42,180 bases of DNA from NCBI GenBank assembly GCA_029062895.1, contig JAIDPF010000063.1, positions 1-42,180 of the forward strand, written 5' to 3'. Shown here one piece after another: positions 1 through 42,180 of this stretch. How positions within the stretch are numbered: position 1 is the stretch's first letter; every line of letters begins with the position of its first letter. A program made the translations under genes and the position numbers. The notes beneath the pieces are model-generated. The model had not been told where the DNA came from and ran no database searches. It saw only the letters and a program-made list of their open reading frames with translations. The DNA is from Lachnospiraceae bacterium. GTDB taxonomy: Bacteria; Bacillota; Clostridia; Lachnospirales; Lachnospiraceae.

Positions 1-1
1 T

Positions 2-316
2 ATTAATATTGAGAATGGCGAAGCATATATTATCGGTATGAATGTCAGCCCCTATGAAAAGGGCAATATATTTAATCGGGATCCGCTTCGTGTGCGGAAG
101 CTTCTGCTTCATAAGCAGGAGATCGCCAAACTTGCCGGCGGCAGCAAGGAAGCGGGACATACGATCGTTCCGCTGCAGGTCTATTTCAAGAATGGCAGGG
201 CGAAAGTAGAGGTGGCTCTTGTGAAAGGAAAGAAGCTTTACGACAAGCGTGAAGCCATTGCCAAACGAGATCAGAGGCGTGAAGTGGAGCGGGAGTTTAA
301 GGTAAAGAACCTGTAG
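2..316 (+). CDS. smpB: SsrA-binding protein SmpB, C-terminal part (truncated by window start)
   Basis: SmpB binds tmRNA and delivers it to ribosomes stalled on messages without a stop codon (trans-translation). The reading frame is open from base 2, so the N-terminus lies outside the window; about 104 residues remain of a family normally near 155. Visible family features are the segment around NVSPYEKGN, the RDPLRVRKLLLHK stretch and the basic C-terminal tail (KKLYDKREAIAKRDQRREVER), which in SmpB enters the mRNA channel of the stalled ribosome. The tmRNA gene follows 143 bp downstream on the same strand, the usual smpB-ssrA pairing. Identification is secure; the true start cannot be seen. 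Confidence 0.95.
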   Translation: MNIENGEAYIIGMNVSPYEKGNIFNRDPLRVRKLLLHKQEIAKLAGGSKEAGHTIVPLQVYFKNGRAKVEVALVKGKKLYDKREAIAKRDQRREVEREFKVKNL

Positions 317-459
317 CATTATTTTCTGGTTGATGGATCGGGACGGATGTGCTATTCTTAATTTGTAATATCCAAACAGAGTTATGTAATTGTGTAAGAA
401 CTACAGGAAAGGAGGAAATCAGAAAAGGGAAATTCAGTTATGTATATGTAATCAACTAT

Positions 460-793
460 GGGCTTGAAAGGTTTCGACGGGGTGTCTTAAGTTGAAGAAG
501 CTATCCGCAGGTGATGCGTCAAATCACAAATTAAAAATAAACGCTGAAGACAATTTAGCATACGCTGCCTAAGGGCAGCTGTCCTCCCTAATGCACCTAC
601 ACATTAGGAACAGGGCATCGGACTTGTAGGAAACGTGCATGCTAAGCTTTGCGCATGTAGCAGATCCATGAAGCTACTAAAACCGTAACGGTGTCTATGA
701 CGGGACGGCAGAGGGAATGTTAATCCACAGACTATGATAGTAGAAGAGCGATGGCGGATATTTCGGACGCGGGTTCAAATCCCGCCAGGTCCA
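460..793 (+). ncRNA. ssrA: transfer-messenger RNA (tmRNA, ssrA)
   Basis: tmRNA is both tRNA and mRNA: it is charged with alanine, enters stalled ribosomes with SmpB and encodes a degradation tag. The 5' end GGGCTTG (460-466) pairs over 7 bp, with two G-U pairs, with CAGGTCC (786-792). The T arm is a perfect 5-bp stem around TTCAAAT (769-785), and the tRNA-like 5' part carries GGTTTCGACGGGG. The tag frame ends AAC GCT GAA GAC AAT TTA and on to the TAA at 569-571, giving a tag ending NAEDNLAYAA, with the usual hydrophobic Ala-Ala C-terminus. A793 is the discriminator base. CCA is not encoded (CTT follows), so it must be added enzymatically. The exact resume codon was not determined. Confidence 0.96.
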
Positions 794-794
794 C

Positions 795-1601
795 TTACTG
801 CAAAAGGAAGCGCAAGATGCGTTGATCAAAGTCAACGGCTTCTTCATATGCAGCATGACCAAGGTCGTTATAAATGAAACATTCACTATTTTTAATTCTA
901 TCTGCCAATTCTAACGATGCGGTTTTTCCAACGATTTTGTCACATGCTCCGCCTATGATTAAGGTAGGGCACAAGATCTTATCCAACTCTAAATAGGCAT
1001 TGTGGTGAAGACAGGAATCTGCCTGAATAAGAAAGCGCTTAAAATCTTTTGGCTTTCCTATGTGTTCCAAAAGCGGAATAAGATATTTGTATCTTTTTAA
1101 GTATTTTTCCGAATAGGATTTTTCTGCCGTATCCACCATCAGAGACTTGTAGTCTCCATGCTCAGCCATAGAGATCCAATTACTTACGCTTTCTTGTATG
1201 ACTTCGTTTTGTTTGGCAAGCGTAACGGCCAATACCAGTTTTTTGACCAGTTCGGGGTGATCAATGGCAAGATACTGGGCGATCATTCCACCTTGGGATA
1301 CCCCCAGGACATTTGCGTTGGCAATACCAAGATGTTTCATTGCTTTTGCCTGATCCGCAGCCATATCCCGCGTAGTGTAACTTTCCGGAAACTCATTTTT
1401 CCGGCTGAAAACATATACAGTATAATCCCTTGCATATGCTTTGTAAGTCATAGAAAGAGGTAAGGCCATGCCTTTTACCGTTGTTAACCCGTCTCCCAAT
1501 CCGGGAAGCATGATCAGGACGTTATCGCCTTTGCCGAAAGAAACATAGTTCATATCTGTGCCGTCAACTTGGACGTTCCCATTTTTTGCATGAAAAAGCA
1601 T
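795..1601 (-). CDS. alpha/beta hydrolase
   Basis: A 268-residue alpha/beta-hydrolase-fold enzyme of unknown substrate, probably cytoplasmic because no signal peptide is seen. The nucleophile elbow is GVSQG with Ser102, an oxyanion-type stretch MLPGLGDG lies near residues 31-38, and the likely catalytic acid and base are Asp221 (GGACDKIVG) and His249 (DLGHAAYE). The start is an ATG with GGAG just upstream on the minus strand. It lies 13 bp downstream of the TetR-type gene and is probably co-transcribed with it. Oddly, its TAA stop begins one base beyond the convergent tmRNA gene and no terminator is visible, so read-through would produce antisense to ssrA. Specific activity (esterase, peptidase, lactonase) cannot be told. 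Confidence 0.88.
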   Translation of the reverse strand: MLFHAKNGNVQVDGTDMNYVSFGKGDNVLIMLPGLGDGLTTVKGMALPLSMTYKAYARDYTVYVFSRKNEFPESYTTRDMAADQAKAMKHLGIANANVLGVSQGGMIAQYLAIDHPELVKKLVLAVTLAKQNEVIQESVSNWISMAEHGDYKSLMVDTAEKSYSEKYLKRYKYLIPLLEHIGKPKDFKRFLIQADSCLHHNAYLELDKILCPTLIIGGACDKIVGKTASLELADRIKNSECFIYNDLGHAAYEEAVDFDQRILRFLLQ

Positions 1602-1614
1602 GATGATCTCCCGT

Positions 1615-2238
1615 TTATTTTAATAGACCGTTTTTAAGGACTTCCATATGTGTCAAAAGACTTTTTACATAATCATTTTTGATGCGTTCAAGGTCATGTT
1701 GTTCTAGGTTAGTTCCCCTGATAAAATCTTCATTAAATCCTTTCAAAAACCATTTGAGTATGTCAATCGTCATTTCCCTTTCCCAGCGGAAATGATCTGT
1801 ATTGATATCTTCCAAAAGCCGGTAATAGATATCCTGCTCTTGGTTCGCGTATCGTGCCGTAACTTTTGGATATATTTCCGCATCATTTTGGGAAAATGCC
1901 ATCATGATCAATCTATATTTTTCAGGATTATGAAGATACCAGAAAAATTCTGCCGTGGAATAATCAATGACTCTTTGGAACAGTTCTTGTGAAAAGTTGG
2001 TTGCCGCTTTATCAAGATCTTCAGTTAACTCCGCTGTGACAGCGTCAAGGATAAAGAAGAAAAAATCTTCTTTATTAGCAAAATACTTGAACAAACTCCC
2101 TTTACTGATCCCGGCATTTTGGACAATTCTGTTAGTGGAGCTATTGGAAAATCCATATGTTGCAAATTCGGATATTCCGACGTCTATGATCTTCCTTTGT
2201 TTATCTGTTTCCAATTCAAAAAATAGTTTTGCGGGCAT
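1615..2238 (-). CDS. TetR/AcrR family transcriptional regulator
   Basis: A 207-residue one-domain regulator. The N-terminal TetR helix-turn-helix spans about residues 10-57, with the family pattern of I-x-DVGISEFATYGF followed by AGISKGSLFKYFANKEDFF. The rest is a helical ligand-binding and dimerisation domain with no recognisable ligand signature. The start ATG is preceded by GGGAGG. Two copies of an inverted repeat lie directly upstream, just downstream of a good sigma-A promoter, so autorepression together with the following hydrolase gene is likely. The natural inducer is unknown; the simplest model is that it is a substrate or product of the neighbouring hydrolase. Confidence 0.92.
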   Translation of the reverse strand: MPAKLFFELETDKQRKIIDVGISEFATYGFSNSSTNRIVQNAGISKGSLFKYFANKEDFFFFILDAVTAELTEDLDKAATNFSQELFQRVIDYSTAEFFWYLHNPEKYRLIMMAFSQNDAEIYPKVTARYANQEQDIYYRLLEDINTDHFRWEREMTIDILKWFLKGFNEDFIRGTNLEQHDLERIKNDYVKSLLTHMEVLKNGLLK

Positions 2239-2254
2239 CGTTCCTCCCTGCTGT

Positions 2255-2268
2255 TGACCATCTGGTCA
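2255..2268. promoter_or_regulatory. TetR operator copy 1
   Basis: Perfect inverted repeat TGACCA-TC-TGGTCA between the promoter and the ribosome binding site of the tetR gene. The same core recurs at 2289-2302, 34 bp away centre to centre. The core resembles the consensus reported for E. coli RutR, also a TetR protein (TTGACCA-N2-TGGTCAA). Binding by the adjacent regulator is inferred from position. Confidence 0.75.
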
Positions 2269-2285
2269 TCAGTGTGATAAAAATT

Positions 2286-2305
2286 CAGTGACCATCTGGT
2301 CACTG
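2286..2305. promoter_or_regulatory. TetR operator copy 2
   Basis: Inverted repeat with 9-bp perfect arms (CAGTGACCA / TGGTCACTG) around a TC centre, containing the same 14-bp core as copy 1. It starts about six bases beyond the -10 box, at the expected transcription start, so bound repressor would block initiation. Confidence 0.78.
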
Positions 2306-2310
2306 AAAAT

Positions 2311-2339
2311 ATCATACATCACAATATTGCGATCGTCAA
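2311..2339 (-). promoter_or_regulatory. sigma-A-type promoter of tetR-hydrolase operon
   Basis: On the minus strand, -35 TTGACG (2334-2339) and -10 TATGAT (2311-2316) are separated by exactly 17 bp. Initiation would fall at the edge of the operator at 2286-2305. Confidence 0.75.
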
Positions 2340-2440
2340 TATTTATTTGAAATGTTAAATAGGGACAGATGAAATGTCTTATTGCTTTTTGTCTGCAATT
2401 TTTATAAAATAAAAAAAATACTTGCTGGGGGGATAAGACA

Positions 2441-4288
2441 TTGAAGCGTAGTCCAAGAGAAAAATTTCAATATAAAATAGATAATATTATGTCAAAGGGA
2501 ACGGTCTCTCTGGTCAAGATTCTGTTCTGGCTGACGCTGCTGGTGGCAGTAGTGGTTGGCGCTCTGGTTACCATATTCGGCACAGAGACCGGTATTGGGC
2601 ATCAGACGTGGAACGCCATCATGCACGCACTGGATCCGGGAGTGCTTTCCGGTGCCCCGGAAGACAGCAGCATTGCCTATCTGATCGGTATGTCGGTACT
2701 TACCCTGTATGGCGTGCTGGTGATGAGTATTTTGATCGGTATTATTTCCGCCGGTATAGAGGAAAAACTAAATCAGCTGAGAAAAGGATTTTCCAAGATC
2801 ATAGAGGAAAACCATGTGGTCATACTCGGATTTAATGATAATATTTACACGCTGTTATCAGAGTTGATCGAAGCAAACAGCAACCATAAGGATGGCTGTA
2901 TTGTAGTCGTGGGAACGGAAGAAAAAGAGGATATGGAAAAAATGATCCATGATAAGTTTCCTGATACGAGGACAACGAGGATCATCTGCCGAAGCGGTTC
3001 CTTGAGCGATCAGCATCTGTATGAGCAGTGTTCCATGGAAACCAGCAAGTGTGTTATCATCAATGAATATGATGATGCTTCTGTTATTAAGATCATCCTG
3101 TCTGCCAACAGTTATATGAAGAACCATGAGCTTCTTCATGAGGAACTTTATATGGTTGCCGTGATTCATGATGAGGAGAATGTCGATGCTGCCATGATCG
3201 CGGGAGAAGGCAGGGCGGAGATCATATACGCAAGCAGGGCGATCTCCAGAATTATTGCGCATTCCTGCCGCTGTGCCGGTATCTATCAGGTATTAGTGGA
3301 GCTGTTCGATTATGACGGAGATGAACTTTATTACGAGAGCGTGCCGGAGCTGGCAGGCTGTACCTTTGGAGAAAGTCTTAACAGATTTTCTAAAGAGATT
3401 GTATTTGGTATCTGGCATGATAATAAATCTTACTTGAATCCGCCGATGGATATGGTGATTGAAAAGGAGGACAAGCTGATTCTTTTGGAAGAAGACGACG
3501 GTGCTTTTCGGGTAAATGAGCCCGCAGAGCTGGTGAAGAAAGAACAGATCGTTGAACACGATACAAAGATGAAGCGGGAGCAGGAGAAGATCCTGATGCT
3601 TGGTATCAATGAAAAGATGGAGGGGATTCTGGAGGAGTATGATAAATTTGTAAAAAAAGGCTCCGAGATCATTATCGTTTGTATCGAAGAACTTCCATTT
3701 GCACTGGATCAATTTGAAAACTTACAGATCACACATATTCGGGAAAAAGAGACGAACCGGAAAGTATTGGAGCAGGTTGTCACAGATAACATTAAGAAGA
3801 TTCTGATTTTAAATGATGATACGGAGAATGCGGAGAAGTCGGATGCAGATACGTTACTGCAGCTGATCTTCCTGAAGGATATTGCCATCAAGAAGAATCT
3901 TGATTTTTCCATTACAAGCGAGTTGATGAAGAGTGGGAACCAGCGGTTGGCTTCCCAGATCAGAGAAGAGGATTTTATCATCGGCAGCAACATTATCAAT
4001 CTGATCATGACGCAGGTAAGCGAGAACAGAGAACTGGCGAACGTCTTTGCGGAACTGTTGCAGGAAGAGGGCTCTGAGATCTACTTCAGACCTGCGGGAG
4101 ATTATGTAAAAATGGGAGAACCGGTAAACTTCTACACCGTATCAGCAAGCGCTGCGCTTAAGAGTGAAGTTGCAGTCGGATATCGTAAGGAGAACGGCCA
4201 TGGGTTTGATGTGATCACAAATCCCAAAAAAGAAGAGGAAGTGGTCTATGCTGCAGGTGATTATATCATCGTGCTGGCGGAAGACTGA
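2441..4288 (+). CDS. CASTOR/POLLUX-like ion channel with RCK-type NAD-binding domains
   Basis: A 615-residue membrane protein. Transmembrane helix 1 covers about residues 24-48, a pore-like re-entrant stretch lies at about 53-72, and helix 2 at about 79-104. Directly after helix 2 comes GIEEKLNQLRKGFSKIIEEN followed by HVVILGFNDN, the arrangement seen in plant CASTOR/POLLUX/SYM8 channels (helix, LRKG linker, ILGW-type Rossmann start). A second regulatory half begins near ILMLGINEKMEG. The family conducts cations (K+ or Ca2+ in plants); the ion is not known here. Translation probably starts at TTG 2441, preceded by a GGGGGG ribosome binding site; the next ATG in frame is 16 codons later. The gene ends at a bidirectional terminator shared with the acyl-CoA ligase. 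Confidence 0.85.
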   Translation: MKRSPREKFQYKIDNIMSKGTVSLVKILFWLTLLVAVVVGALVTIFGTETGIGHQTWNAIMHALDPGVLSGAPEDSSIAYLIGMSVLTLYGVLVMSILIGIISAGIEEKLNQLRKGFSKIIEENHVVILGFNDNIYTLLSELIEANSNHKDGCIVVVGTEEKEDMEKMIHDKFPDTRTTRIICRSGSLSDQHLYEQCSMETSKCVIINEYDDASVIKIILSANSYMKNHELLHEELYMVAVIHDEENVDAAMIAGEGRAEIIYASRAISRIIAHSCRCAGIYQVLVELFDYDGDELYYESVPELAGCTFGESLNRFSKEIVFGIWHDNKSYLNPPMDMVIEKEDKLILLEEDDGAFRVNEPAELVKKEQIVEHDTKMKREQEKILMLGINEKMEGILEEYDKFVKKGSEIIIVCIEELPFALDQFENLQITHIREKETNRKVLEQVVTDNIKKILILNDDTENAEKSDADTLLQLIFLKDIAIKKNLDFSITSELMKSGNQRLASQIREEDFIIGSNIINLIMTQVSENRELANVFAELLQEEGSEIYFRPAGDYVKMGEPVNFYTVSASAALKSEVAVGYRKENGHGFDVITNPKKEEEVVYAAGDYIIVLAED

Positions 4289-4325
4289 GCCGGGTGAACT
4301 GTGAATCAGGGATATAACATAGAAA

Positions 4326-4366
4326 AACGACTTCTAAAAGGTGCCATAAACTCCTTAGAAGCCGTT
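4326..4366. terminator. bidirectional Rho-independent terminator
   Basis: Arms AACGACTTCTAA (4326-4337) and TTAGAAGCCGTT (4355-4366) pair with one A-C mismatch. T residues follow on the plus strand and A residues precede, so it can serve both the channel gene (+) and the acyl-CoA ligase (-). Confidence 0.85.
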
Positions 4367-4421
4367 TTTTGATTACTGACTGTGTTTTCATCTATTTTTA
4401 GGTAATATAATCAGCGTCCCA

Positions 4422-6056
4422 TTAACTTTGATTTTGCGCAGCAACAAGATGATCAGCGCCATAGATTTCCCGAAGCTTCGGTTTCTCGATCTTGCCCGTA
4501 GGATTTCTGGGAACATCGGCAAAGATAATCTTACGGGGACGTTTATAACGAGGAAGCTTCGTGCAGAATTCCTGAATCTCTTCTTCTGTAGAAGTCATTC
4601 CTTCTTTGATTTCTATAATGGCTGCCGTAATTTCGCCAAGACGCTTATCCGGAAGACCGATGACGGCCACATCTTTGACCTTGTCGTTGGTGCGGAGGAA
4701 ATCTTCGATTTGTACCGGATAGATATTCTCACCGCCGGAAATAACCACGTCTTTTTTTCTGTCAACCAGAAAGATAAAACCGTCCTCATCTTCCATCGCC
4801 ATATCGCCGGTATAAAGCCAGCCGTCTTTTAAAGTTTCAGCGGTAGCTTCGGGATCATTGTAGTAACAGGTCATGACACCCGGTCCTTTCAGAAGAAGCT
4901 CACCGACATCTCCCTTTTTCACAGGGCTTCCGTCGGGATTGGCGATCATTACTTCCCAGCCGTAACCGGCTTTTCCGATGGCGCCGACTTTATGGATATT
5001 CTCTACGCCAAGGTGAACCGCGCCCGGTCCGATGGATTCGGAGAGACCGTAATTGGTATCATACTGATGATCCGGAAATATTTCTTTCCATCGTTTGATC
5101 AGGCTGGGAGGAACCGGCTGCGCGCCGATGTGCATCAGTCTCCATTGGGAAAGTTCCAGTCTGTCGATATTGATTTCGCCGCGGTCGATGGCGTCTAAGA
5201 TATCCTGCGCCCAAGGGACAAGCAGCCAGACGATGGAGCAACGTTCCTGCGATACGGCGTTTAAGATGATATCAGGTTTCGTTCCTTTTAAAAGGACGGA
5301 TTTGGCACCTACAAGGAAGCTGCCAAACCAATGCATCTTTGCACCGGTATGGTATAGCGGCGGAATACATAAAAAGATATCATCCTTTGTCTGTCCGTGA
5401 TGGTTTTGCTCTACCTTGCAGGAATGCATCAGACTCAAATGTTTATGTAGGATTGCTTTTGGAAAACCTGTTGTGCCGGAAGAAAAGTAAATTGCGGCAT
5501 CGTCGTCATCTGTCAGCTTGATATTCGGTGAAACACTGGAGCAGTTTGCCGTTAATGCCGTATAGTCTTCCGCAAAGGTAGGACAGTTGTCGCCTACATA
5601 GAACAGCAGACGGTTTTTGCTGATACGTTCGGCGATCTCTTCTACTCGTCCGATAAATTCCGGACCAAATACAAGGATGTCCGACTCGGAGAGATTCAGG
5701 CAATATTCGATTTCGTCAGATGCATATCGGAAATTTAACGGTACGGCAAGCGCGCCGGTTTTTAAGATGCCAAAATAGATTGGCAGCCATTCCAGACAGT
5801 TCATTAGAAGAATGGCAACCTTATCGCCTTTCTTGATCCCTCGGTCTAAAAGCATGTTGGCGAACCGGTTCGCCTTTTCATTAAACACATTCCATGTGAT
5901 CTCACGGCGGTAGTGGGTCGTGGGATTGGGCTCGATCAGTTCATATTCTTTCCATGTGACGCGCCGTGTCTCTTTGATTTCAGGATTGATCTCAACCAAG
6001 GCGATGTCGGAACCGTATTTTCTGCAGTTTTCTTCCAAAATTTCCGTAATTGGCAT
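4422..6056 (-). CDS. AMP-dependent acyl-CoA synthetase/ligase
   Basis: A 544-residue class I adenylate-forming enzyme that would activate a carboxylic acid with ATP and load it onto CoA. The phosphate-binding motif YFSSGTTGFPK lies at residues 190-200. The hinge region carries WLYTGDMAMEDEDGF and DRKKDVVISGGENIYP, and the C-terminal domain has the catalytic lysine in NPTGKIEKPKL near residue 530. The overall layout resembles crotonobetaine/carnitine or medium-chain acyl-CoA ligases, but the substrate cannot be read from sequence. The N-terminus has an extra segment (about residues 30-55) where two similar ITW/VTW-K stretches occur. GGAG sits about 8 bases before the ATG. The gene stands alone behind an inverted-repeat operator candidate. 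Confidence 0.9.
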   Translation of the reverse strand: MPITEILEENCRKYGSDIALVEINPEIKETRRVTWKEYELIEPNPTTHYRREITWNVFNEKANRFANMLLDRGIKKGDKVAILLMNCLEWLPIYFGILKTGALAVPLNFRYASDEIEYCLNLSESDILVFGPEFIGRVEEIAERISKNRLLFYVGDNCPTFAEDYTALTANCSSVSPNIKLTDDDDAAIYFSSGTTGFPKAILHKHLSLMHSCKVEQNHHGQTKDDIFLCIPPLYHTGAKMHWFGSFLVGAKSVLLKGTKPDIILNAVSQERCSIVWLLVPWAQDILDAIDRGEINIDRLELSQWRLMHIGAQPVPPSLIKRWKEIFPDHQYDTNYGLSESIGPGAVHLGVENIHKVGAIGKAGYGWEVMIANPDGSPVKKGDVGELLLKGPGVMTCYYNDPEATAETLKDGWLYTGDMAMEDEDGFIFLVDRKKDVVISGGENIYPVQIEDFLRTNDKVKDVAVIGLPDKRLGEITAAIIEIKEGMTSTEEEIQEFCTKLPRYKRPRKIIFADVPRNPTGKIEKPKLREIYGADHLVAAQNQS

Positions 6057-6120
6057 AGCTTTTTCTCCATTTCTTTTCTATAATGTAGATTTCTTTTTCT
6101 GCATTATCAATCTGTTTTGC

Positions 6121-6145
6121 TGCTTTAATGTGTTAAAGCATTATA
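6121..6145 (-). promoter_or_regulatory. -10 box and inverted-repeat operator candidate of the acyl-CoA ligase gene
   Basis: On the minus strand a TATAAT (6140-6145) is followed at once by a perfect inverted repeat, TGCTTTAA-TGTG-TTAAAGCA (6121-6140). The position at the transcription start suggests a repressor site. No convincing -35 box was found and the regulator is unknown. Confidence 0.45.
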
Positions 6146-6371
6146 TCTATTATGACATCTTTCCGATGAAATGTAAAGTATGGCGGCTCGCCGGGAGATA
6201 AAATATTTATTTTCGTTGCAGCCTCCAATTATTAAAAAATTATAAAAAAATAAATGAAATATTTCTGTAATATTTCAAACATATAGTGGGAAATAAAATA
6301 ATAAACACATGATATAGATTTTACAAGGAAAATAGAGAGATTAAACGGAAAAAACAGACTAAAATTAGTAG
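6146..6371. other. AT-rich intergenic region between divergent genes
   Basis: The gap between the acyl-CoA ligase start (6056) and the next gene (6540) is 483 bp, very AT-rich in its middle. Apart from the ligase control site on the left and the promoter at 6372-6399 on the right, I see no ORF with a ribosome binding site, no RNA gene and no convincing repeat. Confidence 0.5.
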
Positions 6372-6399
6372 TTGACGAATTAAAAAATTGTGTTATAAT
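6372..6399 (+). promoter_or_regulatory. sigma-A-type promoter
   Basis: -35 TTGACG (6372-6377) and a perfect -10 TATAAT (6394-6399) with a 16-bp spacer. It would drive the gene starting at 6540 with a leader of about 135 bases. Confidence 0.75.
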
Positions 6400-6539
6400 T
6401 ACTGCATCGACACAAAATTGTAACAATTTCGTAACAAATGTAGCCGATCTGAGAATGTGGAAATGAACAGATTAGATTGATTTGGCAAAAGAAGGATAGA
6501 TTTCCATATAAGCACTGCGAAGAAAAAAGAGGGACAAGG

Positions 6540-7217
6540 ATGAAGAAGAGAGACTGGCCTGAAGAAATGGACTGGATCAGAAAACAGGATCAAATGTTGT
6601 ATAAGTTGATCAATATATTGTCCGTGGCGGCAATGTTGCTCCTTGTTTGCGTTGTTGTGCACAGGGCGACTGTTTATGGAGCTGAATCTGCTATGGCTGC
6701 GGGAATGGCACAGATGTCGGAAGATTTCCCGATGGAGGTGATACGCCTGACAGTGTTCGATGATCAGATGGCTGAGGCAGTTGCGTCTGCTCAGGATGCG
6801 TTGCTGCAGGCATCATTAGAACCGGGTGTAGCAGTTCTTGATGTGTTTGGTCAGAATGAGCAGCAGTCTGAGATGGAAGAAAATGAATGTGACGATTCGG
6901 TCATTGCGCAGACAGACTATGATCAGTATGTTAATGAAGATGGGAATATGGAAAATGAAGATGGGAATATGGAAAACGGGATCGTCGGTAGGATTTATGA
7001 CGGAACCCCAGTAGAAATTTGGGACGCTGTTGAAGTGGCAGTAGAATGTACTGCGTATTATGATGTGGCAAAGGATGACAGGCAGAATGAGCGTGGACAG
7101 CCGGGTATATTAACTGATCTGGAGCCGCCGGATATGGCATGTACTTCTAATGGAGAGTTTAGAAAGTCCATGGCTAATTATGCTATGCGCTCCAATTGCA
7201 TAAGGGCGTTATCATAG
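6540..7217 (+). CDS. membrane-anchored/exported protein of unknown function
   Basis: A 225-residue protein I do not recognise. A charged N-terminus (MKKRDWPEEMDW) precedes one hydrophobic helix at about residues 26-42 (ILSVAAMLLLVCVVV), so the remainder is probably outside the cell. The external part is acidic, rich in Met, Glu and Asp, and contains an exact 21-bp tandem duplication (6933-6953 and 6954-6974) encoding two copies of NEDGNME. Three cysteines occur in the last third. The ATG at 6540 follows an AGAGGGA ribosome binding site; the frame is open further upstream to 6477 but without support. A good promoter precedes it and a terminator follows, so it is a single-gene unit. No family assignment is offered. 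Confidence 0.7.
   Translation: MKKRDWPEEMDWIRKQDQMLYKLINILSVAAMLLLVCVVVHRATVYGAESAMAAGMAQMSEDFPMEVIRLTVFDDQMAEAVASAQDALLQASLEPGVAVLDVFGQNEQQSEMEENECDDSVIAQTDYDQYVNEDGNMENEDGNMENGIVGRIYDGTPVEIWDAVEVAVECTAYYDVAKDDRQNERGQPGILTDLEPPDMACTSNGEFRKSMANYAMRSNCIRALS
6933..6974 (+). repeat. exact 21-bp tandem duplication inside the 6540 gene
   Basis: Two identical, adjacent 21-bp units (6933-6953, 6954-6974) keep the frame and repeat seven codons. Such units can expand or contract by slippage without breaking the gene. Confidence 0.9.
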
Positions 7218-7266
7218 AAAACGCGTAGTATGGCAGCATTATTAAATTTAGAAATGTGATTTTTTG

Positions 7267-7294
7267 AAAGGACGCTACAATAGCGCCCTTTTTT
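7267..7294 (+). terminator. Rho-independent terminator
   Basis: Arms AAAGGACGCTA and TAGCGCCCTTT pair with one mismatch around a CAA loop, followed by a T run. It ends the unit of the unknown exported protein. Confidence 0.85.
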
Positions 7295-7310
7295 ATTGTA
7301 AGAAAAATAG

Positions 7311-7340
7311 TTGATATGAATTGTGCTATTATGATATAAT
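7311..7340 (+). promoter_or_regulatory. sigma-A-type promoter
   Basis: -35 TTGATA (7311-7316), -10 TATAAT (7335-7340), 18-bp spacer. The predicted transcript has a leader of roughly 190 bases that contains intergenic repeat copy A. Confidence 0.7.
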
Positions 7341-7391
7341 GCACATTACAAATCTTTAAATAAGATATTGTTTTGTATGTCGCAGGCGGTA

Positions 7392-7517
7392 AAGGAGTTA
7401 GATTGAAAAATCTTCGATTTTTCATAAACGAATTTATTCGTTTTGCAATTATTGCGCCTACAGCATAGCACTAAAGTGCATTAAAGTTTGCAGGTTACGG
7501 AAAGGCATGGCTATTAG
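7392..7517 (+). repeat. structured intergenic repeat, copy A
   Basis: First of three related elements in this window, lying in the 5' leader of the gene at 7539. It contains hairpin 1 (GAAAAATC-TTC-GATTTTTC, 7405-7423), hairpin 2 (AAACGAAT-TT-ATTCGTTT, 7426-7443) and hairpin 3, whose outer pairing is GCAA (7445-7448) with TTGC (7488-7491). It closes with the tail GGAAAGGCATGGCTATTA. Compared with copy B it carries an extra internal hairpin GCACTAAAGTGC. Copies B and C share the order and most of the sequence but stand in front of unrelated genes. Confidence 0.8.
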
Positions 7518-7538
7518 TTTGAGAAAGGATGATCTACG

Positions 7539-9134
7539 ATGGATGAAAATCAGGTGAATCAGATGGAAATGGGAATGGACTCTCAGACGACATTTGGCAT
7601 GAGCGTTAATGGCGCTTTGGAGACGCCGCCTAAGAAGAAAAAAACAGGGTTTGTGATAGCGGGTATTATTTTTGGGCTTCTTTTGCTGCTTGGGGCGGGC
7701 GCGTTTGGAATGTTGAAGTACAGGGAACAACAGGATATGGATGCCAGCGAGGAAATGATTGCCGCTTTTATGAAAGCGTATGGGCGACTGCATCTTGAAG
7801 ACGCTTATGAAATGTTCCATCCGGATGTCAGGGACGGCGTGATCGATGAGCAGTTGGATGAATATATGATGTCTGGTCTGACTGGTTTGGAACGGTATCT
7901 TGATCTGTATTTTGGCGACATGGAACTGACGTATGAGATCAATAACTCCAAAAGACTTTCAGAAGAGGAATTGGAAGACCTTCTTTCGGAAATAGACGAT
8001 TCCTACGACGCTGATCTGGATATTGCTAAGGTATATGCTTATCAGGTGACAGAGGTTTATTCCGGAGACAATGGAACGCTTAAAGTGCGTGATAATTATT
8101 TTGTGGGAAAAGATGAGGATGACTGGTATATTATTGCGGTCACAACGGATAAAATCATAAAGAATGACGTTTCTTTCTCGATTACGGATTACTTAACAAC
8201 GGAATTGATTGATGAATTTATGGTCTTATATAGTGAAGCGATCGACGAATGTGACAGTGAGAAGATGGAAGATGCATATGGTCTTATGCATCCGGAAATA
8301 AGGGATGTATTTTTAGAGCAGTGGGTGCTCCAAAATGGTTTGGGAGATATGGGAGATTTTGTAGAGCAGAGAAATTCCCTTTATGGAGGTTTTTCATCGG
8401 AATATGAAATTATGGAGATAACTTATCTGAAAGGAAGAGAGTGGAACTCTATTCTCCGTCAAGTAGAAGATTATTTTGGTACAAAGTTTGATTTTGGCAT
8501 GCGTGGCGTATGGCAATTTGATCTGAAAGAGACTTTTTCGGGAAGCAATGGAACCGTAGTTATGGTGGAAAACTATTTTCTGGGAGAAGAAGATGGTAAG
8601 TGGTACATTATTGATATCAATTCGGAAGAGGTTATTAGCGATACCTTATATGTACAGCCAGTGTATACGGGGGATGAGGGATATGCTTCCGTTGAAGAAG
8701 CGATAGAACATTATATGTATGCATATGAAGATTTTGATGTAGAGGAAGCTTTTATGGCTTTTCATCCCGTAATCAGGGAGTATGCATTGGCAAAAGCTTG
8801 TTACAACGATGGTGTGGACGATGCGGAAGAATACAATGAGATGATAAATTCCCTTTTTGGAGGTAGTTTAACGGTTACTTATACGATTACTGCAAAGGAG
8901 GCACTTTCTGAAAGTGAACTGGAAGCCTTTTCGTATCTCCTCTGGGGTAGCGAGGTGCCGCCCGCGAATATTTCGGATGCTTGCCTGTGTCTGCTGGAGG
9001 AGCATTACGAAGGAGGCGGTGCTACGCTCGACACAGAAGAACTGATCATGGCGGGGAAAGATGGTGGTCAGTGGTTCCTTTATAACTCGACAATCATTCC
9101 GGAAGACTTTGATATAGACGCATTTGATTTTTAA
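7539..9134 (+). CDS. membrane-anchored protein with three copies of an NTF2-like domain
   Basis: A 531-residue protein. The first 36 residues are cytoplasmic and end in PPKKKK, a transmembrane helix follows at about 37-58, and the rest should be outside the cell. The external part holds three diverged copies of one domain, at about residues 73-212, 227-372 and 398-522. Each starts with a helix around EDAYEMFHPDVRD / EDAYGLMHPEIRD / EEAFMAFHPVIRE and the first two end DNYFVGKDEDDWYII / ENYFLGEEDGKWYII; the third ends in a related way. This helix-then-sheet layout suggests an NTF2-like or DUF4878-like fold, which is inference. AAAGG precedes the ATG by 10 bases. No catalytic motif is evident. 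The gene sits behind repeat copy A and ahead of the GH5 gene. Confidence 0.75.
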   Translation: MDENQVNQMEMGMDSQTTFGMSVNGALETPPKKKKTGFVIAGIIFGLLLLLGAGAFGMLKYREQQDMDASEEMIAAFMKAYGRLHLEDAYEMFHPDVRDGVIDEQLDEYMMSGLTGLERYLDLYFGDMELTYEINNSKRLSEEELEDLLSEIDDSYDADLDIAKVYAYQVTEVYSGDNGTLKVRDNYFVGKDEDDWYIIAVTTDKIIKNDVSFSITDYLTTELIDEFMVLYSEAIDECDSEKMEDAYGLMHPEIRDVFLEQWVLQNGLGDMGDFVEQRNSLYGGFSSEYEIMEITYLKGREWNSILRQVEDYFGTKFDFGMRGVWQFDLKETFSGSNGTVVMVENYFLGEEDGKWYIIDINSEEVISDTLYVQPVYTGDEGYASVEEAIEHYMYAYEDFDVEEAFMAFHPVIREYALAKACYNDGVDDAEEYNEMINSLFGGSLTVTYTITAKEALSESELEAFSYLLWGSEVPPANISDACLCLLEEHYEGGGATLDTEELIMAGKDGGQWFLYNSTIIPEDFDIDAFDF

Positions 9135-9180
9135 ACATAGGAAAGATTTCGGGTATCATGCATAGGAACGGATACTATAT

Positions 9181-9200
9181 GCGGCGGACTACTCCGCCGT
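9181..9200 (+). terminator. possible terminator stem-loop
   Basis: GCGGCGGA (9181-9188) and TCCGCCGT (9193-9200) form an 8-bp GC-rich stem with a 4-base loop, followed by ATAATCTTTT. The T tract is weak, so termination may be partial. Confidence 0.55.
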
Positions 9201-9275
9201 ATAATCTTTTATCATCTTTATTTATGAAAATAAATATGCTATGCTGTACTTAATATAAAGATGGGGGATGATCGG

Positions 9276-10823
9276 ATGGATCAGAAAAAAACAGAAAAAG
9301 TGATTTTTATGATATGCGGCGTGCTGGGTGTAGTTTTTCTTGCGGTCTTTGGAGTATTTTTGATACGCATGGGCAAAAGCTCAGAGCGGTCGACGGAGAT
9401 GGCAGAACAGGTAGAGGAGCCTTCCGTGACGGAGGGAGGAGAAATGTCGGCTTCCGCCGGAAGCGCGGCGCAGGAAATCATCCTGCAGAATGGAAACGGA
9501 GAGAATGGACAGGATGCCGGGGTTGCGGATCTGACAGAGAGCGGGTCTGATGTATCCGCTTCCGAAGGAGCTCCGGTGGTATTTACCAGTAATGCTTCCC
9601 AGTCAACGGAGGGTGACTGGCTTTTTGTAGAGGGCAACCGGATCGTCGATGCCAGCGGTAAACCGGTCTGGCTGACCGGTATCAACTGGTTTGGCTATAA
9701 TACGGGTACGAATTGTTTTGACGGACTCTGGACCTGTGATCTTAACAGCTCTATCAAGGCGATTGCCGATCACGGATTTAATATTTTAAGGATTCCTATT
9801 TCTACCCAGTTATTATTGCAGTGGAAGAATGGGGAGTATCCTACGGCAAATTTTAATCAGGCGACTAATGATTATCTGGTGGGCATGAACTCTTTGGAGA
9901 TATTTGATTATGTTCTGGATCTGTGCGAACAGAACGGTATCAAGGTGCTGCTGGATACCCACTGCGCCATGACCAATGCGTCGGGTCATACGGTCAATCT
10001 ATGGGTAGACGGCGAGATCGACGAAGCGGATTTTATTGAAGCATGGGTATGGGTGGCGGATCGTTATAAGAATAATGATACGATCATTGCGTTTGATCTG
10101 AAGAATGAGCCGCACGGTAAGCCGTATGAACAAAATAAGGCGATCTGGAATGATTCGACAGATCCGAATAATTGGAAATATGTTGCGGAAAAGACGGCGG
10201 CACAGATCCTTGCGGTCAATCCGAATGTATTGATCTTAATAGAAGGACTGGAGATATATCCGGTGGATATTACGTCCAATGGCGATTATCATTCCACGGA
10301 TGAGGATGATTATTATTTTAACTGGTGGGGAGGCAATCTGCGTGGTGTAAGGGATTATCCGGTGGATCTGGGAGAGTTTAATAATAAACTGGTCTATTCT
10401 CCACATGATTACGGACCTACGGTCTATCAGCAGCCTTGGTTTTATGATGGATATGATTATGATTCTCTGTTGGAGGACTGCTGGCGCGATAACTGGTTCT
10501 ATATCTATGAGGATGGCACGGCACCTCTCCTGCTCGGAGAGTGGGGCGGTTTTATGCGTGAACCGAATCTGACATGGATGACACATCTGCGGACTCTGAT
10601 CGGGAAGTATCATCTGCATTATACCTTCTGGTGTTTTAACGCCAATTCCGGTGATACCGGCGGATTGGTGCTGGATGATTTTACGACATGGGATGAGGAA
10701 AAATATGCTTTTGTCAAGGAAGTATTGTGGCAGCAGGATGGAATGTTTGTCGGACTGGATCATGAGATCCCGCTGGGGGCAAATGGGATTACCTTAACGG
10801 AAGCGGAATATGAGAACTGGTAG
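9276..10823 (+). CDS. membrane-anchored glycoside hydrolase family 5 (endo-beta-glucanase-like)
   Basis: A 515-residue GH5 enzyme that would cleave beta-1,4-linked glucan or a related beta-glycan outside the cell. A short N-terminus and one transmembrane helix (about residues 9-31) are followed by a low-complexity Gly/Ser/Glu linker to about residue 112 and then the TIM-barrel catalytic domain. The acid/base is Glu278 in FDLKNEP and the nucleophile is Glu422 in LLGEWGG; VYSPHDYGPTVYQQ near 373 is typical of bacterial GH5 cellulases. No carbohydrate-binding or dockerin module is seen. An ATG at 9261 is also in frame, but the GGGGGAT ribosome binding site favours 9276. The exact glycan (cellulose, mannan, xyloglucan) is not decidable here. 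Confidence 0.9.
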   Translation: MDQKKTEKVIFMICGVLGVVFLAVFGVFLIRMGKSSERSTEMAEQVEEPSVTEGGEMSASAGSAAQEIILQNGNGENGQDAGVADLTESGSDVSASEGAPVVFTSNASQSTEGDWLFVEGNRIVDASGKPVWLTGINWFGYNTGTNCFDGLWTCDLNSSIKAIADHGFNILRIPISTQLLLQWKNGEYPTANFNQATNDYLVGMNSLEIFDYVLDLCEQNGIKVLLDTHCAMTNASGHTVNLWVDGEIDEADFIEAWVWVADRYKNNDTIIAFDLKNEPHGKPYEQNKAIWNDSTDPNNWKYVAEKTAAQILAVNPNVLILIEGLEIYPVDITSNGDYHSTDEDDYYFNWWGGNLRGVRDYPVDLGEFNNKLVYSPHDYGPTVYQQPWFYDGYDYDSLLEDCWRDNWFYIYEDGTAPLLLGEWGGFMREPNLTWMTHLRTLIGKYHLHYTFWCFNANSGDTGGLVLDDFTTWDEEKYAFVKEVLWQQDGMFVGLDHEIPLGANGITLTEAEYENW

Positions 10824-10860
10824 AGCAATTATTTGAATATGTGCTTATTTGCAAAAAAAG

Positions 10861-10889
10861 TTGCATTTTTGTAGATTTCATAATACAAT
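10861..10889 (+). promoter_or_regulatory. sigma-A-type promoter of the ABC importer operon
   Basis: -35 TTGCAT (10861-10866), -10 TACAAT (10884-10889), spacer 17 bp. It lies between the GH5 gene and the binding-protein gene, so the importer can be transcribed independently of GH5. Confidence 0.65.
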
Positions 10890-10927
10890 ATGGGCGACAA
10901 CTAAATATTCTCAAAGGAGGAACAAGC

Positions 10928-12448
10928 ATGAAAGCAGGAAAGAGACTGTTTGGTCTGTTTTTGGCAGGTGTGCTTATGACGACGACTATTACACTGGGTG
11001 GATGCTCAGGCGATAAGGCGGAAGGCGCTTCTTTGGATTCGATTACCATTGGTATTCCACAGGACTTGGAAGACGGTCTTGACCCGCACATTGTGAACGC
11101 GGCAGGAACAGATGAGATCCTGTTCAATATCTATGAGGGACTTGTGAAATACGATTCCGAGGGTAATCTGAATGATGCCTTAGCCGAAGACCATGTCATA
11201 AGCGAAGACGGAAAGGTTTATACCTTTACATTGAGGGATGGGGTAACCTTCCATGATGGAAGTGCGGTGACGGCAGAGGATGTTATTTATTCCATTGAAC
11301 GCTGTGCCGACACTTCAGCAGGGGACCCGCTGGTGGCGGCATTTTCTAATATTGCCGGTATTGAGAAAACGGATGAGAGGACGGTTGTCATCACATTAAA
11401 GGAACCGGATACAGAGTTTCTGGCGTCCATGACTACGGCGATTATGCCGGCGTCCAATACGGATCCGAACAATGTGGTGATCGGAACCGGTCCGTATCGT
11501 TTTATCAGCAGGACGCCGCAGGAATCCATTATACTGGAGGCCTATGATGGCTATTGGGGTGAACCGGCGCATATCCGTAATGTCACCCTGAAGATCTGTG
11601 CCAATCCGGATGCGATCACGATGGAACTGTTGGGCGGTTCTATTGATATGTACTGCCGCATTACAGATGCTCAGGTGAAGGAGCTGGAAGGAAGCCAGTA
11701 TGAGATTCTGGAGGGTACCATGAATCTGGTGCAGGCGATGTATCTGAACAATGCTGTGGAGCCATTTGACGACGTCAGGGTACGTCAGGCGCTTTGCTAT
11801 GCCATCAATCCGCAGGAGATCATGGATTATGTATCCGACGGTAAGGGGACGGAGCTTGGAAGCAGTGTATTTCCGGCATTTGGTAAATATTATGAGGAAA
11901 GCTTAAATCACACTTATGATCAGGATCTGGAAATGGCAAGAACGCTTTTAGCTGACGCAGGATATCCCAACGGATTTTCCTTTTCTATTACGGTGCCTTC
12001 CAATTACGCGCCCCATGTTTCCACGGCGCAGGTGCTGGTGGAACAGCTCAAGGAGATCGGAGTGGATGCTAAGATCAATCTGGTTGAGTGGGATACATGG
12101 TTATCAGATGTTTATGTGGGACGTAATTTCGAGGCAACCGTTGTGGGCGTGGATGCGAGCGAACTGACGGCAAGAGCCTTGCTGCAGCGTTTTGTATCGG
12201 ACAATGGTAAAAACTTTATCAACTTTAATTCCGCTGACTATGATGCCGCATTTGCCAATGCGATTGCCACGGTGGATGATGCGAGTCAGACAGAATATTA
12301 TAAAGAATGTCTGAGCATTTTGTCTACGGAAGCGGCTAATGTATATATTCAGGATCTGCCGTCATTTGTGGCGATCAATGAAAATATCGGAGGATACGAA
12401 TTTTATCCGATTTATGTGCAGGATTTTGCAAAGTTGTATTATAAATAA
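10928..12448 (+). CDS. ABC transporter substrate-binding lipoprotein (SBP family 5, OppA/DppA type)
   Basis: A 506-residue lipoprotein that captures solute outside the membrane for the importer encoded next. The signal peptide ends in the lipobox LGGC with Cys26 as lipidation site. The mature part shows family-5 hallmarks: IYEGLVKYDSEGN near the start, YTFTLRDGVTFHDGSAVTAEDV, and GTGPYRFISRTP. The ATG at 10928 has AGGAGG 8 bases upstream; the frame extends further upstream but that part would precede the signal peptide. Family-5 proteins bind peptides, nickel or, in some bacteria, oligosaccharides; the adjacent GH5 gene makes the last option worth considering. It heads the operon of permeases and ATPases. 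Confidence 0.93.
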   Translation: MKAGKRLFGLFLAGVLMTTTITLGGCSGDKAEGASLDSITIGIPQDLEDGLDPHIVNAAGTDEILFNIYEGLVKYDSEGNLNDALAEDHVISEDGKVYTFTLRDGVTFHDGSAVTAEDVIYSIERCADTSAGDPLVAAFSNIAGIEKTDERTVVITLKEPDTEFLASMTTAIMPASNTDPNNVVIGTGPYRFISRTPQESIILEAYDGYWGEPAHIRNVTLKICANPDAITMELLGGSIDMYCRITDAQVKELEGSQYEILEGTMNLVQAMYLNNAVEPFDDVRVRQALCYAINPQEIMDYVSDGKGTELGSSVFPAFGKYYEESLNHTYDQDLEMARTLLADAGYPNGFSFSITVPSNYAPHVSTAQVLVEQLKEIGVDAKINLVEWDTWLSDVYVGRNFEATVVGVDASELTARALLQRFVSDNGKNFINFNSADYDAAFANAIATVDDASQTEYYKECLSILSTEAANVYIQDLPSFVAINENIGGYEFYPIYVQDFAKLYYK

Positions 12449-12517
12449 TATGTTTAGCGGCAAATAAATTGCGCCGGAGACAAAGGATACCATCAGAAGA
12501 GAAAGGGGCATAAGAAC

Positions 12518-13462
12518 ATGGTTATGTATTATATAAAAAAGTTCTTATCAATGTGCGCCACGCTTCTGGTGGTATCATTTTTTGTATTTGCTGCATTTGC
12601 CATTATCCCCGGAGACCCGGCGACTTCGCTGCTGGGGACAAATGCAACGCAGGAGAGTGTGGCGCAGCTTCGGGAACAGATGGGGTTGAACCGTCCGTTT
12701 TTAGTACGATATGGCGAGTGGGTAGGGAGTTTTCTCCGCGGTGATCTCGGAGAATCTTACAGCTATCATATTCCGGTATCGTCCATGATCGTGGAAAAGC
12801 TGCCGATCACGATGACGATGTCGGTGATTGCGCTGCTGCTTACAATTGTCTGCTCGGTGCCGATTGGTGTTCTGCTGGCGAAATATACCGGCAGCAGGTT
12901 AGATAAAGTTGGTTATGCAGTCAATCAGGTGATGATGTCGATTCCGGCATTTTTTCTGGGAATCATATTTACCTATGTGTTCGGACTGGTGCTGAAATGG
13001 TTCCGCCCGGGCGGTTATGTTTCCTATACCAAGGATTTTTGGGGATTTTTGAAATATCTGATCATGCCGTCCATTGCCATCGCGATACCCAAATGCGCCA
13101 TGGCGGTGAAATTGATCAGGAGTTCGATCCTGACGGAAGCGAAGAAAGATTATGTCAGAACAGCATACAGCAGGGGAAACAGCACGACGGAAGTGCTTTA
13201 CCGCCATGTACTAAGAAATGCGATGCTTCCTGTCGTAACTTTTTGGGGGATGGCTTTTACGGATATGATCGCAGGGAGTATTGTGGTTGAGCAGGTATTT
13301 AACATTCCGGGACTGGGGCGGATCTTGTTAACTTCCATATCGAATCGTGATTTTCCGGTGGTGGAAGCCATCATCATACTGATCGCGGTATTGGTATTGG
13401 TGACTAATTTTCTGGTGGATATCTTATATCGCGTATTAGATGCAAGAATTGCCGAATCATAA
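12518..13462 (+). CDS. ABC transporter permease (DppB/OppB type)
   Basis: A 314-residue inner-membrane permease, one half of the channel of the family-5 importer. The first transmembrane helix is at about residues 9-29. The conserved post-helix-1 segment FAIIPGDPATSLLG and MREQMGL-type region are present, and the EAA loop is recognisable around YVRTAYSRGNSTTEVLYRHVLRNAMLP, the site that docks on the ATPases. About six helices are expected. It starts 69 bp after the binding-protein gene and is followed by the partner permease, in the standard order SBP-B-C-D-F. Confidence 0.93.
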   Translation: MVMYYIKKFLSMCATLLVVSFFVFAAFAIIPGDPATSLLGTNATQESVAQLREQMGLNRPFLVRYGEWVGSFLRGDLGESYSYHIPVSSMIVEKLPITMTMSVIALLLTIVCSVPIGVLLAKYTGSRLDKVGYAVNQVMMSIPAFFLGIIFTYVFGLVLKWFRPGGYVSYTKDFWGFLKYLIMPSIAIAIPKCAMAVKLIRSSILTEAKKDYVRTAYSRGNSTTEVLYRHVLRNAMLPVVTFWGMAFTDMIAGSIVVEQVFNIPGLGRILLTSISNRDFPVVEAIIILIAVLVLVTNFLVDILYRVLDARIAES

Positions 13463-13532
13463 TAGCGGCATTTTCATTCAAACCTGAGTTGCGGCATAGC
13501 TGCTACATATGTTGGCGGAAGGGAGGAAGCGC

Positions 13533-14327
13533 ATGAAAAGTAAATATCATAACGCGTATTTTATGATTGGCGCAGGTATTACCGCAGTTCTGGCGCTTCT
13601 GGCATTGATCGGGTGTTTCTATACGCCGTATGATCCGGACGCTATGAATCTGGCGGCAAAAAATACCGGTATTTCCTGGCAGCACTGGATGGGGTGTGAT
13701 AATTTTGGAAGAGATATCTTCAGTCGCGTAATGGAGGGGATCAGAAATACCTTTTTTATTTCTGTTGTAACAGTCGCCATCGGCACTTTCTTTGGCTTGC
13801 TTGTGGGCGCGCTGACGGGATATTTTGGTGGACTTCTGGACGAAGTGCTGATGCGGGTGAACGACGCGTTATTTTCATTTCCCAGCATCCTTTTGGCACT
13901 TGTTATGGTAAGCCTTCTGGGGATGGGAACGGTCAATGTTACATTGGCGCTGGGGATCGCGTTTATCCCAAGCTTTGCAAGGATCGTCAGATCAGAATAT
14001 ATGAAGCAGAAAAGTCTGGATTATGTGACCAGCGCAAGACTGATGGGGGCGTCTCATTTCAGGATTATTTTTGTACATATTCTGCCCAATATTTTACCGA
14101 TTCTGATATCGTCGATCATCATCGGATTCAATAACGCGGTTTTGGCGGAGGCTGGTCTGAGTTATCTTGGTATCGGGATCCAGCCGCCTGACGCGTCGCT
14201 TGGCAGGATGCTTTCCGAGGCGCAGTCATTTTTATTTACGATTCCATGGTATGCGGTATTTCCGGGACTGATGATTGTATTGATGGTGCTGGGATTTTCC
14301 ATGATGTCAGAGGGGCTGAATACTTGA
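13533..14327 (+). CDS. ABC transporter permease (DppC/OppC type)
   Basis: A 264-residue second permease of the importer. The N-terminal helix (about residues 11-31) is followed by FYTPYDPDAMNL and HWMGCDNFGRDIFSRVMEG, the characteristic C-subunit stretch (LGTD-x-x-GRD in other members). The EAA loop is DYVTSARLMGASHFRIIFVHILPN. The chosen ATG has GGGAGG six bases upstream; an in-frame ATG at 13509 lacks one. The C-terminus (MMSEGLNT) is a little shorter than the family's usual LNDALDP ending, which may reflect the close-packed next gene. Confidence 0.93.
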   Translation: MKSKYHNAYFMIGAGITAVLALLALIGCFYTPYDPDAMNLAAKNTGISWQHWMGCDNFGRDIFSRVMEGIRNTFFISVVTVAIGTFFGLLVGALTGYFGGLLDEVLMRVNDALFSFPSILLALVMVSLLGMGTVNVTLALGIAFIPSFARIVRSEYMKQKSLDYVTSARLMGASHFRIIFVHILPNILPILISSIIIGFNNAVLAEAGLSYLGIGIQPPDASLGRMLSEAQSFLFTIPWYAVFPGLMIVLMVLGFSMMSEGLNT

Positions 14328-14350
14328 AGCCAGAAATGGAGAACGATAGA

Positions 14351-15139
14351 ATGCTTTTGACCATAGAGCAGCTCACAATTGAATTTTATGATCATTTGCT
14401 TCCGGAGCGTGTGGTGGAGGACGTTTCTTTTTCGTTGGAGGAAGGGGAGATCCTTGGTATCGTGGGCGAGTCCGGTTCCGGAAAATCCATGACGGCGCTG
14501 GCGGTCGCAGGACTGCTGTCCCGAAAGGATATGAAAAAAACGGGCAGGATTTTGTTCGATGGGGAGGACCTTCTTTCCATGCGGCGTTCTGATCTAAGAA
14601 AGCTCCAGGGCAATGAGATCAGCATGATCTTTCAGGAACCGATGACGGCGTTAAATCCGACGATGAGGATTGGAAAGCAGGTGGAAGAGGCGCTCCGCAT
14701 TCATTTTAATATGACGAAGGAAGAACAGAAGCGGGCGACTCTGGAGTGGCTGGACAAGGTGGAACTGGAGGATGTGGAACGGGTATATGACAGTTATCCG
14801 CATGAACTTTCCGGTGGGATGCGCCAGCGCGTGATGATTGCGGCGGCGATGGTGTCGGGACCCAGACTTTTGATCGCGGATGAGCCGACGACGGCCTTAG
14901 ACGTAACTGTACAGGCGCAGATTATACAACTGTTAAAGAAGATTAACCAAAAGGACCATACGGCGATTATGTTCATTTCCCATGATCTTAGTCTGGTGCG
15001 GCAGCTCTGTCATCGTGTGATTGTGATGAAAGACGGGCGTATTGTGGAGGAAGGTGAATGTGATGCCATATTTGAAACGCCGCAGGAAGATTATACAAAA
15101 CGTCTGATTGCCGCGATCCCCAGAATACCGGTAAGTTAA
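14351..15139 (+). CDS. ABC transporter ATP-binding protein (DppD/OppD type)
   Basis: A 262-residue ATPase that powers the importer. Walker A is GESGSGKS (39-46), the Q loop lies in MIFQEPMTALNP, the signature is LSGGMRQR (153-160), and Walker B is LLIADEP (173-179), with the switch His in FISHDLSL. It lacks the roughly 60-residue C-terminal extension, often iron-sulphur-binding, found in many OppD/DppD proteins. GGAG nine bases before ATG 14351 supports this start; ATG 14336 and longer in-frame starts are possible. It begins 24 bp after the permease stop codon. Confidence 0.92.
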   Translation: MLLTIEQLTIEFYDHLLPERVVEDVSFSLEEGEILGIVGESGSGKSMTALAVAGLLSRKDMKKTGRILFDGEDLLSMRRSDLRKLQGNEISMIFQEPMTALNPTMRIGKQVEEALRIHFNMTKEEQKRATLEWLDKVELEDVERVYDSYPHELSGGMRQRVMIAAAMVSGPRLLIADEPTTALDVTVQAQIIQLLKKINQKDHTAIMFISHDLSLVRQLCHRVIVMKDGRIVEEGECDAIFETPQEDYTKRLIAAIPRIPVS

Positions 15140-15191
15140 ATAATGGATCCGAAAAACAGACGCAGCGTGGTATATGATGGAGAGTATTGTT

Positions 15192-15971
15192 ATGTCGCAG
15201 GAGAATGTATTAAATGAATATATTTTATCGGTTCGAGATCTTGTAGTGTCCTATCCGGCAAAGAGATTGTCCTTTGGCAGGAAACAGGAAAAGAAGGTTT
15301 TGGACGGTGTGACCTTTCAGATGAAGGAAGGGGAGATCTTGGGACTTGCTGGAGAGAGCGGCTGTGGGAAGACCACTATTGCAAGGACACTTTTGCATAT
15401 AGTGAACCCCCAAAGCGGGTCAATTGACTGTAAGGTGGATAAAGTACAGATGGTGTTTCAGGACCCGTACAGCTCCCTAAATCCTGCAAAGACGATTTCG
15501 TGGATATTACAGGAACCGCTGAAACTAAATACGAAGGATGATGCAGAAACAAGGCTGAAAAAAGTAAAAGACATGGTAGAGCAGGTGGGGTTGGATCCAT
15601 CGGTGTTAGATAAAAAGCCTTCTGAATTGTCCGGTGGGATGCGCCAGAGGGTATGTATTGGTCTTGCTCTGATGCAGAACCCCAAACTTTTGATTGCGGA
15701 TGAACCGGTATCTGCGCTGGATGTGACGATACAGGCTCAGATCCTTGAACTTCTAAGAGATATTCAGAAAAAAAATAACATTTCTATTCTATTTATTTCC
15801 CATGATTTGCGGACAATGTATCATTTTTGTGATAGAATCTTAATTATGCGGGAAGGGAAGATCATAGAACAGGGAGTACCTGAAGTGATGTACCGGGAGC
15901 CGAAAGAGGATTATACAAAACTTCTGTTGGCCAGCGCTGACTTGGGAAATCTTTCCGGCGGTTCCGGCTGA
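15192..15971 (+). CDS. ABC transporter ATP-binding protein (DppF/OppF type)
   Basis: A 259-residue second ATPase of the importer. Walker A is GESGCGKT (54-61), the Q-loop segment is MVFQDPYSSLNP, the signature is LSGGMRQRV, Walker B is LLIADEP, and the switch His is in FISHDLRT. As in its partner, the C-terminal oligopeptide-type extension is missing. GGAG 11 bases ahead favours ATG 15192, but ATG 15174 in the same frame is possible and would add six residues. It ends 27 bp before yqeG with no terminator, so the transporter and the yqeG-aroE-aroK genes may share a transcript. Confidence 0.92.
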   Translation: MSQENVLNEYILSVRDLVVSYPAKRLSFGRKQEKKVLDGVTFQMKEGEILGLAGESGCGKTTIARTLLHIVNPQSGSIDCKVDKVQMVFQDPYSSLNPAKTISWILQEPLKLNTKDDAETRLKKVKDMVEQVGLDPSVLDKKPSELSGGMRQRVCIGLALMQNPKLLIADEPVSALDVTIQAQILELLRDIQKKNNISILFISHDLRTMYHFCDRILIMREGKIIEQGVPEVMYREPKEDYTKLLLASADLGNLSGGSG

Positions 15972-15998
15972 AGAATTTTATGGAAGGAAAATGGGCGC

Positions 15999-16508
15999 AT
16001 GCTGGAAAAACTTTATCCGGGAGAATATCTGGATTCCACCTATCAGATTGATTTTAGAAAGCTTTATTCAGAGGGTTATCGTGGCGTGATCTTTGATATT
16101 GACAATACGCTGGTGCCGCATGGCGCTCCTTCGGATGAAAGAAGCAATGCTTTATTTCAGGAACTGCATAAGGCGGGATGGAAGACGATGGTGCTTTCCA
16201 ATAATAAAGAACCAAGAGTGAAACTGTTTGCAGACAAGGTGGGAACGGATTATATTTATGATGCGGGAAAGCCCGGAAGAAAAGGGTATTTGGATGCAAT
16301 GGAGCATATGGGAACAGACATGTCGAATACACTTTTTGTGGGAGATCAGATATTCACAGACATCTGGGGCGCCAACCGGACTGGAATCAGGACGATCATG
16401 GTGAAGCCGATCCATCCCAAAGAGGAGATACAGATTGTTTTAAAGCGATATCTGGAGAAAGTTGTGCTTTATTTTTATCAACAAAAGCAGAAAGTAAAAA
16501 ATAAATAA
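15999..16508 (+). CDS. yqeG: YqeG family HAD-type phosphatase
   Basis: A 169-residue member of the HAD superfamily IIIA subfamily found throughout Firmicutes. Motif I is FDIDNTLVPHG with the nucleophile Asp, motif II is VLSNN, and motif IV is GDQIFTDIWGANR; a Lys in the AGKPGRKGY stretch supplies motif III. The natural substrate of YqeG proteins is not settled; in Bacillus the gene neighbours aroD/aroE and ribosome-assembly genes, and here it likewise sits directly upstream of aroE (18-bp gap). It probably shares a transcript with aroE and aroK. Confidence 0.93.
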   Translation: MLEKLYPGEYLDSTYQIDFRKLYSEGYRGVIFDIDNTLVPHGAPSDERSNALFQELHKAGWKTMVLSNNKEPRVKLFADKVGTDYIYDAGKPGRKGYLDAMEHMGTDMSNTLFVGDQIFTDIWGANRTGIRTIMVKPIHPKEEIQIVLKRYLEKVVLYFYQQKQKVKNK

Positions 16509-16526
16509 TATGGTGGAAGAAAAATT

Positions 16527-17474
16527 ATGAGTGGAATTGTAGTAAATGGAAAAACAGGATTACTCGGTTTATTGGGTAATCCGGTGGAACATTCTGTTTC
16601 CCCCATACTGCATGCTGCGCTTGCGGCGAAGCATAATGATAATTATGCGTATCTGGCTTTTCGAGTGGAAGAGGAACAACTGAGGGCAGCGGTAGAAGGC
16701 GCATATGCGCTTGGCGCAAAAGGACTGAATGTAACTGTCCCCTATAAAAAAGATGTTATGCAGTATCTTTGCGAAATAGATGAAAAAGCGGAGATTCTTG
16801 GAGCAGTCAATACCCTGGTACGCACGGAACATGGCTACAAGGGATATAATACGGATATGCCGGGATTATACAGAGCCATGTGTTATGACGGAGTGTCTTT
16901 GGAGGGGAAAAATGTTGTCGTCATCGGTGCGGGCGGCGTTGCCAATGCTGTGATCGGGATGCTCTTTGAAGCGAAAGTTAAGAAGATCCTGATATTAAAC
17001 CGTACAAAGGAAAGGGCGGAGCAGCTGGCGGAACGGTTTCTGAAGGCATATGTCGGCAGGGGAACCACAGTAAAGACTGCCTCTTACGAAGAAGACTATC
17101 TGGCAATTATGGATGAGATGGAACAGGATACCGTTGGGACAGATCATGTGGTGCAATCGGAAACTTCTGGGAATTGGCTTGCCATTCAGGCAACAAGCCT
17201 TGGTATGAGCCCGAAGACGGATGTGGCGGCGATTGAGGAAGCTTCGTTTTATGACAGGATTGCGTGCGGCTACGATCTTATTTTCAATCCTTATGAAACA
17301 AAATTTATGAAACTGGTGAAGGAACACGGGGGAGAAAGCTATAATGGGCTTAGGATGCTTTTGTTTCAGGGAATTTACGCCTATGAGCTTTGGAATGATA
17401 TTTCTATTCCGGATGAATGGGCGGCGGATGTATTGCAGCAAATGAAGGAAGCGATGGGAATCTATGAATCATAA
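16527..17474 (+). CDS. aroE: shikimate 5-dehydrogenase AroE
   Basis: Reduces 3-dehydroshikimate to shikimate with NADPH, step four of the shikimate pathway, in the cytoplasm. The shikimate-binding motif is GNPVEHSVSP (17-26), the catalytic Lys is K74 in NVTVPYKK, Asp110 is in YNTD, the nucleotide-binding turn is GAGGVA (135-140), and QATSLGM (221-227) is the normal N-x-T-x-x-GM site with Gln replacing Asn. At 315 residues it is longer than typical AroE (270-290), with an insertion at about residues 178-216. It overlaps aroK by 11 bp, indicating translational coupling. Confidence 0.94.
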   Translation: MSGIVVNGKTGLLGLLGNPVEHSVSPILHAALAAKHNDNYAYLAFRVEEEQLRAAVEGAYALGAKGLNVTVPYKKDVMQYLCEIDEKAEILGAVNTLVRTEHGYKGYNTDMPGLYRAMCYDGVSLEGKNVVVIGAGGVANAVIGMLFEAKVKKILILNRTKERAEQLAERFLKAYVGRGTTVKTASYEEDYLAIMDEMEQDTVGTDHVVQSETSGNWLAIQATSLGMSPKTDVAAIEEASFYDRIACGYDLIFNPYETKFMKLVKEHGGESYNGLRMLLFQGIYAYELWNDISIPDEWAADVLQQMKEAMGIYES

Positions 17475-17976
17475 TATCATTTTGATTGGCTATATGGGCA
17501 GTGGAAAATCTACGGTTGCGAAAGAACTGTACGCAAAAACAGGTATGGAGGTCATTGATACGGATGCTTTGATCGTAAAGGAGCAGGGAAGAAGCATCAA
17601 TGAGATCTTCCAGACGGAGGGAGAGGAGTCGTTTCGCAGACTGGAGACGGAACTTTTAAGACGATTATCAGAAAGTGTATCCTCTTATATTCTTTCTACC
17701 GGCGGCGGTATGCCGGTACGAGAAGAAAACCGGGCGATCTTAAAAAGCCTTGGAACCGTTTTTTTCCTGAAGGCGGACACTGAAACGATTTTAAAACGTG
17801 TAAAGGGGGATACGCAGCGCCCACTTCTGCAGGGGACGGATCAACGGGCAAGGATCGCTGGAATGTTGAAAGCACGTACCCCGATGTATGAATTAACAGC
17901 GCATCATAGGATTGAAACCGATGGTAAGACGATCGAAGAGGTTGTCAATGAAATATTATGCCTTGCGCGCAAGTGA
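17464..17976 (+). CDS. aroK: shikimate kinase AroK
   Basis: Phosphorylates shikimate at O3 with ATP, following the AroE step. This 170-residue protein has Walker A GYMGSGKST (9-17), the shikimate-contacting Asp32/Asp34 in VIDTDALI, Arg58 in ESFRRLE, the GGG turn in STGGGMPV (78-85), and the lid region RPLLQG near residue 118. The length is normal. The start ATG lies inside the last codons of aroE. Confidence 0.95.
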   Translation: MNHNIILIGYMGSGKSTVAKELYAKTGMEVIDTDALIVKEQGRSINEIFQTEGEESFRRLETELLRRLSESVSSYILSTGGGMPVREENRAILKSLGTVFFLKADTETILKRVKGDTQRPLLQGTDQRARIAGMLKARTPMYELTAHHRIETDGKTIEEVVNEILCLARK

Positions 17977-17985
17977 AAAACAGGG

Positions 17986-18014
17986 TACATTTCATTCAAA
18001 AATTATGCTATACT
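17986..18014 (+). promoter_or_regulatory. extended -10 promoter of aroQ
   Basis: TGC-TATACT (extended -10, box at 18009-18014) with a weak -35 TACATT (17986-17991) at 17 bp. It gives aroQ transcription separate from aroE-aroK. Confidence 0.5.
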
Positions 18015-18065
18015 GAAAAAGGAAAGTTTATTTTTATGTAAAAATCTGCAGAATGGAGCACATCT

Positions 18066-18512
18066 ATGAAATTATTGATCATCAACGGTCCCAATCTGAA
18101 TTTTCTGGGGATCAGGGAAAAAGAAATCTATGGTCAGCAAAATTATGATTATTTGTTACAGATCATAGAGGAAAAAGCGAAAGAACTACAGTGTCAGGTT
18201 GAAGTATTTCAGTCTAATCATGAGGGAGCGTTGATAGACAGGATACAGGACGCGTATTCAGATGGCACGGAGGGAATCATCATTAATCCCGGAGCTTATA
18301 CGCATTATAGTTACGCTATTCATGACGCGTTGGCCAGTGTGATGATGCCGAAAGTGGAGATCCATATTTCCGATATCAATGCAAGGGAGGAGTTCCGCAA
18401 AGTTTCGGTTACCGCACCTGCCTGTGATCATCAGATCGTAGGAAAGGGACTGCCGGGATATCTTCTGGCGATGGAATGGATGATGGATCATAAAGGTGAC
18501 AAAAAAGCGTAA
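18066..18512 (+). CDS. aroQ: type II 3-dehydroquinate dehydratase AroQ
   Basis: Converts 3-dehydroquinate to 3-dehydroshikimate, the substrate of AroE encoded just upstream. The 148 residues fit the type II dodecameric family: GPNLNFLGIREKEIYG carries the catalytic Arg and Tyr, NPGAYTHYSYAIHDAL the substrate-binding Asn, and VEIHISDINAREEFRK the conserved His-x-Ser region. It lies 89 bp after aroK behind its own extended -10 promoter. Confidence 0.95.
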   Translation: MKLLIINGPNLNFLGIREKEIYGQQNYDYLLQIIEEKAKELQCQVEVFQSNHEGALIDRIQDAYSDGTEGIIINPGAYTHYSYAIHDALASVMMPKVEIHISDINAREEFRKVSVTAPACDHQIVGKGLPGYLLAMEWMMDHKGDKKA

Positions 18513-18559
18513 AATATTAAACAGCATTGCATAAAAGCGGTGCGGAAATGAGGTGGACC

Positions 18560-18811
18560 ATGTTAGAATTTAAATATGATACGCAGCTATTGATCGAAGG
18601 TAAGGATCTTGACGAGGATGAGATCAATGACTATATTACGGAACACTTCAAGGGAGATTGTCTGCTGGCGGTCGGAGATGAAGAACTGATCAAAATTCAT
18701 TTTCATACGAATGAACCGTGGCAGGTCCTGGAGTATTGTGCCTCTCTTGGGGAAATTTATGATATTGTCATCGAGGATATGGACAGACAGTCAAGAGGAC
18801 TTCATGGGTAG
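18560..18811 (+). CDS. small stand-alone protein resembling the FakA/YloV middle domain
   Basis: An 83-residue protein. Its sequence (LEFKYDTQLLIEG near the N-terminus, then LLAVGDEELIKIHFHTNEP and LEYCASLGEIYDIVIEDM) matches the pattern of the domain that follows the DAK2/DhaL kinase part in fatty-acid kinase FakA and YloV proteins, where the equivalent is close to GDSLVVVGD-x-x-x-KVH-x-HT. No kinase or DegV-like domain accompanies it, so it cannot be a complete FakA. GAGG six bases before ATG 18560 supports this start; the frame is open from TTG 18527. Its role is unknown; it could bind or regulate a DhaL-type kinase encoded elsewhere. Confidence 0.78.
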   Translation: MLEFKYDTQLLIEGKDLDEDEINDYITEHFKGDCLLAVGDEELIKIHFHTNEPWQVLEYCASLGEIYDIVIEDMDRQSRGLHG

Positions 18812-18886
18812 GTAAAAAGAAAAACCAATTTTTGATTGAGGGTTTTGATATTACTTATTATGCTAAGATAAAGAGAGGTAAATACT

Positions 18887-19600
18887 GTGACTATGGATAT
18901 GAACGATTTGAAACTTACAGTAATTATTCCCTGCTATAATGAAAAAGATACGTTGGAAAAATGTCTGGATGCCGTGAGAGACTGCGGGGTGGAGAACCTT
19001 GAGATCATTGTAATTGATGATTGCTCAACGGATGGGACAAGGGAATTAATCAAGGAAAAGTTGATGTCCAAAATTGATAAAGTGTTTTTCCATAAGAGAA
19101 ACTGTGGGAAAGGAAGAGCACTCCGATCAGGATTTCGGGCGGCCACAGGAGATTTGGTTATTGTGCAGGATGCTGATCTGGAATATGATCCGAAGGACTA
19201 TCAGAGATTAATAATGCCCTTTGTAACGGGGAGAATGGATGCGGATGTCGTGTACGGTTCCAGATATATGAGGGGCGGATATTATATGATCAAGCACTTC
19301 TGGCATAGTCTGGGAAATAAAATGCTGACGATTATGTCTAATATTTTTTCCGATCTGGCGCTGACGGATATGGAAACCTGCTATAAAATGTTTAAGAGGG
19401 AGATTATCCAGAATATAAAGCTGGAGGAAGAAAGATTTGGATTTGAACCGGAGATTACAGCAAAGCTTGCCAAACTGCATTGTAAAATTTATGAAGTTCC
19501 CATATCCTATTATCCCAGAGATTACAGTATGGGGAAGAAGATTGGCTTAAAGGATGCGTTTCGGGCGTTTTACTGTATCATAAAGTATAATTTATTTTAA
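18887..19600 (+). CDS. glycosyltransferase family 2 (dolichyl-phosphate-mannose-synthase-like)
   Basis: A 237-residue GT-A-fold transferase. The sugar-nucleotide binding start is LTVIIPCYNEKDTLE, the first acidic motif is IVIDDCSTDGT, the glycine-rich stretch is RNCGKGRALRSGFRAATGD, and the metal-binding DxD is QDADLEYDP; YGSRYMRGG follows, as in polyprenyl-phosphate hexose synthases. No C-terminal membrane helices are present. A GTG start at 18887 has AGAGAGG eight bases upstream; ATG 18893 is the alternative. It probably transfers a hexose to a lipid carrier for envelope glycan synthesis, which is inference. Confidence 0.9.
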   Translation: MTMDMNDLKLTVIIPCYNEKDTLEKCLDAVRDCGVENLEIIVIDDCSTDGTRELIKEKLMSKIDKVFFHKRNCGKGRALRSGFRAATGDLVIVQDADLEYDPKDYQRLIMPFVTGRMDADVVYGSRYMRGGYYMIKHFWHSLGNKMLTIMSNIFSDLALTDMETCYKMFKREIIQNIKLEEERFGFEPEITAKLAKLHCKIYEVPISYYPRDYSMGKKIGLKDAFRAFYCIIKYNLF

Positions 19601-19636
19601 ATGTTATAAATATGCATGATTCGATTCACCGGATAG

Positions 19637-19665
19637 TTGAAAAAATTGAAGAAATAGAGTATAAT
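19637..19665 (+). promoter_or_regulatory. sigma-A-type promoter
   Basis: -35 TTGAAA (19637-19642), -10 TATAAT (19660-19665), spacer 17 bp, driving the zinc-ribbon gene. Confidence 0.7.
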
Positions 19666-19714
19666 AAAAAACAGATATTGACAAAATCTTTGAATAGGAG
19701 GAGGAATGTGGTAA

Positions 19715-20185
19715 ATGGCTTTTTTTGACAAGGTAGGGGCTACGATATCTAATTTCGGTAATGATGTTTCTAATAAGACAAAATCTATGATGGAAGTAAG
19801 CAATTTGAATTCCCAGCTCAAAAGCTGCGAGGAGTCTTTAAGAGCATACTATCGGGAGGTTGGTAAGGCATTTTACGAGCAGAATAAAGATCATCCCTCG
19901 CCGGAATTTACAGAGCAATTTGCTCATATTAAGGAAGCAGAAGAGGCAATTGACCACTTGGAGGCTGCTATCCGCCGTGCTAAGGGAACAAAGATGTGTC
20001 AGCATTGTGGCGCAGAGGTTGCTGCGGATACGAAGTTCTGTCCGACCTGTGGCAAAGAGGTAGATGATAATGCAGCCTGCAATGTACAGGCAGAGGTAGT
20101 GACGGGAGCAAAATGTCCTAAATGCGGTGCCGCGATAAAGGTAGGCGCGTCATTCTGTAGTAGCTGCGGTAATAAGATGGGATAA
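19715..20185 (+). CDS. zinc-ribbon protein with N-terminal coiled region
   Basis: A 156-residue protein of unknown role. Residues 1-90 are helical and amphipathic, probably coiled coil, and the C-terminal part holds two zinc ribbons with cysteine pairs C95/C98 plus C109/C112 and C134/C137 plus C148/C151 (spacings CxxC-10-CxxC in both). Similar N-terminal-helix plus double zinc-ribbon proteins are common in Lachnospiraceae without assigned function. GGAGGAGG precedes the ATG. The SH3-domain gene follows after 18 bp, so the two are likely co-expressed. Confidence 0.85.
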   Translation: MAFFDKVGATISNFGNDVSNKTKSMMEVSNLNSQLKSCEESLRAYYREVGKAFYEQNKDHPSPEFTEQFAHIKEAEEAIDHLEAAIRRAKGTKMCQHCGAEVAADTKFCPTCGKEVDDNAACNVQAEVVTGAKCPKCGAAIKVGASFCSSCGNKMG

Positions 20186-20203
20186 GGAGCATACATATCA
20201 ATT

Positions 20204-20734
20204 ATGAAAAAACAGACAATCAGTGCGTTGTTGACAGCTTTGATGATCTGTCTGACCATCGCGATTGTGGTTGTGATTGTTCGAATACAGATGAGAGGAT
20301 CGAGGATAGACGAACCTGTAGATTCTGATAGCTATACGATACAGGAAATATCAGGATCGCAAAACGCAGCGCCGGATAATCAGGAGGAAGAAGAGCCATC
20401 TGCTGCAGTTACTGTATTGGTGGCTGTTCCTAATGCAAACTCAAGCGTGAATGTAAGAAGCGGACCGGGTACAGAGTATAATCGTCTGGGATCGGCATAT
20501 TCCAATAATGAATATGAGGTCTTGGAGATTCTGCCCAACGGTTGGACGAAGCTCTTATATTCGGATCAGGAAGCGTATATCAATAGTGATTATGTGGATT
20601 ATAAGTTGCGCACAACAGATCAAGGGAGCGTTTCATATAATACTCCAAGCGAAGCTGAGCTTGCAGAGTATATGACCGGTGGCTCGACTCCTGCTGGGGA
20701 CGGTTCTCCGGAAGATGATGATACGGTAGAATAA
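20204..20734 (+). CDS. membrane-anchored bacterial SH3 domain protein
   Basis: A 176-residue protein with a transmembrane helix at about residues 6-26 and an acidic linker, then a bacterial SH3 (SH3b) domain at about residues 70-136 with VNVRSGPGTEYNRLGSAY, GWTKLLYSDQEAYINSDYV. SH3b domains outside the membrane usually bind peptidoglycan or target a protein to the wall. The C-terminus is acidic and disordered. No hydrolase domain is attached. It is co-directional with the zinc-ribbon gene and ends at a bidirectional terminator. Confidence 0.88.
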   Translation: MKKQTISALLTALMICLTIAIVVVIVRIQMRGSRIDEPVDSDSYTIQEISGSQNAAPDNQEEEEPSAAVTVLVAVPNANSSVNVRSGPGTEYNRLGSAYSNNEYEVLEILPNGWTKLLYSDQEAYINSDYVDYKLRTTDQGSVSYNTPSEAELAEYMTGGSTPAGDGSPEDDDTVE

Positions 20735-20763
20735 TTGCAAGATATAGCTGGTGAAAAAGATAA

Positions 20764-20790
20764 AAAACGACGGTAGATAACCGCCGTTTT
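20764..20790. terminator. bidirectional Rho-independent terminator
   Basis: Arms AAAACGACGGT (20764-20774) and ACCGCCGTTTT (20780-20790) with one mismatch, A-rich before and T-rich after. It separates the SH3 gene (+) from the penicillin-binding protein gene (-). Confidence 0.85.
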
Positions 20791-20817
20791 TTATTGTGTC
20801 AAATTATGATATGTCTG

Positions 20818-23478
20818 TTATTGTACACCATCCAGAGTGAAGTCATTGTATCCCAAGGACTGTAGTTCCAGAAGCTGCTGTTGAAGCACTGCCATATGAT
20901 CCGGTGATGCAAAGAACGCGTCATTATGCGGACACATGTTGTTGGTTCGCATGGAAGTGATGGGATTGCCATTAGCATCTACCCCGGAGGATGGATAACC
21001 GGATTGAACCGCGCTGCTTTCGATCGGCATCAGTTCCAAAGCGCCGGGTACTTTAAATGGGCAGTTTGTGCAGGCGCACATGCCGCTCTGCAGACATACC
21101 ATGCCAGAGTAATGGACATCACAGGTCTCCGAAGGTACGGTTCCTTCGGCAAAGTATTCCGTCCTTAAATGATTGTCGCATAGTCCCGCAATAGGCAGTT
21201 TTCCGGAGCGGCTGCATATGGTGGCGGTTACGATGCCTCCCGGCATGTCAAAGGACTCATACGGAAGATCCTCATGGATACGGCTCATGACAGCCCGCCA
21301 CATAGTTTTGGACAGGTTTCTTTCGGCACCGGTGAGGACTACATTATTATCGTATCCAGTCCAAGTTGTAGCGGTATAATAAGGAGTAAATCCCGCAAAC
21401 CATACGTCGACATAGGAGGAGGTGGTACCTGTCTTGCCGGCGATTGCCATATTGCCAAAGTTGACAGATCCGCCGGTACCTTTGGTGACAACATCTACCA
21501 TGGCGCTGGTCAAAAGAAAGGCGGTGGTTTCTTTGATTACACGGTGCTGATCTTGATTGACGGTATTATCAATCAGAACATTTCCATCGTGATCCACGAT
21601 CTTGGTATAGAGGATCGGTTCCATATATAGACCACCGTTGGCGATCGTAGCATAAGCACCATTTAATTCCATATTGGTAACACCGTCCGTAATACCGCCT
21701 AGAGCAAGCGGTTGTCTGATATCGGTCAAAACCTGCCCGTCTGATGTGACACGTCTGTCAACCAGAGTTGAAAATCCAAAATTCAAAAGGTAATCATAGC
21801 CAAGCTGCGGCGTGATCTGCGTTAAAACTTTAACGGTGACGATATTCATCGACTGCTCAATACCATATCGGGTAGAGCAGATGCCGCGGTATTTAAAATC
21901 ATAATTGTTCAGAGGAGTGCCATTATCATAATTATAAGGCGCGTCAATATATACGCTGGCAAGCGTGATGCCGGCGCTGTCAAATGCCGGCGCATAAGCG
22001 GCCACGATCTTAAAGGTAGATCCGGGCTGACGGACCGTATTGGATGCTCTGTTCAGGGAGCGGCTGGTCTCCTTGAGACCTCTTCCGCCGATCATTGCAA
22101 CAACATGTCCGGTGGATTGATCTTCTACAGTCAGGGATACCTGTGGCTGTGGCGTCAATGTGATAGATTCGGCAATGATCTCATCGCCGGGTTCCATGAC
22201 TGCTTCCGTATAGGCCTTGATCGCTTCATAAGCTTCATCCTGAGAGGAATAAAGCAGATTAAACTTGGGATCGATCTCTTTATAATAGGCAGCGTACATT
22301 TCCCTGCTGTGATTTTCCACGTCTCCATTCGGCTTCTGGATGGAAAGACGGTAATCCAGATACCATTTGGTGCCTTCGGGATAATTAGATTCGTCCATAT
22401 AGACTTCATCACAGATTGCCTGAATCTGAGGGTCCTGTGTCGTATAAATACTAAGACCGCCGCTGAAAAGCAGATTATATGCCATCGTGGAAGCCTGAGA
22501 TTCCGTATATCCGTTATTAATAAATAACTTCGTCAGATCCTCGTTTGTGGTTTCAATGACTTCATCCACAAAGTAGGAATAAACAGAAGAAGCAGCCACG
22601 TTTTGATTGGTCACCTGAATCCGTTCATAAACATCGTCTGCCAGAGCTTCGTTGTATTCATCCAGCGTGATATAGCCCTGTTCTTTCATATATTCAAGTA
22701 CAATCGCTCGTTTTTCCTCATTGTTGTCCGGATGTATGATTGGATCATAGAGGGAAGGATTCTGCGTAATGCCGGCAATGACTGCGCATTCTGAAAGGGT
22801 CAGTTCATATACAGGTTTATTGAAGTACCGCAGGGAAGCAGCCTGAACGCCCAGTGTGCCGTGACCGAGGTTGATGGAATTCATATAAAGTTCCAGAATT
22901 TCCTCTTTACTCATCACCTTTTCCAATTCAAGAGCCAGATACTGCTCCTGAATCTTACGGCGGACACTTTCCATCGGTGTCTCATTAACGAAGTCTTCAA
23001 ATACATTGTTTTTGATCAACTGCTGTGTAATGGTACTGCCACCCTGAGAAAGCTTACGGGTACGTACTACGGAGGCGGCAGCTCTCAGGATTGCTTGGAT
23101 GTCAATGCCGTTGTGGGTATAAAAACGCGCATCCTCGATAGCGACAAAAGCATTAGCCAGATCTTCAGGAATCATATCCATAGTCACGTAAGTACGGTTA
23201 GAGTCCTCAGCGATCAGCTTGGTCATTTCGTGCCCTTCACAGTCATAAAGGATCGTGGCAAAACCGGAGGGAGTAACATCGATGGTTGAGATATCCGGCG
23301 CCGTCGCAATGATGCCGTTAAAGATGCCGATACCCATGCACAGTATGACTACACAAAATGAGATCAGTGCGATTAACAAGGCTTTCACTAGAGTGATCCC
23401 CAGCATTTTCTTGATCTTTGTTCCTTTGGAGTTGAGGGCTCGCTGTTTCTCGCGGATGCCTTTTTTACTATAATTCAT
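20818..23478 (-). CDS. class A penicillin-binding protein (PBP1A type)
   Basis: An 886-residue bifunctional wall synthase. A transmembrane anchor (about residues 28-56) precedes the GT51 transglycosylase with Glu115 in EDARFYTHNG and QGGSTITQQLIKN (145-157). The transpeptidase has active-site Ser487 in STFK, SMN at 543-545 and KTGT at 682-685. It polymerises lipid II and cross-links the stem peptides outside the membrane. The tail after residue 750 is unusual: eight cysteines (755, 767, 786, 795, 801, 803, 806, 849), several in a tight SGMCACTNCPF cluster. The ATG at 23478 (M of MNYSKKG) has AAGG close by; the frame extends 27 codons upstream, but that part is AT-rich promoter-like DNA. It is divergent from yigZ. 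Confidence 0.94.
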   Translation of the reverse strand: MNYSKKGIREKQRALNSKGTKIKKMLGITLVKALLIALISFCVVILCMGIGIFNGIIATAPDISTIDVTPSGFATILYDCEGHEMTKLIAEDSNRTYVTMDMIPEDLANAFVAIEDARFYTHNGIDIQAILRAAASVVRTRKLSQGGSTITQQLIKNNVFEDFVNETPMESVRRKIQEQYLALELEKVMSKEEILELYMNSINLGHGTLGVQAASLRYFNKPVYELTLSECAVIAGITQNPSLYDPIIHPDNNEEKRAIVLEYMKEQGYITLDEYNEALADDVYERIQVTNQNVAASSVYSYFVDEVIETTNEDLTKLFINNGYTESQASTMAYNLLFSGGLSIYTTQDPQIQAICDEVYMDESNYPEGTKWYLDYRLSIQKPNGDVENHSREMYAAYYKEIDPKFNLLYSSQDEAYEAIKAYTEAVMEPGDEIIAESITLTPQPQVSLTVEDQSTGHVVAMIGGRGLKETSRSLNRASNTVRQPGSTFKIVAAYAPAFDSAGITLASVYIDAPYNYDNGTPLNNYDFKYRGICSTRYGIEQSMNIVTVKVLTQITPQLGYDYLLNFGFSTLVDRRVTSDGQVLTDIRQPLALGGITDGVTNMELNGAYATIANGGLYMEPILYTKIVDHDGNVLIDNTVNQDQHRVIKETTAFLLTSAMVDVVTKGTGGSVNFGNMAIAGKTGTTSSYVDVWFAGFTPYYTATTWTGYDNNVVLTGAERNLSKTMWRAVMSRIHEDLPYESFDMPGGIVTATICSRSGKLPIAGLCDNHLRTEYFAEGTVPSETCDVHYSGMVCLQSGMCACTNCPFKVPGALELMPIESSAVQSGYPSSGVDANGNPITSMRTNNMCPHNDAFFASPDHMAVLQQQLLELQSLGYNDFTLDGVQ

Positions 23479-23604
23479 AGGCCTTCTTTTTGTTTCCTTC
23501 CCTAATTCGTCATTTAAAAATAAAAATATATAATATATTATACTAGATTTCAGAAACAAAATAAATAGCTTTCTTTTAGAATATGGACATGATATGATTA
23601 ATTT

Positions 23605-24249
23605 ATGCAGACATATAAGATATTATTAAAGGGCGGACAGGGTGAGATCGTTGAAAAAAAGTCGCGTTTTATCGCCTCCTTGCAGCCGGTATCATCGGAA
23701 GAGGAAGCTGCCGCCATTATTGAAGCGACAAAAAAGAAATATTGGGATGCAAAGCACAACTGCACGGCGATGGTGATCGGCAGGCATGCTGAGATTACGA
23801 GATGCAGCGATGACGGGGAACCGTCGGGAACGGCAGGAAGACCGATGCTGGAGGTACTGACGGGAGAGGGACTCCGGGATGTTGTTGTCGTCGTGACGCG
23901 GTATTTTGGCGGGACGCTGCTCGGTACCGGGGGACTGGTGAGAGCATATTCGCAGGCGGTCAAAGAAGGTTTAAAAAACTGTGAGATTGGTATGCTTCGG
24001 GAGGGCAGGAAGGTGAAGCTGACCATGTCCTATAACGACTATGGAAAGGTGGAGCATCTTTGCAGGACGGAAGGCCAGGAGATGGAGAACGTGATCTATC
24101 AGGAAAATGTGACCGTGGTGTTAACGATACCAGAACAATATTATGAGGGCAGGATCAGAAAGTTACAGGATGCCGTAGCCGGCAGGTTGGCAATAGAGGA
24201 TCTCGGCCCATGTACTTTTCTTGACAAGGGTGGTTATGATACCTTATAA
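23605..24249 (+). CDS. yigZ: YigZ/IMPACT family protein
   Basis: A 214-residue member of the UPF0029/IMPACT family. The N-terminal domain carries KSRFIASLQPVSSEEEA, KHNCTAMVIG, DDGEPSGTAGRPML and RYFGGTLLGTGGLVRAY, the full set of family signatures; the C-terminal domain has the EF-G domain-IV-like fold in this family. Function is not established in Clostridia; relatives influence translation or act on proline peptides. It is divergent from the penicillin-binding protein gene and no clear ribosome binding site is visible before ATG 23605. Confidence 0.92.
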   Translation: MQTYKILLKGGQGEIVEKKSRFIASLQPVSSEEEAAAIIEATKKKYWDAKHNCTAMVIGRHAEITRCSDDGEPSGTAGRPMLEVLTGEGLRDVVVVVTRYFGGTLLGTGGLVRAYSQAVKEGLKNCEIGMLREGRKVKLTMSYNDYGKVEHLCRTEGQEMENVIYQENVTVVLTIPEQYYEGRIRKLQDAVAGRLAIEDLGPCTFLDKGGYDTL

Positions 24250-24311
24250 TGGACGTAATGGTCAAAGGATCAGGATTCTTAAATAATTCACAAAGAAAGC
24301 GGGGTGGTTTT

Positions 24312-24425
24312 ATGATTCATAGTAATGATGATGTTCCTTATCATGAACGGAAAATAAAACGCCTGGCTTTGGAGTGGACGGATCGGCGCGCTTGTATGGA
24401 TGGGAATAACATGCATTTATTTTAG
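24312..24425 (+). CDS. possible small ORF of 37 codons
   Basis: ATG to TAG, with GGGGTGG about five bases before the start. The predicted peptide is basic and hydrophilic, with no recognisable features. It lies between yigZ and mgtE. The ribosome binding site is the only support, so it may be chance. Confidence 0.25.
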   Translation: MIHSNDDVPYHERKIKRLALEWTDRRACMDGNNMHLF

Positions 24426-24475
24426 CCGAAAATTGCCGCATTATGCTTGAAAGCCGGGAGAAAGGCAGGGGTATA

Positions 24476-25816
24476 ATGATGGAAGAAGAATTAAAAGAAT
24501 TGATTGAAACGAAGCAATATACCCGTCTTCGCCAGGAACTGGCGGAAATGAATGACGCGGATATTGCTTCTTTTATGGAAAGCCTTGAGGAGGAGCAGCT
24601 GTTAAAAATATTTAGGATACTGCCCAAATCAATGGCTGCGGACGTATTTTCTTATCTGGAGATTGAGAATCAGCAGTCGATCATTACGAGATTGTCCGAT
24701 AAGGAAGCGGCCAATATCATTGATAATCTGATGTCGGATGATGCTGCGGATCTGTTGGAGGAAATGCCGGCCAATATTGTTAAAAAACTGCTCGCAAACG
24801 CCAGCCCGGAGACAAGAAGGGATATCAATCATCTGCTTCGATATCCTGAGGATTCCGCAGGAAGCGTCATGACGGTGGAGTATGTTGATCTGAAGGAAAA
24901 TATCACAGTTCAGCAGGCGATCGAGCGTATCAAAAAGATCGGCATTGATTCCGAGACGATCAATATCTGTTATGTGTTGGATAATCAACGGACGCTGAAA
25001 GGAACTGTGGCATTGCGCTATCTGCTTCTTAGTGAACCGGATGAGATCATCGGGGATATCATGCATGAAAACGTGGTATCCATCCATACCCTGATGGATC
25101 AGGAGGAAGTTGCGCACCAGTTCCAGAAATATGACTTTACTTCTATGCCTGTTGTGGATAATGAAGACCGTCTGGTAGGTATCATTACCGTCGATGACGT
25201 TGTGGATATCATGCAGGAAGAGGCGACGGAGGATATTGAAAAGATGGCGGCTATCGTGCCGTCAGATAAGGCATATATGAAAACTGGCGTTTTTGAGATC
25301 TGGAAGAAAAGGATGCCGTGGCTGCTGCTTCTTATGATCTCTGCGACCTTTACGGGAAGCATTATTGCCGGCTTTGAAGATGCGCTGAGCAGCTGCGCGA
25401 TACTGGTGGCATATATTCCGATGCTGATGGATACCGGCGGCAATGCGGGCGGACAGTCAAGCGTTACGATTATCCGTGGATTATCTTTAAATGAGATCGT
25501 GTTCAGAGATATGTTCCGCGTGCTTTGGAAGGAAATGCGGGTGGCATTTTTGTGTGGAATATCGCTGGCGGCGGCAAACTTACTAAAGCTTCTGTTTTTT
25601 GACAAGGTGACGATGGCAGTGGCGCTGACGGTATGCATGACGCTGTTTCTTGCAGTGCTGATCGCTAAACTGGTGGGCTGTAGTCTTCCGATGCTTGCGA
25701 AGAAGATCGGTTTTGACCCCGCGGTTATGGCAAGCCCGTTTATTACAACGATTGTAGATGCACTGTCACTTATGATCTATTTTCAGATCGCAACGAGGGT
25801 ATTGGGGATCGGATAA
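24476..25816 (+). CDS. mgtE: magnesium transporter MgtE
   Basis: A Mg2+-gated Mg2+ channel of about 446 residues. The N-terminal superhelical domain (about 1-125) shows the repeats LPKSMAADVFSYLE and MSDDAADLLEEMP. Two CBS domains follow (about 126-250; MTVEYVDLKENITVQQAIERI, then VDNEDRLVGIITVDDVVDI), and after the plug helix a five-helix membrane domain contains MDTGGNAGGQSS, the ion-path signature. CBS-bound Mg2+ closes the pore in known members. AGGGG lies just before two adjacent ATG codons (24476, 24479); either may be used. No M-box riboswitch is visible upstream. Confidence 0.95.
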   Translation: MMEEELKELIETKQYTRLRQELAEMNDADIASFMESLEEEQLLKIFRILPKSMAADVFSYLEIENQQSIITRLSDKEAANIIDNLMSDDAADLLEEMPANIVKKLLANASPETRRDINHLLRYPEDSAGSVMTVEYVDLKENITVQQAIERIKKIGIDSETINICYVLDNQRTLKGTVALRYLLLSEPDEIIGDIMHENVVSIHTLMDQEEVAHQFQKYDFTSMPVVDNEDRLVGIITVDDVVDIMQEEATEDIEKMAAIVPSDKAYMKTGVFEIWKKRMPWLLLLMISATFTGSIIAGFEDALSSCAILVAYIPMLMDTGGNAGGQSSVTIIRGLSLNEIVFRDMFRVLWKEMRVAFLCGISLAAANLLKLLFFDKVTMAVALTVCMTLFLAVLIAKLVGCSLPMLAKKIGFDPAVMASPFITTIVDALSLMIYFQIATRVLGIG

Positions 25817-25850
25817 GGCTTACCGTTGTTCCGGATAACCAGATCGTGAG

Positions 25851-25960
25851 AAGGAGAGTAGATTGAAAAATCAAAGAGTTTTTCAAAAACGAATAAATTC
25901 GTTTTGCGAATATTGTGCCTGCGGCCCAAAATTCGCAGGTTAAGGAAAGGTATGGTTATT
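25851..25960 (+). repeat. structured intergenic repeat, copy B
   Basis: Second element, filling most of the gap between mgtE and thyA. Hairpin 1 is imperfect (GAAAAATC / GAGTTTTTC, 25865-25884), hairpin 2 is AAACGAAT-AA-ATTCGTTT (25887-25904), and hairpin 3 pairs GCGAAT (25906-25911) with ATTCGC (25931-25936) around GCC-TGC-GGC. It ends with GGAAAGGTATGGTTATTA immediately before the thyA start. The centre of hairpin 2 differs from copy A (AA versus TT) while the arms are identical. Confidence 0.8.
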
Positions 25961-25967
25961 AATAGAA

Positions 25968-26816
25968 ATGAGTTTGGCAGATCAGATATTTATTGATATG
26001 TGTAAGGATATTTTAGAAAACGGTACCAGTACGGAAGGGGAAAAGGTGCGTCCGCATTGGGAGGACGGGACATTAGCCTATACGATCAAGCGTTTCGGGA
26101 TCGTAAACCGGTATGATCTGAGAAAAGAATTTCCACTGATCACGCTCCGTAAGACTGCCTTGAAAAGCGCTACGGATGAGATGCTTTGGATCTGGCAGAG
26201 GAAATCCAATAATATCCATGACCTGCATAGTCATATCTGGGATGAATGGGCGGATGAGAACGGTTCCATCGGCAAGGCCTACGGATATCAACTTGGGGTA
26301 AAGCATCAGTATAAAGAAGGGATGATGGATCAAGTAGATCGTGTGATCTATGACCTGAAGAACAATCCCTTCAGCCGCAGAATTATCACCAATATCTATG
26401 TGCATCAGGATCTCCATGAGATGGCGCTTTATCCGTGCGCTTACAGTATGACCTTCAATGTGACACAGCAGAAGGGGGAAGAGAAGCTGACGCTCAATGC
26501 GGTGTTGAATCAGCGCTCTCAAGATGTGCTGGCAGCCAATAATTGGAATGTTGCGCAGTATGCCGTACTTCTCCATATGCTGGCGCAGGTATGCGGTATG
26601 CAGGCGGGGGAGTTGGTGCATGTAATTGCGGATGCGCATATTTATGACCGCCATGTGGAAATCGTTAAGGAGCTGATTACGCGGCCCACCTATGACGCGC
26701 CAAAATTCTGGCTGAATCCGGAAATTAAGGATTTTTATCAGTTTACCAGAGATGATGTAAAAGTGGAAAATTATGTGACCGGACCCCAGGTGGAAAATAT
26801 TCCGATTGCGATATAA
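25968..26816 (+). CDS. thyA: thymidylate synthase ThyA
   Basis: Methylates dUMP to dTMP using methylene-tetrahydrofolate. This 282-residue protein has the phosphate-binding RR pair (R137, R138), catalytic Cys157 in ALYPCAYS, QRSQDV, and DAHIYDRHVE for dUMP ribose contact. It belongs to a divergent subgroup: the usual PCH after the nucleophile region is PCA, the conserved PFNI stretch is NNWNVAQYA, and several short insertions occur. folA follows after 12 bp and regenerates the folate. The ribosome binding site (GGAAAGG) is supplied by repeat copy B about 17 bases upstream, a long spacing. Confidence 0.92.
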   Translation: MSLADQIFIDMCKDILENGTSTEGEKVRPHWEDGTLAYTIKRFGIVNRYDLRKEFPLITLRKTALKSATDEMLWIWQRKSNNIHDLHSHIWDEWADENGSIGKAYGYQLGVKHQYKEGMMDQVDRVIYDLKNNPFSRRIITNIYVHQDLHEMALYPCAYSMTFNVTQQKGEEKLTLNAVLNQRSQDVLAANNWNVAQYAVLLHMLAQVCGMQAGELVHVIADAHIYDRHVEIVKELITRPTYDAPKFWLNPEIKDFYQFTRDDVKVENYVTGPQVENIPIAI

Positions 26817-26828
26817 AGGAGAAGAAAG

Positions 26829-27326
26829 ATGAATTTGATCGTTGCAGTAGATGAAAATTGGGCAATTGGGAATAAGAATAAACTGCTTGTCAGTATTCCG
26901 AAGGATCATAAGATGTTTCGTGAGGAAACCACGGGTAAGGTAGTTGTGCTTGGAAGAAAAACGCTGGAAACGTTTCCGCAGGGACAACCCCTAAAGAACC
27001 GTACCAATATTATATTGTCAAAGGATCCGAACTATCAGGTGAAGGGAGCGGTTGTGCTGCATTCTACAGAAGAGCTGCTTCAGCATTTAGAAACTTATGA
27101 CTCTAAAGATGTATATATTATTGGAGGAGAGAGTATATACCGTCAGATGCTGCCGTACTGTGATACGGCGCATGTAACGAAAATTGCCCATGCCTATGAA
27201 GCGGATACATTTTTCCCCAATCTGGATGAGTCTCCCGAATGGAGGGTGACATCCAGCAGTGAGGAAGAAACCTATTTTGATCTGGAATATCAGTTTGTAA
27301 AATATGAGAGAAACCAGGTGAAATAA
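26829..27326 (+). CDS. folA: dihydrofolate reductase
   Basis: Reduces dihydrofolate, produced by ThyA, back to tetrahydrofolate with NADPH. The 165 residues show the family order: LIVAVDENWAIGNKNKL, the active-site region SIPKDHKMFREET, VVVLGRKTLETFPQGQPLKNR, and VYIIGGESIYRQMLPY. Asp in IPKDHK corresponds to the catalytic acid. AAGGAG lies upstream of the ATG, 12 bp after thyA, so the pair is an operon. Confidence 0.95.
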   Translation: MNLIVAVDENWAIGNKNKLLVSIPKDHKMFREETTGKVVVLGRKTLETFPQGQPLKNRTNIILSKDPNYQVKGAVVLHSTEELLQHLETYDSKDVYIIGGESIYRQMLPYCDTAHVTKIAHAYEADTFFPNLDESPEWRVTSSSEEETYFDLEYQFVKYERNQVK

Positions 27327-27466
27327 ATGCGTTTTTCCATTATAAATAAGCCTGAAATCTAATTCGCAACCTGTAGCTTACATTTAGAACTTCTATGATG
27401 GTGGTCATTTGGGGAGATAGAAGATACCATGATCATGAATGGATTGTTCAGAATGGAGGATACGTT

Positions 27467-28264
27467 ATGACATTAGGCGATAAAATTTCAAAATTACGGA
27501 AAGAAAGTAATTATACACAAGAGCAGCTTGCGAACCTTCTTGGCGTCTCCCGGCAGGCAGTCAGTAAGTGGGAAAGTAATATTACTTTTCCTGAAACTGA
27601 TAAACTGATACGGATGAGTGAATTGTTTGACTGTTCCTTAGATTATCTGTTAAAGGATGCGGTTGAAACAGATGATAATGCGGTAAGAAAGGAAGTGGAG
27701 AATTCTTCAAAAAAGCCTTTCCGTGAAAGAAAAAGCGCAAAGACAGTCTGGGGAATGCCATTATGGCATATTGCGGTGAATGCAAGGGGATTTGTTGCGT
27801 TGGGACTGAACGCCAGAGGCGTTATTGCGATCGGACTAAAGGCGAAAGGAATCGTATCGCTTGGGCTGTTGAGTTTAGGGCTGATCTCTTATGGAATGCT
27901 GTCTCTTGGATTAATTTCTATAGGGATCATTTCTATGGGAATTTTATCGGCAGGCAGTTTTTCCGTGGGTATATTTTCTATGGGAGCAATCAGTCTGGGA
28001 ATCCTTTCCTTTGGAGCAATCGCAATCGGTGACTTTACTGCCGGAGCATTGTGTATCGGCAAATATTTTGCGCTTGGAGACCATGCGCGGGCAATGATCG
28101 CCATAGGAGGCACAAAAGCGACAGGAAGCGTATTTAGTAAAATCGGTGAACTTACCGTGCAGGATATTGAATCGATAAAAGAGTTGTTAGACACAACGGT
28201 TCCAGTTTATTTAAACTGGGCAAAGGAAATCATTAAAAAATTGGTTGATCTATATATAATATAA
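27467..28264 (+). CDS. XRE-type HTH protein with 5-residue-periodic glycine-rich C-terminal domain
   Basis: A 265-residue protein. Residues 4-62 are a Cro/CI-type helix-turn-helix (LRKESNYTQEQLANLLGVSRQAVSKWES), typical of Firmicute regulators. After a charged linker (65-95) comes a strikingly regular region: glycine at every fifth position from G108 to G198, 19 in a row, with Ser/Ala/Thr/Cys mostly two residues before each glycine and hydrophobic residues elsewhere. This suggests a compact beta-helix-like solenoid or a membrane-associated array rather than ordinary helices. An amphipathic C-terminal helix closes the chain. GGAGGA seven bases before ATG 27467 fixes the start. Target and function are unknown. 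Confidence 0.8.
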   Translation: MTLGDKISKLRKESNYTQEQLANLLGVSRQAVSKWESNITFPETDKLIRMSELFDCSLDYLLKDAVETDDNAVRKEVENSSKKPFRERKSAKTVWGMPLWHIAVNARGFVALGLNARGVIAIGLKAKGIVSLGLLSLGLISYGMLSLGLISIGIISMGILSAGSFSVGIFSMGAISLGILSFGAIAIGDFTAGALCIGKYFALGDHARAMIAIGGTKATGSVFSKIGELTVQDIESIKELLDTTVPVYLNWAKEIIKKLVDLYII

Positions 28265-28269
28265 CATAT

Positions 28270-28289
28270 CACATAACGAATGTTATGTG
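28270..28289. repeat. inverted repeat after the HTH gene
   Basis: Perfect 8-bp arms CACATAAC / GTTATGTG around GAAT. It lies directly beside the larger hairpin at 28291-28317, in the convergent gap between the HTH gene and the GGDEF gene. Confidence 0.6.
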
Positions 28290-28290
28290 T

Positions 28291-28317
28291 TATAACCGCG
28301 TATTATACGCGGTTATA
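28291..28317. terminator. perfect hairpin in convergent intergenic region
   Basis: Perfect inverted repeat TATAACCGCGTAT / ATACGCGGTTATA with a single central T. It overlaps the last bases of the GGDEF gene (stop at 28313-28315). No T run follows, so a terminator role is plausible from position only. Confidence 0.5.
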
Positions 28318-29407
28318 TAACGACCTGATTCCTACCACCGGTTTTTCCTTTATAAAGCTTTTCATCCGCACGGTTGATGGTTGCTTCTACACCAAGCCGG
28401 TCGTTGAATTCTTCCATACCGTACGTCATGGTGACATGAAAATCATATTCTTTGAATTTCATTGGCTTCGCTTCAATGATTCTGCGGAGTTCATCCATAT
28501 TATTAAACGCTTTTTCAATATTCATATTCTCAAATACAAAGAGAAACTCTTCGCCGCCCCAGCGGGCTACCAGACCTTTGCCGCGCATAAACATGATAAA
28601 CTGATTGGCAAGAGTGGAAAGTACATAGTCGCCGGTATCGTGTCCGTAAGTGTCATTGACTTTTTTAAAGAAATCCACATCGCCGATGGCGATCGTAAAG
28701 ACTTTACCGGTGCGGTTAAATTCATGAACAAGCCCTTTCATCTGCTCATTCATATGACGGCGGTTGGATAATCCGGTCAGAGTGTCGAGATTGGCCATGC
28801 GTTCCAGATTATCATTGATCCTTCTAAGCTTTTCTTCCGCTTCGTTGAATTTATTACAAAAACAGTAAGCAACCGTTCCGATGCAGGCGGAGAATACCAG
28901 CATATTTAATGACTGGATAAAGATGCGGAAGAATCCGTCCGGTACGCGAGCGTGATTCCATGCTTCGCAGAACTGTGTGATGCACATCATATAGGCACAG
29001 ATAAAAAATACATAGATACGCTTTAAAATCATCAGATCAGATTTATTAAAATATACCAGCAGGATATTAAGGAAAATTGGAATATGATAATCCATATCAA
29101 AACCTACATATAAAGCAAGTATCGTGGAAAATACCAGTAGGACGCCATTTAAGATGACGAGTCCCATAAAGGTATGATTCTCATAGGTGCAGATGAACGC
29201 GCCTACTAAGATTCCGATGGCGAAAATCAGAAAAAGACTGAGATAATAATGCTGCAAAAAAGCTATGGTAATGCCGGTGATCAGATAATATACAGCAAAG
29301 ATACAGCAAGTAATACGGATCAGGACGGCCAGTTCCTTGGTTTCATTCTTGTCTTTTACATCAGTTTTCAGAAAATTAATAAATGATTCTATGTAATCTT
29401 TGATCAT
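28313..29407 (-). CDS. membrane-bound diguanylate cyclase (GGDEF domain)
   Basis: A 364-residue protein predicted to make cyclic di-GMP from two GTP. The N-terminal half contains about six hydrophobic helices (residues 28-185), a sensor of unknown signal, then a short coiled linker and a GGDEF domain from about residue 205 (DTLTGLSNRRHMNEQM, GDVDFFKKVNDTYGHDTGD). The active-site loop is intact as GGEEF (284-288). The RxxD inhibitory site normally found upstream of it is absent (RGKG there). ATG 29407 has AAAGG six bases upstream; a start at 29455 lacks one. It is divergent from ilvE. Confidence 0.92.
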   Translation of the reverse strand: MIKDYIESFINFLKTDVKDKNETKELAVLIRITCCIFAVYYLITGITIAFLQHYYLSLFLIFAIGILVGAFICTYENHTFMGLVILNGVLLVFSTILALYVGFDMDYHIPIFLNILLVYFNKSDLMILKRIYVFFICAYMMCITQFCEAWNHARVPDGFFRIFIQSLNMLVFSACIGTVAYCFCNKFNEAEEKLRRINDNLERMANLDTLTGLSNRRHMNEQMKGLVHEFNRTGKVFTIAIGDVDFFKKVNDTYGHDTGDYVLSTLANQFIMFMRGKGLVARWGGEEFLFVFENMNIEKAFNNMDELRRIIEAKPMKFKEYDFHVTMTYGMEEFNDRLGVEATINRADEKLYKGKTGGRNQVVI

Positions 29408-29487
29408 GACAAACCTTTCTGCTTCTATGACGCACAGGATAATTCCGAAAAACATTTGGTTTTGTGCTGTTTCTTGTAATCCCGTAT

Positions 29488-29518
29488 ATTATAGCATACT
29501 ATTAAAAAAAATGCTATA
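29488..29518 (-). promoter_or_regulatory. extended -10 promoter and inverted repeat for the GGDEF gene
   Basis: On the minus strand TGC-TATAAT forms an extended -10 (TATAAT at 29488-29493). It overlaps one arm of a perfect inverted repeat, TATAGCAT (29490-29497) and ATGCTATA (29511-29518), a possible operator. No good -35 box was found. Confidence 0.45.
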
Positions 29519-29523
29519 GATTC

Positions 29524-29552
29524 TTGACAGGCGTAAATATGGGATGTAAGAT
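29524..29552 (+). promoter_or_regulatory. sigma-A-type promoter of ilvE
   Basis: Perfect -35 TTGACA (29524-29529) and -10 TAAGAT (29547-29552), 17-bp spacer. No T-box leader is present between it and ilvE. Confidence 0.72.
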
Positions 29553-29608
29553 AAAAAACGAAATCGGACGACAAAATCGAGAAAGTGGAACCGAAGGGAG
29601 AGATCATA

Positions 29609-30631
29609 ATGGAAAAGAAAAATATTGACTGGGAGAATCTGGGATTTGGCTATGTGCAGGCGGATCAGAGATATGTTTCTAATTATAAGAACGGAGCATG
29701 GGATGACGGATGTCTGACCCAAAACGCGGAGATTACCATGAATGAATGTGCCGGCGTGTTGCAGTATGCACAGACCTGTTTTGAAGGTCTGAAAGCATAT
29801 ACGACGGAAGATGGCAGGACAGTGACCTTCCGCCCCGATTTAAATGCGCAGAGGATGCATGATACTGCGGAACGTCTGGAAATGCCGCCATTTCCGGTGG
29901 AGAGATTCTTAGATGCGGTAAAAAAGGTTGTAAAGGCAAATGAAGCCTATGTACCGCCTTACGGATCGGGCGCTTCTTTATATATCAGACCGTATATGTT
30001 CGGCAGCAATCCTGTCATCGGCGTAAAACCGGCGGATGAATATCAGTTTAGAATCTTTGTTACTCCCGTGGGACCTTATTTTAAGGGCGGCGCAAAGCCT
30101 CTTACTTTATGTGTCAGTGATTTTGACCGTGCGGCGCCTCATGGAACGGGACATATCAAGGCCGGACTTAATTATGCCATGAGCCTTCATGCGATTGTAA
30201 CGGCACATAAGAACGGGTTTGATGAAAATATGTATCTGGATGCTGCAACACGTACCAAAGTTGAGGAAACGGGCGGAGCTAATTTCCTGTTCGTGACCAA
30301 AGACAATAAGGTCGTGACTCCGAAATCATCGAGTATTCTGCCATCTATTACAAGGCGGTCTCTGATGATTGTAGCTAAGGAATATCTTGGACTGGAAGCG
30401 GAAGAGAGAGAGGTTGCTTTTGAAGAAGTAAAAGACTTTGCAGAGTGCGGTTTGTGTGGAACGGCTGCGGTGATCTCACCGGTCGGAAAGATCGTCGATC
30501 ATGGTAACGAGATCTGTTTCCCTAGTGGCATGACCCAGATGGGACCGGTGATCAAAAAACTTTATGATACTTTGACCGGTATTCAGATGGGCAGAATTAA
30601 AGCACCGGAAGGATGGATCTACGAGATCTGA
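29609..30631 (+). CDS. ilvE: branched-chain amino acid aminotransferase
   Basis: A PLP enzyme of fold type IV that interconverts leucine, isoleucine and valine with their 2-oxo acids using glutamate/2-oxoglutarate. The 340 residues match the long (eukaryote/Firmicute-like) BCAT group: QTCFEGLKAY (55-64), RPYMFGSNPVIGVKP, the PLP lysine K184 in GTGHIKAGLNYA, TKVEETGGANFLFV, and the phosphate-binding SSILPSITRRSL. Start ATG 29609 has GGGAGAG upstream; GTG 29585 is in frame but has no support. It is a single-gene unit with its own promoter. Confidence 0.94.
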   Translation: MEKKNIDWENLGFGYVQADQRYVSNYKNGAWDDGCLTQNAEITMNECAGVLQYAQTCFEGLKAYTTEDGRTVTFRPDLNAQRMHDTAERLEMPPFPVERFLDAVKKVVKANEAYVPPYGSGASLYIRPYMFGSNPVIGVKPADEYQFRIFVTPVGPYFKGGAKPLTLCVSDFDRAAPHGTGHIKAGLNYAMSLHAIVTAHKNGFDENMYLDAATRTKVEETGGANFLFVTKDNKVVTPKSSSILPSITRRSLMIVAKEYLGLEAEEREVAFEEVKDFAECGLCGTAAVISPVGKIVDHGNEICFPSGMTQMGPVIKKLYDTLTGIQMGRIKAPEGWIYEI

Positions 30632-30648
30632 TGAATGACAATACTTGG

Positions 30649-30680
30649 CTGCCGCCTTACAAGATTTCATTCGGCGGCAG
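30649..30680. terminator. stem-loop between convergent ilvE and typA
   Basis: CTGCCGCC (30649-30656) and GGCGGCAG (30673-30680) form an 8-bp GC stem with a 16-base loop. No T run follows on either strand, so efficiency is uncertain. Confidence 0.55.
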
Positions 30681-30697
30681 TCATCAGATTTCATAGC

Positions 30698-32542
30698 TTA
30701 TTGTTTTTTTGCAGCTGCGCTGATTGCCGCGCGCTTGCGTAGTGTAGGATCTAAAATTTTCTTGCGTATGCGCAGATGCTTTGGTGTCACTTCCAAAAGT
30801 TCATCTGTTCCGATAAATTCCAGACACTGTTCCAGACTCATGATCTTAGGCGGTGTCAGCTTTAAGGCATCATCGGAACCGGAGGCGCGGGTATTCGTCA
30901 ACTGCTTTTTCTTGCAGACATTCAATTCGATATCTTCTTGTTTGGGATTTTCTCCGATTACCATCCCTGCATAGACACGTTCACCGGGACCAATGAAAAG
31001 GGTGCCCCGCTCCTGTGCGTTAAATAAACCGTAAGTAACGGATTCTCCGGATTCAAAGGCGATCAGGGACCCCTGTTTACGATAGCTGATCTCACCCTTG
31101 AATGGAGCATATCCGTTAAATACCGTATTTAAAATGCCGTTTCCTTTTGTGTCAGTCATAAACTCCCCGCGGTAGCCGATCAGTCCTCTGGAGGGAATGA
31201 TAAATTCCAGACGGGTATATCCGCCATTGGCGGTACCCATATTTTGCAGCTCACCTTTACGCTGGCTCAGTTTATCGATCACGCTGCCGGAAAATTCTTC
31301 GGGTACATCCACGTATGCAAGTTCCATCGGTTCCAGTTTATGACCTCCCTCATCATAATGGTATAGCACCTCTGCTTTGCTGACGGCAAATTCATACCCC
31401 TCGCGGCGCATATTTTCAATTAAAACAGAAAGGTGGAGCTCGCCGCGGCCGGATACCTTGAAGGCTTCCGTCGTATCAGTTTCTTCCACGCGGAGGCTGA
31501 CGTCGGTGTTTAGCTCACGGAATAACCGGTCGCGCAGATGGCGGCTGGTAACATATTTCCCTTCCTGTCCTGCAAATGGAGAATCATTGACGATAAAGTT
31601 CATCGCAATGGTGGGCTCGGAGATCTTCTGGAAAGGAATCGGCACTGGATGATCCGGAGCGCAGAGCGTATCTCCGATATGGATGTCCGCAATGCCTGAG
31701 ATGGCAACGATGGAGCCAATCTCTGATTTTTCCACAGCGATTTTTTCCAGACCGTCAAACTCATAGAGTCGGCTGACCTTTACTTTTTTTAACTTTTCGG
31801 GATCATGGGCATTGACAATAACGACTTCCTGATTGACGCAGACGCTTCCGTTATCAACCTTGCCAATGCCAATCCGTCCTACATATTCGTTATAATCAAT
31901 GGTGCTGATCAAAATCTGTGTGCCTGCTTCAGGATCTCCTGTCGGAGCAGGGATATAGTCAAGAATTGTTTCAAATAAAGGTACCATATCCTTGCCGGGG
32001 GTTTTCAGATCGAGGGAAGCGGTTCCCTCCCTTGCGGAAGCAAAGATGAAAGGGCAGTCAAGCTGTTCGTCGCTTGCATCCAGCTCGATAAATAATTCCA
32101 ATACTTCATCAATGACTTCTTCAGGACGTGCTTCCGGACGGTCGATCTTATTGATGCAGACAATGACAGGCAGCTTCAATTCCAGAGCCTTGCGCAATAC
32201 AAATTTGGTCTGTGGCATGGATCCCTCAAAGGCATCTACCACAAGGATGACACCATTCACCATTTTCAGCACGCGTTCAACTTCACCGCCGAAATCAGCA
32301 TGTCCCGGGGTGTCGATAATATTGATTTTTGTATTTTTATAAGTAACAGCTGTATTTTTAGAAAGAATCGTAATGCCGCGTTCCCGCTCAATATCGTTGG
32401 AATCCATGACACGCTCTGCGACCTCCTGATTCTCTCTGAATACACCGCTTTGCTTAAGCAGCTCGTCCACCAAAGTTGTCTTACCGTGATCTACATGGGC
32501 GATGATGGCAATGTTACGGATATCTTCTCTTTTTTTCAGCAT
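30698..32542 (-). CDS. typA: translational GTPase TypA/BipA
   Basis: A 614-residue ribosome-binding GTPase that helps ribosome assembly and stress adaptation. G1 is AHVDHGKTT (15-23), the switch I region is RERGITILSKNT, G3 is DTPGHADFGGE and G4 is CINKIDRPEA. Domain II, the EF-G-like domains III and V, and the TypA-specific C-terminal domain (GTLFIGPGERVYAGMVIGE, NTRASGSDDALKLTPP) all follow at the normal length. A promoter on the minus strand lies 64 bp upstream of the start. It ends convergently with ilvE. Confidence 0.96.
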   Translation of the reverse strand: MLKKREDIRNIAIIAHVDHGKTTLVDELLKQSGVFRENQEVAERVMDSNDIERERGITILSKNTAVTYKNTKINIIDTPGHADFGGEVERVLKMVNGVILVVDAFEGSMPQTKFVLRKALELKLPVIVCINKIDRPEARPEEVIDEVLELFIELDASDEQLDCPFIFASAREGTASLDLKTPGKDMVPLFETILDYIPAPTGDPEAGTQILISTIDYNEYVGRIGIGKVDNGSVCVNQEVVIVNAHDPEKLKKVKVSRLYEFDGLEKIAVEKSEIGSIVAISGIADIHIGDTLCAPDHPVPIPFQKISEPTIAMNFIVNDSPFAGQEGKYVTSRHLRDRLFRELNTDVSLRVEETDTTEAFKVSGRGELHLSVLIENMRREGYEFAVSKAEVLYHYDEGGHKLEPMELAYVDVPEEFSGSVIDKLSQRKGELQNMGTANGGYTRLEFIIPSRGLIGYRGEFMTDTKGNGILNTVFNGYAPFKGEISYRKQGSLIAFESGESVTYGLFNAQERGTLFIGPGERVYAGMVIGENPKQEDIELNVCKKKQLTNTRASGSDDALKLTPPKIMSLEQCLEFIGTDELLEVTPKHLRIRKKILDPTLRKRAAISAAAKKQ

Positions 32543-32605
32543 GGCTGGTACCGAACCTTTCTATAATAAAATGATGCATTATGATAACGCTGACCAAACT
32601 CATAT

Positions 32606-32634
32606 AGTATAGCACTTGAAAAGATTGGTTGCAA
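32606..32634 (-). promoter_or_regulatory. sigma-A-type promoter of typA
   Basis: Minus strand -35 TTGCAA (32629-32634) and -10 TATACT (32606-32611), spacer 17 bp. Confidence 0.7.
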
Positions 32635-32859
32635 GTATTGCATTTTTTTGGATTTTTCGACAGAATAAGATAAAGATATTTGTCGTGAAATGTCCGGAAT
32701 GACAGGAAAAGAGGAGGAAATCAGGAACTCTGCGGAGGATGATACTTTAAATCGCGGTAATTTTTGTTATATCATGTATTTAACAACGAATATACATGGA
32801 AGGACAGGAGAAGAACCTATTGAACTCGGACTATCCATAAGAAGAAGGGAGAAGATTTT
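32635..32859. other. intergenic region upstream of the SSB-like gene
   Basis: The gap between the typA start and the SSB-like gene is 317 bp. Besides the typA promoter it holds an imperfect inverted repeat TTTCGACA (32655-32662) / TGTCGTGAAA (32681-32690), possibly regulatory. I see no ORF with a ribosome binding site and no RNA gene. The promoter for the rightward gene was not located with confidence. Confidence 0.4.
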
Positions 32860-33483
32860 ATGACAGAAAAAGTAATTGAGAACAATCAGGTAACCCTGAT
32901 GGGGGAGATCGTAAGTGATTTTGCTTACAGCCATGAGATTTACGGAGAAGGATTCTATATGGTAGATATTCAGGTCTATCGTTTAAGCGACTCCGTGGAT
33001 ATTATACCGCTGATGATATCGGAGCGTCTTTTAGATACGACGCAGAATTATGTCGGCAGTAAGGTGGCGGTATTTGGACAGTTTCGATCCTATAACCGTC
33101 ATGAGGAAAGAAAGAATAAATTGGTATTGTCTGTATTTGTAAGGGAGATCGAGTTTATTGATGAACTTGAGGAGGGCGGCAGAACCAACCAGATTTTTTT
33201 GGATGGATACATCTGTAAGGAGCCGGTATATCGAAAGACTCCGCTGGGAAGGGAGATCGCGGATCTTCTGCTGGCAGTGAACCGTCCTTATGGCAAGTCT
33301 GATTATATCCCCTGTATCTGCTGGGGCAGGAACGCAAGGTATGCTTCTTCATTTGAAGTAGGCAGCAGATGCGCCGTCTGGGGAAGGATCCAGAGTAGGG
33401 AGTATATGAAAAAGATCACGGAGGAGGAATCTGAGCGGAGAGTGGCATATGAGGTATCTGTCAGTAAACTCGAATTGGTGTGA
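32860..33483 (+). CDS. single-stranded DNA-binding-like protein with two OB folds
   Basis: A 207-residue protein made of two SSB-type OB folds. The first (about 6-100) starts NNQVTLMGEIVSDF and contains GSKVAVFGQFRSYNR. The second (about 107-207) starts TNQIFLDGYICKEPVYRKTPLGREIADLLLAVNR, a classic SSB stretch, and has YIPCICWGRNARYA and GSRCAVWGRIQSREY. It has no acidic C-terminal tail of the main SSB type, so it is unlikely to be the replicative SSB. AGAAGGGAG precedes the ATG. It stands alone; the role could be in repair, competence or gene control. Confidence 0.88.
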   Translation: MTEKVIENNQVTLMGEIVSDFAYSHEIYGEGFYMVDIQVYRLSDSVDIIPLMISERLLDTTQNYVGSKVAVFGQFRSYNRHEERKNKLVLSVFVREIEFIDELEEGGRTNQIFLDGYICKEPVYRKTPLGREIADLLLAVNRPYGKSDYIPCICWGRNARYASSFEVGSRCAVWGRIQSREYMKKITEEESERRVAYEVSVSKLELV

Positions 33484-33533
33484 AATATATATATTTGTGA
33501 TATATGACATGCGATATGAGACGCATATTTGAC

Positions 33534-33627
33534 GCGGCTCAAAACAAGAGAACATCTCACGCAGACGGGGCAATATTCCGTTGCCCCCCTTTATTGTCTG
33601 CGTGAGATGTTCTTTGTTTTGAACCGC
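33534..33627. repeat. long inverted repeat with nested hairpin
   Basis: Left arm 33534-33566 (starts GCGG, ends CACGCAGAC) pairs with right arm 33596-33627 (starts GTCTGCGTG, ends CCGC) over about 32 bp with one mismatch and one bulge. The 29-base loop contains a second perfect hairpin, GGGGCAA (33567-33573) / TTGCCCC (33581-33587), followed by CCTTTATT. The inner part could terminate the SSB-like gene. The long outer arms are far beyond a normal terminator and look like a small inverted-repeat (MITE-like) element. The rest of the 361-bp gap (33484-33844) shows nothing else I can name. Confidence 0.75.
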
Positions 33628-33844
33628 TGATGAAAGTGTTTCCAATACTGGATTTGCGTTGCGAAGCAGAAATATATGAGGGGTTATAAAAGGTTCTAAA
33701 TAAAAACTAAATTTTCTATAAGAGAGTGACAAGCTATGGAAATTCAAGTACAATTATAAGGGAAAATTTTGCTTGCTTTTAGTGCGTTTTCAAAGAAGAG
33801 ATATTTTATATTATATTATGGATGAAATAGGAAAGAGACGCAGG

Positions 33845-36139
33845 ATGAAAAAGAGTAACGTTATAACATTGATAACAATCATAGCGGTGATCGCCATAGC
33901 GGGAGTTTTCTTTGGCGTGAATTATCTGTTGGATGCCTATGCAAAATATCAGAGGGCGACGCAGTCAGGCAATCCGGCTGCAGCCGGACAGCAGGCGGTC
34001 AGTCCGGCATATGGATTGATTATGTTGACAATGGATTCACCGGAAGAAAGCGGCGTATGCGGTGAAGATCTGGAATGGTATTATAAAGATGAAGTCCTTG
34101 TCATCACAGGTACGGGAGAAATGAATGAATACATATATTCCGCGGGCAGCGCGCCATGGAATAGTCTGCGGAATCTGATAGGATTGGTTATCCTTGATGA
34201 AGGCGTAAGCAGTATTGGCGGCGCAGCATTTAAGGGGTGTGTAAATATGACAGAGATCGTCTTGCCGTCTTCCCTGACATATATTGACGATAGCGCGTTT
34301 TCCGGTTGCGGCAGTCTGACGCAGATCGAACTGCCGGATGGAGTGTCCGGCATTGGTAAGAGTGCATTTGAGGGGTGCAGCGGATTGAGAACGATCACGC
34401 TGTCGGATGGATTAACGAGCGTCGGCGAGAGCGCGTTTTATGGCTGCAGTGGATTGAGAGAGATTGAACTGCCGGACGGCGTAACAAACATCGGCGAGAG
34501 CGCGTTTAGGGATTGCAGCGGCTTGACAGAGATCACGCTGTCGGATTCCCTGACCAGAATTGAGAAGTGGGCATTTTATGGCTGTAGCGGCATAACAGAG
34601 ATCAGGCTGCCGGATGGCATTACCAGAATTGACGAGAGGACATTTTCCGACTGCGGAGGCCTACAGGAGATTACGATACCGGATAGCGTAACAAGCATCG
34701 GCGAGAGTGCATTTAAGGGATGCGGCAGTTTGACAGAACTCACAATACCGGATAGTGTTACGAGGATCGACAGTTGGGCATTTAGTGACTGCATCGGATT
34801 AACGGAGGTCATGCTTCCGGATTCCATCACCAGAATTGACAAGCGGGTATTTAGCGGCTGTACCGAATTAATTAAGATCACGCTTCCGGATTCTATAATT
34901 AGTATAGGGGAATCCGCGTTTGGCGAATGTATCAATCTGACGGAGATCATGATACCTGATTCTGTGACCATGATTGACAATTTTGCATTTGAGAATTGTG
35001 GCGGCATAACAGAGATCACATTGCCGGCTTCTTTGACAAATATTGGAAAGGGCGCGTTTTACGGTTGCAGCGGTTTGACGGAAATCACGATACCGGATGG
35101 TATAACGAACATTGATGATGAGACATTTAGGAACTGTGGCGGTTTAACAAAGATCACGCTGCCGGACGGCATAACGGGTATTGGTGATGATGCATTCAGA
35201 TTCTGCGGCGGTTTGACGGAGATCACGCTGCCGGACGGTATAACGAGCATTGGTGATGGGACGTTCGGGAGCTGCGGCGGTTTAACGGAGATCACGCTGC
35301 CGGACAGCGTAACGAGTATTGGCAATAAAGCATTTGCGTATTGCTATAGTTTAACGAAAATCACGATACCTGATAATGTAATGAGCATTGGTGATAGCGC
35401 ATTTTCAGGTTGCAGCGGTCTGACGGAAATCACGATACCGGACAGCGTAACGAGTATTGGGTTTTATACATTTGGCTACTGTGATGCTCTGATGGAACTC
35501 GAGCTGCCAGAGGGTATAACAAGTATCGATGATGATGCATTTTATAGTTGCAGCAGTTTGAAAGAAATCAATATACCTGATAGCGTAACGCGCATTGGTG
35601 ATGAGGCATTTAGGGGTTGTAGCAGTCTGACGGAGCTTACGATACCGGATGGGGTCACGCATATTGGTCATCACGCATTCGAAGGTTGCAGCAGTCTAAC
35701 GGAACTTACGATACCGGACAGCGCTATAGCAAGTATTGGTACCGGCGCGCTTGCGGGTTGTAGCTGGCTGACGGAGATCACGATTCCAGACAGCATAACG
35801 CAGGTTGGAAGGCGGGCATTTCAAAACTGCCATCATTTAACGAACATTTCACTGCCGGATACCATTATCAACATTGATGATTATGCATTTTCCGGCTGCT
35901 GGGATTTGACGGAAATCACGATCCCGGATAGTGTAACGGACATCGGCATTGCTGCGTTTCAGGATTGCAGAAATTTAACGGAACTAACGATTCCGGATAG
36001 TGTAATAAGCATCGGCTTTGACGCATTTTCCGGTTGCAGCGATATGACAATTTATTATAGCGGCAATGCACTTGATTCTTATATTGACTGGAATAGCAGT
36101 GAGTGGAGCAGAAAAAATATCGTCTGGGTCAGGAAGTAA
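33845..36139 (+). CDS. BspA-type leucine-rich repeat surface protein
   Basis: A 764-residue protein with an N-terminal membrane helix (about residues 5-28), a linker, and 27 tandem 23-residue repeats of the BspA/TpLRR type (consensus IPDSVTSIGESAFxGCxxLTEIT); the 23rd repeat has 24 residues. Such right-handed LRR domains are displayed on the surface of oral and gut bacteria and bind host or bacterial ligands. There is no LPXTG, choline-binding or other C-terminal anchor, so the N-terminal helix probably holds it. GGAAAG nine bases upstream supports ATG 33845; earlier in-frame starts (33818, TTG 33773) are possible. Many repeats are nearly identical at the DNA level. Confidence 0.92.
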   Translation: MKKSNVITLITIIAVIAIAGVFFGVNYLLDAYAKYQRATQSGNPAAAGQQAVSPAYGLIMLTMDSPEESGVCGEDLEWYYKDEVLVITGTGEMNEYIYSAGSAPWNSLRNLIGLVILDEGVSSIGGAAFKGCVNMTEIVLPSSLTYIDDSAFSGCGSLTQIELPDGVSGIGKSAFEGCSGLRTITLSDGLTSVGESAFYGCSGLREIELPDGVTNIGESAFRDCSGLTEITLSDSLTRIEKWAFYGCSGITEIRLPDGITRIDERTFSDCGGLQEITIPDSVTSIGESAFKGCGSLTELTIPDSVTRIDSWAFSDCIGLTEVMLPDSITRIDKRVFSGCTELIKITLPDSIISIGESAFGECINLTEIMIPDSVTMIDNFAFENCGGITEITLPASLTNIGKGAFYGCSGLTEITIPDGITNIDDETFRNCGGLTKITLPDGITGIGDDAFRFCGGLTEITLPDGITSIGDGTFGSCGGLTEITLPDSVTSIGNKAFAYCYSLTKITIPDNVMSIGDSAFSGCSGLTEITIPDSVTSIGFYTFGYCDALMELELPEGITSIDDDAFYSCSSLKEINIPDSVTRIGDEAFRGCSSLTELTIPDGVTHIGHHAFEGCSSLTELTIPDSAIASIGTGALAGCSWLTEITIPDSITQVGRRAFQNCHHLTNISLPDTIINIDDYAFSGCWDLTEITIPDSVTDIGIAAFQDCRNLTELTIPDSVISIGFDAFSGCSDMTIYYSGNALDSYIDWNSSEWSRKNIVWVRK
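34205..36057 (+). repeat. 27 tandem 69-bp coding repeats
   Basis: In-frame units of 69 bp (one of 72 bp) encoding the leucine-rich repeats. Neighbouring units between about 35100 and 35480 share long stretches, for example GAGATCACGCTGCCGGACGG, so recombination could change the copy number without frameshift. Confidence 0.92.
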
Positions 36140-36242
36140 TTTGTTTTGCCAATGGAAATCAAGGATGGAGATTTTTGCGGAAACGCAGGCGGTTTTTTAA
36201 TTGACAGAAATGGAATAGAGTGTTATATTGAATAAAGTAACA

Positions 36243-36405
36243 GATAGAGGTTGCGTTTTTCAAGAGTACTGCATAGGATGTTACAGGGGCAGTTGAGGAT
36301 GCAGGAAAGGGGAAGACGCCGAAGGAGACATGACCTGTTGCGTGCCTTCCTGGGGATACAGTGAATAACTGTATAACTGTCATCTTATAAAGATGGGGCG
36401 CTATC
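36243..36405 (+). promoter_or_regulatory. lysine riboswitch (L-box)
   Basis: The leader of dapA carries the conserved L-box core in order: GATAGAGGTTGCG (36243-36255), CAAGAGTA, GAAAGGGGAAGACGCCGAAG, ACTGTCATC-TTATAAA-GATGGGGCGCTATC. P1 pairs GATAG (36243-36247) with CTATC (36401-36405). Lysine binding stabilises P1 and lets the downstream terminator form, so dapA should be repressed by lysine. The match to the B. subtilis lysC L-box layout is close, judged from memory of that sequence. Confidence 0.93.
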
Positions 36406-36421
36406 GGATATGTGCGAATTA

Positions 36422-36452
36422 ACGCCGGCATCTTGTTTGTCGGCGTATTTTT
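36422..36452 (+). terminator. riboswitch-controlled attenuator terminator
   Basis: ACGCCG (36422-36427) pairs with CGGCGT (36441-36446), followed by a T run (36448-36452). It lies 16 bases after the L-box P1 and before the dapA ribosome binding site, the expected expression platform. Confidence 0.88.
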
Positions 36453-36487
36453 ATGTACCCGTCTGATGAAAAGAGAGGAGAAGTGTT

Positions 36488-37375
36488 ATGGCAATTTTTA
36501 AAGGAGCAGGAGTAGCTATTGTCACACCGTTTCACGAAGATGGTTCGGTTAATTATGAGCAGTTTGGTAAAAATATAGAATATCAGATTGCAAATGGAAC
36601 GGATGCCATCATCGTATGCGGAACGACAGGAGAGGCATCTACGCTTACGCATGAGGAACATCTGGAGGTGATCCGCTATTGTAATGAGAAAGTCGCTAAG
36701 CGGATTCCGGTGATCGCGGGTACCGGTTCCAATTGTACGGAGACGGCGATCTATCTTTCTCAGGAGGCGGAGAAGATCGGCGTGGATGGAATTTTGGTGG
36801 TAACGCCATATTATAATAAGGCGACGCAGAAGGGTTTGAAGGAACATTTTACGATGATTGCCAATGCGGTATCGATTCCGATGATTCTTTACAATATTCC
36901 GGGCAGAACCGGCGGTGTGAATATTCTTCCGGAGACCATCGTAGCGTTGTGTCGTGAGGTAAAAAATATTGTCGGTGTAAAGGATGCCACCGGAAATATT
37001 TCTCAGGTAGCGAAGCTGATGGCATTGGCAGGAGAAGATGTCGATCTTTATTCCGGTAATGATGATCAGATCGTCCCGCTGCTTTCTCTGGGAGGAAAGG
37101 GAGTGATCTCTGTATTGTCCAATGTTGCGCCAAAGCAGACCCATGACATGTGTCAGAAGTTCTTTGACGGGGACGTGGAGGGCAGCAGAAAACTTCAGTT
37201 AGAGGCGATCGACCTGATTGCGGCGCTGTTTTGTGAAGTCAATCCGATCCCTGTGAAAAAGGCGATGAACCTTCAGGGACAGGAGGCAGGCGTATTGAGA
37301 AGACCGTTGACAGAGATGGAGCCGGAGAATACGGCAAGGCTGGAAAAAGCCATGAAGGAGTATGGGATCCTTTAA
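36488..37375 (+). CDS. dapA: 4-hydroxy-tetrahydrodipicolinate synthase DapA
   Basis: Condenses pyruvate with aspartate semialdehyde, the first committed step to lysine and diaminopimelate. The 295-residue TIM barrel has GTTGEAS (45-51), TPYYNK with Tyr109, Arg140 in PGRTG and the Schiff-base Lys165 in GVKDATGN. Length and motif spacing are normal. AGAGGAG precedes the ATG. The L-box riboswitch directly upstream indicates lysine feedback at the RNA level. Confidence 0.97.
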   Translation: MAIFKGAGVAIVTPFHEDGSVNYEQFGKNIEYQIANGTDAIIVCGTTGEASTLTHEEHLEVIRYCNEKVAKRIPVIAGTGSNCTETAIYLSQEAEKIGVDGILVVTPYYNKATQKGLKEHFTMIANAVSIPMILYNIPGRTGGVNILPETIVALCREVKNIVGVKDATGNISQVAKLMALAGEDVDLYSGNDDQIVPLLSLGGKGVISVLSNVAPKQTHDMCQKFFDGDVEGSRKLQLEAIDLIAALFCEVNPIPVKKAMNLQGQEAGVLRRPLTEMEPENTARLEKAMKEYGIL

Positions 37376-37382
37376 GTGATCA

Positions 37383-37443
37383 GATTCCGCAAAGCGGAAT
37401 CATGGAAATGATAAGATGGGACGGGGGTATCCCTGTCCCTTTT
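37383..37443 (+). terminator. two hairpins after dapA, the second a likely terminator
   Basis: Hairpin GATTCCGC-AAA-GCGGAATC (37383-37401) is followed by GGGACGGGG-GTAT-CCCTGTCCC (37418-37439) and then TTTT. The second has a 9-bp GC-rich stem with one G-U pair and can end the dapA message. Repeat copy C begins right after, so this hairpin occupies the place of hairpin 1 of the other copies. Confidence 0.7.
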
Positions 37444-37445
37444 AC

Positions 37446-37533
37446 AAACGAATTTATTTGTTTTGCGAATATTGTGCCTACGGCATAAAGTGCATTAAAA
37501 TTCGCAGATTGTTAGAAAGGTAAGGATATTAAA
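37446..37533 (+). repeat. structured intergenic repeat, copy C
   Basis: Third element, directly upstream of dapB. Hairpin 2 is AAACGAAT-TT-ATTTGTTT (37446-37463), where one C-G pair of the other copies is a G-U pair. Hairpin 3 pairs GCGAAT (37465-37470) with ATTCGC (37500-37505) around TGCC-TAC-GGCA. The tail is GAAAGGTAAGGATATTA followed by AAATG of dapB, so the ATG present in the tails of copies A and B is TAA-like here. Confidence 0.78.
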
Positions 37534-38301
37534 ATGACAAAAGTAATCATGCATGGATGTAATGGAAAAATGGGACAGGTTATCACAAATCTGGCAGCAC
37601 AGGACGAGGAAATAGAAATTGTAGCAGGGATCGATGTGTCGCAGCATATCAGTAACAGCTATCCGGTATTTTCATCTTTAAAAGAGTGCAGCGTGGAGGC
37701 GGATGTAATCATCGATTTTGCGTCAGCCAAGGCAATTGATGCGCTGCTTGACTATTGTGAGGAAAAGCGGATGCCGGTGGTGTTATGTACGACAGGGCTT
37801 TCTGAGGAGCAGTTAAAGAGAGTAAAAGAAGTATCCGCAAAAACGGCGGTATTAAAATCAGCCAATATGTCTTTGGGAATCAATATGCTGTTAAAACTTT
37901 TAAAAGAGGCGGCAGCAATCCTTGCACCGGCAGGATTCGATATTGAGATTGTGGAAAAACATCATAATCAGAAAGTGGATGCGCCTTCCGGTACGGCGCT
38001 GGCACTGGCAGATTCCATTAATGATGAATTGAGCAATGAATATGAATATATCTTCGACAGAAGCCAGACAAGACAGAAGAGGGGCAGTAAAGAGATAGGA
38101 ATATCGGCAGTGCGCGGCGGGACCATCGTAGGGGATCATGACGTGATTTTTGCCGGTACGGATGAAGTGATTACCTTTTCCCATACGGCATACTCTAAAT
38201 CCATCTTTGCAAAGGGAGCTATTCAGGCGGCGAAGTTTTTGGCAGGAAGGTCTGCGGGGATGTACGACATGAAAGATGTGATTGATTTTGCAAACAAGTA
38301 A
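37534..38301 (+). CDS. dapB: 4-hydroxy-tetrahydrodipicolinate reductase DapB
   Basis: Reduces the DapA product with NAD(P)H. The 255-residue protein has the nucleotide-binding turn GCNGKMG (8-14), the CTTGLSEEQ segment, and the substrate motif EKHHNQKVDAPSGTA (141-155) with catalytic His and Lys147. GAAAGG in the tail of repeat copy C, 13 bases upstream, is the only ribosome binding site candidate. A terminator hairpin separates it from dapA, so it may have separate or read-through expression. Confidence 0.96.
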   Translation: MTKVIMHGCNGKMGQVITNLAAQDEEIEIVAGIDVSQHISNSYPVFSSLKECSVEADVIIDFASAKAIDALLDYCEEKRMPVVLCTTGLSEEQLKRVKEVSAKTAVLKSANMSLGINMLLKLLKEAAAILAPAGFDIEIVEKHHNQKVDAPSGTALALADSINDELSNEYEYIFDRSQTRQKRGSKEIGISAVRGGTIVGDHDVIFAGTDEVITFSHTAYSKSIFAKGAIQAAKFLAGRSAGMYDMKDVIDFANK

Positions 38302-38324
38302 AAATAAATTATTCAAAAATAAAT

Positions 38325-38342
38325 GGAAAGGCATGGTTATTA
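38325..38342 (+). repeat. tail-only relic of the intergenic repeat (copy D)
   Basis: GGAAAGGCATGGTTATTA in front of fbp matches the 3' tail of copies A and B (one or no differences) and again supplies the ribosome binding site. The hairpin part is missing. Confidence 0.6.
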
Positions 38343-38343
38343 T

Positions 38344-40299
38344 ATGGATGAAATGAAATTAAAGATTTTGAGGCAGTTGGCAAAGCAATATCCGAATATT
38401 GCGGAGGCCTCTACAGAGATCATTAATCTGCAGTCCATTTTAAATCTTCCCCATGGAACGGAGCATTTTCTGACGGACATCCACGGAGAATATGAACAGT
38501 TTAACCATGTACTTAAAAATGGTTCCGGAACTATTAAACGTAAGATCGATGAGGAGTTTGGCAATACGCTGCGGGAGAGTGATAAGAAATCTCTGGCGAC
38601 GCTGATTTATTATCCGGAGGAGAAGTTGGCGCTGATCACGAAGGAAGAAGAAAATATCAATGATTGGTATAAGATCACGCTGCACCGGCTGGTACAGATC
38701 ACGAAGCGTACCGCTTCCAAATATACGAGATCCAAAGTAAGAAAAGCGTTGCCAAAGGACTTTGCTTATATCATTGAGGAACTGATTACAGAGAAAGCGG
38801 AAGTTCAGGATAAAGAAGGCTATTATAATGAGATTATCCATACGATCATTCGGATCGGGCGGGCACAGGAGTTTATTATTGCGCTTTGCAATCTGATCCA
38901 GCGGATGGTTGTGGATCACCTTCATATTGTAGGTGATATTTTTGACCGTGGTCCGGGACCGCATATCATTATGGATACTTTGATGAAATACCATTCCGTC
39001 GATGTCCAGTGGGGCAATCACGATATCTCATGGATGGGAGCGGCGAGTGGCAGCACAGCGTGTATCGCCACGGTGATCCGGATCTCGGCAAGATACGGCA
39101 ATCTGGATACGCTGGAGGACGGATACGGCATCAATCTGATCCCTCTTGCCACATTTGCGATGGAAACTTATAAACATACGGACTGCAGCGCATTTGCCAT
39201 CCGCTATAATACGGATTACAATACCAAGGATCTCAGCCTGGATATGAAGATGCATAAGGCGATCACTATTATCCAGCTGAAACTGGAAGGGCAGCTGATC
39301 ATGCGTCATCCGGAGTTTGGGATGGAGGACCGGCTGCTATTGGATAAGATTGATTATGATAAAAAGACGGTCATGGTGGATGGTGTGGAATATGACATCA
39401 AGGATGTGGATTTCCCCACCGTGGATCCGCGGCATCCTTACGAACTGACACCGGAGGAGGCACTGGTGGTGGAACGTCTTCAACAGGCATTTCTTCATAG
39501 CGAGAAGCTGCAGAGGCATGTCAGATTCCTGTATTCCAAGGGAAGCCTGTACAAGGTTCATAATTCCAATCTTCTCTATCATGGCTGTATTCCCATGGAA
39601 GAGGACGGAACCTTCAGTGAGGTCAATATTTACGGGAAGAAGTATCGTGGACGGGAGCTTTATGATGTGTTGGAAGCATATGCAAGAAAAGGATATTATT
39701 CCGTGCATGATATTTCAGAGAAGCGTAAGGGAGAGGATATTCTGTGGTATATCTGGGCTGGACCCGGCTCGCCGGTATTCGGTAAAGATAAAATGGCGAC
39801 ATTTGAAGCCTATTTTATTGAAGATCCGGCGGCCAGCAGGGAAAAGAAGAACAGTTATTATGCATTGATAGAAAATGAGGATGTGATCAACAGTATTCTC
39901 CGGGAATTTGATCTGGATGAGGAACATTCCCATATCATCAACGGGCATGTCCCGGTAGAACTGAAAAAAGGAGACAGTCCGATCAAATGTGGTGGTAAGC
40001 TGCTGGTCATTGACGGAGGATTTTCCAAGGCGTATCAGGGTAAGACGGGGATAGCAGGATATACGCTGATTGCCAATTCCCACGGTATGTGGCTGGTTGC
40101 GCACGAACCGTTTGAAAGCAAAGACGCGGCAGTAAAGAAAGAGTCGGATATCGTATCAGATTCTATTCTGGTAGAAGGCTATCCTATGCGACATTATGTT
40201 GCGGATACTGATATCGGTAGACAGTTGAAGGAGAGTATCCACGATCTGGAGGATTTATTAGAGGCATTCCGCTGCGGTGTGATTACGGAGAAGGCGTAA
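38344..40299 (+). CDS. fbp: class III fructose-1,6-bisphosphatase
   Basis: Hydrolyses fructose-1,6-bisphosphate for gluconeogenesis. At 651 residues it matches the large class III enzyme of Firmicutes, built on a metallophosphatase fold: FLTDIHGEYEQF, HIVGDIFDRGPGPH, WGNHDISWMGA and INGHVPVE carry the metal ligands. WYIWAGPGSPVFGKDKM is another family stretch. ATG 38344 is preferred because GGAAAGG lies 12 bases upstream; the in-frame ATG 38323 would place that site inside the gene. It follows dapB by 42 bp. Confidence 0.95.
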   Translation: MDEMKLKILRQLAKQYPNIAEASTEIINLQSILNLPHGTEHFLTDIHGEYEQFNHVLKNGSGTIKRKIDEEFGNTLRESDKKSLATLIYYPEEKLALITKEEENINDWYKITLHRLVQITKRTASKYTRSKVRKALPKDFAYIIEELITEKAEVQDKEGYYNEIIHTIIRIGRAQEFIIALCNLIQRMVVDHLHIVGDIFDRGPGPHIIMDTLMKYHSVDVQWGNHDISWMGAASGSTACIATVIRISARYGNLDTLEDGYGINLIPLATFAMETYKHTDCSAFAIRYNTDYNTKDLSLDMKMHKAITIIQLKLEGQLIMRHPEFGMEDRLLLDKIDYDKKTVMVDGVEYDIKDVDFPTVDPRHPYELTPEEALVVERLQQAFLHSEKLQRHVRFLYSKGSLYKVHNSNLLYHGCIPMEEDGTFSEVNIYGKKYRGRELYDVLEAYARKGYYSVHDISEKRKGEDILWYIWAGPGSPVFGKDKMATFEAYFIEDPAASREKKNSYYALIENEDVINSILREFDLDEEHSHIINGHVPVELKKGDSPIKCGGKLLVIDGGFSKAYQGKTGIAGYTLIANSHGMWLVAHEPFESKDAAVKKESDIVSDSILVEGYPMRHYVADTDIGRQLKESIHDLEDLLEAFRCGVITEKA

Positions 40300-40310
40300 A
40301 ATATGTAAGT

Positions 40311-40333
40311 AGGCGCACCCTGCGGGAGCGCCT
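40311..40333. terminator. stem-loop between convergent fbp and lipoprotein gene
   Basis: AGGCGC-A-CCC-TGC-GGG-A-GCGCCT folds into a nearly continuous GC-rich hairpin. No clear T run follows, so a terminator role is inferred from position. Confidence 0.5.
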
Positions 40334-40347
40334 GGTCAGAGGGCGTT

Positions 40348-40731
40348 CTAACGTCTTCTGCTTCCGGAGTTATTGTTATTGTCTTTGTTGGAATCGTTTC
40401 CGGTAACTGCGTCGGTTGCGTCATCGACCCCATTGGCTACACCATTTGTGACATCATTGACAGCGTTGGCTGCTCCGTTTACCACATCGTCGACTGCGTT
40501 GCCTGCATTGTTAGCGATATTACTGCCGGTGTTTTCCGGTTTTGTCGTACTGCTGTTGTTGGCTGTGTTATTGCCATTGCTGGAATTTTGGTCATTGCCT
40601 GCGGTTTGGGATCCGCTGTTAGTGGTATTGCCGTTGGCGGTATCCTTATTAGTATTCTTTCCACATGCGGTAATGGCAAAGCACATTGCGACAATCAGGA
40701 TCGGTAAAAAATATTTTCTTTGCTTTCTCAT
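40348..40731 (-). CDS. small Asn-rich lipoprotein
   Basis: A 127-residue lipoprotein of unknown function. The signal peptide (MRKQRKYFLPILIVAMCF) ends in a lipobox with Cys in AITACGK near residue 23. The mature part is almost entirely Asn, Thr, Ser, Gly, Asp and Ala, then a repetitive section with the pattern NAVDDVVNGAANAVNDV, and a basic end (SGSRRR). It should be a disordered, surface-attached chain. ATG 40731 has AGGAG 12 bases upstream; the frame extends to TTG 40755. Confidence 0.75.
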   Translation of the reverse strand: MRKQRKYFLPILIVAMCFAITACGKNTNKDTANGNTTNSGSQTAGNDQNSSNGNNTANNSSTTKPENTGSNIANNAGNAVDDVVNGAANAVNDVTNGVANGVDDATDAVTGNDSNKDNNNNSGSRRR

Positions 40732-40924
40732 GATTAATTGCTTGCTCCTTTCCAAGGTCTGCTTAAAGTCAGAATTTCTAGATCATGTTAAAGATTCGAC
40801 CTTGTGGTTAGTATGTGCGTTTTCATACGAAATATGTGTTTTTAAAATCAATAAAATTGGAAGTTTCCAAAATCTGTTTATTGTAAAAAAATTTAATATT
40901 GTATAGAAAAAGGAGTATTTGAAA

Positions 40925-41707
40925 ATGCAATTCAGACCGTGTATAGATATCCATGACGGAAGAGTAAAACAGATCGTCGGCGGCAGTCTGGGACATGAGG
41001 ATCGTGCGAAGGAAAATTTTATTTCTGAGCAGGATGCTGCGTTTTTTGCGGATCTTTACCGGGAGAAGCATTTAAAGGGCGGTCATGTGATCCTGTTAAA
41101 TGGCAGGGAACATCCGCTTTACGAAAAAACAAAAGAGCAGGCGCTGAAGGCGCTTCGGGCATATCCCATGGGACTGCAGGCAGGCGGCGGCATCACGGAC
41201 CAGAATGCGGAAGAGTTTATGGAGGCGGGCGCTTCTCATGTGATCGTGACTTCTTTTGTATTTCGGGATGGAAAGATCGATTATGATCGGTTGGAACGTC
41301 TGGTAAAGATGGTCGGCAGGGAACACGTTGTTTTGGATCTCAGTTGCAGAAAAAGGGACGGAAAATATTATATTGTAACAGACCGGTGGCAGAAATATAC
41401 AGATACCGTACTTGATCTGGAACTTCTAAAAAAGCTGGAAGGAAGCTGTGATGAGTATCTGATCCATGCGGTAGATGTGGAGGGAAAAGCATCCGGAATA
41501 GAAGAGGAGGTTGTAAAACTGCTTGGATCGTATGAAAACAGACCGGTGACTTACGCGGGAGGAGTACATAACTATCAGGATCTGGAGGATTTGAAAAGAA
41601 TCGGGAATGAACATGTCAATGTAACAATTGGAAGTGCGCTCGATTTGTTTGGCGGTTCCATGAGTCTGGATAAGGTGATGGAGATATGCGCCTATGAAAG
41701 AGCCTGA
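40925..41707 (+). CDS. hisA: eukaryotic-type HisA isomerase (ProFAR isomerase)
   Basis: A 260-residue TIM barrel. Its signatures, FRPCIDIHDGRVKQIVGGSL, GGHVILLNG, GLQAGGGITDQNAEEF, VVLDLSCR and VTDRWQKYTD, are those of the fungal/plant HIS6-type 5'-ProFAR isomerase (TIGR02129 group) rather than the normal bacterial HisA. It would carry out the fourth step of histidine synthesis. Asp8 and the Asp in VVLDLS are the expected catalytic pair. No other his gene is in the window. AGGAG nine bases upstream favours ATG 40925. A strong terminator follows. Confidence 0.88.
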   Translation: MQFRPCIDIHDGRVKQIVGGSLGHEDRAKENFISEQDAAFFADLYREKHLKGGHVILLNGREHPLYEKTKEQALKALRAYPMGLQAGGGITDQNAEEFMEAGASHVIVTSFVFRDGKIDYDRLERLVKMVGREHVVLDLSCRKRDGKYYIVTDRWQKYTDTVLDLELLKKLEGSCDEYLIHAVDVEGKASGIEEEVVKLLGSYENRPVTYAGGVHNYQDLEDLKRIGNEHVNVTIGSALDLFGGSMSLDKVMEICAYERA

Positions 41708-41739
41708 AAAGAGGTTTCGTTTTAGGAACTGATAAAACA

Positions 41740-41767
41740 AAAAAGGAATCGCGAACGATTCCTTTTT
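41740..41767. terminator. bidirectional Rho-independent terminator
   Basis: Perfect 12-bp arms AAAAAGGAATCG / CGATTCCTTTTT around CGAA. It serves hisA (+) and can also stop transcripts from the cold-shock gene (-). Confidence 0.9.
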
Positions 41768-41908
41768 GTGTTAAGTGTTTTTAATCCGTTAAAACAATAT
41801 TGCTTATTCTAAAACAAAGTCAGTTAAATACTTACTAAGTTTATTATTTAGGAAAAGGCACATCGAAAACTGATTAAAACCTTGGTTTCAAAACAATCAT
41901 GGAAATGA

Positions 41909-42109
41909 TTATTTCTTGATAACGTTGCTAGCCTGCGGTCCTTTTGCGCCTTCTACAACATCAAACTCTACAGCCTGACCTTCGGTTAATGTTTTATAAC
42001 CTTCTTCATTCTGAATTGCAGAGAAATGTACAAACACATCCTTGCCGTCAGCTGTTGAAAGGAAACCATAACCTTTCTGTGCGTTAAACCACTTAACTGT
42101 ACCTTCCAT
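41909..42109 (-). CDS. csp: cold-shock protein (CspA family)
   Basis: A 66-residue single cold-shock domain that binds single-stranded RNA and DNA. RNP1 is KGYGFLST and RNP2 is VFVHFSAI; the start [11 protein letters not shown] is typical of Gram-positive Csp. GGGAGG lies nine bases before the ATG. A -10-like TATAGT (42166-42171, minus strand) is near the window edge, its -35 lying outside, so the promoter is only half visible. The paralogue name cannot be assigned. Confidence 0.96.
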
Positions 42110-42180
42110 TACTAAGTACCTCCCAAAATTAAATTATCTTGCAAATAAATGTTTGCATCATGAATACTATAACATATGAA

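What the first reader, a model, noticed from the sequence alone, without database searches (positions are those of the whole stretch)
7392..7517. Structured intergenic repeat family placed in front of unrelated genes (also 25851-25960 and 37446-37533)
Three elements share order and sequence: an A/T hairpin, hairpin AAACGAAT-NN-ATTCGTTT, a larger hairpin closed by GCGAAT/ATTCGC, then a tail with GAAAGG. They stand directly before an anchored triple-domain protein, thyA and dapB. Differences preserve pairing: the hairpin 2 centre changes TT to AA with constant arms, one C-G becomes G-U in copy C, hairpin 3 is GCAA/TTGC in copy A and GCGAAT/ATTCGC in B and C, and hairpin 1 is replaced by an unrelated strong hairpin in C. 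A loop segment is present in A and C but absent in B. Either this is a mobile small repeat that inserts before start codons, or a cis-acting RNA family controlling several genes.
Basis: partly seen in the sequence, partly recalled or inferred. Interest (0 to 1): 0.75.

Follow-up and report, generated by a model that had tools for sequence, protein, structure and literature searches.

The report
Mobile repeats inserted at gene starts
The three look-alike elements belong to a family of about 100 short, hairpin-rich mobile DNA repeats that tend to sit between a gene's ribosome-binding site and its start codon and bring a replacement ribosome-binding site, which would let them spread without silencing the gene they land in.

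Summary
The host genome holds 99 matches (E<=0.1) to a covariance model of the repeat. 4 of 34 congeners carry it; so do 8 other genomes of the 397 sampled in the family, each in another genus. It is modular: a left hairpin, an optional hairpin 2, a TTGTGCCTGCGG...TTCGCAGG hairpin with an optional inner hairpin, and a tail GGAAAGGCATGGTTATTA that is itself a Shine-Dalgarno (SD) site. Most copies stand in sense before a gene; the tail SD is 13-15 nt from the start in 110 of 189 copies. At 18 of 32 comparable sites at least one congener lacks the element, mostly with an SD of its own. In other genera 25 of 29 left flanks still hold an SD-like tetramer 5-12 nt upstream. So it is a mobile repeat that enters the SD-to-start spacer and supplies an SD, not a regulon marker. 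Helices covary across genera, though concerted evolution may contribute. There are no terminal inverted repeats, no Rfam match and no tracking Y1 transposase. The closest known kind is the mycobacterial MIRU, also inserted at start codons but by translational coupling. The mobilising enzyme is unknown.

The parts
7391..7397 (+). SD-like AAAGGAG left of copy A (left flank)
   Evidence: sequence; left-flank survey
7401..7517 (+). element copy A: left hairpin GATTG..., hairpin 2, core with inner hairpin, SD tail; before the 531-aa protein at 7539 (no Pfam match)
   Evidence: (model match 7425-7517, 101.8 bits)
7405..7423 (+). left hairpin (H1) of copy A
   Evidence: read from the sequence; not in the minimum-energy fold of the stretch used
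7426..7443 (+). hairpin 2 (H2) of copy A
7445..7491 (+). hairpin 3 (GCAA/TTGC) of copy A with inner hairpin GCAC/GTGC 7468-7479
   Evidence: sequence; family pair counts
7499..7505 (+). tail SD GGAAAGG of copy A (a further SD-like AGAAAGGA lies at 7522-7529, nearer the start)
25849..25856 (+). SD-like AGAAGGAG left of copy B
25861..25961 (+). element copy B before thyA (25968)
   Evidence: (match 25886-25962, 92.8 bits)
25863..25886 (+). left hairpin (H1) of copy B
25887..25904 (+). hairpin 2 of copy B
25906..25936 (+). hairpin 3 GCGAAT/ATTCGC of copy B
25944..25950 (+). tail SD GGAAAGG of copy B
37446..37532 (+). element copy C (no left hairpin) before dapB (37534); empty site in G008 and G016
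   Evidence: (match 37445-37532, 89.0 bits)
37446..37463 (+). hairpin 2 of copy C (one G-U)
37465..37505 (+). hairpin 3 GCGAAT/ATTCGC of copy C
37514..37520 (+). tail SD AGAAAGG of copy C
38325..38342 (+). tail-only GGAAAGGCATGGTTATTA before fbp (ATG 38344); congener G016 has two tandem elements here

Best explanation
It is a non-autonomous, modular mobile repeat of roughly 75-135 nt whose usual integration site is a translation start region. It enters the short spacer between a gene's native SD and its start codon, in sense, mostly after a TA. Its right end is a ready-made SD (GGAAAGG) with a spacer, so the host gene keeps a ribosome-binding site, most often 13 nt from its start, while the native SD is left upstream. 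Shown: presence/absence at orthologous sites, tandem and truncated copies, usual position and orientation, the SD-like tail, SD-like left flanks in other genera. Inferred: that absence is the older state at most sites; that the tail drives translation; that the displaced SD decays; that the hairpins are the substrate (single-stranded DNA or RNA) of an unidentified enzyme; that target choice and not only selection explains the start-site preference.
For: Copies: 99 matches at E<=0.1 in the host genome. Distribution: 5 of 35 genomes of the genus, host included, and 9 of 397 sampled genomes of the family, host included, in 9 of 334 genera. Mobility: 40 site-by-genome comparisons at 32 sites gave 19 without element, 2 tail only, 13 with element, 5 truncated, 1 masked; 18 of 32 sites had at least one congener lacking it. 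An SD stands before the start in 15 of the 19 element-free sites by my reading (18 of 19 by a lenient pattern). Outgroup congeners read at glmM (6) and dapB (7) have no element. G008 has two tandem copies where the host has one. Position: 83 of 93 host copies precede an ORF of >=70 aa or one open to the end of the stretch; 80 of 93 have one same-strand gene 75 nt downstream, and 48 of 58 copies in 1.04 Mb of three congeners do. SD-to-start distance is 13 nt in 86 of 189 copies and 13-15 nt in 110. SD-like left flank: 25 of 29 in other genera against 5 and 4 of 29 in shifted controls. TA precedes 83 of 113 copies. Helices covary: 12 of 20 pairs change on both sides, 64 cells against 17.3 shuffled, 0 of 500.
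Against: No mobilising enzyme was found; Y1 transposases (PF01797) do not track the element. No direct test of translation was possible. Not every copy is at a start: of 93 host copies 10 have no good ORF in reach, and at least six copies (C6:236, C64:34881, C99:5982, C112:18158, C5:5739, C70:2864) stand before no same-strand gene but face an opposite-strand one; 8 of the 10 are also core-pattern hits. In the host clade SD-like left flanks are much less clear (30 of 70 against 19 and 13 in controls). Copy A's start has its own second SD. Folding does not show the tail SD to be unusually open: mean unpaired probability 0.57 against 0.53 behind a shuffled 5' part. The model contains the tail, so full-model searches favour copies with a tail. 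No target-site duplication was resolved.
Confidence: 0.72

Rival explanations
1. Cis-regulatory RNA: a protein- or ligand-binding leader that controls a dispersed regulon.
For: Conserved order of hairpins, covariation across genera, usual place in the 5' leader in sense; mnmA carries it in the host, in two congeners and in genus G321.
Against: Host genes are unrelated and mostly different between genera; orthologous genes in close species lack it at 18 of 32 sites; modules are exchanged or lost at the same site; tail-only sites exist; no Rfam match.
Confidence: 0.1
2. Random insertion filtered by selection: the element inserts anywhere at TA, and mainly insertions that happen to restore an SD next to a start codon survive.
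For: TA precedes 83 of 113 copies, as at the ends of other small repeats; insertions inside genes would be lost; at least six host copies stand before no same-strand gene.
Against: Intergenic insertions away from a start, or antisense, should be tolerated and common, yet they are a small minority here: 80 of 93 and 48 of 58 copies face a same-strand gene at once, and the core-only search, which has no tail bias, added only 2 copies beyond the model's; the exact 13-nt distance in 86 of 189 copies is sharper than tolerance seems to require.
Confidence: 0.22
3. MIRU-like coupling: the native SD drives a GTG/TTG at the element's left end, a small ORF runs through the element and stops at, or fuses to, the host gene, whose start is reached by re-initiation. 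This could act together with the tail SD.
For: GTG or TTG at the left end sits behind an SD-like flank in other genera; the ORF reaches the host start region in 30 of 47 host-clade and 16 of 26 other-genus copies against 19.6 and 8.2 expected after shuffling.
Against: 17 of 47 and 10 of 26 copies have early stops; the +2 frame is open almost as often in the host clade (28 of 47), though not in other genera (5 of 26); copies without a left hairpin have no such start.
Confidence: 0.3
4. Copies spread mainly by recombination between existing leaders (gene conversion of 5' ends), not by transposition.
For: Module exchange at orthologous sites; a tandem copy in G008 whose tail matches the local tail and not the family consensus.
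Against: The native leaders read at empty sites share little with the element, so first arrival needs another mechanism; presence in distant genera.
Confidence: 0.12

Closest known systems
MIRU (mycobacterial interspersed repetitive units)
   Same: Short repeat that appears mobile, inserts at start codons and is thought to have little impact on the gene (one passage read in PMC12548453)
   Different: MIRU relies on an ORF coupled to the gene with -4 nt spacing; here the constant feature is an SD-bearing tail plus covarying hairpins; different phylum; sequence relation not tested
BOX, RUP and SPRITE repeats of Streptococcus pneumoniae
   Same: Small, modular (BOX), predicted stem-loops, 125/110/30 copies, insert into one another (passages of PMC3049150)
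   Different: Those are overrepresented between convergent genes, and BOX and RUP have TIR and TSD; this one sits mostly before genes in sense and has no TIR
ERIC, RUP and Correia MITE-like repeats
   Same: Small dispersed repeats with TA at the ends (table passage of PMC2229807)
   Different: Those have terminal inverted repeats; none here
REP/REPIN with RAYT (Y1) transposase
   Same: Hairpin repeats dispersed in one genome (general knowledge)
   Different: Y1 transposase does not track the element; a GTAG-type tag was not tested

Membership tests
MIRU-like start-site repeat | Inserts at start codons | tested here: met
   for most copies, not all:
MIRU-like start-site repeat | Internal ORF coupled to the host gene | tested here: inconclusive
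   30 of 47 and 16 of 26 against 19.6 and 8.2 expected; 17 and 10 early stops
MIRU | Sequence homology to mycobacterial MIRU | not tested
   no MIRU sequence was fetched
MITE | Terminal inverted repeats | tested here: not met
   best 10-mer identity 4.14 against 4.36 shuffled, n=113
MITE | Target-site duplication | tested here: inconclusive
   TA on the left in 83 of 113; the tail also ends in TA, so a TA duplication cannot be told from the element's own end
REP/REPIN | Associated RAYT/Y1 transposase | tested here: not met
   PF01797 in 3 of 5 carriers and 12 of 30 non-carriers; absent from carriers G008 and G012, which are 88% and 72% complete; in G016 only pieces with stops
REP/REPIN | GTAG/CGTC tag | not tested
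   no tag search was made
Known structured RNA (Rfam) | Match to a family at or above gathering score | tested here: not met
   only tmRNA and the lysine riboswitch in the window; on six loci three weak matches, all well below gathering score
Cis-regulatory RNA | Kept in front of orthologous genes | tested here: not met
   18 of 32 sites lack it in at least one close species
Cis-regulatory RNA | Helices supported by two-sided changes | tested here: met
   12 of 20 pairs, 41 sequences; concerted evolution not excluded

The most novel reading that the evidence does not exclude
An integration system of an unknown kind recognises bacterial translation-initiation regions (SD plus TA spacer) and inserts a structured single-strand cassette there, and this cassette moves between genera of Lachnospiraceae, also riding on larger mobile elements (one copy sits before a serine-recombinase gene on a viral-collection contig). 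Native SDs and start codons would then be an attachment site in their own right.
Probability: 0.35. Interest if true: 0.88.

Novelty: new variant of a known kind. Interest (0 to 1): 0.72.

Why it matters
It suggests a second way for small mobile DNA to live inside the most constrained part of a gene: replace the ribosome-binding site that the insertion displaces. Some 80 genes of one species, among them thyA, dapB and (by recognition) adk, glmM, rimM and mnmA, have leaders delivered this way. That bears on gene-start annotation, on how 5' leaders evolve, and on what enzyme could target an SD. It also warns that covarying 5' leader structures can belong to a transposon-like element and not to a regulator.

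Tried and rejected
Alternative pairing CCTGCG/CGCAGG, which would make a switch with hairpin 3: no covariation above shuffles. Rfam at gathering score and at loose E-values: nothing at or above a gathering score on the element. Y1 (RAYT/IS200) transposase as driver: no correlation. Element in plasmids: no match. In phages: one weak partial match to an unannotated scaffold. Viral contigs: the tail and one left-hairpin pattern hit the same single contig, three other patterns hit none. Idea that the hairpins keep the SD open: not supported. Reading the G008 rimM site as a clean empty site: rejected; it keeps GATT and ATTA end pieces and looks like an internal deletion, though one search counts it among the 19 without element. 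Claim that no copy lies away from a start: rejected on recheck. Prior description: none seen in the listings of nine answered library searches, which cover open-licence papers only.

Rows dropped: the 93 best-scoring of the 99 host matches were read and counted; of the other six, two (C4:11211 and C80:75489, loci L201 and L199) were looked at and four were fetched but not read. A2 uses 15 of the 23 A1 copies and 26 of the 38 other-genus copies (those with hairpin 2 by eye; L427 left out). One search scored only 10 candidates per genome and 150 of 1893, so counts are lower bounds. The ORF caller is crude: it misses thyA itself (copy B counted as 'none') and misplaces the gene after C33:40142. 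One search used a wrong stretch of L442 and is ignored.

Full report
WHAT IS THERE. The three copies are real. Copy A is 7401-7517, copy B 25861-25961, copy C 37446-37532. Their common order is a left hairpin (H1, absent in C), hairpin 2 (H2), a larger hairpin 3 (H3) around TTGTGCCTGCGG with an optional inner hairpin, and a tail ending GGAAAGG-CATGGTTATTA. The strong hairpin before copy C lies after the end of dapA and is present in congeners without the element.

HOW MANY. The hairpin-2 palindrome occurs at 21 host sites with at most one mismatch, against none for the reversed pattern; the wider pattern gives 29 forward and 32 reverse against 3 and 4. A covariance model from 23 copies (A1) finds 99 matches at E<=0.1 in the 3.07-Mb host genome; I read 93. 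The core pattern alone gives 81 places against 2 for the control: 74 lie in model matches, 2 are further copies by eye, 5 look like chance matches.

WHERE ELSE. 5 of 35 held genomes of the genus are positive, host included; 30 are not. By contig number, length or position, G008, G022, G016 and G012 fit the uncultured Lachnospiraceae MAGs UBA7481, UBA7480, SRR14411253_bin.14 and SRR14411266_bin.2 (inference), which is also why I call the family Lachnospiraceae. In the wider family 9 of 397 sampled genomes are positive, in 9 of 334 genera, so 8 are outside the host genus. All 38 copies listed for those eight were read. They keep the architecture with different letters, e.g. H2 AAAGCGAAC/GTTCGCTTT in G390, AGAACCAAC/GTTGGTTCT in G253.

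POSITION. 83 of 93 host copies are followed by an ORF of >=70 aa or one open to the stretch end. With a crude gene caller 80 of 93 have one same-strand gene 75 nt downstream, 1 overlapping genes, 3 an opposite-strand gene, 9 none; two of the last twelve are caller errors (thyA itself and C33:40142). Six copies (C6:236, C64:34881, C99:5982, C112:18158, C5:5739, C70:2864) stand before no same-strand gene but face an opposite-strand one, and several others run into a second repeat before the next gene. In 1.04 Mb from three congeners there are 58 copies: 48 have a same-strand gene 75 nt downstream, 4 an opposite-strand one, 3 none, 3 lie at an edge. Over 189 copies the last G of the tail SD is 13 nt before the start in 86, 14 in 16, 15 in 8; 12 had no recognisable tail SD, 13 no start, the rest other distances. 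Window copy A is an exception: its host start (7539) lies 21 nt past the element and has a second SD. The genes are unrelated: thyA and dapB, and by recognition of their N-termini adk, rimM, glmM, mnmA, fabG, a LacI-type regulator (recalled names, not family searches).

MOBILITY. 40 orthologous site-by-genome comparisons over 32 host sites gave 19 without element, 2 with only the tail, 13 with element, 5 truncated, 1 masked; at 18 of 32 sites at least one congener lacks it. In 15 of the 19 by my reading an SD stands directly before the start (18 of 19 by a lenient pattern): dapB in G008 and G016; GGAGGAAAATATATTATG; GGAGGCTAATATTAATATG; AAAGGATATAGATGG. At the last two the filled site keeps an SD and then runs into the element. 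One of the 19 (rimM in G008) looks like a deletion of the element, and two hold another repeat instead (glmM in G008, C64:31113 in G016). The outgroup congeners shown at glmM and dapB lack the element, so absence looks ancestral there; elsewhere the direction is inferred. Further marks of mobility and decay: two tandem copies in G008 where the host has one, two tandem copies before fbp in G016 where the host has a bare tail, 5'-truncated copies, and exchange of left, H2 and inner modules between orthologous sites.

TARGET. In other genera 25 of 29 left flanks have an SD-like tetramer in the last 14 nt, against 5 and 4 of 29 in shifted controls, 20 of the 25 starting 5-9 nt before the element; in the host clade 30 of 70 against 19 and 13. 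TA precedes 83 of 113 copies. So, clearly in other genera and less clearly in the host clade, the element lies between a native SD and a start codon and carries another SD at its right end. The weaker host-clade signal would fit decay of displaced SDs, as at C35:24269 (AAGGAGGA in G008, AGAGATGA in the host), but this was not tested across sites.

STRUCTURE. Across 41 copies of six genera 92.7% of cells pair, 12 of 20 pairs change on both sides, 64 cells against 17.3 in shuffles, 0 of 500; slid controls fall to at most 46% paired. RNAalifold on the same alignment finds H2 and H3 by itself, not the inner hairpin. In the first host set 5 of 15 pairs and 18 cells changed on both sides. An alternative switch pairing has no support. 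Because copies recombine and arms are near-perfect inverted repeats, some two-sided change may be concerted evolution; the different arms in different genera make that unlikely as the whole story. Folds are clear for copy B (z -2.54), weak for C (z -1.05) and absent for A (z 0.50, stretch cut inside H1). The hairpins do not make the tail SD measurably more open.

MECHANISM. Most likely (0.72; lowered from 0.74 on recheck because six copies stand before no same-strand gene, and the selection rival raised from 0.20 to 0.22): a mobile repeat that limits its own damage by supplying an SD. Possibly in addition, MIRU-like coupling: the left end supplies a GTG or TTG behind the native SD, and the reading frame reaches the host start region in 30 of 47 and 16 of 26 copies against 19.6 and 8.2 expected, but 17 and 10 copies stop early and the +2 frame is open in 28 of 47 in the host clade (5 of 26 elsewhere). 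The enzyme is unknown. There are no inverted ends, and the Y1 transposase family does not track the element: 3 of 5 carriers, 12 of 30 non-carriers. One copy precedes a serine recombinase gene (Resolvase and Recombinase domains) on an IMG/VR contig, a plausible route between genera.

KNOWN KINDS. MIRUs are described as apparently mobile units that insert at start codons, with an internal ORF coupled to the gene, which likely keeps the impact on expression small (one passage in PMC12548453; the 1997 original was seen only as a reference there). BOX, RUP and SPRITE are overrepresented between convergent genes, and BOX and RUP have TIR and TSD (passages of PMC3049150). TA termini are common in small repeats (table passage of PMC2229807). 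PMC2267715 was seen in passages only. No paper describing this repeat turned up in the listings. I therefore file it as a new variant of start-site mobile repeats, not as a MIRU, MITE or REP.

Noticed in passing
host genome, 20 sites, loci L384-L403: A second hairpin repeat family (GCAGTAAAACTGCTCTGACATGG, often followed by AGGATTA): 20 sites with <=2 mismatches against 0 in the control. Several related copies in congeners stand just before start codons and are joined to or nested with the first family. The 20 host sites were not read.
   Followed up: partly
C81:9653, C81:10577, C102:14938 (L148, L152): A GTGAGAAGAACTTCTAA...CTCACAC hairpin serves as an alternative left module of the same element.
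   Followed up: partly
window 38325-38342: Perfect tail without the rest before fbp; G016 has two tandem elements there, G008 and G022 another hairpin repeat running into masked bases.
   Followed up: yes
L442, tail at 3381-3398 (-): A full element between an SD-like GGAGAGGAAA and the start of a serine recombinase gene on a viral-collection contig.
   Followed up: partly
mnmA (recalled name): C80:33893 (host), L323 and L347 (congeners), L427 (genus G321): The same gene carries the element in two genera (about 61% protein identity): shared old insertion or hot spot.
   Followed up: no
C6:236, C64:34881, C99:5982, C112:18158, C5:5739, C70:2864 (host genome): Copies that stand before no same-strand gene and face an opposite-strand one; they may have landed off target or have lost their gene.
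   Followed up: partly
L207 (G008), before glmM: A different long inverted repeat (TTTGAAAATATATGTTCC...) looks like an ordinary MITE; pieces of it recur in the fetched congener DNA.
   Followed up: no
window 460-796 and 36237-36411: tmRNA and a lysine riboswitch before dapA.
   Followed up: no
window 33773-36139: Large ORF made of many leucine-rich-like repeats (SIGDSAFSGCSGLTEITIPDSVTSIG...), from the ORF list; family not searched.
   Followed up: no
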